In this document: positions 1 through 64,000 of the stretch, piece by piece
Position numbering within the stretch: the first letter of the stretch is position 1
Layout: each line of letters starts with the position of its first letter
DNA from: Leptogranulimonas caecicola
Lineage (GTDB): Bacteria > Actinomycetota > Coriobacteriia > Coriobacteriales > Atopobiaceae
Length of the DNA: 64,000 nucleotides
Assembly: GCF_023168405.1 (NCBI RefSeq)
Contig: NZ_AP025285.1
Location: forward strand, 1,920,001 to 1,984,000
Direction: 5' to 3'
The notes under the pieces: model-generated
Databases searched by the model: none
What the model was told of the DNA's origin: nothing
Seen by the model: only the letters and a program-made list of their open reading frames with translations
Program-made: the position numbers and the translations under genes

Positions 1-179
1 AGCCCTAAATGAGCAAATCCCACATAGGAACAGTAGAAGATGAAAAGTTGCCAATAACCATACTCGGTAACACCGAGTAATTTCGGAACGAGCAATGTTT
101 GAATAAAACTTAACACCATCGCAACGCCCTGAGCCAAGAACGCCGTTCCAGCATTTTTCGCTAAAGTACGATAGTCCAC
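1..179 (-). CDS. Polysaccharide flippase (Wzx/PST family), N-terminal fragment
   Basis: The gene runs off the left edge, so only its first 59 codons are present. The start is a GTG at 177-179, preceded on the minus strand by AAGGTGAG. The translated beginning (VDYRTLAKNAGTAFLAQG, then a hydrophobic stretch and a PKLLGVTEYGYW segment) is typical of lipid-linked oligosaccharide flippases that move repeat units across the membrane. It is the distal gene of a polysaccharide cluster whose other members are glycosyltransferases and a polymerase. The family assignment rests on one membrane segment and the neat fit with the neighbourhood. Confidence 0.7.
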   Translation of the reverse strand, partial: MDYRTLAKNAGTAFLAQGVAMVLSFIQTLLVPKLLGVTEYGYWQLFIFYCSYVGFAHLG

Positions 180-310
180 AATCTCACCTTACTAAAGAGC
201 AGCAGTCGTTAAACTATCTTTCTCGCCTTATCTAATGTGCGCACCTTGCTATCAAGCTACTCTAGTCATCTTCATACACATTGTTAGTCATGATGGAAGA
301 TGACATACTT

Positions 311-1399
311 CTACTGTGCTTCGTCGGACTGCTGCAATTGCCAAATAAAATCTGCAGAGAATGGTGTTATATAGATCTCTTTTGGTTTTCCGGAAAGTAA
401 AATAAAAATGCCTTTTCCGACGCCTTCGAGAATATTAGAAGCAAGCATTAGATTCTGAAGATAAGCTCTTACTTCAGCAAAGCTCAACCCATAAACCCTA
501 AATAACTCTCGCGAAAAGTATATACAAGACGCGTATCTCCAAAAGTGCCAACGCGTTTTCGAATAATAATGTTTCATGTCAACAAATCGATTTAATCGGT
601 GAAGGAAGCTTCTCGACAAATCGGCCTCTTTATTTCCCCGACCTACACTTGCTCCCACTTTATGCAAAATGTGAGTGTTCATAAGGACCCTTCCAGTCAT
701 CCCTTTACTCTTTGCACGGAGAGCAAATTCATAATCCTCCTCACCAAAGAAAAAGGTTTCTGACAGAAGCCCCATCTTTAATATGGTTTCTCGAGGAAGT
801 AGTAAGAAACAACCAGTTATATAGTCCACTTTCGGGAAAGTATCTTTCCGGGCTAAAAATAGTTCAACATCACGGTTGACGTAATAGTGTCTTGTACCAA
901 AAAATATTGATCCTCCTGCATTCCAAGATCTACTCGGCTCAGCATAGTAATGAATGTCCGTTGATGCATAATCACATTGACTTTTGCAAGTTTCAACCGC
1001 ATTGAGTAATTTTGTTATACTTTGTTCAATTAGTTCAGTGTCATTATTTAAAAGTATAAAATAGTCTACATTTCCACGAAGGCCATATTCCAAAAGCCAG
1101 TTGTTGCCCCTTGCAAAACCCAAATTAGTATCACCGAAAAACACTGTCACTTCTGCCGACAGTGAATGATCAACCTCATACGGCTTCTGATCTCCAACAT
1201 ATATAGCTCTGTAGTTAAAAGGGCCTTTTTCCAATCCATTCAGTAATATCTGCTTCTGATCCTCACGAGAATTATTATCGTAAATCAGAATTCGATAATC
1301 GAGATTCTGCTCATATAAAAAGATAGATTCTAGACATTTTAATGTATCATTTGAACCATTATAGTTTAATATGCATATATCCATCTTACGGGTGCTCAT
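311..1399 (-). CDS. Glycosyltransferase family 2
   Basis: A 362-residue GT-A-fold transferase expected to add a sugar to a lipid-linked repeat unit at the inner membrane face. The N-terminus DICILNYNGSNDTLKCLESI is the nucleotide-binding start of rhamnosyltransferase-like GT2 enzymes. TNLGFARGNN and the DYFILLNNDTEL stretch supply the metal/nucleotide-binding NND motif. Further on, GCFLLLPRETILKMG and FFFGEEDYEFALRAKSKG match the acceptor region, with an EED catalytic-base-like motif. Its start overlaps the end of the upstream polymerase gene by 14 bases, implying translational coupling. The gene is visibly AT-rich compared with the rest of the window. The donor and acceptor sugars cannot be told; rhamnose is plausible given the rfb operon. 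Confidence 0.85.
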   Translation of the reverse strand: MSTRKMDICILNYNGSNDTLKCLESIFLYEQNLDYRILIYDNNSREDQKQILLNGLEKGPFNYRAIYVGDQKPYEVDHSLSAEVTVFFGDTNLGFARGNNWLLEYGLRGNVDYFILLNNDTELIEQSITKLLNAVETCKSQCDYASTDIHYYAEPSRSWNAGGSIFFGTRHYYVNRDVELFLARKDTFPKVDYITGCFLLLPRETILKMGLLSETFFFGEEDYEFALRAKSKGMTGRVLMNTHILHKVGASVGRGNKEADLSRSFLHRLNRFVDMKHYYSKTRWHFWRYASCIYFSRELFRVYGLSFAEVRAYLQNLMLASNILEGVGKGIFILLSGKPKEIYITPFSADFIWQLQQSDEAQ

Positions 1400-2630
1400 C
1401 GGCTTTTATCCATTTCTCAATATACTTTATTAATATGGGTATGATTAATGTATATATAAATGTTTCCCATATTGGTGATAAGGCAAAATAATCCCCAAAG
1501 AAAGAAAGTATGAGACATGCTCCCACATAACATGCCAACAGAGAGTTTTTCGGATTAACGGTTAGAAAGGTGAAGATCATTCCCAGAATCAATAGCGCAA
1601 CAAACCCAGCAACCCATTCCTTATTCAAGAAGAACATCGAGACTAGGTTGCAAACATTCCCTCGCTCACCGTTGGTACCCAAGGAGACAAATGGCATGAT
1701 AGGCATCTCAAAAAAGTTAGCACCCGTAAAAGCTCTTGAAACCATATTAGGAATCGGCATGAATTGGGACAATAACAGGTAAAAGGGGGATAAGCACTGA
1801 CCAAACGAAATATTTGTAACAAGAGAACTGTATAGCACTCCACTAGACAGATAATTAACTAGATGACGCTCCAGATATCCAGTTCGTGCCATATCCCCGC
1901 GAGACGCAAAGATTATTGCATAACTCAAATAAAACAGCATTACTGGAATTACAACCAAAAGAGGAAGTGCTTTTTTTACTTTTACAGCTCCTGTTAAACA
2001 ACTGTAGATGAGTGATGCAAGGATCAAAACAATGGGATGATACTTAACCATTGTCATAAAAATCAAGACAATGTACAGAGTCCAAAGTATTATTGATTTC
2101 CAAGAACGCACTTCAAAAAAGTCTTTTAACAACAATGGACAAAGCGCATATCCAATCAAAATAACTCTTGCACAAGGTCCGGTGAGTAGCGCTCCATCAA
2201 GACCGTCTGTATCAAAGAATCTTGCTATTCCTACGCTTGCCATTAAGAAGATAAGTCTGATAAAGCCGAGACTAAGACAAATTGCAACTATTACCCGTAT
2301 TAGACGTATATCCAGACCAAGAGAACGCCACTGTTTTATAATTTTATGTGTAGAAATTCCCAGAATTGTGCCACGTCTTCTTTCCTGCCTCGCCATAATC
2401 AGTAAAACCAGTACTTCGCCACAGGTTATGGCAATCAGCCCGATTATTACCGACCACAATTCTGTCATCTCTAAAGAATAGAAATCCAAACTTGGTCCAA
2501 CAAGACATAAAAGAAGTAGAGCCCCGGTAATTGGAAAGAATATATATGTAGTCGGAACAAAAATTGATCCGAATAATTTCCATATTATAAATGTAACAAG
2601 GGCAGTTAATGCTACTAATACTATTATCAT
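1386..2630 (-). CDS. O-antigen/capsule polymerase-like membrane protein (Wzy-like)
   Basis: A 414-residue protein made almost entirely of hydrophobic segments, about ten to twelve of them, beginning with MIIVLVALTALVTFIIWKLF. A larger polar loop in the second half contains FASRGDMARTGYLERH. Size, topology and place between glycosyltransferases fit a Wzy-type polymerase that joins repeat units outside the membrane. Wzy proteins have little sequence conservation, so the call is by topology and context. The ribosome-binding site is weak (an AAGAATAG-like stretch), and the end overlaps the next gene by 14 bases. AT-rich like its neighbours. Confidence 0.6.
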   Translation of the reverse strand: MIIVLVALTALVTFIIWKLFGSIFVPTTYIFFPITGALLLLCLVGPSLDFYSLEMTELWSVIIGLIAITCGEVLVLLIMARQERRRGTILGISTHKIIKQWRSLGLDIRLIRVIVAICLSLGFIRLIFLMASVGIARFFDTDGLDGALLTGPCARVILIGYALCPLLLKDFFEVRSWKSIILWTLYIVLIFMTMVKYHPIVLILASLIYSCLTGAVKVKKALPLLVVIPVMLFYLSYAIIFASRGDMARTGYLERHLVNYLSSGVLYSSLVTNISFGQCLSPFYLLLSQFMPIPNMVSRAFTGANFFEMPIMPFVSLGTNGERGNVCNLVSMFFLNKEWVAGFVALLILGMIFTFLTVNPKNSLLACYVGACLILSFFGDYFALSPIWETFIYTLIIPILIKYIEKWIKADEHP

Positions 2631-2687
2631 TTTACTTTTACTATTCTTATCTTGCCAGAGACCTTATATGGTAATAACAAAATACAG

Positions 2688-3740
2688 TCACACAAATTCC
2701 CTCATCCTTCCATAAACCATTTGCGCAATCTTCTTTGGATCATACTTTTTCCACTGCTCGATACAGTTTTCTCGTAGGCTAAAACGCTCTGAATCACTTT
2801 TTGACGTATATTCTCTTATTAATTCCACCAAGGACTCATCTTTACTGAATGGATAACTGTATCCTGTCACTCCATCTTCCAGCATCTCATCATAGAACTG
2901 CCATCTTGCAGCAAGTACTGGAGTCCCTGCTGCGAGTGCATCAATAATAGTTCCAGGCATTCCTTCCCAAGGGCAAGATGTTGGAAAGAGCAGGGCATCA
3001 TATGATGCAATTACATTTACACTTTTTTCAGGATCAACCACTCCTAAGTATTTAACATGCGCGGACTTATCTAAATGGAATTGAAACTCATCTTTGTAGT
3101 CATCATCAACCTGACCATAAATATCAAGATTATAAGGGCCCTCTCCCTGACCAGCAGATTTATTCAGCTCCTCAATTGCCTCGATTGCCACATTAATACC
3201 CTTGTCCTTTCTCACGCGACTAAAGGTACAAAAGTTCCAACCACTGGCTACTATTGTCTTCTGTACTGCGAGTCGATTAACAAAGTACTTGAAGTTAGGC
3301 AAAAGTTCCGCGTTATTAATACTAAGCTCTCTCAATTCTTCCACTAGTTGTTCTGATTCCACCCAGTTAATCGCAAAACTAGTTAAATACTGAACCCATT
3401 TCGGGTGTTTTTTCACTTCATTTGCCAAAGAGCCACCAATTAAGTTCTGGAACACCGGAATATTGAACGTTTTAGTAATTAAGCTCATAATTGGATACAG
3501 AGCGCGACGACCATTTCCAGAGACCATAAGTACTATGGCATCACATTGCCTAGCAGCTCTTAGCAATGCGGCCATAATAAATGGAGCTCTATTTTTCCAG
3601 TCAACTGTATCTACAACTTGGACGGAACCGTCTCCGTAGATCTCAGACAGCAGCCTTTCCATATTCCGAGTTTTAATCGTCTGACCATCAAAGTAATCCT
3701 GGTCATTCGCCACTCTTCCTACAAGCGCAATTTTTTGCAT
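2688..3740 (-). CDS. Glycosyltransferase family 4 (GT-B fold)
   Basis: A 350-residue transferase. The N-terminal half starts MQKIALVGRVANDQDYFDGQ, the acceptor-side Rossmann domain. The C-terminal half has WNFCTFSRVRKDKGINVAIEAI, a phosphate-binding segment common in GT4 enzymes. It is followed by YDALLFPTSCPWEGMPGTII, which carries the donor-binding glutamate (PxxxEGxP), and by DALAAGTPVLAAR. The start is supported by GGGCGAGAAGGCGT just upstream. It lies between the nucleotide-sugar dehydrogenase and the polymerase, so it most likely builds the same polysaccharide repeat unit. The exact sugar is not deducible. Confidence 0.8.
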   Translation of the reverse strand: MQKIALVGRVANDQDYFDGQTIKTRNMERLLSEIYGDGSVQVVDTVDWKNRAPFIMAALLRAARQCDAIVLMVSGNGRRALYPIMSLITKTFNIPVFQNLIGGSLANEVKKHPKWVQYLTSFAINWVESEQLVEELRELSINNAELLPNFKYFVNRLAVQKTIVASGWNFCTFSRVRKDKGINVAIEAIEELNKSAGQGEGPYNLDIYGQVDDDYKDEFQFHLDKSAHVKYLGVVDPEKSVNVIASYDALLFPTSCPWEGMPGTIIDALAAGTPVLAARWQFYDEMLEDGVTGYSYPFSKDESLVELIREYTSKSDSERFSLRENCIEQWKKYDPKKIAQMVYGRMREFV

Positions 3741-3783
3741 ACGCCTTCTCGCCCTTTCTGTCCAGCTATAAATTGCGCGTCAC

Positions 3784-5097
3784 TTATAGGCTCCAATAGC
3801 GTTGACTAGAAAAATCATTTTTATTCAAGACACTTTTTACATCAATAACAACCGTTCTACTGCACGACGTCTTTTTTAGCAGCCCTTTTATCCCCTCTGC
3901 TCCAAGCTCTTTGAAAGCATCATGGCTCACGGCCAAAATGACACAATCCAAATCTTTCAGACAGTCAAAGTCTACAAGTTCTACTCCACAAACTGCTTTT
4001 ACCTCAATAGGGTCAGCAACAGGGTCAGTAATTAGCGGAGATATACCATATTGGTGAAGACATAAGATTATATCCATCACTTTTGAGTTACGAACATCCG
4101 GACAGTTCTCCTTAAAGGTAATACCGAGTATTCCTACCTTTGCACTAGCGGGAGCCAACCCTGCCTTTACCATTTCTTTGATAGTTGCATTTGCAACATA
4201 TTCTCCCATTCCATCATTAATGCGACGCGCAGCAGAAATAATTTGGCTATGATATCCCAGCAGCTCTGCTTCATAAGTAAAGTAATATGGATCAACGCCG
4301 ATACAATGACCACCGACAAGTCCAGGACGAAATCCCAGCGCGTTCCATTTAGTGTTCATCCCATCAATAACTTCAGCAGTATCGATTCCCATACGATCAA
4401 GCGCCATTGCAATCTCATTGACGAATGCAATATTTACATCACGCTGGCTATTTTCAACCACTTTGACGGCCTCTGCCGTTTTGATTGAAGATACCGGATA
4501 AGTGCCTGCCTTAATCACGGTATTATAAACATTAGAAATTTCTTGAAGTGTTTCCTCATTCTGGCCAGACACTATTTTTTTTATGTTTACAAGTGTGTGT
4601 ACTTTATCACCGGGATTAATGCGTTCCGGACTATACCCCACCGTAAAATCACGACCGCATACTAGCCCGCTCTCTCTTTCAAGAATAGGCACACATACAT
4701 CCTCCGTAACACCAGGGTATACGGTAGACTCATAGACAACTATTGATCCTGGCATTAAATGTTTTCCCAATATCTCAGATGCACTTATGACCGGAGACAA
4801 ATCAGGTGTTTTATCAAGATTGATTGGAGTGGGCACTGCAACAATGTGGAACCGCGCATCCTCTAGATCCACAGGATCATGTGTGAACTCCATAGTCGTG
4901 GCAGCGATGGCTTCGTTTCCCACCTCACAGGTAGGATCTTCTCCTCGCTTGTATCTCTCTATTTTCGATTCATTAATATCAAAACCAACTACATTAACAT
5001 GCTTAGCAAACTCTACTGCAATTGGCATCCCCACATATCCAAGTCCAACGAGAGAAAGTTTTGTCTTTTTTTCTATAAGGTCTTGAAACACGCTCAT
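3784..5097 (-). CDS. UDP-sugar 6-dehydrogenase (TviB/WbpA type)
   Basis: Oxidises the C6 hydroxyl of a UDP-sugar, probably UDP-N-acetylhexosamine, to a uronic acid with two NAD. I place the start at the ATG at 5097, where ATGA overlaps the stop of the upstream glycosyltransferase; this gives 437 residues, normal for the family. The N-terminus LSLVGLGYVGMPIAVEFAK is the NAD-binding GxGxxG Rossmann motif. YSPERINPGDK is typical of the TviB/WbpA branch rather than plain UDP-glucose dehydrogenase. LVGGHCIGVDPYY holds the catalytic cysteine. NCPDVRNSKVMDII marks the C-terminal UDP-binding domain. It implies that the exported polymer contains an acidic sugar. Confidence 0.85.
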   Translation of the reverse strand: MSVFQDLIEKKTKLSLVGLGYVGMPIAVEFAKHVNVVGFDINESKIERYKRGEDPTCEVGNEAIAATTMEFTHDPVDLEDARFHIVAVPTPINLDKTPDLSPVISASEILGKHLMPGSIVVYESTVYPGVTEDVCVPILERESGLVCGRDFTVGYSPERINPGDKVHTLVNIKKIVSGQNEETLQEISNVYNTVIKAGTYPVSSIKTAEAVKVVENSQRDVNIAFVNEIAMALDRMGIDTAEVIDGMNTKWNALGFRPGLVGGHCIGVDPYYFTYEAELLGYHSQIISAARRINDGMGEYVANATIKEMVKAGLAPASAKVGILGITFKENCPDVRNSKVMDIILCLHQYGISPLITDPVADPIEVKAVCGVELVDFDCLKDLDCVILAVSHDAFKELGAEGIKGLLKKTSCSRTVVIDVKSVLNKNDFSSQRYWSL

Positions 5098-5876
5098 GAT
5101 TTCTTTTGTCCTTTCCTCATTCGCTTTCCTATTGCATGAACCATTTGCCACAATTGACACCATGCTGCATAAGGAATACTCAGATGCTCTACGTTTCTGT
5201 ACACATTCCAAGTTCTTTTAATTGCTTTGATTTTATTACTAGACAAAGACCCCGTACTCTTGCGATATTTAGCGAGCACTAAATCTAAACCGTAAAAAAC
5301 ATGGCCTGACCGGGCCACAGTCAGCCAGGTGGCCAAATCCTGACCTCGCTTGAGATCAGGCATGACTAGTAACTCCTTATTCACAATCTGTGTGTCAAAC
5401 ATTACTGTATGACTACATGTAATTGTGTTTTTTAAAAATTGCCTATAGTCCACGCTTTTCGGAACATGAACCACGTTTATGAATCGTCCATCTTCGGTAA
5501 TTGTCTTATACGAAGTGAAGCATGCACCGATTTTATTGTTCTTCATAAACTCCAACTGTTTTGCCAGCTTGTCCCGTTCCCACAAATCATCTGCATCCAA
5601 ATAGGTGATATATCGGCCTCGAGCATGTTCAAGACCCCTATTTCTGGCTTTTGCCACTCCTCCATTGTGAGACTGAACGAACAGAGATATTCGGGGGTCT
5701 TTTGACACCAGCTCTTCAATAACCTCAACACTCGAATCACTAGAGCAATCGTCGACAACAACTATCTCTATATTTTCATATGTTTGACATATTACACTAT
5801 TGATAGTTTCTTCTATGAATTGCTGAGAATTAAAGCAAGGTATTATGACTGATACCCTTGGATCATTTATGCTCAT
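5094..5876 (-). CDS. Glycosyltransferase family 2
   Basis: A 260-residue GT-A enzyme. RVSVIIPCFNSQQFIEETI is the canonical family A start, with a run of hydrophobic strand plus PCFN. IVVVDDCSSDSS gives the nucleotide-binding aspartates. GGVAKARNRGLEHARGRYI and TYLDADDLW give the metal-binding DxD. The stop overlaps the start of the UDP-sugar dehydrogenase by four bases (ATGA), so the two are translationally coupled. The start is preceded by GGCAAGGGTGG. It most likely adds one sugar of the same repeat unit; donor unknown. AT-rich, like the rest of 1-5.9 kb. Confidence 0.85.
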   Translation of the reverse strand: MSINDPRVSVIIPCFNSQQFIEETINSVICQTYENIEIVVVDDCSSDSSVEVIEELVSKDPRISLFVQSHNGGVAKARNRGLEHARGRYITYLDADDLWERDKLAKQLEFMKNNKIGACFTSYKTITEDGRFINVVHVPKSVDYRQFLKNTITCSHTVMFDTQIVNKELLVMPDLKRGQDLATWLTVARSGHVFYGLDLVLAKYRKSTGSLSSNKIKAIKRTWNVYRNVEHLSIPYAAWCQLWQMVHAIGKRMRKGQKKS

Positions 5877-5945
5877 TCTTAGTCCACCCTTGCCTATAGT
5901 TCATGAAATTTTACAGACTTTTTTATACTGCACATTTTTATTATT

Positions 5946-6848
5946 TTAAACTGTGTAATGATGTGGCACTAATCGCCCTTCAGCCACGTCGCGCAGATGA
6001 TAGCCATACTCACTTTTGCCATAGCGTTCTGCTGCTTCAATGAGCTGGCCTGCATCGATCCAACCATTCTCGAAGGCAACTTCTTCTGGAACACATACAG
6101 GAAGCCCCTGGCTGCGTTCTACAGCGCGTACGAAGTCCGTAGCGTCAAAAAGGCTTTCCATAGTGCCTGTATCTAGCCATGCAAAACCGCGGCCAAGGGT
6201 CGCCACATTAAGTGCATTGTCTTCAAGATACATGCGATTGAGATCGGTAATTTCGTATTCGCCACGAGCGCTGGGCTCGACTTGAGCAGCCAGGTCTGCC
6301 ACGCGGCCATCGTAGAAATAGAGGCCCGTCACTGCATAGTTGCTTTTTGGATTATCAGGCTTCTCCTCGATAGAGACCGCATTATAGTCCTCGTCGAACT
6401 CCACGACGCCGAACCGCTCTGGATCCTCAACGTGGTATCCGAATACAGTGGCACCACCCTGAGCATTGGTGCGCTCGACAGTTTGACGCAGCAGCTTACG
6501 TAGACCTTCACCATAGAAAATATTGTCACCTAAGATCAGCGCACAGGACTCACCGGCTGCAAAGTCGGCTCCGATAACAAATGCCTGGGCGAGACCGTTG
6601 GGCTTGGGTTGCTCGGCATAAGAAAAGTGCACCCCAAAACGGCTGCCATCGCCGAGCAGACGCTGGAAATTGGGAAGATCGGCGGGAGTGGAAATGATCA
6701 AGATGTCACGGATTCCAGCCAGCATGAGCACCGAGAGCGGATAGTAGATCATGGGCTTGTCGTACACCGGGAGCAGCTGCTTGGAAGTAACCTCGGTGAG
6801 GGGATAAAGGCGGGTGCCAGAGCCTCCAGCCAGGATGATGCCTTTCAT
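5946..6848 (-). CDS. rfbA: Glucose-1-phosphate thymidylyltransferase (RmlA)
   Basis: First chemical step of dTDP-L-rhamnose synthesis: glucose-1-phosphate plus dTTP gives dTDP-glucose. The start is the ATG at 6848 ([18 protein letters not shown]), one base after the rfbB stop. An upstream in-frame extension to 6917 is only overlap with rfb[12 protein letters not shown] is the pyrophosphorylase signature and KPMIYYPLS follows as expected. [14 protein letters not shown] and ILGDNIFYG are the substrate- and metal-binding motifs. The length of 300 residues is normal. It is the last gene of the rfb operon. No clear terminator separates it from the AT-rich glycosyltransferases, so read-through is likely. 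Confidence 0.96.
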
Positions 6849-6849
6849 G

Positions 6850-7944
6850 TTAGTTTTCTCCCTCATCAAGGCGCTTGCGATCGCCATACATCTCTTGGTA
6901 GTAATCCTGATACGCACCGCTGGTTACATGGTCCATCCATTCACCATTGGCTAGATACCATTGGATGGTGGCGACAATGCCGTCTTCGAAACGGGTCTCT
7001 GGAGTCCAGCCGAGCTCGGCACCGATCTTTGCGGGATCAATTCCGTAGCGGCGATCGTGGCCAAGGCGATCAGCCACATGAACAATGAGGTCGCCGGTGA
7101 TCTGAGGGTCATCGGTCGCTTTTGACACCTCGGAGATCACGGTATCCACGATGTGCGCATTGCTGCGCTCGTTATGACCGCCTACGTTGTAGGCCTCTCC
7201 GTCGCGACCGTTTGAGATCACAGCGTCGATGGCACGACAATGGTCCTCTACATAGAGCCAATCGCGTACATTGAGGCCATCACCATAAACGGGAAGGTTC
7301 TCATGATGCAGCGCATTGTTGATCATGAGAGGAATGAGCTTCTCGGGGAACTGATAAGGCCCATAGTTATTAGAGCAACGTGTGATGTTGATCGGCAGCC
7401 CAAAGGTGTCATGATAGGCAATTACGAACATATCGGCAGATGCTTTTGAAGCGGAGTAGGGAGAATGGGGCGAGAGAGGAGTCTCTTCAGTAAAGAAGGT
7501 GTCAGGCTCATCTAATGACAGGGTGCCGTAAACCTCGTCCGTAGACACTTGCAAGAACTTTACGCCCTCGCGATAACCTCCCTCAGGAAGTGTCCAGGTG
7601 TCACGAGTAAGATCGAGCAGACAAACCGTACCCATCACGTTAGTGCGTGCGAATGCAGCAGGATCCTCAATGGAACGATCCACGTGGCTCTCAGCCGCAA
7701 AGTTGACTACATAATCAGGCTGATACTCTGCAAAAACAGCAGCCATGGCCTCGCGATCGGCAATGTCTGCTTGCACGAAGCTATAGCGAGGATCATTGGC
7801 AACAGAGCTGAGGTTCTCTAGATTACCCGCATAGGTAAGCAGATCTACATTGACGATCTTAATATCTTGATGGGCAGAGAGCATATAGAGAATGAAATTT
7901 GATCCTATGAATCCGGCGCCACCGGTAACTAGATAGGTTTTCAT
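6850..7944 (-). CDS. rfbB: dTDP-glucose 4,6-dehydratase (RmlB)
   Basis: Second step of dTDP-rhamnose synthesis, an extended short-chain dehydrogenase that makes dTDP-4-keto-6-deoxyglucose with bound [21 protein letters not shown] is the NAD-binding GGxGFIGS motif. [16 protein letters not shown] is the conserved family segment, followed by [16 protein letters not shown] carries the YxxxK catalytic pair. [15 protein letters not shown] is also diagnostic. The protein has 364 residues. It sits 24 bases after rfbD and one base before rfbA in a tight operon. Confidence 0.96.
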
Positions 7945-7968
7945 GGTTTTCCCTTCCTTTGAAAGAGA

Positions 7969-8874
7969 CTAGAGCTCGACGGTAGCCATGTACTGGTCTA
8001 GAGCCACATCCCAGCTACGCATCTTGTCACCGATAGTGTCTCGAAGATGTTTGTTATCAAGAATGGACCACGCAGGCCTAGGAGCTGGAGCACCCCATTC
8101 TTCAGTAGTGCAACCCGCTACTTCACAATCAAGATTGGCATTGGCCATGATGCGGCGGGCGAACTCGTCCCAAGTGGTGGCGCCATTATTGGTGGCATGG
8201 TAGATGCCATAGTTCTCTGTGCTCAGCAGCTCAAGAATCTCATGAGCCAGATCGCCTGCAAATGTGGGACTGCCATGCTGGTCGCCCACCACGGTAACTT
8301 TGTCATGGGTACGACCAAGGTTCACCATGGTGCGAACAAAATTTTTGCCACGGGTGCCATAGAGCCATGCGGTACGTACAATGAAATTACGAGGACAAAG
8401 CTCCTCTACCACCTGCTCGCCAGAAAGCTTGGTAATGCCATAAGCGGTATTGGGATTTGCGGGGGCATCCTCTGGTTGAGGCATAGGATTGTCGCCAGAG
8501 AACACGTAGTCGGTGGATACTTGCACGAGCACTGCACCAGCCTGACTACAAGCCTTGGCGAGATTTGCGGGAGCCTGAGCGTTGAGTTTCTCGGCAAATA
8601 CTGGATCGGCCTCACAGCCATCTACGTTAGTAGCAGCAGCGCAGTTTATAACAGCATCAAAGTCGCCCTCTGTCACGAAATCAAGCACTGCCTGAGCATC
8701 ACAGACATCGAGGGGTACCACATGGTCTCCCTCGACATCAGTGGCTACAACCTCACACTGTGCCCATGCGGAATCGATGGACCCCAAAGGCGATTGACCA
8801 GCAGCAATTATCGAAACGAGCTCGGAGCCCAACTGACCATTCGCGCCAGTAATGAGCATTTTTTTAGGGATCAA
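7969..8874 (-). CDS. rfbD: dTDP-4-dehydrorhamnose reductase (RmlD)
   Basis: Last step of the pathway: reduces dTDP-4-dehydrorhamnose to dTDP-L-rhamnose. KMLITGANGQLGSELV is the NAD(P)-binding start. STDYVFSGD and YGITKLSGEQ (YxxxK) are the catalytic region, and RTAWLYG follows. The best start is a TTG at 8874, because GGAG lies five bases upstream of it. The internal ATG five codons later has its nearest purine-rich site too far away. At 301 residues it is full length. The gene follows rfbC by only eight bases. Confidence 0.95.
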   Translation of the reverse strand: MIPKKMLITGANGQLGSELVSIIAAGQSPLGSIDSAWAQCEVVATDVEGDHVVPLDVCDAQAVLDFVTEGDFDAVINCAAATNVDGCEADPVFAEKLNAQAPANLAKACSQAGAVLVQVSTDYVFSGDNPMPQPEDAPANPNTAYGITKLSGEQVVEELCPRNFIVRTAWLYGTRGKNFVRTMVNLGRTHDKVTVVGDQHGSPTFAGDLAHEILELLSTENYGIYHATNNGATTWDEFARRIMANANLDCEVAGCTTEEWGAPAPRPAWSILDNKHLRDTIGDKMRSWDVALDQYMATVEL

Positions 8875-8882
8875 AGCTTCTC

Positions 8883-9464
8883 CTAGAGATTTTGCTCGCA
8901 GGTATAGACCGCAAAGCTTGGATGGTTCATGTCCTTCTGAGAAAGATTTATTTCAACGCCCTCTATAAGCGGCCATTGCACGGCAATATCGGGATCGTTC
9001 CACATAAGACCGCCCTCATCGCCAGGATGATATACGTCGTCGCATTTGTAGCAGAACACTGCGCGCTCGCTCATAACATAGAACCCATGGGCAAAGCCTT
9101 GGGGAATGAAAAACTGACGATGGTTATCTGCTGACAGCACTGCACCTTCCCACTTACCAAAGGTGGGACTACCGGGACGCAGATCGACGGCCACATCGAA
9201 TACTTCGCCCTCTACGACACGTACTAGTTTGGCCTGAGGATGATGGATTTGAAAGTGAAGGCCACGAAGCACTCCTTGCGTGCTCGTACTCTGGTTGTCC
9301 TGGACGAACTCACAATCGATCCCACCAGCCACGAAGTCCTCGCGCTTATAGGTTTCCATGAACGCTCCTCGGGCATCGCCGTAGGACTTTGCATCGACAA
9401 TGATTACCCCATCGATAGAGGTAGGAGTAAAAGTGAAGTTGCCAGAAGTGATGGACTGATCCAT
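8883..9464 (-). CDS. rfbC: dTDP-4-dehydrorhamnose 3,5-epimerase (RmlC)
   Basis: Third step of dTDP-rhamnose synthesis, a cupin-fold epimerase. Diagnostic pieces are FVQDNQSTSTQGVLRGLHFQ (with the catalytic RGLHFQ histidine), AKLVRVVEGEVFDVAVDLR, FIPQGFAHGF and YKCDDVYHPGDEGG. It has 193 residues, within the family range. It is the first gene of the rfbC-rfbD-rfbB-rfbA operon and has GAGGCGAGGAACC before its ATG. About 320 bases of structured non-coding DNA precede it. Confidence 0.95.
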   Translation of the reverse strand: MDQSITSGNFTFTPTSIDGVIIVDAKSYGDARGAFMETYKREDFVAGGIDCEFVQDNQSTSTQGVLRGLHFQIHHPQAKLVRVVEGEVFDVAVDLRPGSPTFGKWEGAVLSADNHRQFFIPQGFAHGFYVMSERAVFCYKCDDVYHPGDEGGLMWNDPDIAVQWPLIEGVEINLSQKDMNHPSFAVYTCEQNL

Positions 9465-9788
9465 GGTTCCTCGCCTTACGAAATCGTTCTAATTCTTGTA
9501 TCACGATAGCGATTTACGAGGCGATGGAGTACGTTTTGAGGTCTGACCACGGAATAGCTACAGGTAGCTATAGCCGGATGTCTCTAAGGGCGTACTCCAA
9601 TGGTAACGAAGTCGCACCATTGGTATTGAGTATCAATAAGAACGCTTTGAGGTGCTCTTATTTATATTAATTGACGATTTGCATAAATAAGAAGGCTGTG
9701 TTGGGGATCTTAATAATAGTGGACTCCTGAGAATGGAAGCTTGAGGCGAGGGTGAGGGTTTCTCGGCAGGAAGAATGTGGGTCATCCC
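9465..9788 (-). promoter_or_regulatory. rfb operon upstream region with three nested or adjacent hairpins
   Basis: No gene is visible here. Inverted repeats are dense: GGAGTACG at 9526-9533 pairs with CGTACTCC at 9591-9598 and encloses ATAGCTAC/GTAGCTAT near 9553-9571. CCAATGGT at 9597-9604 pairs with ACCATTGG at 9616-9623. Upstream (9650-9700) the strand is AT-rich and contains TATAAAT-like -10 candidates in the direction of rfbC. The arrangement suggests a long 5' leader for the rhamnose operon. I recognise no known riboswitch or JUMPstart/ops sequence. The 3' end of the ATPase gene and a copy of the TGCCGAGAAACCC motif (9756-9768) occupy the far end. Confidence 0.4.
9721..9752. repeat. Direct repeat, left copy (pairs with 11060-11090)
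   Basis: This 32-base stretch matches 11060-11090 except for one substitution and one extra base; the last 21 bases (9732-9752 and 11070-11090) are identical. The two copies bracket the ATPase gene and its upstream tandem repeats. Each is followed by a GGGTTTCTCGGCA motif (9756-9768 exact; 11088-11100 with one mismatch). Confidence 0.85.
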
Positions 9789-10916
9789 CTAGGACGCAGC
9801 GGAGGGGTATTTGCTTAGAAGGTATTCGGGCATATAGGGCAACGTGAAACGCAAGAGGTTGCGGCCGGGGGATTCGATGAGGTCGAGATCGATGAGGGAT
9901 GCTCGAACCGTGGACAGCTCTTGGGTTGTTTTACCTAGCCGAGCTGCCACGCTGGAAGAACGAGCCTCTTGGGAATCACCTGGCTCGCATGCCATAGCAA
10001 TGAGGTATTCGACGCTCTGCTCAGAAAGGCCCACCAGGGCCGGTTCTAGCACCGTGGCTTCAAAGCGCTGCGTAGCGATAGGGAGGGCCCGGTGAACATC
10101 AGCAAGAGTGATGACATTATTCGAGCTTGGGTTGCGGCGTTTTGCCTCGCGCCAAGTTTGATACCCCACATGCTGAATCATGAAAGGATAGCCTTCTGAT
10201 GCCTTGGCCATGGCATCAAGGGCGTCAGGATTGGCGACAATACCCGTAGGCTGAAGCGTATCCTCCATAGCATCCCGCGCCTCCCCTATTGAGACCGGCG
10301 TGAGGACAAATGGAAGAGCACGTCGCAGAAAAGTAAGCTCGTTGCGATTGATCAAGCTATTGACCGGCGAAGGAAGCCCCGCAAATACAAAGGCGATGTC
10401 ATATTTTTTTCTCACTGCATGTTGGTAGGCAATGGAGAGCTCAGACATGTCTTCCATCGAGGCTGCGTGAACCTCGTCAACGGTGATAAGGAGCTTCTCG
10501 CCTTTTTTGGAAAGTAAGCGATCGAAGGCCACGCGCAAGTCGTTAGAACCCACTTCTTTGCCAAGATTATAGGATGCCTTGACCAAGCCCAAGTTGACCT
10601 CGATCCCTGCGCCCTCACGTGCCTGTTCTGCGGGGTTGAGCAGAGCCAATTGCACTAGCACATCCTCCGCTAGATGAGATGACTTTGCTGTGACGTCCAC
10701 CACAGTCCATCCTAGAGTTCGAGCTTCGTCCCCTAGGCGCTGGAGCATGGATGTTTTGCCAGAGCCCCTCAGGCCAGTGAGCCGCATCAAACGCTCTGGA
10801 GCACCTACGCCCTCTTCGAGACCATCTATAAAGTTGGCAATCACGATTTCATGGCCGGCCCAGGCTCTAGGCGTAACCCCTGCAGTGGGAGTAAACGGGT
10901 TTTGCGGATAAGGCAT
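9789..10916 (-). CDS. Orphan AAA/STAND-like ATPase with C-terminal winged-helix
   Basis: A 375-residue P-loop ATPase of the archaeal-ATPase/Cdc6-like type found sporadically in bacteria; its cellular role is not established. Residues 48-56 (GLRGSGKTS) are Walker A and 142-150 (LLITVDEVH) Walker B with the catalytic glutamate. A sensor region (AFVFAGLPSPVNSLI) and an arginine-rich segment (FLRRALPFVL) follow, then GYPFMIQHVGYQTW, diagnostic for this family. The last ~90 residues look like a winged-helix DNA-binding domain. The start is well supported by AGGGAGGTCAAAT. It stands alone, flanked by direct repeats and preceded by 10-bp phased tandem repeats. A truncated homologue lies at 48839-49610. 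Confidence 0.85.
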   Translation of the reverse strand: MPYPQNPFTPTAGVTPRAWAGHEIVIANFIDGLEEGVGAPERLMRLTGLRGSGKTSMLQRLGDEARTLGWTVVDVTAKSSHLAEDVLVQLALLNPAEQAREGAGIEVNLGLVKASYNLGKEVGSNDLRVAFDRLLSKKGEKLLITVDEVHAASMEDMSELSIAYQHAVRKKYDIAFVFAGLPSPVNSLINRNELTFLRRALPFVLTPVSIGEARDAMEDTLQPTGIVANPDALDAMAKASEGYPFMIQHVGYQTWREAKRRNPSSNNVITLADVHRALPIATQRFEATVLEPALVGLSEQSVEYLIAMACEPGDSQEARSSSVAARLGKTTQELSTVRASLIDLDLIESPGRNLLRFTLPYMPEYLLSKYPSAAS

Positions 10917-10970
10917 ATTTGACCTCCCTAGCAGCCAGCAGGTTTTTTACCTATGCCGAAGCTATCGCCT

Positions 10971-11040
10971 TCTAGTATAGCGTTGTATAGGGTTGTATAG
11001 CATTGTATAGGTCTGTATAAGCTTATATAGGGATGTCTAA
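10971..11040. repeat. Seven 10-bp tandem repeats upstream of the ATPase gene
   Basis: Seven consecutive decamers share a pattern close to NNNTGTATAG, with the last two diverged. The period is exactly one helical turn, so every copy faces the same side of the DNA. The array ends 54 bases before the ATPase start codon on the minus strand, so it covers the presumed promoter (each unit contains a TATAC/TATAG -10-like element). It may be an operator array for the ATPase itself or a length-variable promoter. Confidence 0.85.
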
Positions 11041-11059
11041 CTTGGAACTTGGGGGAGCT

Positions 11060-11090
11060 GGACGCCTGAAATGGAAGCTTGAGGCGAGGG
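11060..11090. repeat. Direct repeat, right copy (pairs with 9721-9752)
   Basis: Matches the left copy over about 31 bases, with the last 21 (11070-11090) identical. It lies between the ATPase promoter array and the ferritin gene and runs into an imperfect GGGTTTCTTGGCA motif at 11088-11100. Confidence 0.85.
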
Positions 11091-11153
11091 TTTCTTGGCA
11101 GGGGTTTAGAATTGAGGGGCCGCAATGATACGGCCCTGGATGAGAGGATGACT

Positions 11154-11672
11154 ATGGCTGAGAAAGCTGAGGAAGTCTACGACCTGTTGAACAAGCAGAT
11201 TAATGAGGAGCTGTATAGCGCCTATTTGTATTTGACGTTCGCGGATTACTACGACGAGCGTGGATTGAAGGGCTATGCAAACTGGTACATGGTGCAGGTT
11301 CAGGAGGAGCTGGCGCACGCCAAGATTTTGCGCAGGTTCCTGCTGGATCACGACTACTCGGTGAAGATGTTTGCCATTGCCGAGCCTGATTTGGAGTTTG
11401 ACAGCGACCTGGCTCCGCTGAAAGCCGGCTTGGCCCATGAGAAGCACATTACGGATTGCATTAACAAGTGCTATTCGGCAGCGGCGGGCATTGCCGACTG
11501 GCGCACGGTGAAGCTTTTGGACTGGTACATTCAGGAGCAGGGCGAGGAGGAGACGAACGCCTCGGATCTGATCAAGGACTACGAGCTGTTTGGGACGTCT
11601 CCCCAGGGACTCTATGCGCTGGATCAGTCCTATTTGAACCGCACTTTTGTGGCGCCCACCATGGCGATGTAA
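11154..11672 (+). CDS. ftnA: Non-haem ferritin
   Basis: Stores iron by oxidising Fe(II) and depositing it inside a 24-subunit cytoplasmic shell. From the ATG at 11154 (GAGAGGA six bases upstream) the protein has 172 residues. NKQINEELYSAYLYLTFADYY supplies the first ferroxidase glutamate. YMVQVQEELAHAKIL supplies the paired glutamate and ExxH ligands. YIQEQGEEETNASDL gives the third-helix glutamates. There is no haem-binding methionine feature characteristic of bacterioferritin that I can identify. It is followed nine bases later by gluQ, perhaps co-transcribed. Confidence 0.93.
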   Translation: MAEKAEEVYDLLNKQINEELYSAYLYLTFADYYDERGLKGYANWYMVQVQEELAHAKILRRFLLDHDYSVKMFAIAEPDLEFDSDLAPLKAGLAHEKHITDCINKCYSAAAGIADWRTVKLLDWYIQEQGEEETNASDLIKDYELFGTSPQGLYALDQSYLNRTFVAPTMAM

Positions 11673-11680
11673 CTGGAGTT

Positions 11681-12769
11681 ATGGACGAGTTGGCTGATGT
11701 GACGCAAGGCGCAGCTGATTGTGCGCCCGCAGGCTCCGCTGGAAGCGGGGCGTGCGGGCGGTTTGCTGGTGCTGTTGAGGGACTTCCTGATTTGACAGCC
11801 AGCCCTCAGCACACCGAGGTGTGCGGGCGGTTTGCGCCGACGCCTTCGGGACGGATGCATTTGGGCAACGTCTTTTCCTGCCTGCTTGCCTGGCTGGATG
11901 CCAGGCGGGCAGGCGGGTCCATTGTGCTGCGCATGGAGGATCTGGATCCCGCGACCTGCGATAAGCAGAAGGCGCTGCAGCTTATGGACGACTTGCGGTG
12001 GCTGGGGCTTACCTGGGACGGCGATCCGTGGTATCAGAGCGAGCGCAGTTGGGCCTATGGCGAGGCGCTGGAAGCGTTGAAGGCCCAAGGCCTGGTGTAT
12101 CCCTGCTTTTGCAGCCGCGCCGAGCTTCATGCGGCCAACGCTCCCCACGCCAGCGACGGTACCTATATTTATGCGGGCACCTGTAGGGGTCTGAGCGCTG
12201 CCGAGGTGGCTGAACGGAGCTTGGTGAAGAGGCCGGCGCTGCGTGTGATGGTACCTAAGCTGAGCGATCCTGCGGGTTCGATCGAATTTATCGATGGGGT
12301 GTACGGACTGCAATCGACGGTGTTGGCGCGGGACTGCGGCGACTTTGTAGTGCGTCGGAGTGATGGGGTGTACGCCTATCAGCTGGCAGTGGTGGTAGAT
12401 GACGCCGCTATGGGCGTGAACCATGTGGTACGAGCCCACGACCTGATGGGGTCCAGCGGGCGTCAGCGCTATCTGCAACATGTGCTGGGTCTGGGTGAGG
12501 TGGAGTACTTCCACGTGCCTCTGCTGGTGGCGCCGGACGGCCGACGCTTGGCAAAACGCGACTTTGACCTGGATTTGGGGAGCTTGCGGACCTGGATGCG
12601 CGGACCGGAGCGCCTGCTGGGACTATTAGCCTGGAAGGTGGGGTTTATTGAGCGCTTTGAGCCCATGAGTGCTGCTGAGCTGGTGGGTGAGTTCTCCTGG
12701 GACAAAGTGGCTGCAAGGCGCGACGACATTGTGGTGGACGAAGCGCTGGTGGATGCATTACGCGGGTGA
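11681..12769 (+). CDS. gluQ: Glutamyl-Q tRNA(Asp) synthetase
   Basis: Attaches glutamate to queuosine in tRNA(Asp); a shortened GluRS-like catalytic domain without an anticodon-binding domain. GRFAPTPSGRMHLGN contains the HIGH-like HLGN motif. YPCFCSRAEL together with YAGTCRGL gives the CxC...C zinc-binding set typical of this family. RRLAKRD replaces KMSKS. From the ATG at 11681 (GGAG four bases upstream) it is 362 residues, longer than usual because about 47 residues precede the catalytic start. A GTG at 11819, just before CGRFAPTPSG, is an alternative start but lacks a ribosome-binding site. Confidence 0.88.
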   Translation: MDELADVTQGAADCAPAGSAGSGACGRFAGAVEGLPDLTASPQHTEVCGRFAPTPSGRMHLGNVFSCLLAWLDARRAGGSIVLRMEDLDPATCDKQKALQLMDDLRWLGLTWDGDPWYQSERSWAYGEALEALKAQGLVYPCFCSRAELHAANAPHASDGTYIYAGTCRGLSAAEVAERSLVKRPALRVMVPKLSDPAGSIEFIDGVYGLQSTVLARDCGDFVVRRSDGVYAYQLAVVVDDAAMGVNHVVRAHDLMGSSGRQRYLQHVLGLGEVEYFHVPLLVAPDGRRLAKRDFDLDLGSLRTWMRGPERLLGLLAWKVGFIERFEPMSAAELVGEFSWDKVAARRDDIVVDEALVDALRG

Positions 12770-12805
12770 GCGCGTACGCCGGGACAGATGCGGGCGCGAG
12801 GGTGC

Positions 12806-12817
12806 GGGTTTCTCGGC
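12806..12817 (-). repeat. Near-copy of the dispersed 13-mer TGCCGAGAAACCC
   Basis: Twelve of thirteen bases match, reading GGGTTTCTCGGC on the plus strand. It lies 37 bases after the gluQ stop. A small hairpin (GCACGT/ACGTGC) follows. Confidence 0.6.
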
Positions 12818-12912
12818 TTGGCACGTACGGACGTGCAGGCGCGAGAGCATGAGCACCCATGACAACTCGGGACTTTAACTGAACGGCTGAATCGGGTATG
12901 CTTCTAAGGCCC

Positions 12913-13003
12913 GGAGAGCTGACCGAGAGGCCGAAGGTGCTCGCCTGCTAAGCGAGTATAGGACTCAATCCTATCTGGGGTTCGAATCCCCAGCTCTCCG
13001 CCA
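12913..13003 (+). tRNA. tRNA-Ser(GCT)
   Basis: A long variable arm and a seven-base acceptor stem (GGAGAGC with GCTCTCC) form a class II tRNA. The anticodon stem is CTCGC/GCGAG around CTGCTAA, giving anticodon GCT. The T-loop reads GGTTCGAATCC and CCA is encoded. It reads AGY serine codons. Confidence 0.97.
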
Positions 13004-13015
13004 GTGACTGTGAGG

Positions 13016-13053
13016 ACCCCCGGTGACCGCGAATGGTTACTGGGGGTTTGTTT
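13016..13053 (+). terminator. Terminator after tRNA-Ser
   Basis: The hairpin ACCCCCGGTGACC / GGTTACTGGGGGT is followed by TTGTTTG. It starts 13 bases after the tRNA. Confidence 0.8.
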
Positions 13054-13116
13054 GTGCGGATAGTGGCTGGCGACGGCGCGTGTGGGAGCTGGAGCGTGCG
13101 TTTGAGTGGATGGCAT

Positions 13117-13154
13117 GCGCGAATGCCCAGGTAAAGCGCGAATGCCCAGGTAAA
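13117..13154. repeat. Perfect 19-bp tandem duplication
   Basis: GCGCGAATGCCCAGGTAAA occurs at 13117-13135 and again immediately at 13136-13154. It lies in non-coding DNA between tRNA-Ser and the first tRNA-Arg; the rest of 13054-13350 holds only a short inverted-repeat remnant at 13169-13204. Confidence 0.9.
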
Positions 13155-13168
13155 CAAGGGGTGTTGGG

Positions 13169-13204
13169 CCCTCTGGAAACATACTGCGATTGTTACATAG
13201 AGGG
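13169..13204. mobile_element. Short inverted-repeat element, deleted copy
   Basis: CCCTCT at the left end and AGAGGG at the right end enclose ATACTGCGATTGTTACAT. The internal part matches the element at 30173-30270, so this looks like a 36-bp internal-deletion derivative of that family. Confidence 0.45.
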
Positions 13205-13352
13205 ATTACGTAGGTAGCGCGATTTGAGAGTTTATTTATAGCTCTTCCCTATTGTCCCTGCTATGGCTGCTTGTCTCGATGTTTTGGAGCACATCAGATG
13301 GATATCAGGTCTATGCAACAAAACAAAACAAGAGATATCTTTCGATTCATTG

Positions 13353-13381
13353 TTGACAGGGCTCGGATTCCATTGCATACT
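13353..13381 (+). promoter_or_regulatory. Promoter of tRNA-Arg copy 1
   Basis: TTGACA at 13353-13358, a 17-base spacer and CATACT at 13376-13381. The tRNA begins 12 bases later. Confidence 0.8.
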
Positions 13382-13392
13382 ATTTCTCGCAC

Positions 13393-13469
13393 GCGGCGTT
13401 ACCTCAGCTGGATAGAGGGTCTGACTACGAATCAGAACGTCACAGGTTCGAATCCTGTACGCCGCACCA
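13393..13469 (+). tRNA. tRNA-Arg(ACG), copy 1
   Basis: A 77-base cloverleaf including CCA, with acceptor stem GCGGCGT/ACGCCGC. The anticodon loop CTACGAA between TCTGA and TCAGA gives anticodon ACG, read as inosine after modification. It is identical base for base to the copy at 13646-13722. Confidence 0.97.
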
Positions 13470-13480
13470 GCGCAAATTGA

Positions 13481-13511
13481 ACGGAGGGCACCTTGGTGTC
13501 CTCCGTTTTTT
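13481..13511 (+). terminator. Terminator after tRNA-Arg copy 1
   Basis: ACGGAGGGCACC pairs with GGTGTCCTCCGT and is followed by TTTTT. Confidence 0.85.
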
Positions 13512-13605
13512 GTTGTGGGCCATGGGTTGTTTTCTAAATGCCACCTGCCTTTTCTGAGTTCCCTATAGTTGCAGAGCTGTTCTCTAGAAAAAGGCGGTTT
13601 TACGG

Positions 13606-13634
13606 TTGACAAGTATCCCAATCTTCACGATACT
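13606..13634 (+). promoter_or_regulatory. Promoter of tRNA-Arg copy 2
   Basis: TTGACA at 13606-13611, a 17-base spacer and GATACT at 13629-13634; the tRNA begins 12 bases later, exactly as for copy 1 although flanking bases differ. Confidence 0.8.
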
Positions 13635-13645
13635 CAATATGTCTT

Positions 13646-13722
13646 GCGGCGTTACCTCAGCTGGATAGAGGGTCTGACTACGAATCAGAACGTCACAGGT
13701 TCGAATCCTGTACGCCGCACCA
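13646..13722 (+). tRNA. tRNA-Arg(ACG), copy 2
   Basis: Identical over all 77 bases to the tRNA at 13393-13469, with anticodon ACG and encoded CCA. It has its own promoter and terminator, so both copies are likely functional. It is the last stable gene before the AbiF region, a position often used as an integration target. Confidence 0.97.
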
Positions 13723-13735
13723 GTTTAATTTATTC

Positions 13736-13756
13736 AGGCCCTGCGGGGCCTTTTTT
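13736..13756 (+). terminator. Terminator after tRNA-Arg copy 2
   Basis: AGGCCC-TGCG-GGGCCT followed by a T6 run. Confidence 0.85.
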
Positions 13757-13864
13757 CTTGGACAGATGCTTTATCTATTCACGCAAGTTAACCCAGTATC
13801 ATTACTAGCTTATCTATTCACACCCCTAGTCCTCCCCTCCTCATTCATTCTATGAACATTCAAC

Positions 13865-13896
13865 TTGAGCGCCCCACGTTTAGTCTCGTGTAAACT
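13865..13896 (+). promoter_or_regulatory. Possible promoter of the AbiF-associated RNA
   Basis: TTGAGC at 13865-13870 is followed by TGTAAA (13889-13894, spacer 18) or TAAACT (13891-13896, spacer 20). Either would start transcription near 13902, upstream of the hairpin-terminator preceding the abi gene. Confidence 0.4.
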
Positions 13897-13899
13897 TAT

Positions 13900-13996
13900 T
13901 CGAGTAGCTGAACTGTGTGGTAGAGTAATGTCAGTGAACCCGCCATGCCTCTCTCTCATTTTTTGAGATGATGCAAACTCTGGCGGGTGTTTTTTA
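13900..13996 (+). ncRNA. Putative structured RNA upstream of the AbiF-family gene
   Basis: There is no convincing reading frame here. The 3' part folds as CCCGCCA (13939-13945) paired with TGGCGGG (13981-13987), enclosing a small TCTCA-TTTTT-TGAGA hairpin, and is followed by TGTTTTTT. The U-run ends about eight bases before the abi start codon and merges with its AGGGG ribosome-binding site. The order small RNA, terminator, toxin-like gene matches the layout of RNA-antitoxin systems. A conserved RNA upstream of AbiF/Abi_2 genes has been described in other bacteria, but I cannot align to it here. Start and end are estimates. Confidence 0.5.
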
Positions 13997-14004
13997 GGGG
14001 TTAC

Positions 14005-14967
14005 ATGCAGTACCGTAAGCCGTGGCTTTCGTATGACCAACAAGCCGACAAACTTGCAGAACTTGGTCTCATCTTTAATAGAACTGACCTGATCACTCGT
14101 CTTGAAGACGTAGGTTATTACCGACTAAGTGGAAATTGGTACATATTCAAACAGATATCTATAGACGGCTCCGAATCTTTTATCCCGGGAACACGGTTTA
14201 ATAAGATATGGCAGTTATATACGTTTGATAGGCAACTAAGACTTGTTGTCCTTGATGCCATCGAGCGTCTTGAGATTTATATGCGAACTCAGCTTGCATA
14301 TAGACTGGCACAGAAAGATGGCCCGTTTGGTTACCTCAACGCTGCCAGCCTTCCAAATATGAACGAAAAGATCCATTGCGGTTTTATCTCAAGGTGCTTT
14401 AAAGCCTACGATCGCTCGAAAACGCTTTTCACAGACCACTTTAAAGAAAAGTATGGGGATTCCCACGAGTTGCCACCGTACTGGATGTTGGTCAACATCA
14501 TGGATTTTGGAATGATGTTGACTCTTTTCCGCGGTTCTTCAAATGAAGTAAAAGGGGGTATAGCCAACGAAATTGGCGTGCCTTATCTCGTATTAGAGTC
14601 ATGGTTGATTACATTAAACACCGTGCGTAATATCTGTGCTCATCATGATCGCTTATGGAACCGACGCCTGGGCAACAAAACAAAAATCCCTAGAGGCCGC
14701 AAGTACCCCGAATGGCATCACCCCTACGAGGTCAATAACAGCTCCACATTTACGCTGCTAACTATTCTTGGCTATATACTCGAACGCATAGCCCCTGGCT
14801 CTTCTTGGCATACAAAAATGCTTCAGTTAATTAACACCAGAACCCTGAGGACTTACAGCTTATGGGATTTAATGAAGGATGGAAAACGTGTCCCATATGG
14901 GGAAGGTGGCTTGAATTGTAAAGAGCCATCTTCTCCGATCACAGATCTAACAAATCTAACCCTTTAA
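14005..14967 (+). CDS. AbiF/AbiD-family (Abi_2) HEPN abortive-infection protein
   Basis: A probable RNase toxin of phage-defence type. The early VGYYRLSGNWYIFKQ segment (residues 36-50) is a hallmark of the Abi_2 family. YTFDRQLRLVVLDAIERLEIYMRTQLAYRLA is the central helical core. TVRNICAHHDRLWNRRL carries R208-x4-H213, a HEPN ribonuclease active-site motif that is intact. I choose the ATG at 14005 because AGGGG precedes it by five bases; an upstream ATG at 13987 lies inside the terminator stem. The gene is AT-richer than the surrounding backbone and follows a tRNA pair, both consistent with transfer. The adjacent putative RNA may act as its antitoxin. Confidence 0.85.
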   Translation: MQYRKPWLSYDQQADKLAELGLIFNRTDLITRLEDVGYYRLSGNWYIFKQISIDGSESFIPGTRFNKIWQLYTFDRQLRLVVLDAIERLEIYMRTQLAYRLAQKDGPFGYLNAASLPNMNEKIHCGFISRCFKAYDRSKTLFTDHFKEKYGDSHELPPYWMLVNIMDFGMMLTLFRGSSNEVKGGIANEIGVPYLVLESWLITLNTVRNICAHHDRLWNRRLGNKTKIPRGRKYPEWHHPYEVNNSSTFTLLTILGYILERIAPGSSWHTKMLQLINTRTLRTYSLWDLMKDGKRVPYGEGGLNCKEPSSPITDLTNLTL

Positions 14968-15000
14968 GTTTGAAATCATATTTATCCCTACTTACTTGGC

Positions 15001-15396
15001 TTAAAGGGCCTTGCTCATGGAAGAGTTCTCCAGGATATAGGGGCATTCTGCAGCCATGAGAAGCTCCAAGAGGTCCGAGAGCGTAGTGACACCCTTTAGG
15101 TCTTGGGTGAGAACCAAAGCCTCTTGACCCGGGGCACAACGGAGGGCAGCCCAAGGTTCCTGTGTCTTGCATAGGGTGACTCGCCGGTGGAGGGGTGCGG
15201 GCTTCTCGGCACCGGGGGCATTGGAGAAGGGCTGGGAGCGCCTCAGGGTTTCATAGAGGTAGATGTTGTCGGCGGAATCGTAGACGGCGATCTCGACAAT
15301 GTCGCCCTCTAGATTGTGAGCTATACGAGCTACCTGCTGGATTACCTCTGAGGGCTGGGCAGGATGCTTGGAAGCCTTGCGACGATGATGTGTCAT
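15001..15396 (-). CDS. Unknown small protein under a LexA-like operator
   Basis: A 131-residue protein I do not recognise. The ATG at 15396 is chosen because GAGAGGAGATAGC precedes it. The N-terminal 15 residues are basic (THHRRKASKHP), suggesting nucleic-acid contact. The rest alternates acidic and hydrophobic segments: IVEIAVYDSADNIYLYET, then TTLSDLLELLMAAECPYIL. No signal peptide or membrane span is visible. Its promoter, TTGTAC (15461-15466), 17 bases, TATGTT (15438-15443), overlaps a perfect palindrome that matches a LexA box, so DNA-damage induction is likely. It is divergent from the patatin-like gene. Confidence 0.75.
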   Translation of the reverse strand: MTHHRRKASKHPAQPSEVIQQVARIAHNLEGDIVEIAVYDSADNIYLYETLRRSQPFSNAPGAEKPAPLHRRVTLCKTQEPWAALRCAPGQEALVLTQDLKGVTTLSDLLELLMAAECPYILENSSMSKAL

Positions 15397-15435
15397 GCTA
15401 TCTCCTCTCGAAAAAACTCTGTGCCTCCTCATATT

Positions 15436-15449
15436 AGAACATATGTTCT
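15436..15449. promoter_or_regulatory. LexA-type SOS box overlapping a -10 element
   Basis: AGAACATATGTTCT is a perfect 14-bp palindrome containing GAAC-N4-GTTC, the core recognised by LexA in Gram-positive bacteria. It covers the -10 hexamer of the leftward promoter of the 15001-15396 gene (TTGTAC-17-TATGTT). It also lies 61 bases upstream of the rightward patatin-like gene, so it could affect both. Confidence 0.7.
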
Positions 15450-15509
15450 GTTTTATTGGGGTACAAGGACTCTATGTAAGTTTTACACATATTAAGGGAG
15501 GTCGAACCC

Positions 15510-16463
15510 ATGGCATCTAATCATAGGGAAGGCGTTGGGCTCGCTCTGGCAGGTGGCGGCTGGAGATCGTTCTCGGAAGTCGCGGTGCTTGAAGATATGG
15601 AACGCAACAATCTAAAGGTTGCAGCGGTGGCCGGCACCTCGATGGGCGCGCTGGTGGCAACACTGGTGGCGTCGGGGCTGAGCTCATCGGACATTGAGAG
15701 TTTGCTGCTGGAGCTGGACAAGTCGGTGGCAGACGCGGGAATCATCAAGACCATGAAGAGGCATGTGCTTTCGGCGGTGACCCATCAAGGGTTTTTGGGT
15801 GACGGCGTGCTGATGGATCAGGTCGCTCCCCTGCTGGAAAAGGTGGGAGTCAAAACTTTTGGGGATTTGAAGCTGCCGCTGGCGCTGACTTCTGTGGATA
15901 TTCTCACCGGCGAGCTATGCGTGTTCACGGGAACGGATGGGTATTTCTCGGGGCCGGCGGGGTCGTGGAAGTGGATTCCGGGCGATCACGATTTGGCGAG
16001 CTGCATTGCGGCTTCGGGAGCATACCCGCTGGTAGTGCAACCTTTGTCCTTTGAGGGGCATACGCTGGTAGACGGCGGATGTCGCATGAATCTGCCCACG
16101 CCGCTGTTTGACCGGTCCACGGTGGACGGGGTTGTGGCAGCGCACATGCTTAGGACCTTTGAACCGGCGGATGATCTGACGGTCTTGAACCTCATGACCA
16201 AGTGCATGAATTATGGCGCTCAACAGCTGGAGATTCTCTACGCGCAGGCGGCAGACGTCGAGGTGAACATCCCTGTGCCGGGTGAGGAGACGTTCAATCC
16301 GGGCAACGGTCAGGGTGTCATCGATTTTGCGCGGGTGTGGCTGAAGGAGCATCCGGTGGACTGGTCGGCGGCACATCCGAGCCTGCTGGACTCTGTGCGT
16401 CGTGGCGCCGCGGACTATCTGAGCAGGCTGTTTAGGAACGCGCAGGAGTCGGTGAGCCAATAA
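15510..16463 (+). CDS. Patatin-like phospholipase
   Basis: A 317-residue serine hydrolase expected to cleave acyl chains from phospholipids or related esters. GLALAGGGWRSFSEVAVLE is the glycine-rich oxyanion-hole loop. VAGTSMGALVA gives the GxSxG nucleophile, and LVDGGCRMNLPTPLF gives the DGG aspartate, so the catalytic Ser-Asp dyad is complete. No signal peptide is seen, so it acts in the cytoplasm or at the inner membrane face. The start follows AAGGGAGG. Its upstream region shares the LexA-like palindrome with the divergent unknown gene. Patatins serve in lipid turnover and, in some defence systems, as effectors; nothing here decides between them. Confidence 0.88.
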   Translation: MASNHREGVGLALAGGGWRSFSEVAVLEDMERNNLKVAAVAGTSMGALVATLVASGLSSSDIESLLLELDKSVADAGIIKTMKRHVLSAVTHQGFLGDGVLMDQVAPLLEKVGVKTFGDLKLPLALTSVDILTGELCVFTGTDGYFSGPAGSWKWIPGDHDLASCIAASGAYPLVVQPLSFEGHTLVDGGCRMNLPTPLFDRSTVDGVVAAHMLRTFEPADDLTVLNLMTKCMNYGAQQLEILYAQAADVEVNIPVPGEETFNPGNGQGVIDFARVWLKEHPVDWSAAHPSLLDSVRRGAADYLSRLFRNAQESVSQ

Positions 16464-16470
16464 CGTGCGA

Positions 16471-16511
16471 CGAGCCCCAGAGCGCGCGAATGGATGGCGC
16501 TCTGGGGCTCG
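16471..16511. terminator. 15-bp perfect hairpin between convergent genes
   Basis: CGAGCCCCAGAGCGC at 16471-16485 pairs exactly with GCGCTCTGGGGCTCG at 16497-16511. There is no T-run on either side, so it is either a U-less terminator or an RNA-stabilising stem between the patatin and XRE genes. Confidence 0.5.
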
Positions 16512-16564
16512 CTGGGATGTGTGGGATAGACAGGTCTTGATAGCCCGAGTTTGCTACGGTGCGG

Positions 16565-17527
16565 CTACGAGTCGTAGCTCTTGGGCCAGAGGGCGTCTAC
16601 CAGGAGTGATGCGGCGAGACCTAGGAGGATCCAAGCCCAACCGGGATGCCAGGTGCCCCAGAGGGCGCCGGTGACGAGAAAGATGGAGAGGCCGGTCCAG
16701 AAGCAAAAGCCGGCAACGGCTCCGCGTAGCTTCTTGCCGCGATGGCCGCGGACCCACGCATTGGCAACGCCGCAGAGGCTCTCCCAGGCGGGGATGGCTG
16801 CGACGAAAGCCCAGCCCAGGTTCCAACGCTGTCCAAAGAGGCCTAGGCCCAGCAGGGCGATGAGGGAGAGGGGCGCATAGGGAATGCACGCGATGAAGGC
16901 TTTGGGTTTGGAGTCGTGGGAAGTGGCGCGGTGGGCGTCGGCCCAGCTGTCGTAGCGAGTGTCGTCGATCCATACCGAGCCATCGTCCTGGGTGCGGACG
17001 GTATGCGTGCCGTCGGTGGCGTTGATGTGGATGCCACCAGGGCCCACCTCCACCTGGTCGCCAGAGACATAGTCGTGCACCCGCACGCCGTCCCAACCTA
17101 CATGCACTGAAGCATCGTCGGCGTCTACATGGACGCCCTCGTCCCAGGAACAATGGACCTGGTCGCGGGAGTCGCCATTCTCGGCATCGGGGTCGTCTGG
17201 GGAGTCGCCTGCGGGGTTGGGCTCGCCTGCCGGATTGTCGGCGTCGGCGGCGCTGGGACCAGAAGCGTCGTCCGAGTCTTGGAAGTTGGGCTTCTCGGCA
17301 GGGTCGAGGAGCTCGGCGGGAGCGTCCTCTCCATAGATCAGCTGGTCGAGGGTGACTCCGTAGAGGCGGGCGAGGGCGATGAGGTTGTCGGTGTCGGGGC
17401 TGGATTCTGTGCGCTCCCATTTGGAGACTGCCTGACGGGAGACTCCGAGCTTTTGGGCCAGTTGCTCCTGGGTGAGGCCATGCTGGCGGCGGAGGGTGGC
17501 GAGGCGCTCGGCGATGGAGACGTTCAT
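16565..17527 (-). CDS. XRE-family regulator fused to a membrane domain
   Basis: A 320-residue protein starting at the ATG at 17527 (AGGAAGG seven bases upstream). Residues 1-60 form a Cro/C1 helix-turn-helix: IAERLATLRRQHGLTQEQLA, then KLGVSRQAVSKWERTESSPD. A long acidic, Ser/Pro/Asp-rich linker follows. Next comes a segment rich in short beta-strands (VHVDADDASVHVGWDGVRVH), reminiscent of adhesin-like repeats in membrane-tethered regulators. The last third holds four hydrophobic helices ending near LLGLAASLLVDALW. DNA binding from a membrane-tethered protein suggests response to envelope state. Targets are unknown. Confidence 0.75.
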   Translation of the reverse strand: MNVSIAERLATLRRQHGLTQEQLAQKLGVSRQAVSKWERTESSPDTDNLIALARLYGVTLDQLIYGEDAPAELLDPAEKPNFQDSDDASGPSAADADNPAGEPNPAGDSPDDPDAENGDSRDQVHCSWDEGVHVDADDASVHVGWDGVRVHDYVSGDQVEVGPGGIHINATDGTHTVRTQDDGSVWIDDTRYDSWADAHRATSHDSKPKAFIACIPYAPLSLIALLGLGLFGQRWNLGWAFVAAIPAWESLCGVANAWVRGHRGKKLRGAVAGFCFWTGLSIFLVTGALWGTWHPGWAWILLGLAASLLVDALWPKSYDS

Positions 17528-17635
17528 GGGCGTGCCTTCCTGTGCGGTGGGCTGCGGGATGAAGTGGTGCGGTTCCATTGGTTCCAGCGTGCCAAGAAGG
17601 CCGGTTGCGTGCCACCGCTTTTGGGTTGAGAATCG

Positions 17636-17669
17636 AAAACGCCTCCGCAACGAGGGGTTGCGGAGGCGT
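17636..17669 (-). terminator. serS terminator
   Basis: On the minus strand ACGCCTCCGCAAC pairs with GTTGCGGAGGCGT across a five-base loop, followed by TTTTC. It begins about 33 bases after the serS stop. Confidence 0.85.
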
Positions 17670-17701
17670 GTTAGCGCAGGTAGATCGAGGTGTAGGGAGC
17701 G

Positions 17702-18997
17702 CTAGGCGTTGATGGATTCCTCTGGGGTGATGAGGGTCACGCCGCCCATGTAGGGAACCAGGGCCTCGGGAACGGTGACGGTGCCGTCCTCGTTTTGGTA
17801 GTTCTCGATGATGGCGGCCATGGCGCGGCCCACGGCGAGGCCGCTTCCGTTGAGGGTGTGCACATAGCGGGTGCCCTTGAACTCGCTGGGGTCCTTGTAG
17901 CGGATGTTGGCGCGACGGGCCTGGAAGTCCCAGCAGTTGGAGCAGCTGGAGATCTCCTTGTAGTTGTGGTAGCTGGGCAGCCACACCTCGAGGTCGTAGG
18001 TCTTGGCGGCGGAGAAGCCCAGGTCGCCGGAGCAAAGGGTCACCACATGGTAAGGCAGGCCCAGGGCCTGGAGGCAGAGCTCGGCCTCGTGGGTCATGGC
18101 CTCAAGCTGGTTCATGGAGTCCTCGGGGCGGGCGAACTTGACCATCTCCACCTTGTCGAACTCATGCACGCGGATGATGCCGCGGGTGTCGCGGCCAGCG
18201 CTGCCTGCTTCCTCGCGGAAGCAGGGGGTGAAGGCGGTGTACTTGAGGGGCAGCTTGTCGCCGTTGATGACCTCGTCGCGGTGGATGTTGGTGAGCATGA
18301 CCTCGGCGGTGGGGATGAGGTAGAGGTTGGGCTCTACGTGGAAGAGATCATCTTCGAACTTGGGCAGCTGGCCGGTGCCGTAGAGGGTCTCGGCGTTGGT
18401 GATGACAGGGGGCCACCACTCCTTGAAGCCGGCCTTGATGTGCATATCGACGAAGAAGTTGATGAGGGCGCGCTCCAGGCGGGCGCCCATGCCCCCCAGC
18501 AGGTAGAAGCGGCTGCCGGCGATCTTCACGCCGCGCTCGAAGTCGATAATGCCCAGCTCAGGGCCAAGATCCCAGTGGGCCTTGGCCTCAAAGTCGAACT
18601 GGCGCGGGGTGCCCCACTTGCGGACCTCGACGTTCTCGGAGTCATCCTTGCCCTCCGGCACCGAGGCGTCGGGGATGTTGGGGATGCGGCTCATGAGGTC
18701 GTGGAGCTCTTGCTCTACCTGGCCACGACGGTCTTCCAGCTGGGAGATGCGGCTCTTATCGGCAGCCACCTGGGCCTTGAGCTGGTCCGCCTCGTCGCGC
18801 TTGCCCTCGCGCATGAGGGCGCCGATCTCCTTGGACGCCTTGTTGCGCGCAGCCTGGAGGGCCTCGGCCTGGGCGATGGTGGAGCGGCGCTCGGCCTCGA
18901 GCTCGAAGAACTTCTCACGGTCCCAGGAGCCGTGGCGCGCCTCCATGGCGGCGTCGACGACCTGGGGATTCTCTCGTACGAACTTGATATCGAGCAT
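17702..18997 (-). CDS. serS: Seryl-tRNA synthetase
   Basis: Charges tRNA-Ser, one gene of which lies at 12913. The N-terminal ~110 residues ([20 protein letters not shown] onward) form the long coiled-coil arm that grips the tRNA variable loop. [20 protein letters not shown] is class II motif 2, and [19 protein letters not shown] is motif 3 with the ATP-binding arginine. At 431 residues it is full length. Less than 160 bases separate it from the divergent small gene at 19150, too short for a T-box, and no specifier-loop or T-box sequence is visible. Confidence 0.97.
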
Positions 18998-19149
18998 GGG
19001 GCCCCGCTTTCTTGTGGGTTGACACTACTGCTATTTGGGCGATTTATCAGTATATACTTGCCACTACTACTTGTTGGATACTACCCCGGGCTTCCTGTCG
19101 CAACGGCGCGACCCGGCCATTGGGCACATCTTGCACCGAAAGGTTAACC

Positions 19150-19362
19150 ATGGACTTCTTTAGCTGGCTTTTTGATACGCGCGCAGGCGTGGCCTGCCTG
19201 TTCATTGGCGGCATCATCCTGTGCCTCATCATCGCGTTCGTGCTGGAGCGCCGCACGCGCAAGCAGTACTTCAACCATGAGAAGACCGACGACGAGGAAG
19301 GCGGGATCTTCTCGGGTGTTTTTGGCGACGACGATGAGGACTCCGACTCCAAGCAGCGCTGA
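19150..19362 (+). CDS. Small single-span membrane protein
   Basis: A 70-residue protein starting at the ATG at 19150 after GAAAGG. MDFFSWLFDTRAG is followed by one hydrophobic helix (VACLFIGGIILCLIIAFVL), a basic RRTRKQ stop-transfer and an acidic tail (DDEEGG, DDDEDSDSK). The charge pattern predicts the acidic tail in the cytoplasm. I do not recognise a family. It is divergent from serS; a TTGACA at 19019-19024 may belong to its promoter. Confidence 0.65.
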   Translation: MDFFSWLFDTRAGVACLFIGGIILCLIIAFVLERRTRKQYFNHEKTDDEEGGIFSGVFGDDDEDSDSKQR

Positions 19363-19399
19363 TGGAGCGGTGAAACACAGCGGATGCCGAACGGCAACG

Positions 19400-19482
19400 T
19401 GTGGTTCGCGAGGCAGCTTCTGTGGTGCGCGAGGCAGCTGGCTTCTGCGATGCGCGGGACGAGCAGCTTCTGTGGTTCGCAG
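19400..19482. repeat. Imperfect 21-25 bp tandem repeats
   Basis: Three full units and one partial unit share TGTGGTTCGCGAGGCAGCTTC or close variants (starts at 19400, 19421, 19446 and 19471). They lie in non-coding DNA just after the small membrane-protein gene. Confidence 0.7.
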
Positions 19483-19531
19483 GATAAGTATTGCAGATCC
19501 CTCTGATTTTATGCTTCATTTGCTACATATT

Positions 19532-19601
19532 GGGCCCCTGGGCCTTCGAGAGCTTCTTGACGCACCAGCTAGGAAGCTCTTCAGCTAGGGGCTCTTTTTT
19601 T
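19532..19601 (+). terminator. Long nested terminator after the small membrane-protein gene
   Basis: GGGCCCCT (19532-19539) pairs with AGGGGCTC (19587-19594), enclosing AGAGCTTC/GAAGCTCT, and a seven-T run follows immediately. This would end transcription from the left, about 230 bases after the gene. Confidence 0.7.
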
Positions 19602-19619
19602 ATGGATCATCGCGGCATG

Positions 19620-19644
19620 AAAAAAGGAGCCTTGAGGGGCTCCT
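19620..19644 (-). terminator. Terminator after tRNA-Leu
   Basis: On the minus strand AGGAGCC-CCTCAA-GGCTCCT is followed by TTTTT. It lies ten bases beyond the tRNA 3' end. Confidence 0.88.
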
Positions 19645-19653
19645 GAGAAAGTC

Positions 19654-19740
19654 TGGTGCGGGCGAAAGGACTTGAACCTTCATGAGATTGCTCTCATACG
19701 GACCTGAACCGTACGCGTCTGCCAATTCCGCCACGCCCGC
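19654..19740 (-). tRNA. tRNA-Leu(CAG)
   Basis: An 87-base class II tRNA with acceptor GCGGGCG/CGCCCGC, a long variable arm and encoded CCA. The anticodon stem TACGG/CCGTA holds loop TTCAGGT, giving anticodon CAG. Confidence 0.97.
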
Positions 19741-19751
19741 GTAGCTAGGTT

Positions 19752-19781
19752 AGTATGCCACACTTTTACCGCCTGTGGCAA
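19752..19781 (-). promoter_or_regulatory. Promoter of tRNA-Leu
   Basis: On the minus strand TTGCCA (19776-19781), an 18-base spacer and CATACT (19752-19757), with the -10 ending 11 bases before the tRNA. Confidence 0.6.
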
Positions 19782-19969
19782 AGTTTTTTTGATCGCACCT
19801 ATGAGCCCGTTTCTCCACATAAGCTCTCCTTGATTTGGCGCAGGGACGGGCAAGAGTGCCTCGGCTCAGCGGGGATGCTACACTAGGAAGCCAAAGAGTC
19901 GCAGGTACCCATCGGTGCCTGCAGACAAAAGTCGTCCATTCGCACCCCATACACACCAAGGACGTCGTT

Positions 19970-21967
19970 ATGGCCCCATTCAACCAAGAGATGCCTTCGC
20001 AGGCTGGACCCTCTCGCACGGGTCGCGGCGCCTACGGCGCTGGCGCTGCAGGCGGCCTAGGGATGGCGGGTGGAGGCGAGAGTTTTGCATCCCCCCAGCT
20101 GTTGGGGCGCTACCGCATCATAGAGCAGCGCGACCAGGGCGGCTTTGGCTCCGTGTTGGTGTGCTGGGACGTGCGCCTGCAGCGACGCGTGGCCATCAAG
20201 TGCCTACCGCTGGAATCCCAGGATCCCGAGGTCTATGCCCAGGCGGGCTACGATGCCGCAGGGTACAGCCCAGCGGGCTGGGGCGCTGGCGGGGCAGGTG
20301 GCGCGGGCTGGGGCGCGGGGAACGCCGCAGGCTATGGGGTCGATGCCGCAGTGGCAGAGGCGCTGGCAGAGGCCCGGGCGTCAAGCGCGCTTACGCATCC
20401 CAACATCGTCACGGTGCACGACTTTGCGGTGGACGATCAGTTCGCCTACATAGTCATGGAGTACGTGGACGGCGTGACCCTTTCTGAGTTGATGGGCCGC
20501 GTCGAGGGCGGCGTGCTTATATGGTGCGAGGTGGCCTACGTGTTGCAGTCGGTGGCCTCGGCGCTCTCCTACGCCCACGACCACGGCGTGCTGCATCTGG
20601 ACATCAAGCCCGCAAACATCATGATCGACAAAACCGGCGCGGTGAAGCTGGCAGACTTTGGCATGGCCTCGCTGGCCTCGGCGGCCGGCTGGGACGATGC
20701 CCGAGGCGGCACGGTGGGCTACATGCCTCCCGAGCAGCTCTGCGGCGAGCTGGTGGACGAGCGCACCGACGTCTTTTCGCTGGCAACCGTCTGCTATCAG
20801 GCGCTTACGGGACGGGCGCCCTTCTCGGCCCCTACGGCCGAGAAGTCGCTCAAGCTGGAACAAAAGGGGGCGCCGCCGCTGGACTCGGTGGAAGCCGAGC
20901 TGGCTGGCCCCGTGACTTTGGCTTTCGAAAGCGCCATGAGCGCCGATCCAGCCGCGCGCATGGTGGATCCGCTGGAGCTGGCGGGCGAAGTGGTGCCGTC
21001 GCTGGGAGACCCTGAGGAAGGTCGGGCTTCCATCTGCGGGCTGCTGGACCAGGCGGAGGAAGGCGAAGAGTTCGATGAGTCGGCCTGGAGGGCGATGGAC
21101 CCGCCTGGCCGCCGCATCCCATGGCTTGCGGATTTTGTGTGTGTCGCCGCCGACGCCCTGGCCGCATTCCTCGTGACCAGCTGGGCCTGCCAGAGCTTGG
21201 GATTGCCCCTGAGCTGGGTGAGCGTCCTGGCACCTGCCGCCTGCGCAGCCCTCACCGCGCTCGCTCCCATGGTGGGCGCCTGCACTACGCTACTGGTTGC
21301 CTGTGTGGCGACGGGCTCGGTTGCCTTCGGCGCGGGCGGTCTGTTGCCCGCCCTGGGCTGGGGCGCCGCGGTGGCGGTGCCTACCCTGCTCTGGGTGGTG
21401 CGCGTGCTGCCTTGGCTGCCGAGAAACTCCAGCCGCCTGGCCTGCATCTCTCTGCTCGCAGGGCCGGCTGCCGGGTCGCCGGCGGTGAGCCCGGGCATTG
21501 CCGGCTATGGGCTGCCGCCTGCCGTGGCGGCCCTCACCAGCGCCCTGTCGTCCCTGCTCGCGCTGGTAGTGCGCGCAGGAGCAGGCGGCAACGCCGGAGG
21601 CAGCCTCTTCTTTGCAGCGGGAGCCGCAGGAAGCGCTGCAAGCTCTGCCGGCGGCATGGGCCCTCTGGCTGCCGTGGGAGCGGCGGTGTGCGTGGTGGGC
21701 TTCTCGGCATTGGCGGCTGCAGCAGCGTCCTGGTGCGGCGCCAAAGGCAGCCCGGGGCGCGTGGCGGCAGGGCAGCTTTTGGCGGTCGTCCTCATGCTGG
21801 TAGGGCTTTGCGTGGCTTCAGGTCTGGAGAATGGCCAGATATGGGCCGCTCCATCAGTTCAGGCCACGGCCGTTGCGGTAGGCTCAGGAGTACTCATGCT
21901 CCTCATGGTCGCGCTGTTTGGCATCCCCACGGCGCGCCGGGAAGGTGAAGACAGTGAACTTCCTTAA
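19970..21967 (+). CDS. Ser/Thr protein kinase with C-terminal multi-span membrane domain
   Basis: The kinase domain occupies residues ~45-330 from the ATG at 19970 (AAGGA eight bases upstream). It has a glycine loop RDQGGFGSVLV, the ATP-binding lysine in RRVAIKCL (K77), HLDIKPANIM (catalytic D211), ADFGMAS and MPPEQL. The arginine of HRD is replaced by leucine (HLD), so it is a non-RD kinase. About 40 residues rich in Gly, Ala and Trp are inserted between the lysine and helix C. The last third has seven or so hydrophobic helices and no PASTA repeats. Its 3' end overlaps fhaA by 14 bases, heading the wall-growth operon. Confidence 0.85.
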   Translation: MAPFNQEMPSQAGPSRTGRGAYGAGAAGGLGMAGGGESFASPQLLGRYRIIEQRDQGGFGSVLVCWDVRLQRRVAIKCLPLESQDPEVYAQAGYDAAGYSPAGWGAGGAGGAGWGAGNAAGYGVDAAVAEALAEARASSALTHPNIVTVHDFAVDDQFAYIVMEYVDGVTLSELMGRVEGGVLIWCEVAYVLQSVASALSYAHDHGVLHLDIKPANIMIDKTGAVKLADFGMASLASAAGWDDARGGTVGYMPPEQLCGELVDERTDVFSLATVCYQALTGRAPFSAPTAEKSLKLEQKGAPPLDSVEAELAGPVTLAFESAMSADPAARMVDPLELAGEVVPSLGDPEEGRASICGLLDQAEEGEEFDESAWRAMDPPGRRIPWLADFVCVAADALAAFLVTSWACQSLGLPLSWVSVLAPAACAALTALAPMVGACTTLLVACVATGSVAFGAGGLLPALGWGAAVAVPTLLWVVRVLPWLPRNSSRLACISLLAGPAAGSPAVSPGIAGYGLPPAVAALTSALSSLLALVVRAGAGGNAGGSLFFAAGAAGSAASSAGGMGPLAAVGAAVCVVGFSALAAAAASWCGAKGSPGRVAAGQLLAVVLMLVGLCVASGLENGQIWAAPSVQATAVAVGSGVLMLLMVALFGIPTARREGEDSELP

Positions 21968-23255
21968 CGTGTTCGAAGAGCGCATCTCTGGTCTGTTTGG
22001 CGATTCCGCCCAGGCTGCCGCGCCCTTCTCCTTTAAAAAGCTTGCCAAGAAGGCCTCGAGCGAGCTGGAAAAAGAGACCTACGTGATCAACGGCGTAGAT
22101 ACGGCTCCTGCCCTGTTCACGGTGCTTATATCGGCAGACGACGATGCCGCCATGCGCCCTCTTTACGCCAGCCTCACCCAGGAGACGGCCCTGTTTTTGG
22201 AGGCCCATGCCCAGCGCCGCGGCTACACCTTTGTGGGCGCGCCGCTGGTGCGCTTCATGGTGGACCCGTCGCTCAAGCACGGCAAGTTCTCCGTGTTTGC
22301 AGAGAATGTCGACGCCCGTACCCTGGATCATCTGCGGGTGGAGGAGCAAGAGGTGCTCTCGGGCGCCCCTGCCGCCGCCCCTGCGCAGGGTCGCGCTGCA
22401 GCCACTCCGCGCGCCGCCGCCTCTGCCCGCCCCCGCGCCAACGCGCTGGAAGCGGGCCTGGGCCCCATCGGCAGCCCGGTGGCAGACGGCGCAGATGCCG
22501 GCTTGGACGTCATCAGCCCCAGCACCGTGCTGGACGTGGTGGAAGACGCCTACATCTCCGAGCAGCCCGGCGTCCCTGTCGCGCGTCCCGAGGCCCCCAT
22601 GGGCCCCAACCTGGCGCTGCGTCCGGAGCCCGCGGCTCCCTATGCCGACAATGGCGTGCCCCAGGCAGCTGTCCCGGCCGCCGGCGCCCCGTCCTTCTCG
22701 GCAGCAGAGAATGCGTCTGCCGCTGGCGCCGGTGCGCCAAGCCGCAGGCATGCTGCCTCGACCCCCCTGGTAAACCCCCATGCGGACGGCTCTTACAGCG
22801 CCACCCCCAGCTATGCCGGCTACGACGTGCCCGGCGCCCCGGCTCCCGTGGCGCCCTCGGTGCAGCAGCCAGCCGCATCGGTCCCTGGGCCTACCATGGC
22901 CCCTCCCACCCAGCGCCGCAACGTGCCCCTGGTAAACCCGCGGGCAGGGGCCGCGCCTCGTGCGACGGGCCCTTCGGCGGTGCTCATCGACCGCCAGAGC
23001 GGGCGCACCTATGCCTGCACCTCCGACCGCTGCATCATTGGCCGCGAGCGCACCACCGGCGGCATCGTGCTGCACGACCCCAACGTGAGCCGCCGCCATG
23101 CAGAGCTGTCCTATCAGGGCGGCCACTGGCTCATCAGCGACCTCAAGTCCATGAACGGCACCCTGGTGAACGACGTGGACATCGAGCGCTGCGTGCTGCG
23201 CGACGGCGACCTCATCACGCTGGGGCTTACGAACCTTGAGTTCCGGGAGGGCTGA
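21954..23255 (+). CDS. fhaA: FHA-domain protein FhaA (DUF3662 + FHA)
   Basis: Starts at a GTG at 21954 (FLNVFEERISGLFGD), inside the end of the kinase gene. Residues 1-120 are the FhaA N-terminal domain (ASSELEKETYVING, YTFVGAPLVRFMVD). A 200-residue Ala/Pro-rich linker follows. A C-terminal FHA domain (CIIGRE...NVSRRHAEL...LKSMNGTLVND) has the phosphothreonine-binding Arg, Ser-Arg-His and Asn residues. In actinobacteria FhaA reads kinase-phosphorylated partners in cell-wall synthesis. The stop overlaps the fhaB start (TGATG). Confidence 0.92.
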   Translation: MNFLNVFEERISGLFGDSAQAAAPFSFKKLAKKASSELEKETYVINGVDTAPALFTVLISADDDAAMRPLYASLTQETALFLEAHAQRRGYTFVGAPLVRFMVDPSLKHGKFSVFAENVDARTLDHLRVEEQEVLSGAPAAAPAQGRAAATPRAAASARPRANALEAGLGPIGSPVADGADAGLDVISPSTVLDVVEDAYISEQPGVPVARPEAPMGPNLALRPEPAAPYADNGVPQAAVPAAGAPSFSAAENASAAGAGAPSRRHAASTPLVNPHADGSYSATPSYAGYDVPGAPAPVAPSVQQPAASVPGPTMAPPTQRRNVPLVNPRAGAAPRATGPSAVLIDRQSGRTYACTSDRCIIGRERTTGGIVLHDPNVSRRHAELSYQGGHWLISDLKSMNGTLVNDVDIERCVLRDGDLITLGLTNLEFREG

Positions 23256-23664
23256 TGATCGACCTCGTCCTCTTTATTGGCCGCATCCTTTTGGTGGTGT
23301 TGCTCTACCTGTTTTTGTTCGCGGTCATGCGCACCGGCATTGGCCTGGTGAAAGGGCAGCGAAAAGACTCCGCCATCTGGACCTTGGACCTGGAGAAGGG
23401 GCCTCGCAACCTGCGCGGCCTCCATGTGGACATGCTGGGGCCCGTGGTCATTGGCCGCTCCCCTAGCTGCGACATCGTCATCGACGAGCCCTTTGTGAGC
23501 GCCAACCACGCGCGCCTCACCCTCCAGGGCCCGGCGCTGGTGCTGGAAGATCTGGAATCCACCAACGGCACCATGGTCAACGGCCGCGAGGTCACCGAGC
23601 CCGTCACCCTGCGCGACGGCGACGACCTGCAGGTAGGCGACGCCGTGCTTCGAGTGAGCCGCCG

Positions 23665-23668
<4 letters not shown>
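23255..23668 (+). CDS. fhaB: Membrane-anchored FHA-domain protein FhaB
   Basis: A 137-residue protein: one N-terminal transmembrane helix (FIGRILLVVLLYLFLFAVM), a short linker and a cytoplasmic FHA domain. VVIGRSPSCDIVIDEPFVSANHARL and LESTNGTMVNGRE hold the phosphothreonine-binding residues. It overlaps fhaA by one base and its stop overlaps pstP (ATGA). It likely localises phospho-dependent wall-synthesis complexes to the membrane. Confidence 0.92.
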
Positions 23669-24992
<1,324 letters not shown>

Positions 24993-24996
<4 letters not shown>

Positions 24997-27893
24997 ACCT
25001 GAACCCCTACGCCACTGCGACCTCGCCCGATCCCTTGGAGCGGGGAGCCAATCGCCGCACCACCGAGCTGCTGCTGCTCATCGCAGGTGCAGTGCCGGTG
25101 CTGCTCATCTATGCCATGTACGTCATCGACACGGGCACCGCCCTGTCGCTGGAGACCGTCTCGGTGCCTCTGAGCCTCTTCGCCGCCTTTGCGGCGGCCC
25201 ATGTGGCGGTGCGCTTCTTGGCCCCCGGCGCAGACCCGGCGATCCTGCCCATCGTGTTCGTGCTCTCCGGCATAGGCATCACCTTTGTGACCCGGCTGGC
25301 CCCAAACTCGGCCATGTCCCAGGTCATGTGGCTGTTCGTCTCGGTAGCCGCCATGGTGGCCACCCTGTTTTTGGTAAAGAACCTCGATGCCTTGGCCGAC
25401 TACAAGTACACCATCGGCATCGCCGGCGTGGTGCTTATTCTGCTGCCCATGGTCTTTGGCGTGGCCCACTACGGCTCCAAGCTGTGGCTGCAGATCGGCC
25501 CCTTCTCCTTCCAGCCCGGCGAGCTGGCAAAGATCGCCATCGTGCTCTTTTTGGCCAGCTACCTGGCGGCCAATCGCGAGCTGCTCTCGGCTTCCAGCCG
25601 CAAGTACGGCCCCCTCACCCTGCCGGCGCCCCGCATGCTGCTGCCCATCCTTCTCATGCTGGGACTCACCTTGCTCATCGTGGTCTTCGAGCGCGACCTG
25701 GGCAGCGCCCTGCTCTTCTACACCATCTTTGTGGTGATGCTCTACGTGGCCACGGGCCGCGTGAGCTATGTGGTGGTGTCGGTGGCGCTTTTGGCCCTGG
25801 CGGCGGTGGCCTGCTACTTCCTCTTTGGCCACGTGCGCACGCGCTTTGACATCTGGCTAGACCCCTTTGCAGACGCCCAGGGCGGTGGCCTGCAAATCGT
25901 GCAATCCCTCTACTCCCTGGCCGACGGCGGCCTCTTCGGCGCCGGCGTGGGCAAGGGCATGCCCGAGCTCATCCCGGTGGTGGCCTCAGACTTCATCTTC
26001 TCGGCCATAGGCGAGGAAATGGGCCTTTTGGGCGCCAGCGCCGTGCTGCTGCTCTTCATGCTCTTTGCGGTGCGCGGCTTTGCCACCGCGGCCCGCGCCA
26101 AGTCTGACATGGCAGCCTTCACTGCGGCAGGCCTCACCACCTCCATCTGCTTCCAAGCCTTCCTCATTGTGGGCGGCGTCACCAAGTTCTTGCCGCTCAC
26201 AGGCGTCACGCTGCCCTTCATGAGCCAAGGCGGCTCCTCGCTTTTGGCGAGCTTCATCGCCGTGGGCCTGCTGCTTCGCTGCGGCGACCAAGGCACCGGC
26301 CACTCCGTGCTGGTGAGCGGCTCGGGCACCACCGGCGCCGAGATCACCCCGGCGCTTCATGCCCACGGCACCTCCCAGAGCTTCGAGGCCCTTAAAAACA
26401 GCCCTTATGCACGCATTTCCCGCGGCATGGAGACCCCGGAGTCCGGCGTGCTGGGGCGCGTGGCCCTCTCCTCGCGCCTCACTGCCCTGGTGACCTTCTT
26501 CACCGTCCTGTTCGCGCTGCTCATCGCCAACCTCACCTTCATCCAGGTGATCAAGGCTTCCGACTACCAGAACCTGCCCATCAACAACCACACCATCGCC
26601 CGCTCCTCCAAGGTGCAGCGCGGCGCCATCATCACTTCCGACGGCGTGACTCTGGCCGAGTCGCTCCAACAGGCAGACGGCACCTACGTGCGCAGCCATC
26701 CTGCTGGGGATCTCGCCATCCATACGGTGGGCTACATCTCCACCCAATACGGCGCCACCGGCATCGAGCAGTCCATGAACACCTCGCTCACCGGCCATGC
26801 CGACTACACCAGCTGGCGCAGCGCCTTGAACGCCCTCTCGGGCAAGGAGCAGCCGGGCGACACCGTGGTGCTCACCTTGAACTCCAAGATCCAAAAGGCC
26901 GCCGACGAGGCCCTCCAGGGCTACACCGGCGCCATCGTGGTGCTCGATCCTTCCACGGGCGCAGTGTTGGCCAAGGCAAGTTCGCCCACCTATAGCTACG
27001 ACGATCTCTCCTCGGTCATTTCCGGCCAAAGCGGGGAAGGCGCCCTGGTGGACCGCACCACCCAGTCGCTCTACGCGCCGGGCTCCACCTTCAAGGCCGT
27101 GACGCTGTCTGCAGCCCTGAACTCCAAGCTTGCCACGCTGGACAGCCAGTGGGACGCCCCGGCTTCCATGGACATCGGCGGCGCCGCGGTGACCAACGAC
27201 GGCAACCGCGAGTACGGCACCATCAGCCTGAGGAAGGCCTTCGCGGTCTCCTCCAACGTGGTCTTTGGCCAGCTGGGCGTCAAGCTAGGCGCCCAAGCCC
27301 TGGTGGATGCCGCCAGGGCCTATGGCTACAACGGCACCATCGGCCTGGACTTTGCCTGCACCCCCTCGGTTATGGCCAACCCGGCCGACATGACCGAATG
27401 GGAGACTGCCTGGGCCGCCTGCGGCCAGCCGGTAGGCGAGCACCAAGGCCCCATCGGCCCCCAGACCACCGTCATGCAGAATGCCGTTATCGCAGCGGCC
27501 ATTGCCAACGGCGGCGTAGTGATGAATCCCTATGTGGTGGATTCGGTGCTTTCTCCCGAGGGCACAAAGATCTCAGCCACCACCCCTAAATCTTTGGGTC
27601 AAGCCATCTCTTCTGAGACCGCAACCCAAGTGAAGGAAGCTATGCTTGAGGTAGTTGACGACGGAAGCGGTTCTGCCGCCTCGGTCCCCGGCGTAGAAGT
27701 CGCCGGCAAGACCGGCACGGCAGAGACCGGATCCTCGGCCAACTCCCTCTTCATAGGGTTTGCCCCTGCGGATAAACCCACCATTGCCGTCTCCATCTGC
27801 GTGGAGGGCAACGGCGACAACGTGCGAGGGGTCGCCACCAGGCTGGCCTCGCGCATCATCGCCGCTTCCCTGCAAGTTCAGGCGGAGGGGTAA
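24993..27893 (+). CDS. Fused SEDS glycosyltransferase (RodA/FtsW) - class B penicillin-binding protein
   Basis: One 966-residue frame joins two enzymes normally encoded separately. Residues 1-~430 are a SEDS polymerase with about ten transmembrane helices. They carry [13 protein letters not shown] with D235 at the catalytic position, FHARTRFDIW-like loops, and [12 protein letters not shown] near the end. A ~50-residue linker leads to another membrane helix ([18 protein letters not shown]) and then a transpeptidase: S698-TF-K701 nucleophile motif, S753-S-N755, and K906-T-G. All active-site motifs are intact. The frame is unbroken and neighbours overlap cleanly, so this looks like a real fusion, polymerising and cross-linking peptidoglycan under control of the flanking kinases. 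Confidence 0.92.
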
Positions 27894-28021
27894 GAGATGG
27901 CCGCACCTGCACTATAGACGCACTTCAAATGTAGAACTATTCACCACGAGGCATCACACACCACAGATCGCTGCACAAACGTGCCCATCCCTTAAGGCAC
28001 GCGCACAGATAGGAGAGGGAT

Positions 28022-30004
28022 ATGCCAGAGAGGGTCCTCGGCGGACGCTACCGGGTCCAAGGCAAGATTGGCATCGGCGGAATGGCCACGGTGTACCGCG
28101 GCACTGACGAGGTACTGGGGCGCACAGTCGCCATCAAAACCATGTTGCCGCAGTACGCGGCCGACCCCTCCTTCGCCGCCCGCTTCAAGCAGGAGGCCCA
28201 GGCGGCCGCCGCGCTTCAGAGCCCCTACATCGTGGGCATCTTCGACTGGGGCAAGGACGGCGACACCTACTACATCATCATGGAGTACCTGCGCGGCACC
28301 GACCTCAAGAGCGGCATCCGCACCCACGGCGCCTTGGACTCCCGCAAGGTGGCCCAGATCGGCTCCCAGATTTGCCAGGCGCTCTCGGTGGCCCACAAGC
28401 ACGACATCATCCACCGTGACATCAAGCCTCAAAACATCATGGTGCAGCCGGACGGCAACATCAAAGTCATGGACTTTGGCATCGCCCGAGCAAAGAACAG
28501 CCACCTTACCGCCGACAACTCCGTCCTTGGCACCGCTCACTACGTCTCTCCCGAGCAAACCAAGGGCCAGCCCCTAGGCCCCACCTCCGACATCTACAGC
28601 CTGGGCATCGTCATGTACGAGGCTGCCTGCGGCAAGGTGCCCTTCGACGGCGACGACGCCATCTCTGTGGCCTTGAAGCAGGTCAACGAGCAGCCTGTGC
28701 CGCCCTCCCAGGTGAACCCCAACGTGGACCCCCAGCTTGAGGCCATCATCCTCAAGTGCCTCATGAAAGATCCCGCCCAGCGCTTCCAGACGGCGGACGA
28801 GCTGCGCCGCGCCCTCACCGACTACCTTGCCGGCCGCGTGGTAGCCATCTCCAACAACGCCACCACCATGCTGCCTGCGGCAGCCACCACACGCCTCAAC
28901 AAAGGCGGCCAGGGCACCCAGCAGATGAACCGGGTGGCTCCCGACTCCAAGTCCGGCGACACCCGCATACAGGCCTCTATGGGCCGCAACGTGACCCCCG
29001 TGGATGACGAGGGCCCCTCCAAAGGCAAGCGCGTGGGCATCATCCTAGGGGTGATCGCCGCCATCGCCATCCTAGGCGTGGCCCTCTGGTTCCTCTTTGG
29101 GCAGCAAGCCGGCGATCGCAGCGTGCCCAACTACATCACCATGAGCCAGGATGACGCCACCAAGGCCATCAAAGACTCTGACTTCTTCCAGGTGGGCACC
29201 ATCTCCGAGTCCTACGACGACAACGCCGCCGAAGGCACCGTCATGGCCCAGGACCCTGAGAGCGGCTCCATGCGCCCCAAGGGGACGCGTATCAACCTCA
29301 CCGTCTCCAAGGGCAAGCGGCCCGCCCAAGAAGTGACGGTGCCCGACCTCTCCAACATGACCCCCGACCAGGCAGAGGAAGCCCTCACCAAGCTGGGTCT
29401 TGTGGGCAAAGCCGGAGACTCCGTGTCCGACAACTCCATCGAAGCCGGCCACGTAGCCCGCCAGAGCCCCGCTGCCGGCACCAGCGCCAAAGAGGGTGAC
29501 ACGGTGACCTACAACCTCTCCAAGGGCGCCGAATCCAAGAGCGTCCCCGACGTCACCGGGTACACCCAGGAAAGCGCCACCTCCACGCTGGAGAACGCAG
29601 GCTTCATCGTCTCTGTAGGCAACAGCACCGCCAGCGACACCGTGCCTGCCGGCTCCGTCATCAGCTACACGCCTTCTGGCAACCAGCCCACCGGCACCAC
29701 CATCTCGCTCACCATCTCCACCGGCCGCAAGTCTGTGGATGTGCCCAACGTGGATGGCTTGAACTTCGAGGAGGCCCAGAGCACCCTGGAAAACGCCGGC
29801 CTGCGCTACAACACCCGCTGGCAAGCAAGCACCAGCGTGGCTAAAGGCCAGGTCATTAGCCACTCGCCCTCTGGCTCGCAGCCCACCGGCACCACAGTGA
29901 CCATCATTGTGTCCGCCGGCCCCGACACCTCCTCCCAACAACCGACTAGCCCTGGCAACGCTGGCAACAACGGAGGTACCGACGGAACGAACAGCGAGGA
30001 TTAG
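28022..30004 (+). CDS. pknB: PASTA-domain Ser/Thr kinase PknB
   Basis: Membrane receptor kinase controlling wall growth. The glycine loop IGIGGMATVY, K39, H131-R-D133-IKPQNIM and D151-F-G lie in the first 270 residues. After a juxtamembrane linker comes one helix (IILGVIAAIAILGVALWFLF). Four extracellular PASTA repeats follow (PNYITMSQDDA, PDLSNMTPDQAE, PDVTGYTQESA, PNVDGLNFEEAQ), which bind peptidoglycan fragments. A Ser/Asn/Gly tail ends the protein. The start follows AGGAGAGGGAT. It is 128 bases after the SEDS-PBP fusion and probably closes the operon. Confidence 0.96.
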   Translation: MPERVLGGRYRVQGKIGIGGMATVYRGTDEVLGRTVAIKTMLPQYAADPSFAARFKQEAQAAAALQSPYIVGIFDWGKDGDTYYIIMEYLRGTDLKSGIRTHGALDSRKVAQIGSQICQALSVAHKHDIIHRDIKPQNIMVQPDGNIKVMDFGIARAKNSHLTADNSVLGTAHYVSPEQTKGQPLGPTSDIYSLGIVMYEAACGKVPFDGDDAISVALKQVNEQPVPPSQVNPNVDPQLEAIILKCLMKDPAQRFQTADELRRALTDYLAGRVVAISNNATTMLPAAATTRLNKGGQGTQQMNRVAPDSKSGDTRIQASMGRNVTPVDDEGPSKGKRVGIILGVIAAIAILGVALWFLFGQQAGDRSVPNYITMSQDDATKAIKDSDFFQVGTISESYDDNAAEGTVMAQDPESGSMRPKGTRINLTVSKGKRPAQEVTVPDLSNMTPDQAEEALTKLGLVGKAGDSVSDNSIEAGHVARQSPAAGTSAKEGDTVTYNLSKGAESKSVPDVTGYTQESATSTLENAGFIVSVGNSTASDTVPAGSVISYTPSGNQPTGTTISLTISTGRKSVDVPNVDGLNFEEAQSTLENAGLRYNTRWQASTSVAKGQVISHSPSGSQPTGTTVTIIVSAGPDTSSQQPTSPGNAGNNGGTDGTNSED

Positions 30005-30172
30005 CCTAGCGTTGGCTGCACGGCGGCCCTCAAACCCAGAGGGGTCTGCTGGACCTGCGGACACTGGCCCCACAGGTTGGGACTACTCCACCAGGGGGCA
30101 CAGGCCTGTAAAATGGCGCGGCCTCCAGAACTAGAGTTTCGCAGGCCTCCAGAACTAGGGTCTCAATGCCTC

Positions 30173-30270
30173 AGAAATACTACTGCGATAGTTACACTAT
30201 ATGTAGCTATCGCAGTTTTTCTATCTTTGTCTCATTACAATGTAACTAACGTAGCTTGTTTTTAGAGGGC
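30173..30270. mobile_element. Short inverted-repeat (MITE-like) element B
   Basis: The left end GCCTCAGAAATACTACTGCG and the right end, read on the other strand, GCCCTCTAAAAACAAGCTACG, are imperfect inverted repeats of about 23 bases. Inside is a 15-bp stem. Relatives lie at 13169, 32233, 34100 and 46050. Confidence 0.55.
30182..30220 (+). terminator. Terminator of the kinase/wall operon inside element B
   Basis: ACTGCGATAGTTACA (30182-30196) pairs with TGTAGCTATCGCAGT (30202-30216) and is followed by TTTTT. It is the first strong terminator after pknB, 178 bases downstream. Confidence 0.75.
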
Positions 30271-30618
30271 GCACATCCCCTTTATCCCCCTTATTCTCCA
30301 AGCCGCTTTTGCATCCTCCCCTGCCCTCCAATCTCGAGGTCCCCTTCGCCCCACATGCACTTACGACTTCCTCACTTCAAGTGCAAACCTGCCGCCCTTG
30401 GATCGCTCTTCGCCCTCTCTCGTGTTACTCTGACTTCGCTGGGCCGAGCAGAACCTCTTCCATCCTCTCTGCAGCGCGTGTGGCGGCGCCATCGGACCCA
30501 CAGAAAGGCAGAGTGCATCTTGCGCATCTTCTAGACATCCTCAGGTATCCGCCATAGATACTGCCAGCTCGTGAGCCATTTTTCGCATGAGTCAGGCAGT
30601 TCCAAGGAGTCTAGATTT

Positions 30619-32097
30619 ATGCCTATCGTTTTATCTGACGTGACGTTTGCCTATCCCCGCGCCACCAAGCCCCTCATTCACAATCTATCTCTCACCTTCA
30701 CCATCGGCTGGACCTGCCTCTTAGGCGACAACGGCTGCGGCAAAACCACGCTGGTAAAGCTCGCCGCAGGGCTGCTGGAGCCGCAGCAGGGCACCATTCA
30801 GCGCTTGGATTATGTGGCCTGGTGCCCTCAGGATCCCCAGCAGGCACCAGAGGCTCTCCTCGATTTCGCCTGCGCCTACGACCCCCTCGCCCGGAGCCTC
30901 CGCTCCCGCCTGGCCCTTCAAGACGACATGCCTTGGCGCTTCGCCCAGCTTTCCTGCGGCGAACAAAAGAAGCTCCAGGTAGCCGTCGCGCTTTGGCAAC
31001 AACCCGACGCCCTCATCCTCGACGAGCCCACCAACCACATCGACCACCAGGCGCGCCGACAGCTGCTGGAAGTGCTTCAACAATTCAAGGGCACGGGTAT
31101 CCTGGTGAGCCACGACCGCCAGTTGCTGGATCTTCTCGGCAACCGATGCGCTTGCTTCGAGCAGGGTCGCGTAATCTTGCGACCGGGAAACTCCTCGGTG
31201 GTGAGGGCACAGATGGAGCTAGAGCGGCGCAGTGCGGCGCATGAGCGGCAGTCGGCCACTCGGGAGCTGAATCGTCTTGCTGCCGAGAAACTCCAACGCT
31301 CCCACCAAGCAGCTGCCGCAGCGTCGAAACGCTCCAAACGCGGGCTGGACCCCAAGGATCACGATGGGCGGGCGCGCATTGGGCTGGCGATTGTCTCGGG
31401 ACAGGACGGGGCTGCCGGGCGGCGGTCCAGTGCGATGGACGCTCGGCTGAAGAGGGCTCAGGAGCGCAAAGCTGCAGCTCAGGTGAGTAAGCGCTACGAC
31501 GGCAACCTTTGGGTGGAGATGGAGGTGCATCCGCGCCCAGTGTTGCTTCGTTGTGGAGCGACGTCTATTGCGTGCGGCGAGGACGAGCTGGCGGTGCCTG
31601 ACCTGTACGTAGGACATCACGACCATGTGGGCATGGTGGGACCGAATGGCTCGGGGAAGAGCACGTTGGTGAGATGGCTTCTGACACAGGCACCCCAGGA
31701 TGTGCGAGTGCTTTATGTGCCTCAGGAGGTGGATGAAGAGGGTACTCGGAAGCTGCTGGAGCGCTTAGCCGAGCTGAGTGCAGCCGAACGCGGGCAAGTG
31801 CTCTCGGTGGTGGCACAACTTAATTCTGAGCCGGAGCGCATTTTGGAAGGGGGATCGTTGAGTCCCGGCGAGGCCCGCAAGTTGATAATCGCATTGGGCA
31901 TGCTTGAGAAGCCGCAGCTACTGGTGCTGGATGAGCCAACAAATCATCTGGATTTGCATTCGGTAGAAGCGCTGGAGCGCGCACTGGCCGACTTCCCTGG
32001 CGCACTGCTTGCTGTAAGCCACGATTACGCATTCTTGGACGCTTGCTGCGAAATGCGATGGCGAGTTGAGGGTGGAGCCGTGAGGGTGAAAGCGTGA
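30619..32097 (+). CDS. ABC-F family ATPase (ribosome-associated)
   Basis: A 492-residue soluble protein with two ATP-binding cassettes and no membrane span. The ATG at 30619 (AAGGAG nine bases upstream) is preferred to one at 30571. Cassette 1 has LLGDNGCGKTTLVKL (Walker A), LSCGEQKKLQVAVAL (signature) and ALILDEPTNHID (Walker B). Cassette 2 has MVGPNGSGKSTLVRW, LSPGEARKLIIALG and LLVLDEPTNHLDLHSVEAL. The linker between them is long, basic and Ala/Arg/Lys-rich. This layout resembles ABC-F proteins that protect ribosomes from antibiotics, but housekeeping translation factors look alike; I cannot name a substrate. Confidence 0.85.
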   Translation: MPIVLSDVTFAYPRATKPLIHNLSLTFTIGWTCLLGDNGCGKTTLVKLAAGLLEPQQGTIQRLDYVAWCPQDPQQAPEALLDFACAYDPLARSLRSRLALQDDMPWRFAQLSCGEQKKLQVAVALWQQPDALILDEPTNHIDHQARRQLLEVLQQFKGTGILVSHDRQLLDLLGNRCACFEQGRVILRPGNSSVVRAQMELERRSAAHERQSATRELNRLAAEKLQRSHQAAAAASKRSKRGLDPKDHDGRARIGLAIVSGQDGAAGRRSSAMDARLKRAQERKAAAQVSKRYDGNLWVEMEVHPRPVLLRCGATSIACGEDELAVPDLYVGHHDHVGMVGPNGSGKSTLVRWLLTQAPQDVRVLYVPQEVDEEGTRKLLERLAELSAAERGQVLSVVAQLNSEPERILEGGSLSPGEARKLIIALGMLEKPQLLVLDEPTNHLDLHSVEALERALADFPGALLAVSHDYAFLDACCEMRWRVEGGAVRVKA

Positions 32098-32232
32098 GCG
32101 ATAGGTGGCGCGCTGTGAACGCGATCGCTATTGGAGGAATGAGGCTGAGTGACTGGGGTAATGAAAGTGGTTTCTACGAGATAGAAGGGATAGTCCACAG
32201 GCGGTAGAGGAGGGCCAATAAAGGGTAAATGT

Positions 32233-32350
32233 GCCTCAGAAAAGCATCTACTTTAGCTACATAGCATGGTAGCTAAAGTAAAAGTATAGATATAAATACC
32301 ACTATCTTAGCAACGCTGTGATGTAGCTATTGAAGAAGGTTTTCTGAGGG
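32233..32350. mobile_element. Short inverted-repeat (MITE-like) element C
   Basis: Perfect 10-base ends, CCTCAGAAAA (32234-32243) and TTTTCTGAGG (32340-32349). Inside, TACTTTAGCTAC (32249-32260) pairs perfectly with GTAGCTAAAGTA (32269-32280). It is non-coding; its right half continues into a longer direct repeat (32322-32427). Confidence 0.65.
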
Positions 32351-32427
32351 AGCCAGACCCTAAAGTCATGGGTCCATAGGAAGGTGCTAGACCCTAAGAG
32401 CCATGGGGCCCTAGGGGTGCGCCAGAC
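32322..32427. repeat. ~105-bp direct repeat, left copy (pairs with 34187-34291)
   Basis: The first 27 bases are identical to 34187-34213, and the rest, containing twice-repeated AGACCCTAA...CCATGG blocks and ending CTAGGGGTGCGCCAGAC, is closely similar. The two copies are in the same orientation and bracket the secreted CAP-domain gene. The remainder of 32098-32586 holds no gene. Confidence 0.85.
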
Positions 32428-32519
32428 TATACCGCCCTGGGCCGTAGCTTTGTCACGGGACTAGGAGTGTTGCCTCATTTCCTCTTGTCTGGCTTGCTCT
32501 GGGCCATCCCTGCCAAGAA

Positions 32520-32552
32520 AAGGCCTCATCTGCAGCCATTGTGCAGATGAGG
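32520..32552 (-). terminator. Terminator of the CAP-domain gene
   Basis: On the minus strand CCTCATCTGCA pairs perfectly with TGCAGATGAGG across a seven-base loop and is followed by CCTTTTC. It begins 35 bases after the stop. Confidence 0.8.
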
Positions 32553-32586
32553 GCTCAAGGGATCCAGCAGAAGGAGTACGGAGCGC

Positions 32587-33960
32587 TTAGCGGGTAGCGT
32601 CCCAGACTCCCGCGCCGTTCACGTGCCAGCGGCCAATCCACCTGTTGGTGGCCATAGCGCCGGAGCCGCCCACGTAGTAGTTGCCAATCCAGCGGTTGGC
32701 CGCCATGGCGCCAGAGCCGTCCATCCAGTACCAGGCACCCCCAATCCACTGCCAGCCGGTGAGCATGGCGCCAGAGCCATTCAAGTAGTACCAGGCATTG
32801 CCTACCCAGCGCCAACCGGTAGCCATAGCGCCTGAACCGGTGAGGTAGTACCAGGTGCCTCCCACTTTCACCCAACCGGTGGCCATGGCGCCAGAGCCGT
32901 CCATCCAGTACCAGGCGCCGCCAGTGTAGATCCAGCCGGTAGCCATGGCGCCAGAATTATCCAGCCAATACCAATGGCCACCGGTATTAACCCAGCCGGT
33001 GGACCAGCCATTACCATTCCACCAGCGCCAGCGTCCTCCATCCTGACACCAATTGGGTTGGGAGGCAGCCGCAAGCTTAGCCTTAGCAGCATTGAGACGA
33101 TTTTGGGCAGCCACAAGCTTATCGGCAGAGCCATTGATCTCGGGATTCTTCTCGTACTCGGCCACCAGAGCATCGAACTCAGCGGTGGTGTAGGCAGGCT
33201 TGTTGAATTCAAAGGTCTCACCATGAGTGATGGGGTATTTGTTCCCAGACACAGTATTTGTTGCAAAACCTGTGGTAAGGTAGTTCGAATTCACAATGTT
33301 GAGATAATGGCCAGTCTCTCCACCTTTTTCTGGTGCATACGTCTTGCCAGTAGAAGGATTGGTCACATTGCTGTTCTTATAGGTGGCCATTTCTTCCCAA
33401 TACCAACCCTCAAAAGGATCTGCATAGCCCCAAGAGAGATTCTCACCCACTTTATAAGCTTGGGTATGACCTAAAACCACTGCAGATTTGTTGCCTTGAA
33501 CAGCGGCAATGGCCATGAGCTCAGGGCTTACCTTGAACTGGCCCAGTACAGCACCAGTCTTGGGATCTGTTTTGGCCTCAGCGCGCAAACGGTTGCACTC
33601 CTTGATCCACTTAAGCGACTCTTTGAAGTTGGCCCAGGAAGTGGCGTCACCGGATGCCCCAATCTTTGTATTGGCCAAGATAGGCGACTTGGTAAGCACC
33701 TCCACGGCCTCTTTGCCACCAGCCTTGCCAGTGGACTGCATCCACTGAAAGAATGTGAGTTCGTTGATGGTGGCCTTGGCAGAGAGCGAGTTTACTTCGC
33801 TTTGAGCTGCATCTACCTCTCGCTGGGCTGCAGCTTTGATCTCTGGCTGATTTAGTGGCACATAGGCTTGTGCTGTGACAGGAACGGCCAACAGCAGGCA
33901 GGCGCACATCGCCAATAATGCGAAAGTCTTTCTGACTAGGGTTTTGCGCAAGCTAAACAC
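32587..33960 (-). CDS. Secreted CAP-domain protein with C-terminal cell-wall-binding repeats
   Basis: A 457-residue surface protein. I choose the GTG at 33960, which has GAGGAG eight bases upstream. The signal peptide is KTLVRKTFALLAMCACLLLAVPVTAQA. A coiled region (EIKAAAQREVDAAQSEVNSL) follows, then a CAP/SCP-like domain with HTQAYKVGENLSWGY, GWYWEEMATY and GETGHYLNIVNSNY, the histidine-glutamate cavity residues. Another coiled segment leads to seven ~20-residue repeats of the WYYLxGSGAMATGW type that in related proteins bind choline or other wall groups. The two ~105-bp direct repeats on either side make it look like a cassette. Role: probably adhesion or wall interaction. Confidence 0.85.
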   Translation of the reverse strand: MFSLRKTLVRKTFALLAMCACLLLAVPVTAQAYVPLNQPEIKAAAQREVDAAQSEVNSLSAKATINELTFFQWMQSTGKAGGKEAVEVLTKSPILANTKIGASGDATSWANFKESLKWIKECNRLRAEAKTDPKTGAVLGQFKVSPELMAIAAVQGNKSAVVLGHTQAYKVGENLSWGYADPFEGWYWEEMATYKNSNVTNPSTGKTYAPEKGGETGHYLNIVNSNYLTTGFATNTVSGNKYPITHGETFEFNKPAYTTAEFDALVAEYEKNPEINGSADKLVAAQNRLNAAKAKLAAASQPNWCQDGGRWRWWNGNGWSTGWVNTGGHWYWLDNSGAMATGWIYTGGAWYWMDGSGAMATGWVKVGGTWYYLTGSGAMATGWRWVGNAWYYLNGSGAMLTGWQWIGGAWYWMDGSGAMAANRWIGNYYVGGSGAMATNRWIGRWHVNGAGVWDATR

Positions 33961-34099
33961 AGACTTCTCTCCTCGAACTATTATTACTAATATAAATTCG
34001 AACAACGTACTCCCTTATTTATATCAGTTGATTCAGTTCTTGTTAAGCTTGATGTAATGGAGAGACTCCTTAAGGCGCAAATTCGGCTGATAGTGGGCA

Positions 34100-34213
34100 T
34101 TCAGAAAAAACTGCGTTAGCTACATATGAATGAAACTACTAAAGAAGCATGTGTCGACACATACTTCTACCTCAGCTACATTCTAGTGTAGCTATTGAAG
34201 AAGGTTTTCTGAG
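34100..34213. mobile_element. Short inverted-repeat (MITE-like) element D
   Basis: Ends TCAGAAAA (34101-34108) and TTTTCTGA (34205-34212). Inside is a near-perfect palindrome around ATGTGTCGACACAT (34149-34162). It is related to element C and continues into the right copy of the direct repeat. Confidence 0.6.
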
Positions 34214-34291
34214 TGGGCTAGACCCTAAAACCATGGAGCCATAGGAAGGTGCTAGACCCTAAAACCATGGGACCCTAGGGGTGCGCCAGAC
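34187..34291. repeat. ~105-bp direct repeat, right copy (pairs with 32322-32427)
   Basis: Same orientation as the left copy, starting 1,865 bases away. It holds two blocks of CTAGACCCTAAAACCATGG and ends CTAGGGGTGCGCCAGAC. Confidence 0.85.
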
Positions 34292-34392
34292 CTTTAAGGC
34301 AGCCTCTCGAGCACCCGTACTCTCACCCTCAAAAACAACCTCGCCCAAAAAACTGTCAGTCACCGCAGGCGAGACCCCACCTGCCTATACGC

Positions 34393-34426
34393 AAACAGCC
34401 CAGAACCCCACGCGGGCTCTGGGCTG
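34393..34426 (-). terminator. Terminator after tRNA-Arg(CCT)
   Basis: CAGCCCAGA pairs with TCTGGGCTG (nine bases, 34396-34426) and on the minus strand is followed by TTTGCG. The U-run is short. Confidence 0.65.
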
Positions 34427-34437
34427 CAATCAATTCG

Positions 34438-34513
34438 TGGTGCGCCTGGGCGGATTCGAACCGTCGACACCCGCTTTAGGAGAGCGGTGCTCTATCCCCT
34501 GAGCTACAGACGC
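34438..34513 (-). tRNA. tRNA-Arg(CCT)
   Basis: A 76-base cloverleaf with acceptor GCGTCTG/CAGGCGC and encoded CCA. The anticodon stem CCGCT/AGCGG encloses CTCCTAA, giving anticodon CCT. Confidence 0.96.
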
Positions 34514-34619
34514 ATGATTGGACTATTTTAACGCATCCGGCTGGTTAAGGCACCCCCGCTCAGGCGTCCCTGCTCGCTCGAGCATCCCAGCGAGGGATGC
34601 CAGCCAACCTGCAGCGGCA

Positions 34620-34632
34620 GGGTTTCTCGGCA
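34620..34632 (-). repeat. Exact copy of the dispersed 13-mer TGCCGAGAAACCC
   Basis: Lies between tRNA-Arg(CCT) and the 3' end of the membrane-protein gene at 34696. A GCATCCC/GGGATGC hairpin sits just left (34582-34600). Confidence 0.9.
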
Positions 34633-34695
34633 AGAAGGTGGGCATGCGGTCCTGGTGCAGCGCTCACACATGGCGGACGCGCGGGGCCAGACGTG

Positions 34696-35307
34696 CTATT
34701 TGGAGCCCTTCTTGCGCTCGGCTTTGGCCAGGCGCTTGGCTTCCTCGCGCTTGTAGTCCTCGTCGATGATGGCCTGCATGCGCTTTGCGGAGAGACCGGC
34801 TACCGTAGCGTCGGTGTCGCGGCGGATGGGGCGCACCTTCACCCAATCGAAGATGAACGAGCCGATGATGCACACGTAAGCCAGAATGAGGCAGACCATG
34901 GCCAACATGCCCATAGGCGAAGTGATATCTTGGGAGGCGCCGGGGAAGATGAACATGGCCAGCCAGGAGACGGCAGTGAGGGCGAGACCCGCGCCCAGGC
35001 CAACCCACCACACGCGGCGCACCTTGTTGTAGGCGGGGTTTTGGCGCAGCAGGATGTTGCTCACCACGGTGGCGCGGTCGCGGGCGTCTCGCTCGATGCG
35101 CTTTTGCTCCTTGCGCTCCTCCTTGGAGAGAGGGGCGCCGCCAGCGCGGTTCGCAGACTTGGAGCTGCTCTTCCCCGAGCCCTGAGTCACACTGCCGGCA
35201 GCAGCACGCACGGGCTTGGCGCTGGAGGAACTCTTGCGCGCCATGCCGGAGACGCTCTCGGTGCGCTGCTTGACCGAGCGCTCGTTGTTGGGATTGCGGA
35301 TGGACAT
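34696..35307 (-). CDS. Two-span membrane protein of unknown function
   Basis: A 203-residue protein. The first ~95 residues are polar and basic (RKSSSSAKPVRAAAG, SKEERKEQKRIERDARDRA), perhaps partly helical. Two hydrophobic helices follow (VWWVGLGAGLALTAVSWLAMF and MLAMVCLILAYVCIIGSFIF), with a basic tail ending KRLAKAERKKGSK. Such small basic two-span proteins are common and uncharacterised in actinobacteria. The start is three bases after the purC stop with GGAG within purC, so it is co-translated with purC. Confidence 0.7.
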   Translation of the reverse strand: MSIRNPNNERSVKQRTESVSGMARKSSSSAKPVRAAAGSVTQGSGKSSSKSANRAGGAPLSKEERKEQKRIERDARDRATVVSNILLRQNPAYNKVRRVWWVGLGAGLALTAVSWLAMFIFPGASQDITSPMGMLAMVCLILAYVCIIGSFIFDWVKVRPIRRDTDATVAGLSAKRMQAIIDEDYKREEAKRLAKAERKKGSK

Positions 35308-35310
35308 GTA

Positions 35311-36195
35311 TTACTGCTCCTTCATGGGGACAAAAGCGTCGCCCGTAATCTTTTCAAACGCTTCTTTGTAGCGTTTCGAAGTGCCTTCGATGATCTGGGC
35401 AGGCAGATGAGGGGGCTCACCCTGCATGTCCCAGTTGGCCTTGAGCCAGTCGCGCACAAACTGCTTGTCATAGCTGGGCTGCACCTGGCCTTCTTGATAA
35501 CCCTCTTGAGGCCAGAAGCGGCTGGAGTCCGGCGTAAGTGCCTCGTCGATGAGCACCACCTCACCGTCGATAAGGCCAAACTCGAATTTGGTGTCAGCGA
35601 TGATGATGCCTTGCGTGGCTGCATAGTCTGCCGCGGCCTTATAGAGCTTAAGCGATAAATCCCGCAGTTGGGAGGCGATGTCTTCGCCCACAATCTCTAC
35701 GCAGCGTTCATAAGAAATATTCTCATCATGGTCGCCGATGGCCGCTTTGGTGGACGGGGTGAACAACGGCTCGGGAAGCTTGGAGGCCTCAGTGAGGCCC
35801 TCTGGCAGAGAGATGCCGCATACGGTGCCGTCTTCGTCGTAGGTCTTCTTGCCCGAGCCGGTGAGGTAGCCGCGCACGATGCACTCGATGGGCAGCGGCT
35901 GGGCCTTCTTCACCAACATGGCGCGTCCTGCCAGGTAATCTGCGTAGGGCGCGTACTCCTCCGGGAAATCTTCCACCTGGAGGCTCACCATATGATTTGG
36001 AACGATGTCCTTGAACTTGTCAAACCAAAAGGCCGACACCCGGGTGAGCACCTCGCCCTTGGAAGGGATCTCGTCGGGCAAGATGAAGTCGAAGGCACTT
36101 ACGCGGTCGCTGGCTACCATAAGCAGCGTGTCCCCGCAGTCGTAAATGTCGCGCACTTTGCCCGAAGAATCCGGTCGCTTCTCCATAGCCCCCAT
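35311..36195 (-). CDS. purC: Phosphoribosylaminoimidazole-succinocarboxamide synthase
   Basis: Purine synthesis: joins aspartate to CAIR with ATP to give SAICAR. SSGKVRDIYDCGD is the ATP-binding start, and ASDRVSAFDFILPDEIPSKG is the family signature. PIECIVRGYLTGSG and IADTKFEFGLIDGEVVLIDEALTPDSSRFW complete the catalytic set. The start at 36195 has GGGGGAG five bases upstream. It is a 294-residue, full-length, long-form enzyme. purB lies 6 kb away and is not in the same operon. Confidence 0.96.
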   Translation of the reverse strand: MGAMEKRPDSSGKVRDIYDCGDTLLMVASDRVSAFDFILPDEIPSKGEVLTRVSAFWFDKFKDIVPNHMVSLQVEDFPEEYAPYADYLAGRAMLVKKAQPLPIECIVRGYLTGSGKKTYDEDGTVCGISLPEGLTEASKLPEPLFTPSTKAAIGDHDENISYERCVEIVGEDIASQLRDLSLKLYKAAADYAATQGIIIADTKFEFGLIDGEVVLIDEALTPDSSRFWPQEGYQEGQVQPSYDKQFVRDWLKANWDMQGEPPHLPAQIIEGTSKRYKEAFEKITGDAFVPMKEQ

Positions 36196-36339
36196 AGCTC
36201 TCCCCCTAATCACGTCTTGGCACAAACCGGCGCGCGGGCTCGACGCCCACGAGCGCCCCTAAGGTCCCTCTGACCCCAAAGCTCAATCATAGGCCAACGG
36301 ACGCCCGCGCATTTTGGGAGGCTCCCCAAGCATTTCTGT

Positions 36340-36352
36340 TGCCGAGAAACCC
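36340..36352 (+). repeat. Exact copy of the dispersed 13-mer TGCCGAGAAACCC
   Basis: Lies in the gap between purC and the 3' end of the histidine-kinase gene, on the strand opposite to both genes. Confidence 0.9.
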
Positions 36353-36418
36353 ACAACCCTCAGGGCCGGCACTCTAGTGGCGGACCCTTGGGTCCCCGTG
36401 GCTGAAGCCCAAGCGTCC

Positions 36419-37972
36419 TTACTCTTTGGAGGAGCGAGTGCGGCTGTTGCGGGGCTGCTCTGCAGGCAGGTGGACGGTGAAGACGGAACCGCGTCCCAGC
36501 TCGGACTTCACCTCGATGAAGCCGTTGTGCTTGGACACGATCTCCTTTACCAGCGACAGTCCCACGCCCAGGCCGCCCGAGACGCGCTCGCGGCTGGCGT
36601 CCGAGCGCCAAAAACGCGAGAATACGCGGGACAGGTCCTCCTCGGCAATGCCGATGCCGGTGTCTGCTACCGAGATGGTGATGTCTTGGCCCTCGCGGCC
36701 CACCTGTACAAAGACGTGGCCGCCCTCGGGTGTGTAGCGCATGGCATTGCTCATAAGATTGATAACGGCCTGCTTGAGCATGTCGGGGTCGGCAGCGATA
36801 GTGAGCTCTTGGGAAGAGGCGCGCTGCTCGTAGGTAAGGGTGAGGTCCTGGTCTTTGAAGAGGCCTTCCTGGCTCTCCACCAGACCGTGGACCAGCTGGC
36901 CCACATCGGTGGGCTCGAGCTTTACCGCCGTGGTGCCGTTCTCGATGCGCGACAGGCGCAGCATGGCGTCTACCAGGCGCGACAGGCGACGCACCTCGCT
37001 GGCCACCAGGCCCAGGTGCTCGTCGTCTGCAGGCAGCACGCCGTCTTGCATGGCCTCGACGTTTACCAGCATGGCCATAAGGGGCGTGCGCAGCTCATGA
37101 GCCACATCGGAGGTGAGGCGATGCTCCATCTTGAAGTCGCGCTCCATGGTGTTGGCCATGTCGTCGAAAGTCTCGCCCAGCTGGCCCAAGTCATCGTCGC
37201 CGGTGACGCCGGTGCGCGCGGTGAGGTCTCCGTTGGAGATGGCTTTGGCGGTGTTGGAGATACGCTTGATGGGGCGGGTGAGCGAGCGCGAGATGAACAC
37301 GCCCATGATGCATGCCAGCGGGATGGCTGCGCAGGCAGCGGCCACGATGGCGCCATAGGAATTCTTGCGAAACACGGTGTCGCTCTTGGTGAGTAGGGCG
37401 TCTGAGCCCAAAGCCCAGACGCGCACGGTGCCCACCTGGCTGCCATTGGCCATCACCGGGGCGCTCACCACCGAGCCTGCCTGAGCAGGCGCCAACGACA
37501 CCGAAGGCTCCACCTCACCGTCGCCAAAGTTGCCGCCGGCAGGCCAGGTGTCGTCATAGAGGATGATGCCCTTGGAGCTCACCAGCTGAATGCCCACGTC
37601 AGAGACCTGGGAGCTGGCCGCCTGAGCGGTATCCAGGGTCTCCTGGCCCCATCCGCCGACCTCCTCATAGGTGCGGCCCAACAGCAGCGCCGTGTTGTCT
37701 GCGGTGCGCTTCATGTTCTCGCGGGTGTAGCTTTGGAACTGGCCTTCCCACACCACGGACAGCACTACCACCAACAGGGCTGCGGTCATCACCGCAGTGA
37801 GAGCGAAGGCCAGGATGAGCTTGGAAGAAAACGACTGGGTAGAGCCGTTGTGCGCTCGAGAGGTGGACCAAGCAGCGCCCTCGCTCCCCTCCTCCGATGC
37901 GAGAGGGGAACGGTGGGGCTGCTCAGTCTCTTGAGTTGTGTAGTTGGAGTCCCGTGCAACCGGTGGCGTCAC
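36419..37972 (-). CDS. Sensor histidine kinase
   Basis: A 517-residue membrane kinase. Helix 1 is SKLILAFALTAVMTAALLVV, followed by an extracellular sensor of ~150 residues and helix 2 (IVAAACAAIPLACIMGVFIS). HAMP (SLTRPIKRISNTAKAISNGD) follows. Then HisKA has VAHELRTPLMAML with the phosphorylated histidine, and HATPase_c has N-box LMSNAMRY, ADTGIGIAEED and GGLGVGLSLV. Starts at GTG 37972, 17 bases after the response-regulator stop; the N-terminal ~45 residues are polar. The pair resembles envelope-stress or phosphate-type systems, but the signal is unknown. Confidence 0.92.
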   Translation of the reverse strand: MTPPVARDSNYTTQETEQPHRSPLASEEGSEGAAWSTSRAHNGSTQSFSSKLILAFALTAVMTAALLVVVLSVVWEGQFQSYTRENMKRTADNTALLLGRTYEEVGGWGQETLDTAQAASSQVSDVGIQLVSSKGIILYDDTWPAGGNFGDGEVEPSVSLAPAQAGSVVSAPVMANGSQVGTVRVWALGSDALLTKSDTVFRKNSYGAIVAAACAAIPLACIMGVFISRSLTRPIKRISNTAKAISNGDLTARTGVTGDDDLGQLGETFDDMANTMERDFKMEHRLTSDVAHELRTPLMAMLVNVEAMQDGVLPADDEHLGLVASEVRRLSRLVDAMLRLSRIENGTTAVKLEPTDVGQLVHGLVESQEGLFKDQDLTLTYEQRASSQELTIAADPDMLKQAVINLMSNAMRYTPEGGHVFVQVGREGQDITISVADTGIGIAEEDLSRVFSRFWRSDASRERVSGGLGVGLSLVKEIVSKHNGFIEVKSELGRGSVFTVHLPAEQPRNSRTRSSKE

Positions 37973-37989
37973 TGGCTAAGGTCCAAATC

Positions 37990-38706
37990 CTAGGCGTGAT
38001 CCGCGGGCTTCTCGGGAGCCTCAAAGCGGTAGCCCACACCATGCACCGTGTAGAGCCACTTGGGATTGCGAGGGTCGTCGCCCAGCTTGGCGCGCAGGTT
38101 CTTTACGTGGGAGTCGATGGTGCGCTCATAGCCCTCGAAGTCGTAGCCCAGCACCTTTTCTACCAGCTCCATGCGGGTGTAGACGCGGCCGGGATAGCGG
38201 GCCAAGGTGGTGAGCAGCTTGAACTCGGAAGCGGTGAGATCCACCTCTTTGCCCTCCACCATGACCTTGTGGCCGGAGATGTCGATGACCAGATCGCCAA
38301 AGTCCAGCACCTCTACCTGAGGCTCCGGCTCCATGCGGGCGCGGCGCAAAAGGGCGCGCACGCGGGCCACCAGCTCGCGGGGAGAGAAGGGCTTGATAAG
38401 GTAGTCGTCTGCGCCCAGCTCCAAGCCGATGATGCGGTCTTCTACCTCGCCCTTGGCGGTGAGCATGATGATGGGCACGTCGGAGGTGTCGCGAATGGCG
38501 CGGCACACGCGCTCGCCGGAGAGCTTGGGCAGCATGAGGTCGAGGATGATGAGGTCAAAGGTGTGCTTCTCGAACTCCTCGACGGCCGATTGCCCGTCGC
38601 CCACCGAGCGCACCCAGTAGCCCTCGCGCTCAAGATAGGCCTGCACAGCGTCGCGAATGACCTTCTCGTCTTCTACCAACAGGATACGTTTAGCATCTGA
38701 AGCCAT
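37990..38706 (-). CDS. OmpR/PhoB-family response regulator
   Basis: Partner of the histidine kinase just downstream. The receiver domain starts KRILLVEDEKVIRDAV, with the phosphoacceptor aspartate in LIILDLMLPKLSG and the switch lysine in DDYLIKPFSPREL. The C-terminal winged helix (DLTASEFKLLTTLARYPGRV, IDSHVKNLRAKLGDD, YTVHGVGYRFE) binds promoter DNA. From the ATG at 38706, with GGGGAGG upstream, it is 238 residues, normal for the family. Confidence 0.95.
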   Translation of the reverse strand: MASDAKRILLVEDEKVIRDAVQAYLEREGYWVRSVGDGQSAVEEFEKHTFDLIILDLMLPKLSGERVCRAIRDTSDVPIIMLTAKGEVEDRIIGLELGADDYLIKPFSPRELVARVRALLRRARMEPEPQVEVLDFGDLVIDISGHKVMVEGKEVDLTASEFKLLTTLARYPGRVYTRMELVEKVLGYDFEGYERTIDSHVKNLRAKLGDDPRNPKWLYTVHGVGYRFEAPEKPADHA

Positions 38707-38874
38707 GACAGCCTCCCCGTTCTCAAAAGTAAGGGAAACGCCCCGAGCGGACCTCTCCACATATCTGAACATCCCTAGTTTACCCCACATGGCCCTAAGT
38801 TCATTCCAGCGGGCGCCTAACGGTTTCGCAACCTATGTGTCCCCTATTTGTAAGGAACCCCCAGGCGACCTGGC

Positions 38875-38887
38875 TGCCGAGAAACCC
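38875..38887 (+). repeat. Exact copy of the dispersed 13-mer TGCCGAGAAACCC
   Basis: Lies 31 bases past the stop of the lipoprotein gene (38918) and on the opposite strand, with a GCTTC/GAAGC stem beside it. Confidence 0.9.
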
Positions 38888-38917
38888 CCGCTTCCAGGGC
38901 TGAAGCCCGCTGGTGGG

Positions 38918-40411
38918 CTAGGAGACCTTGAAGGCTCGCACCACTACTGCCGAAGGGTAGGAGGTGGAGGGGTCTTTCACCGTGGCAAAGGTGACGAAGT
39001 CTTGGCAGGTGCCTATGCGGGCCGGATACTCACCATAGTCTACGGAGCGGTCCTCGGCTGCCAGGGTGCCATAGGTGGCATTGGCCAGATCTGCCACCAC
39101 GTAGGAGGCGCGGTTCTTGACGATGAAAGTATTGACCGTGCCTGCCGGAGGCGCCGAGGGCTCGCGAGAGATGGCGACATAGCTGCCGTCGTCCTGGGCG
39201 ACATAGGTGCCCATCTTGCCCAAAAGACCGCCGGACTGGTAGTTGGCCTCGATCTGGAAAGCCAGGCGCCCACCCAAAAGCACCGCGGAAAACGGCCTGA
39301 TGGACTGGGGCAACACCAACTCGTCTTTGGCGGAAGCCAAGTCGTCGCTCAGGCTGTAGCTGCGGATGGCGTAGTGGACCGCGCCGTCGCGATCGTCGCG
39401 AGGCACGCAGACCAGCTGACCCTCGGACACCGTGGGAGCACAGGCGAAGCGGCCGTGGGACACGATTTTTGCCTCGCCTTTGGACTGGCCGGCCTTCCAG
39501 AGGAAGCAGGTGGAATCCTGCGAGGTCTTGGCGCCGCCGGCCACCGGCATCACATACCAGATGACCTGGTTGCCGCTGCACACCAGCTGAGGCGGGTCCC
39601 AATCTTTGTCGCCGGAATAGAGCTCCAAGGCGTTGCCGGTGAGCGCGCCGTTGGAAAAGGCGCTGCCGTAGAGGCGCCAGTCGCCGCTCACCACGTCCAA
39701 CTCGACCCAGGCATAGACGGAGTCCGAGCACCTGGCCTCATAAATCACGAAATTGGCGCCGCCAGAGAGCGGCTTGTCTACCACAGTGGCAAGGCTGCCG
39801 GCTGCCACTGAAAACGCTCCTGCCGAGACCGGCGGATAGGGAGTGTCTCCCGTGAGCGTCGCCGCGATCCAGTTGCCCTCCGAAGGGTAGAGCACCGTGC
39901 CCAGCGCCACTTGCCAGCGCCCGACCTCGGCAAGGTTGGGCGCGCCCTCCACATAGGAGTAGTCGTCCATCACCTGGACGGCGTCTTTCTCATCCACCTG
40001 GGCCGGAGCCACCAGGTCTTGGGAGGCCGCGTCTTTGGCGCAACCCTGTATGGAGCTCACTACCGACCCAGCCGCAGCCAGCCCGCCCAGCCCCAGCGCG
40101 CCTTTGATGAGCGTGCGGCGGTCAAAGGAGCCGGGAGCAGGCGCGCCAGAAGGACGTGCCGAGAAAGACGGCCCCAGCGGCCTGGAAGACTGTCCCTGTG
40201 CAGCCCCTGCACGCTGAGGGCCCTGCTGCCGCTGACCGGCAGATCGCGGCGCTGCCGCAGGGCGCACTTGAGAAGCCGGGCGGAAGGTCTTAGAAGATGA
40301 AGTTGTGTGAGAGGCCCTGGGCGTGGAGCGCCGCGCTTGGGAGGCGCGAGGCCGACTGGCGACCTGACGGCCCTGCGTGCGAGGCGTGCCCTGAGATTGG
40401 CGAAAAGCCAT
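38918..40411 (-). CDS. Predicted Tat-exported lipoprotein with unusual N-terminal extension
   Basis: A 497-residue protein from ATG 40411, with GGAGG nine bases upstream, five bases after the TSCPD gene stop. Residues 1-95 are low-complexity Arg/Ser/Pro/Gln sequence. Then F-D-R98-R99-TLIKG, a hydrophobic stretch and a lipobox IQGC (C124) suggest twin-arginine export and lipid anchoring. The mature part (~370 residues) has repeating beta-strand pairs with Trp and Gly (GDWRLYGSAF, QVIWYVMPVAGG, GEAKIVSHGRFACAP), suggestive of a beta-propeller. I do not recognise a family. Tat is used for pre-folded or cofactor proteins. Confidence 0.7.
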   Translation of the reverse strand: MAFRQSQGTPRTQGRQVASRPRASQARRSTPRASHTTSSSKTFRPASQVRPAAAPRSAGQRQQGPQRAGAAQGQSSRPLGPSFSARPSGAPAPGSFDRRTLIKGALGLGGLAAAGSVVSSIQGCAKDAASQDLVAPAQVDEKDAVQVMDDYSYVEGAPNLAEVGRWQVALGTVLYPSEGNWIAATLTGDTPYPPVSAGAFSVAAGSLATVVDKPLSGGANFVIYEARCSDSVYAWVELDVVSGDWRLYGSAFSNGALTGNALELYSGDKDWDPPQLVCSGNQVIWYVMPVAGGAKTSQDSTCFLWKAGQSKGEAKIVSHGRFACAPTVSEGQLVCVPRDDRDGAVHYAIRSYSLSDDLASAKDELVLPQSIRPFSAVLLGGRLAFQIEANYQSGGLLGKMGTYVAQDDGSYVAISREPSAPPAGTVNTFIVKNRASYVVADLANATYGTLAAEDRSVDYGEYPARIGTCQDFVTFATVKDPSTSYPSAVVVRAFKVS

Positions 40412-40415
40412 GGAC

Positions 40416-40697
40416 TTAAGCCTCCATGGCAGCAGCCGCTGCCTGCTCTTGGCCTTGGCGCAGGGCAGCCGCCAGCTGATCTGCGCAGGAGGTGGCCCGA
40501 CGACCACAAGTGTTGCCGGCGAGGAGGGCTGCGATCTTCTCGGCAGGTTGACCGGCTACGAGCTTGGAAACGGCTTTGAGATTGCCGTTGCAACCTCCGT
40601 CGAAAGCCACAGACTCGATGGTGGAACCGTCATCAGAAAGCGAAATATGAATAGCCCGGGCGCAGACGCCGCGGGGCTTGAAGTCATAGGCGAACAT
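40416..40697 (-). CDS. TSCPD-domain protein (TIGR03905-like)
   Basis: A 93-residue protein. FKPRGVCARAIHISL, VAFDGGCNGNLKAV, LAGNTCGRRATSCADQLA contain the spaced cysteines (about positions 12, 33, 62 and 68) of the TSCPD domain, also seen at the end of some ribonucleotide reductases. The function of stand-alone members is not settled. The ATG at 40697 lies just six bases past a strong hairpin whose 3' arm (AAAAGGGG) would supply the ribosome-binding site, so its translation may be controlled by that fold. It is followed five bases later by the lipoprotein gene. Confidence 0.8.
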   Translation of the reverse strand: MFAYDFKPRGVCARAIHISLSDDGSTIESVAFDGGCNGNLKAVSKLVAGQPAEKIAALLAGNTCGRRATSCADQLAAALRQGQEQAAAAAMEA

Positions 40698-40703
40698 ACA
40701 GAT

Positions 40704-40748
40704 AAAACCCCTTTTCGTCCTAGAGAGTATACGACGAGAAGGGGTTTT
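40704..40748 (-). terminator. pepV terminator overlapping the ribosome-binding site of the TSCPD gene
   Basis: A 16-bp stem (AAAACCCCTTCTCGTC with GACGAAAAGGGGTTTT, one G-T pair) with a 13-base loop. It ends transcripts from pepV (stop at 40884). It also hides the AAAAGGGG that precedes the next start codon. The opposite strand ends in TTTTTC, so it would work both ways. Confidence 0.85.
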
Positions 40749-40883
40749 TCAGGTGACGTCCACGGTGTCTGCGCGAGGCGACCACTAATCCTACAAATAC
40801 CTAGTGTCTAGTAGGTATTTAGAGCCGCCCCCTCGCTGAACCCGCGCTCCAATTGGGCGGCATCCCCGCTGGCGCCGCCGCAG

Positions 40884-42272
40884 CTAGAGATTCATCAGGC
40901 GGCCGATGGCATCGATGTAGATGGCCAAGGCGCGCTTGAGGGAGGCCTCGGACACGGCCTCGTTGGGACCATGCATGGAGCCGGCCCACTCAGGCTTGTT
41001 GGGGTCGTCCTCCTCGGGGCCAAAAGAGACGCCGTGGGCGAACTTGCGGGCATAGGTGCCCCCGCCCATGGTGAAGGCTTTGGCAGGGGTCCCGGTGACC
41101 TGGGAGTAGGCAGCCAGCAGAGCCTCGACCTCGGGCGATGTGGGATCCAGGTAGAAGGGCTCTTTGACGTGGGGTTTGGCGGTAGCCAGGCCGGCGCGCT
41201 CGGCGGCAGCGAAGAGCTGCGAATGAATGTGCTCGGAGGTGACAGAGGGCGGGAAGCGCACGTCCACGCTCAGGGTGAAGCGCTGGTCGCAAGTCTTAGC
41301 CACGCCGCACACCAGAGTGAGGGGGTCGAAGCGCTCGTCAGTGGCGGCCAGCCCCAGCGCGGCGCCGCTGGTGTTCATAAGGGACTGCAAGAAGCCCAGG
41401 AAGGCGCCCTGCTCGGCCTGGTCGTAGAGCTGGTTGGCCAGCAGATAGGAGGCCAGCACGCCCAGCGCGTTCACCGTGCCGGCGGGAATGGACGCATGGC
41501 CGCCCACACCCTGAGCCAGCACCTGAGTGGTGCCGTCTTCCAGGGCCCTCAGGGTAATGCCTGGAAACTCCGGGCAGTCCTCGGGCGCCTTGCGCACCAC
41601 TGCGCGGGCCTCGCCAGGGATGGCGTTGTGCACCGTGCCGGCCTCCAGAGACACCAGCGTGCCGCCGGCGATGGGACCCGAGGTGAACTCGGTCACAAAG
41701 ACGCCCTTCTCGCCGCAGCCCACAGGAAACTCGGCGTCAGGGGTGAACAAGAACCAAGGCTCGCCCATGCGCTCCAGGTAGGTGGGCACATCTGCCATCT
41801 CGGTCTCTTCATTGACGCCCACGATGCAGCGCAGGGTGCGCGGCAGCTTGAGGCCGCGACGCTTAAAATACTCGGCCGCCCAGAGAGACAGCACGAAGGG
41901 CCCTTTGTCGTCGATGACGCCGCGGCCCATGAGATAGCCGTCGCGGCGCTCCATCTTAAAGGGATCACCGGCCCAACCGGGGCCCGCCGGCACCACGTCC
42001 ACATGGGCGATAGTGGCCAGCACCTCGTCGGAGGCGCCTGGAAGATCGGCATAGCCGATGTAGCCGTCCAGATCATGGGATTCCAGCCCTAGGCGCGACG
42101 CGATGCCCAGCGCCACGTCCAACGCCTGCCGAGGCCCAGGCCCAAAGGGACTCCCCGGCGCCGCCGCCCCTAAATCCTCCACCGAATCCACGGCTACCAG
42201 CGCCGCAATATCGTCGAGCACCTGCGGCCACACCTCGTCGATATAGCGCGCCACATCCTCAGGAATCGCCAT
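40884..42272 (-). CDS. pepV: M20-family dipeptidase (PepV-like)
   Basis: A 462-residue di-zinc peptidase that cleaves dipeptides in the cytoplasm. LATIAHVDVVPAGPGW holds the first histidine and catalytic aspartate. LMGRGVIDDKGP gives the bridging aspartate, VGVNEETEMADV the general-base glutamate pair, and FTPDAEFPVGCGEKG the next ligand. FTMGGGTYARKFAHGVSFGP near the end gives the last histidine region. All metal ligands seem present. No signal peptide is visible. The start lies about 280 bases from purB. Confidence 0.93.
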   Translation of the reverse strand: MAIPEDVARYIDEVWPQVLDDIAALVAVDSVEDLGAAAPGSPFGPGPRQALDVALGIASRLGLESHDLDGYIGYADLPGASDEVLATIAHVDVVPAGPGWAGDPFKMERRDGYLMGRGVIDDKGPFVLSLWAAEYFKRRGLKLPRTLRCIVGVNEETEMADVPTYLERMGEPWFLFTPDAEFPVGCGEKGVFVTEFTSGPIAGGTLVSLEAGTVHNAIPGEARAVVRKAPEDCPEFPGITLRALEDGTTQVLAQGVGGHASIPAGTVNALGVLASYLLANQLYDQAEQGAFLGFLQSLMNTSGAALGLAATDERFDPLTLVCGVAKTCDQRFTLSVDVRFPPSVTSEHIHSQLFAAAERAGLATAKPHVKEPFYLDPTSPEVEALLAAYSQVTGTPAKAFTMGGGTYARKFAHGVSFGPEEDDPNKPEWAGSMHGPNEAVSEASLKRALAIYIDAIGRLMNL

Positions 42273-42443
42273 GGTCGTCTCCCTTTCATCCTGTTGCTCA
42301 GGTGTGCCTTATGCGCCTGCTCACAACACGCAGCGCGCGCAGACCGCAACATGCGCCCGGAGGCACCCCGCAACCCTTATTCATATCCGTGGTTTTGTGC
42401 CCCACAAGAGTCCCTCTATTCGCGCGACGCCTCCAAAACTTGC

Positions 42444-42505
42444 TGCCGAGAAACCCTTCCTTCCCACCGGCGAGCGCCAAGGAAGGATGCACGGGTTTCT
42501 CGGCA
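42444..42505. repeat. Head-to-head pair of the 13-mer forming a hairpin
   Basis: TGCCGAGAAACCC at 42444-42456 and its exact reverse complement at 42493-42505 can pair over 13 bases, with TTCCTTCC/GGAAGGA inside. It lies 50-110 bases beyond the purB stop and could act as its terminator, although there is no T-run longer than TTT. Confidence 0.85.
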
Positions 42506-42554
42506 AGGAAAGATACTGCGCGACCAGGGATCCTAGGGGATGAGGCCAGAGAAG

Positions 42555-43904
42555 CTAGCCCTCGAAGGAGAGGGCCTCGACTCGGTCAAAGACGCTGTCC
42601 ACACGACCCAAGAAGCTGCGGGGATCGAAGATGGCGTCCAGCTGGCCTTGGGTGAGGGGGCAGCGGGGGTCGGCAATGAGCTTCTCTTCGAAGGTGGTGC
42701 CGAGCTCGCCCTGCTGGATCTCGCGCCAGGTGGCCATGGCGTTTTCCTGCACCACCTTGTAGGCATCCTCGCGGCTCATACCGGTGTCGACCAGGGCCAG
42801 AAGCACCTTGGAGGAGTAGATGAGGCCGCGGGTCTTGTTGAGGTTGGCCATCATCTGAGCCGGGTAGAGCACCAGGCCGTCCACGATGCGAATGAGGCAG
42901 GCGAGCATGTGGTCCAAGGCGATGAAGGAGTCGGCCAAAGCCACGCGCTCGGCCGAGGAGTGTGAGATGTCGCGCTCGTGCCAGAGGGCCACGTTGTCAA
43001 AGGAGACCTGGGCGTTAGCCTTGACAACGCGCGCCAAGCCGCAGACCTTCTCAACGGTGATGGGGTTACGCTTGTGAGGCATGGCGCTCGACCCCTTTTG
43101 GCCGGCGCGGAAAGGCTCCTCTACCTCGAGGGTGTCCGTGCGCTGGAGGTTGCGGATCTCGGTGGCGATGCGCTCGCAGGTGGCGGCCACACAGGCCAGG
43201 ACGCCGGCCAGGTAGGCATGATGATCGCGGCTGATGACCTGGGTGGACAGCGGGTCGGCCACAAGGCCCAGCTTTTCGCACACATAGGCCTCGACGCGGG
43301 GATCGATGGATGAGTAGGTGCCCACCGCGCCGGAGATGGCTCCCACCGCCACGTTTGCCCGGGCGTCTTCCAGACGCTCCAGGTCGCGCTTGAGCTCGAA
43401 GGCCCAGCTGGCGAACTTCATGCCAAAGGTCATGGGCTCGGCATGAATGCCGTGGGTGCGGCCCACGCACAAAGTGTCGCGCTCCTCCAGCGCCCGACGG
43501 CGGCAGATCTCGCCTAAGCGGCGCACGTCGTCGATGAGGATGTCTGTGGCTTGCACCAGCTGGAAGCAGAGTGCCGTATCGCCCAGATCCGAGCTGGTCA
43601 TGCCATAGTGCACATGGCGGCTGGGTTTGGGCTCGCCCTCGGGGATGTGTGCGTCGATGTGCTCGCCCATATTGGTGAGGAATGCGATGACGTCGTGGTT
43701 TGTCACCGCTTCGATAGCGTCTACCTCGTCTACGTCAAAGCCAGCATGTTCGCGGATGTAAGCCGCCTCTTCTGGAGTGATGTCGGTGGCGCCCAGCAGC
43801 GCGTGAGCCTCGCAGGCCAACACCTCGATCTCCTGCCAGATGGCGTACTTGTTTTCCAGCGAGAAGATATAACCCATCTCCGGACGGGTGTAGCGATCGA
43901 TCAT
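42555..43904 (-). CDS. purB: Adenylosuccinate lyase
   Basis: Purine synthesis: releases fumarate from SAICAR and adenylosuccinate. GSSAMPHKRNPITVEK is the fumarase/aspartase-superfamily signature loop. VGRTHGIHAEPMTFG holds the catalytic histidine, and MTSSDLGDTALC is the substrate-binding segment. ATG 43904 is preferred to the one at 43928 because AGAGGA lies seven bases upstream. It is 449 residues, a normal length for the group. No terminator with a T-run follows; the paired 13-mer hairpin lies there. Confidence 0.96.
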   Translation of the reverse strand: MIDRYTRPEMGYIFSLENKYAIWQEIEVLACEAHALLGATDITPEEAAYIREHAGFDVDEVDAIEAVTNHDVIAFLTNMGEHIDAHIPEGEPKPSRHVHYGMTSSDLGDTALCFQLVQATDILIDDVRRLGEICRRRALEERDTLCVGRTHGIHAEPMTFGMKFASWAFELKRDLERLEDARANVAVGAISGAVGTYSSIDPRVEAYVCEKLGLVADPLSTQVISRDHHAYLAGVLACVAATCERIATEIRNLQRTDTLEVEEPFRAGQKGSSAMPHKRNPITVEKVCGLARVVKANAQVSFDNVALWHERDISHSSAERVALADSFIALDHMLACLIRIVDGLVLYPAQMMANLNKTRGLIYSSKVLLALVDTGMSREDAYKVVQENAMATWREIQQGELGTTFEEKLIADPRCPLTQGQLDAIFDPRSFLGRVDSVFDRVEALSFEG

Positions 43905-44052
43905 TGATGCGTCCTCTCTCAAACTCATCCCCTGCAGTCATGCTCTTTATTTTACAAAGCTCTCAGGTTTTAAAAAGCACGCAGCCCAGATGCCCGGCTT
44001 TTTAACGATTCATGCGCCTATGATGTATCCTGACCTCACGAGAGGAGCATCC

Positions 44053-44952
44053 ATGGCCACACAGCACCACCTCAGCGACTACACATTGGAGCCCCTCCCC
44101 CGTCGCCCTATCTTGAGCGCCGGCATTGGCTTTTGCGCTCTGGTGATTCTGAGTCTCATTATCCTCGTCACAGCCCTTGTCTCCCCGCTCCATGAAGTCT
44201 CTGAACCCTGGGTGGCCTGCGCCTCCATGTGCCTGGCCTATTGCATCCCCTGCACCGCAGTGCTTGTCATCGTGATCATGCGCAACATCACCCTGAGCCG
44301 CAAAGTGCGCTACACCCTCGCCGTCATCTCCACCGCGGGCATCATCTTCTTTTTGACCTTCCCCCTCTTGGGCATCATCTCGCTTCCCACCAGCGACAAC
44401 ACCGCTGTACTCCAAACGGCTGCCACCGACATCGCCCAGCGCAGCGATTGGATCATCGTCGTCCTGGGCAGCCTCTTGGGCCTTAGCCTGCCAGTTTCTG
44501 CTTCTGCCAAAGCCGAGAAACCCGACCCCACCCCTCGCCGCACCCACTGGCTTTGGGGTCTAGGGCTTACCGGATGGATAGGAGCCTCAATCCAGTTGGC
44601 CTTTGCCATCATCAATGCAGACTCCCATACCTTGGTTATGGGGCCTGTCATCACCTTGGTCTCCCAGTCCGTGGCCTCGCCTTTGATGATCTTCAGCATA
44701 GCTGCCATCGTGAGTACCTTGGCTTGGGGCTACACCAGCTTTAACTCTCCCCGCTATCTCCCCTACGTGCTGCTTTACGGAGCTTTGGTCTTCTTTGTTG
44801 GCGGCCTAGTGGTGACTTTTGGCGAGATCCTATCGCTCTATAACCTGCCCACACTCACCTTCTCCAGCTTTCGCATCTCAAGCATCCAGGTGCTCTACAA
44901 CGCCATCTTGGGCATTGTCGCCGGCGTGGGGCTAGGGACTATTAATAAATAG
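44053..44952 (+). CDS. Multi-span membrane protein of unknown function
   Basis: A 299-residue protein with about eight hydrophobic helices, starting at ATG 44053 after GAGAGGAG. A short polar head (TQHHLSDYTLEPLPRRP) precedes GIGFCALVILSLIILVTALV, and a basic loop (KAEKPDPTPRRTHW) sits mid-protein. No transporter or enzyme motif is recognisable. The loop AEKP is encoded by GCCGAGAAACCC, the core of the dispersed 13-mer (44512-44523). Confidence 0.65.
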   Translation: MATQHHLSDYTLEPLPRRPILSAGIGFCALVILSLIILVTALVSPLHEVSEPWVACASMCLAYCIPCTAVLVIVIMRNITLSRKVRYTLAVISTAGIIFFLTFPLLGIISLPTSDNTAVLQTAATDIAQRSDWIIVVLGSLLGLSLPVSASAKAEKPDPTPRRTHWLWGLGLTGWIGASIQLAFAIINADSHTLVMGPVITLVSQSVASPLMIFSIAAIVSTLAWGYTSFNSPRYLPYVLLYGALVFFVGGLVVTFGEILSLYNLPTLTFSSFRISSIQVLYNAILGIVAGVGLGTINK

Positions 44953-45075
44953 TCGCTCAGGATATCGCAGCCGCTCTACTAAGGACATCGCAGCCGCTAT
45001 AGTTACCGCAGCCTCCCTCAGACAATCTACTTCAGTTGTTACAGAAATCATCAGCTTGTAGTTGCTGCCGGCCTA

Positions 45076-45630
45076 CTAGCCCTCTGAAGGTGCAGGCAAA
45101 AGCCCCTTGAAGCCAAATATGCGCTGCATAAGCGACGCCGATTTAAGCCTGCCCACCAAGGCTGCTGCATTATTTGCACGCACCAAGGCATCGCGCAGAG
45201 CCTCCGAAGCCTCGCGGGAGGTCTCCCTCTCCTTGTCCAGCGTTGCCTGCTGAGACTCCAACAAGGCCGTGAGCTGGGCTATTTGAGCGTCTTTGACATC
45301 CAATTGCTCTTTGAGGGCGACGATCTGCGCCTCATAGGACTTTTTGGACTCCTCAATCCAAGAGCGATAGATAGCCGCTGTGGCCTCTAGCTGCGCATGA
45401 GCCTGTTCTTCTTGTGCCTTGACCTCTACCTCCGCTGGAGTGGGTTGGGGCTCCGCACGTTTGAGCAGCGTGTCTGCGATGAGAGAGGCAGCGTAATCAT
45501 CGATATCCAGCATGCCGCGCTCGCCCTTTTTAACCACGTGCTCGCCACGAAGCCCCAGGCTATCGATGGTGCGGATCACTGTCATCTTTGAGACATTGCA
45601 ACGCTCTGCGAGCTCTTTAAGGGTGGCCAT
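45076..45630 (-). CDS. HTH-coiled-coil protein (DUF536-like)
   Basis: A 184-residue protein. MATLKELAERCNVSKMTVIRTIDSLGL is a helix-turn-helix of a kind seen in plasmid partition or replication accessory proteins. Residues ~65-160 are a predicted coiled coil (EEQAHAQLEATAAIYRSWIE, VALKEQLDVKDAQIAQLTAL). A short aromatic end, SLMQRIFGFKG, recalls the WxxLF-type tails of DUF536 proteins from plasmids. The start has AGGAG nine bases upstream. The 680 bases upstream contain operator-like palindromes and repeated GTTACGC, which could be its sites. No replication gene accompanies it. Confidence 0.6.
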   Translation of the reverse strand: MATLKELAERCNVSKMTVIRTIDSLGLRGEHVVKKGERGMLDIDDYAASLIADTLLKRAEPQPTPAEVEVKAQEEQAHAQLEATAAIYRSWIEESKKSYEAQIVALKEQLDVKDAQIAQLTALLESQQATLDKERETSREASEALRDALVRANNAAALVGRLKSASLMQRIFGFKGLLPAPSEG

Positions 45631-45660
45631 GAACTACTCCTGCCGGCACGAAGGTATCAG

Positions 45661-45923
45661 GTTATTGTAACACTGGGCACCCGGGTTCATATCCTTGATG
45701 ATAATATGTGTTACGCGCGCATATCATGGGCAAGAGCGACGATTCGACTGTGGCAGTGAGCATGGCACGAGCGCGATGTCACTGAGGTCGATATGGTGAC
45801 CATATCAGATATAACTAGCTGCTGTTACGCGTATGTATGGTGCCCTGTCTGTCCTTGCTTACTGTCCTGGATGAGACGCTATGTACTTTTGTGGATGCGT
45901 AACAGGACGTTGTTGTGCGTAAC
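45661..45923. promoter_or_regulatory. Operator-like cluster upstream of the HTH gene
   Basis: GTTACGC occurs four times: forward at 45710-45716 and 45824-45830, reversed (GCGTAAC) at 45897-45903 and 45917-45923. Between them lies GATATGGTGACCATATC (45790-45806), a perfect palindrome about one central base. The region 45631-46309 has no gene; it also holds an inverted-repeat element at 46050 and the tRNA-Lys terminator. Confidence 0.5.
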
Positions 45924-46049
45924 GTGTTGCATATAAATTTGTAGTTGCAAGTGTGCCACAGACGTCACGGCCAGATCGTGGGGCATGGGATGCGGGCGTG
46001 CAGACTTGCGAGTCGGCAGCTGGTGGAGCCGCGAAGGATAGGTTCCGGT

Positions 46050-46116
46050 CCCCTCGAGATTTATGCTACATTAGCTTCATCATAAAATGTAGCTATTGTA
46101 GCTTATTTTTAGAGGG
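46050..46116. mobile_element. Short inverted-repeat (MITE-like) element E
   Basis: The left end begins CCCCTCGAGATTTATGCTAC, and the right end on the other strand begins CCCTCTAAAAATAAGCTAC. The arms are imperfect inverted repeats of about 25 bases. The right half (AATGTAGCTATTGTAGCTTA, then TTTTTAGAGGG) closely matches element B. Confidence 0.5.
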
Positions 46117-46268
46117 AACGAGACTCTTGCCTATCTGAAGAGCCACCCAAACACAATCCTCTCCCCTGTGCGTTTTCATCCATACAGATTTGGCCCACAT
46201 ATTGACCCGCATTGCCGACCATTTGATGTTCTTTTCCGACCAATTTTCCGACCATTTGGTGTCCAAAA

Positions 46269-46300
46269 GAAAAAGGCCACCGGCGATAAGCCGATGACCT
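46269..46300 (-). terminator. Terminator after tRNA-Lys
   Basis: On the minus strand GGTCATCGGC-TTATC-GCCGGTGGCC followed by TTTTTCTTTT; two pairs are G-T. Confidence 0.85.
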
Positions 46301-46309
46301 GGTATTTCA

Positions 46310-46385
46310 TGGTGGGCCCTGTGGGGTTCGAACCCACGACCTTGGGATTAAAAGTCCCCTGCTCTACCAGCTGAGCTAAAGGCCC
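46310..46385 (-). tRNA. tRNA-Lys(TTT)
   Basis: A 76-base cloverleaf with encoded CCA. The anticodon arm GGGGA/TCCCA holds CTTTTAA, giving anticodon TTT. Confidence 0.97.
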
Positions 46386-46408
46386 AATGCACAAGCCAAT
46401 AGTTTACC

Positions 46409-47683
46409 TCACTCCCAGGCCCATTGACCATGCACAAACACAGGTATTTCTTCCCCTTGAGCAGTGATGCCCCAAATATCGAGGTCATCGGTGCCAATCA
46501 TGAAGTCCACGTGCTGGGCGCTCTGATTTACACCAGCAGCAGAAAGCTCGTCGGCGGTCATGTCAAAGCCGCCCTCGTAGCACTCGGGAAAGCCCATGCC
46601 CAGCGCTAGGTGGCAGGAAGCGTTCTCGTCGTAGAGCGTGTTGTAGAAGAGCAACCCGCTCTCGCGGATCGGAGTGTTCTTGGAGATCAGCGCACACTCT
46701 CCCAGGTAGCGAGCGCCCTTATCGGTAGAAAGAATTGACTCGAGGACCTCAGCGCCTTCGGCAGCGCCAAAGTCTTTCACCTGGCCGTCCTCGAAGCGCA
46801 GCCAGAAATCTCGTACCACGCTGCCGTTGTGCACCAGCGGCAAAGCAGAATGGACGACGCCCTGAGTGCCTAGGCGGTCGGGGGTGGTGAAGACCTCCTC
46901 GGTGGGGATGTTGGGAAAGAACCGCACGCCATCCTGAGTTGCAGCCGAGCCGCCATCCCAGAGGCCCTGAGTGCTGAGGCGTACGGTGAGGTCGGTGCCG
47001 TTGGAAGCCTTGTAGCGCAAGCCGCTGAAGCGATGGCGGTTCATGGCCTTCTTGTTCTTCTCCAGCATGGCGTTGTGGGTTTCCCAAGCGCTCTTGGGGT
47101 CGTCGGTGACGCGGGCGACATCGAGGACGGCTTCCCAAAGGGCCAGCAGAGCCTCGCGGCCAGGCAGGTCGCTGAAGACCTTTTGGGCCCACTTTTGCGT
47201 GGGCACGCCGCCGATGCACCAGGCATTCTCACCAAAGTCCAAGCCGTGGCGCCAGCGGGTGCACTGGGTGTTCACTGCGCGAGACCAAGCAGCAACCTTG
47301 GAGTGATCGATTCCCATCAAACCGTCGGGATCGTCGCCGTCGAGCCAGAGGAAGCCGGCGCCTTCAGCGGCCAAGTCATCGCGCTGGGCGCGCATCCAGT
47401 TGGGCACGGTGTCAAACCATTGGGGAGAGACGTTCTCATAGTTTAGGCGGCTTAGGGCATCGTCGGTCCAGATGCAGGTCACATGGCCGGCGCCGGCCTC
47501 ATAGCCCGCAGCGGCTACCATCCGCACGAACTCATAGGCCTCCACAGGAGCGGTGACCACCAGCTCTTGGCCGGGCTGCACATTGATGCCCGTGCATACC
47601 AGAAGCTGCGCATAGCGCTCCATGCGCGGCCTGAGCGCATCAAGGCGCAGGCGAAACTCTTCTTCAGAAAGATCTCGAGCCAT
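46409..47683 (-). CDS. M29-family aminopeptidase
   Basis: A 424-residue cytoplasmic metalloaminopeptidase (AmpS/PepS group) that trims N-terminal residues from peptides. Diagnostic pieces are FPNIPTEEVFTTPDRLGTQG, YLGECALISKNTPI, LLFYNTLYDENASCHLALG and SAQHVDFMIGTDDLDIWGI, which together hold the glutamate, histidine and aspartate ligands of the two metal ions. AAGGAGG precedes the ATG. It stands alone between tRNA-Lys and an unknown gene. Confidence 0.92.
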   Translation of the reverse strand: MARDLSEEEFRLRLDALRPRMERYAQLLVCTGINVQPGQELVVTAPVEAYEFVRMVAAAGYEAGAGHVTCIWTDDALSRLNYENVSPQWFDTVPNWMRAQRDDLAAEGAGFLWLDGDDPDGLMGIDHSKVAAWSRAVNTQCTRWRHGLDFGENAWCIGGVPTQKWAQKVFSDLPGREALLALWEAVLDVARVTDDPKSAWETHNAMLEKNKKAMNRHRFSGLRYKASNGTDLTVRLSTQGLWDGGSAATQDGVRFFPNIPTEEVFTTPDRLGTQGVVHSALPLVHNGSVVRDFWLRFEDGQVKDFGAAEGAEVLESILSTDKGARYLGECALISKNTPIRESGLLFYNTLYDENASCHLALGMGFPECYEGGFDMTADELSAAGVNQSAQHVDFMIGTDDLDIWGITAQGEEIPVFVHGQWAWE

Positions 47684-47809
47684 AGTAAAGCTTCCTCCTT
47701 CTTTCTAGGGACGCATCTGCCGCGCCACCCACTCCCAGCTTACAAGCGGCCCTCGCCAAGAGCCACGCCGCTCGCCTAAGCTCAGGAGAAATCACCATCG
47801 AATTAAGGC

Positions 47810-47822
47810 TGCCGAGAAACCC
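47810..47822 (+). repeat. Exact copy of the dispersed 13-mer TGCCGAGAAACCC
   Basis: Lies beyond the 3' end of the 47891-48400 gene on the opposite strand. A CTGCAGC/GCTGCAG hairpin (47836-47858) lies between. Confidence 0.9.
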
Positions 47823-47890
47823 TTGCCCTCGCCACCTGCAGCCATGGTCGAGCTGCAGCCCATCTGTCCCAACGGTTAAGGCAACCGGTG

Positions 47891-48400
47891 CTAGCAGCGG
47901 AACAGGGTCTCATCGGTAGCAGAGGTATCGTCCCCTAAACAAAAGTCGATGAGTCGCACACAGTAGGGGGCTAGGGTCGAGGCCTTGGTGGCAGCCAGGC
48001 GAGGCAAAAAGAGCGTCTTTCGCCAGAAGTTGGTGTTGCGGCCCATGAGGGCTGCGGCAGCATAAAAGCTGCGCATCTCGCGGAAAGAGACGCCGCGCTG
48101 GGCGTACCACTCGTCAGCGTTGCGCACGCCGTACTCCTGGAGGAACTCCTTGGTGTCGCCGCGGGAGGCCACCGGGCACGCAGGGATCATGTAGCCCTCG
48201 TGACGGGCTACGTCCCAAATGAGCTGGTCGGCCGCAGGGTAGAACCACATCTCATCGAACAGCGCTTCTTTGAGCAACGACAGCAATGCCTCGGGAGTGA
48301 TCCGGGGATCCAGGGTAAAAGTGCCGTCTTCCTGACGGTTCTCCATCAGGAGGGCGCGGATGGCCTCGGCCAGATCGCGGTTTACACGCTCTTCGCTCAC
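47891..48400 (-). CDS. Hypothetical cytoplasmic protein
   Basis: A 169-residue protein I do not recognise. It starts at a GTG at 48400 with GGAGG six bases upstream. The sequence is mostly helical-looking and rich in aromatic residues (EALFDEMWFYPAADQLIWDVA, VRNADEWYAQRGVSFREMRSFYAAAALMG). No signal peptide, membrane span or known motif is visible. Base and codon use match the backbone, so it is probably a long-resident gene. Confidence 0.6.
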   Translation of the reverse strand: MSEERVNRDLAEAIRALLMENRQEDGTFTLDPRITPEALLSLLKEALFDEMWFYPAADQLIWDVARHEGYMIPACPVASRGDTKEFLQEYGVRNADEWYAQRGVSFREMRSFYAAAALMGRNTNFWRKTLFLPRLAATKASTLAPYCVRLIDFCLGDDTSATDETLFRC

Positions 48401-48678
48401 AGATGACCTCCATTATTTACGACATCACCCGCAATTCACCCGCACATCTTACCCAATTTTGTTTGCCTAAACAGCCCTACAACTCTTTCACAATTTGGGG
48501 TAACAGGGCGACAGACCTCTGCCCCTAGATGCCTAACGCGAGATTCCCGTTCCATGTGCGCCTGTTTTCAAAAAACTTTGCTGGGCTCGCACCCCATGGG
48601 CCGAGAAACCCGCGGCATCCAAGCTCCGCCCTCTTGGGAAATCCCCGAAATGTGCGAGACCCACACGCTTTAAGCCGT

Positions 48679-48684
48679 TATAAT
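48679..48684 (+). promoter_or_regulatory. -10 element of tRNA-Gly
   Basis: TATAAT, 11 bases before the tRNA. No good -35 hexamer is visible at the right distance. Confidence 0.5.
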
Positions 48685-48695
48685 AGTGAGCCATT

Positions 48696-48770
48696 GCGGG
48701 TGTCGCCAAGTGGTAAGGCCCCAGCTTCCCAAGCTGGTATCCGCGGGTTCGAATCCCGTCACCCGCTCCA
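48696..48770 (+). tRNA. tRNA-Gly(CCC)
   Basis: A 75-base cloverleaf with acceptor GCGGGTG/CACCCGC and encoded CCA. The anticodon arm CCAGC/GCTGG holds TTCCCAA, giving anticodon CCC. Confidence 0.97.
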
Positions 48771-48782
48771 GCGCATTGCATG

Positions 48783-48818
48783 GGCGCCGCAGCCAGATTT
48801 GCTGCGGCGCCTTTTTTG
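48783..48818 (+). terminator. Terminator after tRNA-Gly
   Basis: GGCGCCGCAGC pairs perfectly with GCTGCGGCGCC over 11 bases and is followed by TTTTTT. Confidence 0.95.
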
Positions 48819-48838
48819 CGTCCTATGACGCCCTAAGG

Positions 48839-49610
48839 CTAAAAGAGCTCGTAATGCGCGAGGATATACTCATCAAAAAACGGCAGGAGCAGCCGTACGT
48901 GACCATACTCTTCACCTGAGATGACGCCTTTACGTATGAGGCGTTGCCGATAGGGATTGAACTCATTGGTGCTCATCCCTAAGATCTCACGCACCTCGGC
49001 AATTCGACCAGACTTCACCTGGGCGATGCCATAAAGCACGGTCTTGTCTTTGCGAGACAGCTCGGACCACACCTTGTCGTAGGCATATTCATCAAGGTAT
49101 TGACGTGCAAGCTGCCGGCTCTTTTGTGTGTCGCCCTTATTTTCCCAGGTAAAGTAGCCAAGCACCTGGAATGCAAAGGAATAGCCTTTGGTGAGTCTCG
49201 CCAAATCCATGCTCTCTTGCCCACTCAATCCAAGGACCGCTCGATAATCCTCTGCAATGGTTCCGATATTCAACGGCCCTAGGTGAATCTTGGGAGCGCG
49301 ATAAAGGAAGGTGAGACTCTTCTCGTTTTGAAGCGCACTTATATTCTCAAACAGCCCTGTCATCAGAAGATACACGGGTAGATCTTGGCGCAGAAAGATC
49401 TGGAATGCAGCGGCAAAGGCCCTCATCTGAGGGGTATTGGTAACCTCGTCAATGCTGATGAGCAGACGCTTCCCTCTTTTTTTGAGGCTAATCAGCATCT
49501 TTTGAAGGGCAGTTTCAATCTCAGTAATCGGAGCTGCACCCTTGACTTCAAGCCCAAACCCAAAAAACGAGAGATTGATTTCGGCTGACTGAAAGAGGCG
49601 TGCGAGTTCA
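48839..49610 (-). pseudogene. 5'-truncated ATPase, relative of the gene at 9789
   Basis: The frame stays open from about 49612 but has no start until ATG 49498. The residues before it (ELARLFQSAEINLSFFGFG) are clearly family sequence. Walker B is present (KRLLISIDEV), as are LLMTGLFENISAL, GYSFAFQVLGYFTW and a winged-helix-like end, but the Walker A half is absent. Nothing like it is found in the other frames just upstream. From ATG 49498 a 219-residue protein could still be made, without ATP-binding ability. The loss looks like a deletion, since the sequence right upstream is a short-repeat array at 49615-49662. Confidence 0.8.
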
Positions 49611-49614
49611 TTTT

Positions 49615-49662
49615 TTTACTGGTCTTTACTGGTTTCATATAAATTTACTGGTCTTTACTGGT
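49615..49662. repeat. Two 19-bp direct repeats, each a doubled TTTACTGGT
   Basis: TTTACTGGTCTTTACTGGT is present at 49615-49633 and 49644-49662, giving four copies of TTTACTGGT. It abuts the broken end of the ATPase pseudogene, in the position where its operator or promoter would lie. Confidence 0.9.
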
Positions 49663-49778
49663 CTGGTCAAACCTCTTGCCACTTACCCTGCTTGCTCGCC
49701 CATCTCACTCCCTGCATGGTTGCTCGCAAGGCTTGTGAGCAAGGCTTGCCGCTCATTGCCAACCGCCAAAGCTCGCGC

Positions 49779-49820
49779 TGCCGAGAAACCCCGCCTCCTC
49801 CACCAGGAAGAGACGGGGTT
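49779..49820 (-). terminator. Terminator of the 2,080-residue surface protein, including a 13-mer copy
   Basis: On the minus strand a 15-bp stem (AACCCCGTCTCTTCC with GGAGGAGGCGGGGTT, two G-T pairs) closes on a TGGT loop and runs into TTCTCGGCA. The 3' arm and tail are the reverse complement of TGCCGAGAAACCC (49779-49791). Thus one copy of the dispersed motif is part of a terminator. Confidence 0.75.
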
Positions 49821-49898
49821 CTGGGGTGGGCGTGCGAAGCGCCCGCACAGCAGCTCGCAGGAGTGCTTCAGCCAATGGCAGCTGACGGGCGCAGTGGC

Positions 49899-52800
49899 TT
49901 AGCTGCGGCGACGCCACACCACCGCACCGGTGGCGGCCAACGCTGCGGCAGCCAACAGGCCTGCAGCCGGCGCCAGCCAAGTGAGGCCCTCGTCGCCGGT
50001 GCGCGGGATGACGCGCAGGCTGCCAGTGCCGTCAGCAGTGCCGTCGGCGTTGGCCGGCTCATTGCCTGTGCCGTCGCTCAGCGGAGGCGCCACAGGATCG
50101 GTGCGATCGTCGGGGTAAGCAGCAGGCGTGGGATCCAACAGGATGGAGCCTTCAAAGTCCTCAGAGGACGCCGGGGTACCGGGGTCAGGGCGTTTCTCGG
50201 TAGAGAAGATGGTGTCTGTGGTGGAATCGGAGGGTTTGACGTAGGAAGCGACGGCGTGGTTGCCAATGTCTTTGCCCTCGGCGTCGGCCATGACGGCGGC
50301 CTCGAAGGTGAGCTGCAGCGACTGGCCGCCCTTGAGCATGCCGCCAAAGACCGAGATCTTGTGGGTCTCGGCGTTGTAAGCGCTGTCAGGGACGGGCACC
50401 TGGGCGCCGTCGGGCAGCTGAAGCCTCATTGAACCAGAGACCACGGCGAGGCCAGCAGGCAGGTCGTCGGCCACTACGACGTCGTACATGCAGCAGGTCT
50501 CGGCGCCGATGTTGGCCACGGCAATGGTGTAGCCCAGGATGTCGTTCACGTGCACCTTGCCGTCCTCATGGGCGGTGAGGTTGTGGGAGACCTTGGTGAC
50601 CTGGGCGTCCCCCTCCTCGGGATCTGCGGGAGCCACGGGGCCGGAGGTGCCTCCGGTTGGATCTGAGGCCGGGGCCTCGGTCTTGAAGAGCTTGTAACCC
50701 AAGGTTAGAGCGCCGATGAGCGGCGCGGCGCCACCCGGAGTATCACCGGGGCGCTCGTAGTCCACGCTGAAGACGTAGTCGGCGGGGTCGGCGATGCTCA
50801 CCTGGTCCTTGGGGCCAATGGGAGTGCGGTTGCCCTCAGCGTCGACTCGCTCCAGCTTCCACTGCTGGGCAGTCACGCCGGCAGGGAGCTTGAGGCCGCG
50901 AGAGGCGGCCAGGTCCATGGCGCGGGCCAAAAGCTCGGCGCCGGTGATTGTGCCTTCGCGCACGGGCTCGGACACCTTGGTGTTGGCCTTGAAGCTGCCG
51001 GGCGTGGGCTTGTCTTCTGTGGGCTGCTCCTCCTCAGGGACGGTCTCGTCCCACACGATATGGTGGAGCGTGGCCTTGACGGTGGTGCCGTCGGCAGCTT
51101 TGAAGGTGGTGGTGAGGTGGCTCTTGCCCACCTGGGTGAGATCGGCGGCTTCGTGGCCAGTGGCCTGCGTGACAGCTTGACCCGCAGGCACTGCTACGGG
51201 ATGCTCGGCATCAAGGTTCATCTCGTCAGGATCGGCCGACAGGTCATAGCCATCATCCAGCGCATGAGCCCTCAGGTGATCCAGCAGCTCGGCGCGGGTC
51301 ACATAGGTAGGCGCCAGGTCATTGTCGCCATCGCCGCCAGCGGGCGTAGGATCTGCAGGCTCGCCGGTGTCGCCTGTGCCCTCGCCTTCGGGAGCCGCCT
51401 GCTTGAGAGCATCCACGCGGCGCACGTACTCGGTGTACTCCAGCTCGACGGTGGCCGGCTCCTCGTCCTGACGCTCGTCCAGCGTGGGGTCTGCCGGCGG
51501 GTTCTGCGGGTCGTCGCCGTAGGGGCCAGGCACAGGATCGGGGATCACCACGGTGATGGGCGCGGGATTGGGATCCGGGGTGGGATCATCCGGGTCCACA
51601 GGTGGGTTGTCAGGGTCATCCGGGTCATCGGGACCCACCGGATCGCGGGGGTCTTGGATGGTGTCGGAGGGCTTGGTGCCAAAGAGCCTTCCTACGTTGC
51701 GCAGGCTTTGGGGCGCGTTGTAGCTTAGGCGCTCGGGCGTGACGACAGCCTTGAAGGTCACCTGGGCGCTCTCGCCGCCGTAGAGGTGCCCTACGTTCAC
51801 ATAGAGCACCCGGCTGGAAGCGTTGTAGTCCACCGAGAAGTCTTCCTGGGTGAGGGTGACGTGTTTCTCGGCACCCTGGCGGCATACCACCTGGATGGAG
51901 CCAGGGATGTAGTCGATGCCCACCGGGAGCTCGTCTTTGATCACGGCGTTGTAGTAGATGGAGCCCAGCTTGTCGTTGGCGGCCGTGAGGGTGTAGGTAA
52001 GCTCGTCGCCTACCTGGACGATCTCGCGGTTAGCGCGATTGGCGGCGTTGGCGGTGGTGTTCTGCCAGGTCTTGGTGACAGAAAGCTCGCCTGCGGCGGG
52101 GTCGGGGTCTTCGGGGACGACCACCAGGTCATGGTCTCCGCCAGAGGAGCCCAGATCGCGCAGCACATAGAGGATCTTGGAGGTGACCTGAGTGCCATCG
52201 GACTGCGTCCAGGTAGCGGTCACCAGATAGGAAGCCGGCTTGTCCAGCGCGATGAACGGGTCTGCCCCGGAGAAGCCCTGCTCGTGCCAGGTCAGGCCGT
52301 CAAAGCGCTCCACCTTGAGGACCGGCGTGCCTTCGGGCGTGATGCCCGCTGCCTCTACCAGCTCTTGGGCCTGAGCCGTAAGCTCGTCGGTGCCGAGAAG
52401 CTCCCCCTCCTTGGTTGCCAGATACTTGGTGGCATCGGCCTCGGTGGAGCTTGTGCCATCAGGCAAAGTGGCCGGGAGCTCGGTGAGGGGGTCGGCGAAG
52501 GCCGCGGCAGCCGGAAGCTCCGGAGTGCCCACGGGCTTGCCGTTGACATTGTCGAAGCGGGTGTCCCAGGGGAAGTTCGCGTCGTGGGAGAAGTCGATGC
52601 CGTAGGTGCCCCAGGTGGACGAGGTGGAGCGCAAATTGGTGAGCGTGCCGTGCTCGGGCAGGATCACGTCGTTGTGTACCGTGGCTTCCAGCTCGAAGCG
52701 CACCCCCTGAGATCCATAGAGCGCAGGCAGGTTCTTCACCTGGATGGTCTGACCACCCAAAGGATTGCGGGTCACGGTGTAGTCGGTGCCTTGCGTGAGG

Positions 52801-55800
52801 GTTTGGCTAGCCTCGCCGGGCATGGTGACCCTGAGGGCTTCCAAGGAGGCGTCGGCGGGCACCGTGAGCTCATAGATGGGATTCTGATACATGGAGCTGG
52901 CCTTGGTGTTCGAGAACACCGTGCTGTAGCATAGCTTGTCGCCTGGGCGCACCGTACCGTCTTTTCGGGACAGATTGCGCACAGATTCGCGAGCTTCGAT
53001 GGTGGGTGCTTCCTGCAAGTCGGGATAGGAGTAGATCTTGAAGCTTCGAACCGCCTCGTCATAGGCGCCTGTCTGTTTGACGGTGGCGGTGACGGTGGTG
53101 ACGCCAGGGCCGTTCACTTTGATGGGAGCTCCCACCACATAGGTATTGGTGCCGGCTTGCCACTGAGTGCGGCGGTTGGTGAGCCAGTTTGGGTCAGAGC
53201 GCTCGATGGAGACCACGCCAGGGTTGGAGCTTGTGAGCTCCACCTCGCCCACCGAACTGGTGAGCAGGTAGACGCTGTGGGTCCCTTTACCCACGTAGTC
53301 GCTGGCCACCACGAACTGCTGGGCGGGATGGTCGCCGTTCTCGGCAACGTAATCGGCGTCCACCAGGTAGGTGTCCAGGGATCCGTCGGGCTTGGTGGCG
53401 GGAGTCCCGTCCTCGTTTTGCTTGACACCCAGGTAGCTCATGCGCACCTCGGGATCGGTGCTCTGGAGCGCCGTCACCTGGGCCGCCGTGTAGCTCTTGG
53501 GGTCTTTGGCGGGGTCGAAGGAGCCCTTGAGCAACGTGCTGTAGAGGGTCAGGCCGGGGTTGGCCATCTCGATCTCAACGGCCGCCGGCTCGCTGGAGCT
53601 CTCGTAGTAGTTGTGATAGGCGCTGTCCTCATAGAGAGGGGTGGTTTGGCCCTCGGCCTGCGCTGCCTGGCCGCGCTTAGGGGCGTCCGGGTTGGTCACC
53701 GAGGTGTAGCTCACCTGTACGCGATGCATGTTGTCGCTGGTGGGGCCCAATCCCCAGGACTCTAGCTGAGAACGGGTGACCTTGAAGTAGCCCACCACAT
53801 GCTCGCGACCGTCGACAGCCTTGATCTGAGCCATGCCGTCGCCGGTGGCAGAAGTGCCTGCCGCATCGCCGGAAGCCGGCCTCTCCAGATGGATGACGCC
53901 GCCCAAACTCTCCCCCACCTCACGGCCGTCCAGCGACAACGTCACCTTGCCGGTGGGAGCCTTGCAGGTAGCCGCGCTCATCTGATCTGTGCCCGGGATA
54001 GTGCCGCTGGCAATGTCGAAGGGCACCACCAGGCAGTCCATAGTGGCCGTATTGAAGTCCACAGAGCTGTTGGCGCCCTGGGCCCAGGTAGGAACCGAGT
54101 ACTGTTTGGTCTCGCTGCCCACAACCACATCCACAGGCGTCGCCACTTCTGTCTTTGTGACCGAGTTCACCGGCAAGATCTCTGCGTTGCCGCGAATGCG
54201 GTGGCCCCAGTAAGACTCCATGCCCGAAGTGTTGGCATATTGTTTGGAGACGATCTCTATGCGTTGGTTGCCGGAGTCTGTGGGCAGCGACGTGCCGGAG
54301 TCGAGGATGATGGGGTCGCCGTTCTTGTCCAGCTCCTCGGAGAGCTTCTGGTAGCTGTACTCAAGCGCGGTGGAATCGGTAAGCTGTTTGCCGATGAGCT
54401 CCAGGCCGTCGGTGGAGATGTAGTGGCCCTCCTCGGCCGAGAGCTCCAAGCCCGCCAAGGGCAACCCGTCGTAATGCTTGTTGAGCTTCGCAAAGTAAGC
54501 CGCCACCAGCTCGCGGGCTGCAGGGTCGAGGTGCTCGTTGTCAAGATCGATGTTCACATAACGCTTGAGGGTGGAACCCGTAGTGCCGCCAAGATCCTCC
54601 ACGTAGAGAGGCTCCAGTCGCTGCTCTTTGCCGTCAGGGTCCACATAGTTCAGGCGTACCTCGATGCGGGCGGCCTTGCCGGTCTCAGGATCCTTCTTGA
54701 GATAGGCGTCAGAAAGCCACAGGTAAAGCTTGCCGTCATCGAACATGGTGGGAGCGCCGTAGCTGTGAGGCTGGCCGTTCACCAGCAGTTGCCAGCCGGA
54801 GATCTTGGAATTCTGACTGTTGAGCTCTTGGAGTTCCTTTTGCATGTCGATGGTGACCATGGTGAGCTTGGTGGTCTTGGACTCGTCAGACCAAGGGCCG
54901 TCGCCTTGGAACTTATTCATACCGGCAATGCGCATGGAACCGCCGGTGACGATCACGGTACCGCCGTTGCCGCCCAAGTCCCAACGGTTGGGCGACGTGG
55001 GCAGCAGGGTGCCTCCGGTGACCTTGATGACCTTGCCTTTGGCTCCAGGGGCAGCAGCCGAGTCACAGGCGCCGCCAAAGGCGTTGCCGTGGGTGAAGCC
55101 GCGGGCCTTGAGGAAGCCGCCGTTGATGGTGATGTTGCCGCAGGTGGAGTTGGGTGTAGTGGTGAGGGCGCTGGGTTGGCGGGGGCCGCCGTTATAGGTA
55201 GTGCCGCCCTCGAAGCGCAGCGGGGCGCCAATGCCGGCTCCATGGTAGGAACCGTAGGCGTCAATATCAGCAGCGTTGAAGAACATGTCGGTGGCACCAC
55301 CACCGCATCCGGCGCCTATGCCGGCGCCGGCACTGGCATAGTAATTCCCGCTTACAGGTGCGTCGGCATCTCCCGCAGCGCCAGGATTGTCTAGGTTCAC
55401 CGCAACGCCGCGCCAGGCGCAAGCCACAATGGAGCCGCCGTCGAAGACCATAAGGCCTGCATTTTCCATAGATCCCGAGCCAATGGCGGCGCAGCCATAG
55501 CCGCCGGCCACCTTGAGCACACCGGGGTTGGCAGCCGAGAGCTTGAGCAGCTCGTCGCCCACTTCCACCTTGGTACCGTTGAGCAACGTGCCGGCGGTGG
55601 CGATCTTGCCGCCGTCCACCTCCACATGGGTGCCGTCTGCCAGACGGTTGGTCACCGAGTCGTCGATGGTCAAGCTCGCCGTCTCAGCCACATGGATGCC
55701 GGCGCATTGAGTCTCCAGATGCGTACGCACGTAGTTGGTGGTGCCGTCAGCCAGCGTGATGTGCAGCGAGGAGTCGGGCCACAGGTCGATGGGCGAGTTG

Positions 55801-56141
55801 CGGTCGGCCGCCGTCGTGGGCGCCGAGCTCTTGCTTGTAAGGCTCAACCCCGCCAGCACGATGTTGGCGCGCACGCCACTGGCGATCTTTATGGAGCCCT
55901 GCCCCGTGCCTGAGAACGTGAGCGGCGTGCTGGTTTTCACTGTAAGTAGCAACGGCGAGGTAGACACGTCAAAGTCCACCCCTTGCTCTCCCCCGCTCAC
56001 CGTGATGCCGCCAAACACCGTCACCGTGGACGCAGCCCTCGCCAGGGCCGTCACGCAGGGCTGCGGCACCGAGATCAACAGTGCCAGCAGCACTACCATC
56101 GCAGAGCGCGCCAGGTTTGACAGAGATCGTTGAAGTTTCAT
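49899..56141 (-). CDS. Giant secreted surface protein with DUF11-type repeats
   Basis: About 2,080 residues from ATG 56141 (GGGGTGG upstream). A signal peptide (SAMVVLLALLISVPQPCVTALARA) is followed by ~400 residues of short glycine-rich strands (IKIASGVRANIVLAGLSL, GGSIVACAWRGVAV), resembling the beta-helix carbohydrate-binding domain of Cthe_2159 type. Three DUF11-like domains appear later (RPGDKLCYSTVFSNTKASS, VQVGDELTYTLTAANDKLGS, VHVNDILGYTIAVANIGAET), with acidic Asp/Pro linkers between. The C-terminus has VIPRTGDEG, a hydrophobic helix and WRRRS: a sortase-type signal with IPRTG instead of LPxTG. Probably a wall-linked adhesin. Confidence 0.85.
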   Translation of the reverse strand: MKLQRSLSNLARSAMVVLLALLISVPQPCVTALARAASTVTVFGGITVSGGEQGVDFDVSTSPLLLTVKTSTPLTFSGTGQGSIKIASGVRANIVLAGLSLTSKSSAPTTAADRNSPIDLWPDSSLHITLADGTTNYVRTHLETQCAGIHVAETASLTIDDSVTNRLADGTHVEVDGGKIATAGTLLNGTKVEVGDELLKLSAANPGVLKVAGGYGCAAIGSGSMENAGLMVFDGGSIVACAWRGVAVNLDNPGAAGDADAPVSGNYYASAGAGIGAGCGGGATDMFFNAADIDAYGSYHGAGIGAPLRFEGGTTYNGGPRQPSALTTTPNSTCGNITINGGFLKARGFTHGNAFGGACDSAAAPGAKGKVIKVTGGTLLPTSPNRWDLGGNGGTVIVTGGSMRIAGMNKFQGDGPWSDESKTTKLTMVTIDMQKELQELNSQNSKISGWQLLVNGQPHSYGAPTMFDDGKLYLWLSDAYLKKDPETGKAARIEVRLNYVDPDGKEQRLEPLYVEDLGGTTGSTLKRYVNIDLDNEHLDPAARELVAAYFAKLNKHYDGLPLAGLELSAEEGHYISTDGLELIGKQLTDSTALEYSYQKLSEELDKNGDPIILDSGTSLPTDSGNQRIEIVSKQYANTSGMESYWGHRIRGNAEILPVNSVTKTEVATPVDVVVGSETKQYSVPTWAQGANSSVDFNTATMDCLVVPFDIASGTIPGTDQMSAATCKAPTGKVTLSLDGREVGESLGGVIHLERPASGDAAGTSATGDGMAQIKAVDGREHVVGYFKVTRSQLESWGLGPTSDNMHRVQVSYTSVTNPDAPKRGQAAQAEGQTTPLYEDSAYHNYYESSSEPAAVEIEMANPGLTLYSTLLKGSFDPAKDPKSYTAAQVTALQSTDPEVRMSYLGVKQNEDGTPATKPDGSLDTYLVDADYVAENGDHPAQQFVVASDYVGKGTHSVYLLTSSVGEVELTSSNPGVVSIERSDPNWLTNRRTQWQAGTNTYVVGAPIKVNGPGVTTVTATVKQTGAYDEAVRSFKIYSYPDLQEAPTIEARESVRNLSRKDGTVRPGDKLCYSTVFSNTKASSMYQNPIYELTVPADASLEALRVTMPGEASQTLTQGTDYTVTRNPLGGQTIQVKNLPALYGSQGVRFELEATVHNDVILPEHGTLTNLRSTSSTWGTYGIDFSHDANFPWDTRFDNVNGKPVGTPELPAAAAFADPLTELPATLPDGTSSTEADATKYLATKEGELLGTDELTAQAQELVEAAGITPEGTPVLKVERFDGLTWHEQGFSGADPFIALDKPASYLVTATWTQSDGTQVTSKILYVLRDLGSSGGDHDLVVVPEDPDPAAGELSVTKTWQNTTANAANRANREIVQVGDELTYTLTAANDKLGSIYYNAVIKDELPVGIDYIPGSIQVVCRQGAEKHVTLTQEDFSVDYNASSRVLYVNVGHLYGGESAQVTFKAVVTPERLSYNAPQSLRNVGRLFGTKPSDTIQDPRDPVGPDDPDDPDNPPVDPDDPTPDPNPAPITVVIPDPVPGPYGDDPQNPPADPTLDERQDEEPATVELEYTEYVRRVDALKQAAPEGEGTGDTGEPADPTPAGGDGDNDLAPTYVTRAELLDHLRAHALDDGYDLSADPDEMNLDAEHPVAVPAGQAVTQATGHEAADLTQVGKSHLTTTFKAADGTTVKATLHHIVWDETVPEEEQPTEDKPTPGSFKANTKVSEPVREGTITGAELLARAMDLAASRGLKLPAGVTAQQWKLERVDAEGNRTPIGPKDQVSIADPADYVFSVDYERPGDTPGGAAPLIGALTLGYKLFKTEAPASDPTGGTSGPVAPADPEEGDAQVTKVSHNLTAHEDGKVHVNDILGYTIAVANIGAETCCMYDVVVADDLPAGLAVVSGSMRLQLPDGAQVPVPDSAYNAETHKISVFGGMLKGGQSLQLTFEAAVMADAEGKDIGNHAVASYVKPSDSTTDTIFSTEKRPDPGTPASSEDFEGSILLDPTPAAYPDDRTDPVAPPLSDGTGNEPANADGTADGTGSLRVIPRTGDEGLTWLAPAAGLLAAAALAATGAVVWRRRS

Positions 56142-56580
56142 AAGGCCACCCCTTATACGCACAGCCAGGACAGAGCGCCTGAATTTAAGCTGATTTCATA
56201 AACGATAGCACTTATCCCCTATTTCTCTACCTGGATTGATCTCTCCTCTCCCCCGATGGAGGGTTTTCTCAACATGATTTACCAAGCTAGTTGCCTATTT
56301 TTCCTTACCGAGAAACCCCTCCATCCCCTGTTGAAATATATAGTATTTTATCTATTTATATTTGCACGATATGCTACCTCTTGCCTATATTCCTCTCTTA
56401 GCTGCATCACATGGGGAACCTGGCGTCTGTTGAGGTGCCTCACAGGAATGCGCCCTCGTGGTAGCATTCGCTCTCACGACAAAGCCCGCCCTCCCCCGTT
56501 TGGGAGAGAGCGGGCCAAGAGGTGGGACCTCAAATTGAAGCGGTCGTCTGAGAACTACGAACTCTCAGCGTCAGCGTCGC
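56142..56580. other. Gap between the two giant genes
   Basis: No gene. It holds the promoter side of the 49899 gene, a near-copy of the 13-mer (TACCGAGAAACCC, 56306-56318), an AT-rich stretch at 56330-56400 and the terminator of the upstream giant gene (56480-56515). Confidence 0.6.
56480..56515 (-). terminator. Terminator of the 2,401-residue surface protein
   Basis: On the minus strand GCCCGCTCTCTCCC pairs with GGGGGAGGGCGGGC (two G-T or mismatched positions) and is followed by TTTGTC. Confidence 0.7.
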
Positions 56581-59500
56581 TTACTTGCGATTGCGGCGCT
56601 TGCGACCCACAAAGACAATGCCGCCGGTGGTGGCTGTGGCTGCCGCCAGAAGACTTACCAGGCTGGAGGCGATGGAGGCGTCGCCCATCTTGGGAGCCAC
56701 GCGGGTGCCAGAAGGAGTCACCTTGGTGGCAACACTGGTGTTCTGGTTGAGGAAGTCGGCGTGCTGAGGGTGAGACTCGTCAGCCCAGTCGTACTTACCA
56801 TCGCCATTGGTATCGATATTGGTATCAGCAATACCGTCGCCATCGGTATCAATGTTCATATCAGGCTTGCCATCGCCGTCAGTATCCACATTGAGCTCAG
56901 GCTTGCCGTCGCCGTTGGTGTCGATGTTCACATCAGGCGTAGGCGCGGGATGCTGTTTGGGATCCACTGGATCGGGCTTGCCGTCCTTGTCCTTATCAAC
57001 AATATTGAGGTCTGGCTTGCCGTCGCCGTCAGTATCCACGTTGAGTTCAGGTTTGCCGTCGCCGTTGGTGTCGATGTTGACGTTAGGCAGTGGTGGATTC
57101 TCTGGATCGATGGGGTCGGGTTTGCCGTCGCCGTCCTCGTCCACGATGTTCACGTCGGGTTTGCCGTCGCCGTCGGTGTCCTTATTCAGGTCAGGCTTGT
57201 CGTCATCATCGGTGTCTACGTTGACATTGGGTTTCTTGGGACCCTCGGGATCCTTGGGATCCACTGGATCAGGTTTGCCGTCGCCGTCCTCGTCCACGAT
57301 GTTCACGTCGGGTTTGCCGTCGCCGTTGGTGTCCTTATTGACATCAGGCCCTCCGTCGCCGTCGGTGTCTACGTTGACATTGGGTTTGGGTGCGGGCTTC
57401 TTGGTGGGGTCGATGGGGTCGGGCTTACCGTCGCCGTCCTCGTCAACGATGTTCACGTCGGGCTTGCCGTCGTCATCGGTATCGATGTTCACGTCGGGTT
57501 TGCCGTCGCCGTCAGTATCCACATTGGTAGTGGGCTTCTTGGGACCCTCGGGATCCTTGGGATCCACTGGATCAGGTTTGCCGTCGCCGTCCTCGTCAAC
57601 GATGTTGGTATCAGGTTTGCCGTCACCGTCAGTGTCCACGTTGGTATCAGGTTTGCCGTCACCGTCAGTGTCCACGTCAGTGTCGGGCTTGCCGTCGTCA
57701 TCGGTGTCCTTATTGATGTCAGGCTCGCCGTCGCCGTCGGTGTCCACGTTCACATCGGGTTCGCCGTCGCCGTCGTCATCGATGTTAGTATCGGGCTCGC
57801 CGTCGCCGTCGGTATCGATGTTGTTGGTGTTTGTGGCAAACACCACGGTGATGTGATGGTTCTTGTCGATGTCATCGAAGGTGTAGGTGCCCTTGTCCTT
57901 GAGATCCGGCTGAGAAACACCGTCTACGTAAACGTAGGCAACCTTCTCGTTCTCATCGTTGGGGGCCCAAGTTACCGTGCGGCTGTCGCCTGCATGAACG
58001 GTACCTGCGCCTGAGATGGTGCCAGCGCCACCCTGTACCAAAGTGCTTACCTGGAATGTGCTCTCAGGATCCACATTGATATCGCCGGGAATGGGCTTGT
58101 TGGTGTTGTCCACAGGCTTGCGGGCAAGCGCCACCTCGAGTTTATGGTCTGCCTGAACGTTGTTGAAGGTGATTTGACCGTCTTTGTTGGGCGTATAGAC
58201 ATTGCCGTCGGCATCCTTCACAGACTCAACTATGTAACCTTCGCCCGGAGCAATGGTCAAAGTGGCATTCCCACCCTCGTTCACCAGCGCGTTGCCAGAC
58301 ACGGTGCCTTCGCCGTTGGTGATGGTGGCAGAGACGTTGAAGGTCTTCTCGGGCACTGGGTCGACCACTGGTTTGCCATCAGGATCGGTCTTGGGGTTTC
58401 CATCCTCGTCGGTGGCCTGCTTAGCGAAGTAGACCTCGATATTGTGGTCGTTGATCACGTTGGTGCGATCCATGGAGCTGCGATCGAAGGAGTCTGTATA
58501 GGTTGTCACAGGATCCTTCTTCAGGGGCTCCTCTTTAAGAGAGGTTTCGTCCGCGAAATCCTCTGGAGTCTCAGCAGTCTCTACTGCAGGGGCCTCAGGC
58601 AAAGCCTTGGGCTCGGAGTCGAGGCCTTTCTCGGCCGGATTCTCTTCTTGAACCTGGGCCTCTGACTTGGGAGAGCCATCTTCAGGCAGGCTCACAGGCT
58701 CATCGCTAGGCTGGGTGACGCCCTCTTCCTGCGGCTCTTCATCCTGCGCAGGAAGCTCAGTGGAGATATGGGAGATCAATCCCTTGGAGCCCAGCCAGTA
58801 AAGCGGGGCTGCCTTAAAGAGGCCTCCGCGCGCAAGCGCCTGCTGAGGAGATGCCGGGTTGGCCACTAGATCCCCAGCCTCAACGGCGTCATAGATAGTC
58901 TCACCGTTCACCACTACCTTCATGAGGTAGGAACCAGCAGCAGGATTTGCATTGAGGTCTTTGTAGTTGCCTAGGTGATAGACGGATTTCGAAGGAGACA
59001 CATTGCCCTCGCCGTACTTCACGATATTGACAGTGTGGAGCACTGGGCGCACATGGACCTCTATGTCTTTGTCACTGTTGGTAGGAACAGTGATTTTGCC
59101 TTCGGCATTTTTGGCCACAGGCTCGCCGTTTACCACCACCTTCTCAAGTTCATAGCACACGTAATTGTCATCATCGGGGTCGATAGCCGTGCCGTCGGCA
59201 CTGGTGGCATAGAAGAACCCGTTGTTGCCTGCCTGCAGGTTGCCCAACTTGAGCTCTTTGCCGTTGTCTGTCGTAGCCTGGAGGCTCCATTCCACGTCAT
59301 AACTGGCATTCTCATCCTTCTTTACCGTAGTTCCGCCAGTGATGGAACCATTCACTGCGCCTACGGCGCCTACGATCTTGGTCTTGATGTGCACATACTC
59401 GTTTGGATCGGTGTAGTCAGGGATCACAGGAATGCCATCAGGATCGTCAGAAGGTTCTGCCATATAGATATCAACCACATGGTTCGCAGAGATAGGCTTG

Positions 59501-62500
59501 CTGAAGACCCCCTTGCGGTAAGCCCCAGTGCTCTGAAGCGTCTGGCCCTTGAGCTCTGAGGTGATGTCTTTGTTGTCGATGACGATCTTTACGATCTCCC
59601 ATTTGCTGTTGAGGGCGTTCCACATGGGATGCACAGTGTCGCCCTCGTTGACAGTCATGGTGTGGGAGGTCTCCACGTCGCTGTCGCCGCCATAACGGTT
59701 CACCGTGACGGTGTACTTGTCGACGGTAGTCACCTCAGTGCCGCCCATAGAAGGCAGGCCGGTGACGGTCACCACCACGTCGTGGTTGGAAGACACGCCG
59801 GTGAAGTCGAACTTGCCAGCGGCGATATCGACCTCTGCGCCGTCAACCTTGACGGAAGAGATGGTATAGCGGGAATTCTCAGCGATAGACCAGGTAACCT
59901 GCGCGTTCTCGCCGTTCTTCACCGACTGGGTGGGGCTGAGCGCCACCACGTCTTGCGCAGTGGTGCCCTCGACCCTGGTAGAGATGGTGAAATGGGTGTC
60001 GACCGTTACCGGAGGCTTGGGCTTCTCGGGAACATCCGGTTTGATGACAGGGTCCTTGGCAAAGACCACGGAAACCTTGACGTCTTGGGTTAGAGGATCT
60101 TCCACGGTATAGCTGCCAGCATCCAGAAGATCATCGCGCATGACACCATTCACAATGACGCGCTCGACGTGAGACCCTGCGCTTGCAGCCCAGGTCACGG
60201 TTGGCGTTGTGCCTTCTTTTTGCTTGATGGCGCTCTCACAGGTGCCTTCGCCGTCGCTGGAAGGATCTTTTTCGACTGTCACGTCAAAGTAACGATCGTA
60301 GTAAAGCTTGAGAGAAAGCGTGGGATTACCGGTTACCGTACCCGTGAAGACATTGTTGTTGACGGTCTGTTGGGTGCCATCCTCACTCACTACCACATGG
60401 GAGCTGTCAGGGTTGTACCAATAGCTCTTGCCGCCAGTGGCGATCTCTGGGACTTTGTCAGCCTCTGGCACCGTTTGGGTGCTCTCGGTGGTAGCGGTAT
60501 AGGTCTTGGTGGGATTGGTGCCATCGTCGAGGTTATTCACCTTGGTGTAGAGATAATTGCCGTTGGCATCCTTGTTGCCGGAGTTCACGTAGTAATCGAC
60601 GGTGTACTTAGTGTCGTCTCGCGGAGTCCACTTGGCACGGAACGTATGCTCTGTCTTGGTAGCAATGGCCTCATCGCCCGTATAGGCAGTGTCACCTAAC
60701 ACGTCTCCGGTGACCAGGAACCAGCCGCCAAAGTCATAGCCGGGGCGCGTGGGGGTCTTGAACCCGATATAGTTTGTCGCAGTGGCGTTCTTATAGGCCT
60801 GGTCAGAGACTCGCGACCCGCCGGCGGAGTCAAAGTGCACGACAAACTGCTCTTTGTCTTCCTTCCACACTGCGTAAATCGTGATGTCGTGAGCAGGCAT
60901 GGTAGGAGCTGCGATTGGGGTGATCCCTGTGACGCCGCCGGCGACGGCGAAGGTGTTGGCCGTGTTGTCCATGGGGTTCTTGGTGGTAGACCAACCCTGG
61001 AAGATATAGCCGGGCTTTGCGGGAATGGTGCGGCCGCTCAACGGAAGGTTTAGAGCACCGACGTTGGCTTGATATTTGATGCCTTCGAAAGAACGGGTGG
61101 CACCCAAAGAGCCACCATTGGCATCAAGGCGCACCGTGTAGTCGCCGATCTCCCACTGGGCGACGAGGTAGTAATTGTTCTTCTTGATGTTCTCCGGCTT
61201 CGCCGGGGCGGTGGTGTCGCTCTCATCGATTTTTACGAGCTTGGCCACCTGATCGTCGGGGGAAATGAGTTGGTTTCCCGTAGCGGTAGTAGTGCCGGCC
61301 TCTTTATTCACAAGGCCGTCAACCACCGCATTGGTATCACCGGCCACAAGCTTCCAGCCTTTGAAGGAGTAGCCCTCGCGCACCGGGAGCACCTTTTGGT
61401 CCTCAATCTTTTGCAGAATCGAATTGCCGGAGATCACCCGGAACGAAGTGGAGGCCGCAGTATTGCCTTCTGCGATTTGTCCCCCGTTCGCCAGGTAGAT
61501 GAGGTTCGCATAGTCCTTGGCATAACTGGGACGAATGATGATGGTATGGTCCTCCGGCACAGGAACGTCGGTGCCGGGAGTCACAGGCTCGCCTTTAGGG
61601 GTGGTCCAGCCACTGAACTTGTCTTCAGGGTCGTCGGGATTGTCGAGATCATCCTCATCAGGCAGCACGATTATAGGCTTCTCGCCAATAACGATATAGT
61701 CATCGATGGGATTACCGTCCGGGTCTTGAACCTGTACGCGGGTGGGTTGGAATACAGTTTTAGCTCCAAGGTTGCCGCATTCGTCCTTCACCCACACCAC
61801 GACAGGCTGAGTGCTGTCGAGCTCATAGTCTACAGAGGCAGTGTGAGACACCTCGTCAAAATACTCCCAGTCGGTCTCGGTTGGAGTGGCATTCTCATCG
61901 TTAGTGATCCAATAGGCAGCAACACCAGAGCCACGGTTATCCTCGATGAAGGTAATGCCGTCATCGTCGATACCCTGACCAGTGTCGGTAAAGGTAAAGG
62001 TGGCGGTGTTCTTCGAGGAGTTAGTTCCCTCGATAAGAGGAACCTTATCGTCGAGGAATGCAGTGATATAGGTCTGAGAAGCCTTGGATTCATTACCATT
62101 CTGGTCTTTGACCGTAAGCTCGAAGATCCATTTACCGTTCTTGCTGTCCTTGTCGAAAACAAAGTCAGGAATCTTTGAGACGTGGTCGACCCAACCGCTA
62201 GTGGCAACCTGGTTGTTGTCAGGATCCAGCACCGTGAACTTCCATTGGGCAATGCGTGCATCTTCACCAGTACCAGCCAGCTGCCCCACCTTTGACTTGT
62301 CACGAATATTCACCGCAAATGTCGTATTGGTGTTCAGCAGATGGCGCTGATGGATAGTCATGATCTGAGTAGGTGTCTCCGACGTTTTAGTAGAAGCGTC
62401 CACCATATAGAAGTTCGCCAAAGGTATTGGAGAGGTGACAGGCTGTGAGGTGTCAAATTTCTTACCCTCAATGAAGCTGGTGTAGATATAGTCAGCAAGC

Positions 62501-63786
62501 TCGGTTACATAGTCGTCAGACATTGCAATATAACCGTTCTTTGCGCCCAAGCCTTGATGGGTGATATTGCCCTCGGCATCTTTCGTTGAGTCCGTGACAA
62601 TCTTGCCGTCTTGAGCGTTAGAGAGATAGAAGATCTCATTTTCATTCATACGGTTGATACCGTCTGAATAAGTCTCGTCTGTCTCATCGGGAATCTGAGG
62701 ATCATTGGAGTCGCCCACCAAGTTGATAAAGTACTTTTGCTGGGCTCCCTCATAGTACTGAACGGTCTTCAGCGCGTCGAAGGCGCTGGAGTCATAGTTC
62801 ATTTCAAGGTCCAGGAAGGAGAACTGAGTAAACTCATTACAACCATGGCTACTGTTTTGCATATAGGGGCCAAAACCGTTGTAACCGTTGGCTACAAGAG
62901 CTACAGGGCCATTGAATAGTGTTTCGATAGTTCCCAGATTACCTGATGCGTCGTAGTTCTGCTTTTGTACCGTCACACTGGTTTCGCGAAGGTCGACGGT
63001 GAAACGTGCCTTGTTCACAGGCCCAAGATTGGTTGCCTGACTGGCAGTGCCAACCTGGGTTCCCCCTATCACCGAATTATTGGTTGGGTTGTAATTACTC
63101 ACCTGATAGATAGCAGCGTTGCTGATGGCATTATTGGTACCTGTAAGGCGAAGGTAATATCCAGTGAGGGTGCCGTTTGGGTTCTTGCCCACATTCATCA
63201 TGAAGCCAGTGCTATTGAGGGTGTGAGTCCTCACAGCAGAGCCGTTGACGTCAAAACTAAACGTACGACGAGCATTGCTAGGTGCAGGATAAATCATTGC
63301 ATCGAATGCGGCAATATCAGGATATCCTGCGAATATCATGCTGGTCTTGCCATCTTCAGTGAAGTTATAGATATGACTACTAAACGATTGACAGGTAGTA
63401 TTTGTAAGCTTGCCTTGATCTTTATTGAAATAGTTTGCAATATTCACAGATCCAGTATTGTGGTTGTACACAAGCCAACCCTCGGTGTTGCTGGTATCGA
63501 TCTTGGCGGCAGTGTCGGTAATACGAAAGCTGCCGGGATCCATTCCTTGGGCTATCAGCTTTTGGGTGAGCTCCTGTTTGAATTCTAGGAACGTCCCTTG
63601 GTAGTCGCTAGGAAGCGCTACAGCAATATCTACCTTGGGTGTTGGATTGGCGCCTACATCCACCGCACCAAGCGCTGGCTTTAATACACCTCCCCCAACA
63701 ATTCCAATCAATGCAAGCAGAGTGCATACCATAAAGGCATACAGGCGCTTGAAAATGGGGTGTAGTGCAGTTTTGTTTTTTAACAT
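56581..63786 (-). CDS. Giant surface protein with InlB-type and calcium-binding TSP3-like repeats
   Basis: A 2,401-residue secreted protein; ATG 63786 follows AAGGTGGG. The signal peptide is FMVCTLLALIGIVGGGVLKPALGA. The first ~450 residues resemble lectin- or concanavalin-type domains of surface proteins. Around residues 770-1060 three Listeria-Bacteroides (InlB B-type) repeats stand out (VRLDANGGSLGATRSF, GYIFQGWSTTKN; GYDFGGWFLV). Several beta-rich repeats follow. Residues ~1990-2330 are DTDGDGKPD repeats, which bind calcium in thrombospondin type 3 domains. The C-terminus APKMGDAS, a helix and GRKRRNRK is a degenerate sorting signal. Confidence 0.88.
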   Translation of the reverse strand: MLKNKTALHPIFKRLYAFMVCTLLALIGIVGGGVLKPALGAVDVGANPTPKVDIAVALPSDYQGTFLEFKQELTQKLIAQGMDPGSFRITDTAAKIDTSNTEGWLVYNHNTGSVNIANYFNKDQGKLTNTTCQSFSSHIYNFTEDGKTSMIFAGYPDIAAFDAMIYPAPSNARRTFSFDVNGSAVRTHTLNSTGFMMNVGKNPNGTLTGYYLRLTGTNNAISNAAIYQVSNYNPTNNSVIGGTQVGTASQATNLGPVNKARFTVDLRETSVTVQKQNYDASGNLGTIETLFNGPVALVANGYNGFGPYMQNSSHGCNEFTQFSFLDLEMNYDSSAFDALKTVQYYEGAQQKYFINLVGDSNDPQIPDETDETYSDGINRMNENEIFYLSNAQDGKIVTDSTKDAEGNITHQGLGAKNGYIAMSDDYVTELADYIYTSFIEGKKFDTSQPVTSPIPLANFYMVDASTKTSETPTQIMTIHQRHLLNTNTTFAVNIRDKSKVGQLAGTGEDARIAQWKFTVLDPDNNQVATSGWVDHVSKIPDFVFDKDSKNGKWIFELTVKDQNGNESKASQTYITAFLDDKVPLIEGTNSSKNTATFTFTDTGQGIDDDGITFIEDNRGSGVAAYWITNDENATPTETDWEYFDEVSHTASVDYELDSTQPVVVWVKDECGNLGAKTVFQPTRVQVQDPDGNPIDDYIVIGEKPIIVLPDEDDLDNPDDPEDKFSGWTTPKGEPVTPGTDVPVPEDHTIIIRPSYAKDYANLIYLANGGQIAEGNTAASTSFRVISGNSILQKIEDQKVLPVREGYSFKGWKLVAGDTNAVVDGLVNKEAGTTTATGNQLISPDDQVAKLVKIDESDTTAPAKPENIKKNNYYLVAQWEIGDYTVRLDANGGSLGATRSFEGIKYQANVGALNLPLSGRTIPAKPGYIFQGWSTTKNPMDNTANTFAVAGGVTGITPIAAPTMPAHDITIYAVWKEDKEQFVVHFDSAGGSRVSDQAYKNATATNYIGFKTPTRPGYDFGGWFLVTGDVLGDTAYTGDEAIATKTEHTFRAKWTPRDDTKYTVDYYVNSGNKDANGNYLYTKVNNLDDGTNPTKTYTATTESTQTVPEADKVPEIATGGKSYWYNPDSSHVVVSEDGTQQTVNNNVFTGTVTGNPTLSLKLYYDRYFDVTVEKDPSSDGEGTCESAIKQKEGTTPTVTWAASAGSHVERVIVNGVMRDDLLDAGSYTVEDPLTQDVKVSVVFAKDPVIKPDVPEKPKPPVTVDTHFTISTRVEGTTAQDVVALSPTQSVKNGENAQVTWSIAENSRYTISSVKVDGAEVDIAAGKFDFTGVSSNHDVVVTVTGLPSMGGTEVTTVDKYTVTVNRYGGDSDVETSHTMTVNEGDTVHPMWNALNSKWEIVKIVIDNKDITSELKGQTLQSTGAYRKGVFSKPISANHVVDIYMAEPSDDPDGIPVIPDYTDPNEYVHIKTKIVGAVGAVNGSITGGTTVKKDENASYDVEWSLQATTDNGKELKLGNLQAGNNGFFYATSADGTAIDPDDDNYVCYELEKVVVNGEPVAKNAEGKITVPTNSDKDIEVHVRPVLHTVNIVKYGEGNVSPSKSVYHLGNYKDLNANPAAGSYLMKVVVNGETIYDAVEAGDLVANPASPQQALARGGLFKAAPLYWLGSKGLISHISTELPAQDEEPQEEGVTQPSDEPVSLPEDGSPKSEAQVQEENPAEKGLDSEPKALPEAPAVETAETPEDFADETSLKEEPLKKDPVTTYTDSFDRSSMDRTNVINDHNIEVYFAKQATDEDGNPKTDPDGKPVVDPVPEKTFNVSATITNGEGTVSGNALVNEGGNATLTIAPGEGYIVESVKDADGNVYTPNKDGQITFNNVQADHKLEVALARKPVDNTNKPIPGDINVDPESTFQVSTLVQGGAGTISGAGTVHAGDSRTVTWAPNDENEKVAYVYVDGVSQPDLKDKGTYTFDDIDKNHHITVVFATNTNNIDTDGDGEPDTNIDDDGDGEPDVNVDTDGDGEPDINKDTDDDGKPDTDVDTDGDGKPDTNVDTDGDGKPDTNIVDEDGDGKPDPVDPKDPEGPKKPTTNVDTDGDGKPDVNIDTDDDGKPDVNIVDEDGDGKPDPIDPTKKPAPKPNVNVDTDGDGGPDVNKDTNGDGKPDVNIVDEDGDGKPDPVDPKDPEGPKKPNVNVDTDDDDKPDLNKDTDGDGKPDVNIVDEDGDGKPDPIDPENPPLPNVNIDTNGDGKPELNVDTDGDGKPDLNIVDKDKDGKPDPVDPKQHPAPTPDVNIDTNGDGKPELNVDTDGDGKPDMNIDTDGDGIADTNIDTNGDGKYDWADESHPQHADFLNQNTSVATKVTPSGTRVAPKMGDASIASSLVSLLAAATATTGGIVFVGRKRRNRK
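56790..57830 (-). repeat. DNA array encoding DTDGDGKPD repeats
   Basis: About 1 kb of repeated units encoding D-x-D-G-D-G-x-P-D/E, arranged in larger blocks separated by PVDPKDPEGPKKP or PIDPTKKPAP. The nearly identical units make length change by slippage or recombination likely. Confidence 0.9.
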
Positions 63787-64000
63787 TTTGTCCCACCTTC
63801 CATTAACTCCATAATCCTGCGTTTACAAAGTTAGAGCAAAGTATACGCTTATTTCAGCGTATTTTTAGACTGTTGTAGATAGATTTATGTTCATAAATAT
63901 AAAATTAGCTTTGCTTTTATTATTAGCTCATTTACCTCGTACTCTATAACCATTTATTGTGGTTCTTCTTCATACAACCACACCATCTTGATCCTTAGTC
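63787..64000. promoter_or_regulatory. Upstream region of the 2,401-residue protein gene
   Basis: AT-rich non-coding sequence. ATACGC (63844-63849) and GCGTAT (63858-63863) form a hairpin or operator about 60 bases upstream of the start. GTGGTT/AACCAC (near 63959-63981) is another small stem. TATAAT-like -10 candidates abound; none can be chosen. Confidence 0.35.

Follow-up and report, generated by a model that had tools for sequence, protein, structure and literature searches.

The abiF RNA motif is said to originate with Weinberg et al. in 2017. Modules consisting of an AbiF protein and an abiF RNA are a known kind of phage-defence module. In C. difficile, the AbiF_Cd protein is reported to be toxic in a manner that depends on residues R202 and H207, and the RNA RCd22 to neutralise it both in cis and in trans, through binding (PMC12373285). 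According to a review, each monomer of PbAbiF binds one AbiFr RNA and AbiF cuts single-stranded RNA (PMC12737573). The PbAbiF double mutant R210A+H215A is described as inactive (PMC12373285). AbiF and its RNA have also been proposed as the ancestors of Cas13 and its crRNA (PMC12373285, PMC12737573).

We analysed a locus of the same kind in a 64,000-nucleotide stretch of the Leptogranulimonas caecicola contig NZ_AP025285.1 (hereafter, the window). The locus is very probably an RNA-neutralised AbiF RNA-toxin module, carried on a small cassette that some relatives have and others lack. Features of the window were assessed at the level of protein family, predicted fold, catalytic residues, conserved RNA structure, promoter conservation and presence or absence of the cassette. 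Their coordinates are listed in Table 1.

Table 1. Features of the AbiF locus (positions refer to the window)
Feature	Position	Strand	Basis
AbiF cassette, 1220 nt	13775..14994	+	Sister species has 113 nt in its place
CGTGTAA box, confined to group A; candidate regulator site or upstream promoter	13887..13893	+	Overlaps the promoter candidate of the sequence-only reading
Extended -10 element TGG-TAGAGT of the RNA	13918..13926	+	TGnTAnnnT in 20/27 distinct upstreams
Predicted abiF RNA, ~63 nt, antitoxin candidate	13933..13995	+	RF03085 match; RNAfold; 5' end placed from the -10 element
abiF hairpin, doubling as terminator stem	13939..13988	+	Group A alignment and pair count
Terminator U-run	13990..13995	+	Sequence; T-rich in relatives
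GGGG, likely ribosome-binding site	13997..14000	+	Sequence
AbiF (Abi_2, HEPN) ORF, 320 aa	14005..14967	+	PF07751 E 1.4e-50; PADLOC AbiD 8.7e-59; 8vz6_A E 6e-30; Foldseek 8vz6_A E 1.8e-13
HEPN catalytic motif R208-N-I-C-A-H213	14626..14643	+	R208, N209, H213 invariant in 21/21; opposite R210/H215 of PbAbiF
Conserved C-terminal tail (MGFxxGWxxCPxW type), in another frame than the ORF	~14847..14921	+	Alignment of relatives; pLDDT <50 at residues 289-320

The protein belongs to the Abi_2 family. The Pfam model PF07751 matches the 320-residue ORF with 172.6 bits (cut-off 25.6, E 1.4e-50), and the Abi_2 domain is present as a whole, spanning residues 33-219. The ORF is also matched by the PADLOC AbiD model (8.7e-59), which takes three other Abi_2 proteins tested as well, while NCBIfam has no family for the window protein. 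Residues R208, N209, H213 and H214 are invariant in all 21 aligned proteins. The only convincing solved relative by sequence is 8vz6_A, annotated as "Abi family protein" (E 6e-30, residues 3-277), and the alignment places R208 and H213 opposite R210 and H215 of this protein, which is PbAbiF. The AlphaFold2 model of the window protein has a mean pLDDT of 81.4. Its only Foldseek match at E<=0.001 is 8vz6, the PbAbiF dimer with bound ncRNA (E 1.8e-13, TM 0.75/0.80), and the window protein is predicted to adopt the PbAbiF fold over most of its length.

The hairpin preceding the gene consists of an invariant clamp (CCCGCCA/TGGCGGG), an inner stem (TGC/GCA), a conserved pyrimidine stretch, CT(C/A)TC, and a covarying distal stem. 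The predicted transcript has a folding energy of -24.6 kcal/mol (RNAfold, z -4.96), and only one of 200 shuffled sequences is as stable. A consensus terminator scan, which allows loops of 3-8 only, missed the hairpin and its U-run (13939-13995). In a 361-base search (13720-14080), the Rfam model RF03085 covers the hairpin at full length with 25.9 bits (E 0.014). This value lies below the gathering score of 37, which is a statistical cut-off and not a biological feature. A search of the strain's whole 2.0-Mb genome at E<=10, in which scoring covered 150 of 1239 first-look candidates, returned this RF03085 match and no other (E 0.0188). As sub-threshold matches at E<=10 are found by the same search in 6 of 14 control genomes, the score alone is insufficient, and score, position and strand together carry the claim. 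Over 18 related loci, five matches at E<=1 (27.8-34.3 bits) are listed, none of which exceeds the cut-off. Judged from sequence, the RNA upstream of the window abiF gene is an abiF RNA.

An initial sequence-only reading had described an Abi_2 protein with an intact HEPN motif (R208-x4-H213) and, directly before its gene, a hairpin with a U-run, and had taken the two for an AbiF protein with its upstream abiF RNA. All of this was borne out: the covariance model that it had named as a check finds the RNA on the plus strand, and the pairing is supported by covariation and fold in addition to the model.

Relatives of the protein, from either of two Abi_2 clades, occur in 42 of the 140 family genomes searched (E<=1e-10) and on nine named contigs from Olsenella, Atopobium, Collinsella and other Coriobacteriales. 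In viral contigs, three stretches fit a pattern, and none encodes a relative of the window protein. Among relatives picked by protein similarity, the hairpin precedes 28 of the 29 homologues with a readable start (distinct upstream regions), as counted with a pattern written after inspection of the upstreams; partial homologues without a start (L032, L035 and L039) were excluded, and L032 and L039 were later matched by the covariance model R1 described below. The one exception is L002, the second Abi_2 gene of the same genome. The hairpin comes in three forms: A (n=12, including the window) has a long apical stem, B (n=11) a short one, and C (n=5) is distant and has the clamp CCCCGC/GCGGGG. 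Beside the fixed clamp, the elements CCT, UGC/GCA and AAAC are near-invariant.

The three groups were sliced by exact coordinates per group; joint MAFFT alignment of A and B misaligned the apical part. The group A alignment (A3) contains ten sequences and comprises a 7-bp clamp, a 3-bp inner stem and a 7-bp distal stem, with 96.4% of cells paired against 37-44% in versions slid out of register. Its covariation score is 0.207, compared with a shuffled mean of 0.125, and is reached by none of 500 shuffles; eight cells are changed on both sides, a number as high in 6 of 500 shuffles. Two of the five measures are unremarkable, namely the four pairs with compensatory change (reached by 36 of 500 shuffles) and the ten further pair types (as high in 69 of 500). 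Because the outer clamp is invariant in group A, it gives no covariation signal either way, and only the distal stem covaries. Group B alone (A4) has no compensatory pairs; group C (A5) has two, from five rows of which two have the same sequence over the stretch.

Of 27 distinct upstreams, 20 carry an extended -10 element, TGnTAnnnT, whose end lies 12-13 nt upstream of the hairpin (9 of 11 in group A, 11 of 11 in B and 0 of 5 in C). Mononucleotide shuffling gives a mean of 0.47 and a maximum of 3 in 500 rounds, the pattern having been chosen after the sequences were seen. The seven upstreams without the element include all of group C. In the window, its position would set the start of the RNA near 13933 and its length at ~63 nt, with the abiF hairpin itself acting as the terminator stem. 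Group A also has a box of sequence CGTGTAA or CATGTAA, which occurs in 6 of its 11 distinct upstreams at a distance of 44-46 nt from the hairpin. The 16 upstreams of the other groups lack this box, which may correspond to a second transcription start. A consensus sigma-70 scan returned no promoters in 13700-15050. A promoter ~95 bases before the terminator had been suggested from the letters of the window; this placement is probably wrong, as the comparison favours the extended -10 element ~65 nt before the U-run.

The C-terminus of the window protein differs from that of its relatives. A terminal tail is conserved in 19 of 20 aligned relatives, the remaining one, L015, ending early; it has the form MGFxxGWxxCPxW in groups A and B and MGFPxxW in group C, and its MGF motif is retained in the 19 even at 28-30% identity. 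The window ORF has no in-frame copy of this tail, its last ~40 residues being out of frame relative to the other proteins, and AlphaFold2 predicts residues 289-320 with low confidence (pLDDT <50). The in-frame tail is a feature of the clade and is not known to be required for an AbiF-abiF RNA system. The gene appears intact through the HEPN domain, and the altered C-terminus may have crippled the toxin. The protein had earlier been called complete, a description that fits the HEPN domain and a frame open to 320 residues but not the last ~40 residues.

The RNA and the toxin gene travel together. Both flanks can be aligned with G028, which is from a different species of the same genus (89% and 95% identity); between them, 113 nt with no convincing match stand in place of the segment 13775-14994. 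As these 1220 nt are missing between aligned flanks, RNA and toxin are present or absent as one unit. The GC content of the ORF is 0.435, compared with 0.573 for the window. Two identical tandem tRNA genes, tRNA-Arg with an ACG anticodon by reading, are found at 13393-13466 and 13646-13719. The copies share an identical 78-base stretch and both have a match in G028, so they are not a product of the cassette insertion. No integrase was seen among the listed ORFs of the window, and no obvious repeat in the cassette junctions inspected by eye.

RF03085 exceeds its cut-off in one of 396 genomes sampled from the phylum and reaches E<=0.1 in 15. Nine matches elsewhere in this sample were inspected: a T-rich stretch follows in eight (by eye), and an Abi_2 frame is present at five (profile). 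When 395 genomes of the order were searched with R1, a covariance model trained on ten group A RNAs, the window RNA included, 35 matches were obtained in 31 of them. These include the ten training RNAs, and the search used stricter filters, with which weak matches may be lost. Of these matches, 23 adjoin an AbiF gene or AbiF fragment (21 of 30 fetched loci plus two by coordinates). The window pair is thus not a lone actinobacterial example. AbiF is absent from the downstream sequence read in eight cases (L080, L085, L086, L087, L091, L101, L102 and L103), and two matches are located 177-537 nt from a contig end (L093 and L089). The two remaining matches were judged false, one in G223 being a bare hairpin and one in G135 (L099/L110) falling within a coding region. 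Among the solo RNAs, L103 is degenerate and L102 has lost the U-run; the others retain a promoter-like element and the stem.

Solo abiF RNAs for which AbiF is not downstream were recorded at L102, L104, L106, L107, L108, L109 and L111. Downstream of L111 is a SIR2_2/NB-ARC protein; an AAA_14/DUF4143 gene lies downstream of L102 on the opposite strand; and at L104 the RNA precedes a start codon with a few residues that read as AbiF-like. A weak second R1 match is present in the window at 3387-3412 on the plus strand (15.1 bits, E 0.017).

L002 (G000:C1:1394925-1395527, minus strand) is 24% identical to the window protein. Its leader contains two hairpins (z -2.70) and is matched by neither R1 nor R3, the class-2 model described below, although relatives carry a class-2 RNA; we do not assign the L002 hairpins to class 2. 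Through L002 we reached a sister clade of Abi_2 proteins, which includes 20 of 61 proteins in the tree and is split off at 100/100 support. A sample of 20 Abi_2 loci with weaker scores was inspected, and a common hairpin plan could be named in 13. It consists of a 7-bp clamp of changing sequence, a 5' bulge and a CUC-UACGU-GAG-type tip, followed by a separate terminator hairpin. An example is found at L130:1081-1168 on the minus strand; the loci L121-L140 and L141-L170 lie upstream of sister-clade Abi_2 genes.

A MAFFT alignment of the class-2 hairpin fell out of register, and ten rows were instead aligned to a model seeded from three in-register ones. The resulting alignment leans to its own seeded structure, with 99.0% of cells paired and 8 of 10 pairs changed on both sides (n=10). 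On all five measures it exceeds every one of 500 shuffles, and sliding it out of register lowers pairing to 33-51%. R3 recognises 12 of the 20 loci, ten of the 12 being its training set, and four of the eight unmatched loci form a subclade. In 14 rows (the 13 loci and L002), 7-base arms hand-picked for pairing have 6.86 of 7 bases paired with their own partner and 4.43 with those of others. Rfam searches at E<=5 over 16 loci found no family for this RNA; they returned an unrelated RNase P and two weak matches, one of them to DicF, which overlaps the L123 RNA (23 bits, gathering score 48). R1 gave no matches over 21 loci.

R3 yielded 56 matches in 48 of 395 genomes of the order. At least 33 have an Abi_2 domain downstream on the same strand, at least 32 of them at a distance of 119-164 nt; ten of the linked matches are training loci, leaving at least 23 of 46 others. 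Thirty R3 loci were fetched, of which 22 carry an Abi_2 protein or fragment and eight do not. Some solo class-2 RNAs are located a few hundred bases before AAA_21 (L150, L166) or SIR2_2 (L160) genes; these neighbours may reflect chance within defence islands or a swapped partner. Two tandem class-2 matches precede a single Abi_2 gene at G303:C3:409140-409177 and 409383-409425, an arrangement reminiscent of type III antitoxin repeats.

RNA class follows the protein tree. Of the 32 proteins labelled abiF, 30 share a single supported clade with 31 members, the remaining two, both of group C, sit in a neighbouring clade, and no abiF label occurs within the class-2 clade; the labels require 7 changes, compared with 25.1 when shuffled, a value as low in 0 of 200 rounds. 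There is about an even chance that the two Abi_2 clades of the order are each held in check by an RNA class of their own, with class 2 being a second, unrelated antitoxin RNA without an Rfam family, and that both classes, which also occur solo, could protect in trans or guard other defence genes. No description of the class-2 RNA was found in the literature searched, which is no proof of its absence. The AbiF covariance models of Zilberzwige-Tal et al. 2025 may already cover it, to judge from PMC12804078. This second class is the part most worth following. If real, it would mean that the RNA partners of Abi_2 toxins have been of more than one kind, a point relevant to the transition from antitoxin RNA to guide.

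For the window locus, the antitoxin role of the RNA is proposed by analogy with RCd22/AbiF of C. difficile (as reported in PMC12373285) and with PbAbiF, and the steps of transcription, RNA binding, neutralisation and phage trigger are modelled on these relatives of the module. The extended -10 promoter would drive an RNA of ~63 nt that mostly stops at its own abiF hairpin, and occasional read-through past the hairpin would yield abiF mRNA. The abiF RNA would accumulate, bind AbiF and block the HEPN RNase; as in PbAbiF, the protein probably forms a dimer in which each subunit binds one RNA. Loss of the RNA, for instance when a phage disturbs transcription, would free the RNase to cut RNA, and growth would stop.

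The altered tail gives weight to a different reading, in which the locus is a decaying copy of the module; the RNA would still be made, the tail-altered protein would be inactive, and the locus would serve as a solo antitoxin RNA or be idle. The shifted frame over a tail that nearly all relatives keep, together with the eight R1 matches without a downstream AbiF, lends this some credit, and it is compatible with the family assignment. The Pfam domain and all catalytic residues are intact, however, the frame remains open to its end, the RNA, the -10 element and the ribosome-binding site look intact, and the frame difference, seen in one strain, may be a base-call error. Decay is a minority possibility, though a serious one. 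It is less probable still, and in our view rather unlikely, that the hairpin acts in cis alone, as an attenuator of abiF transcription, with no role in trans. A hairpin with a U-run is a terminator, and its place between promoter and gene is conserved; yet a plain terminator needs neither a fixed clamp nor near-invariant CCT, UGC/GCA and AAAC elements, and RCd22 is reported to act in trans and to bind the protein (PMC12373285).

A Cas13-like role, with the RNA as a guide aiming AbiF at foreign RNA, was also considered, in view of the HEPN kinship and the published descent of Cas13 from AbiF (as summarised in PMC12737573). The RNA is a single motif with no array and offers no spacer-like free segment, its variable part being the distal stem, which is kept paired by compensatory changes. 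The idea was rejected for the window RNA on account of this covarying, maintained stem, and we consider it very improbable. An RNA-neutralised module is thus retained as the preferred reading.

In its parts and their order, the window pair matches AbiF_Cd/RCd22, which makes an RNA-neutralised HEPN RNase with read-through control most likely. Both loci feature an Abi_2 HEPN toxin with an R-N-x3-H motif, an upstream abiF RNA, one promoter before the RNA and a terminator before the toxin gene. RCd22, as described in PMC12373285, contains two abiF motifs and a separate terminator, whereas the window RNA has one motif that doubles as the terminator; AbiF_Cd/RCd22 belongs to a prophage lysis module, whereas the window pair is on a 1.2-kb cassette beside a tRNA-Arg gene. 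Unlike in AbiF_Cd/RCd22, the tail of the toxin is out of frame in the window copy. The PbAbiF-AbiFr complex (PDB 8vz6; Zilberzwige-Tal et al. 2025, via citing papers) shares the predicted fold over most of the length and the catalytic residues, at ~25% identity in a structural alignment in which the two were compared as proteins, without RNA. RF03085 and the window RNA have in common the clamp stem, the inner stem, the pyrimidine stretch and an A-rich 3' bulge; the window RNA has a longer apical stem and scores below gathering.

Resemblance extends to type III toxin-antitoxin systems such as ToxIN, AbiQ and CptNI, in which an RNA antitoxin, a terminator and an RNase toxin are reported in the same order, but which have another toxin structure and tandem RNA repeats where the window has a single motif (PMC12373285). 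A terminator is present between RNA and toxin at the window locus (hairpin and U-run, 13939-13995), and tandem RNA repeats are absent, with one RF03085 match in 13720-14080. The label "type III-like", applied to the locus from sequence, accordingly fits its order and terminator but not its lack of tandem repeats, the single motif being the terminator stem. With respect to Cas13 and its crRNA, neither a repeat-spacer array nor an unpaired guide segment is found at the locus, which has a single motif whose variable segment is a covarying stem. In a lineage nearly missed by the Rfam cut-off (one of 396 sampled phylum genomes above it), the relatives of the window locus provide a minimal form in which one RNA hairpin is both the antitoxin candidate and the terminator.
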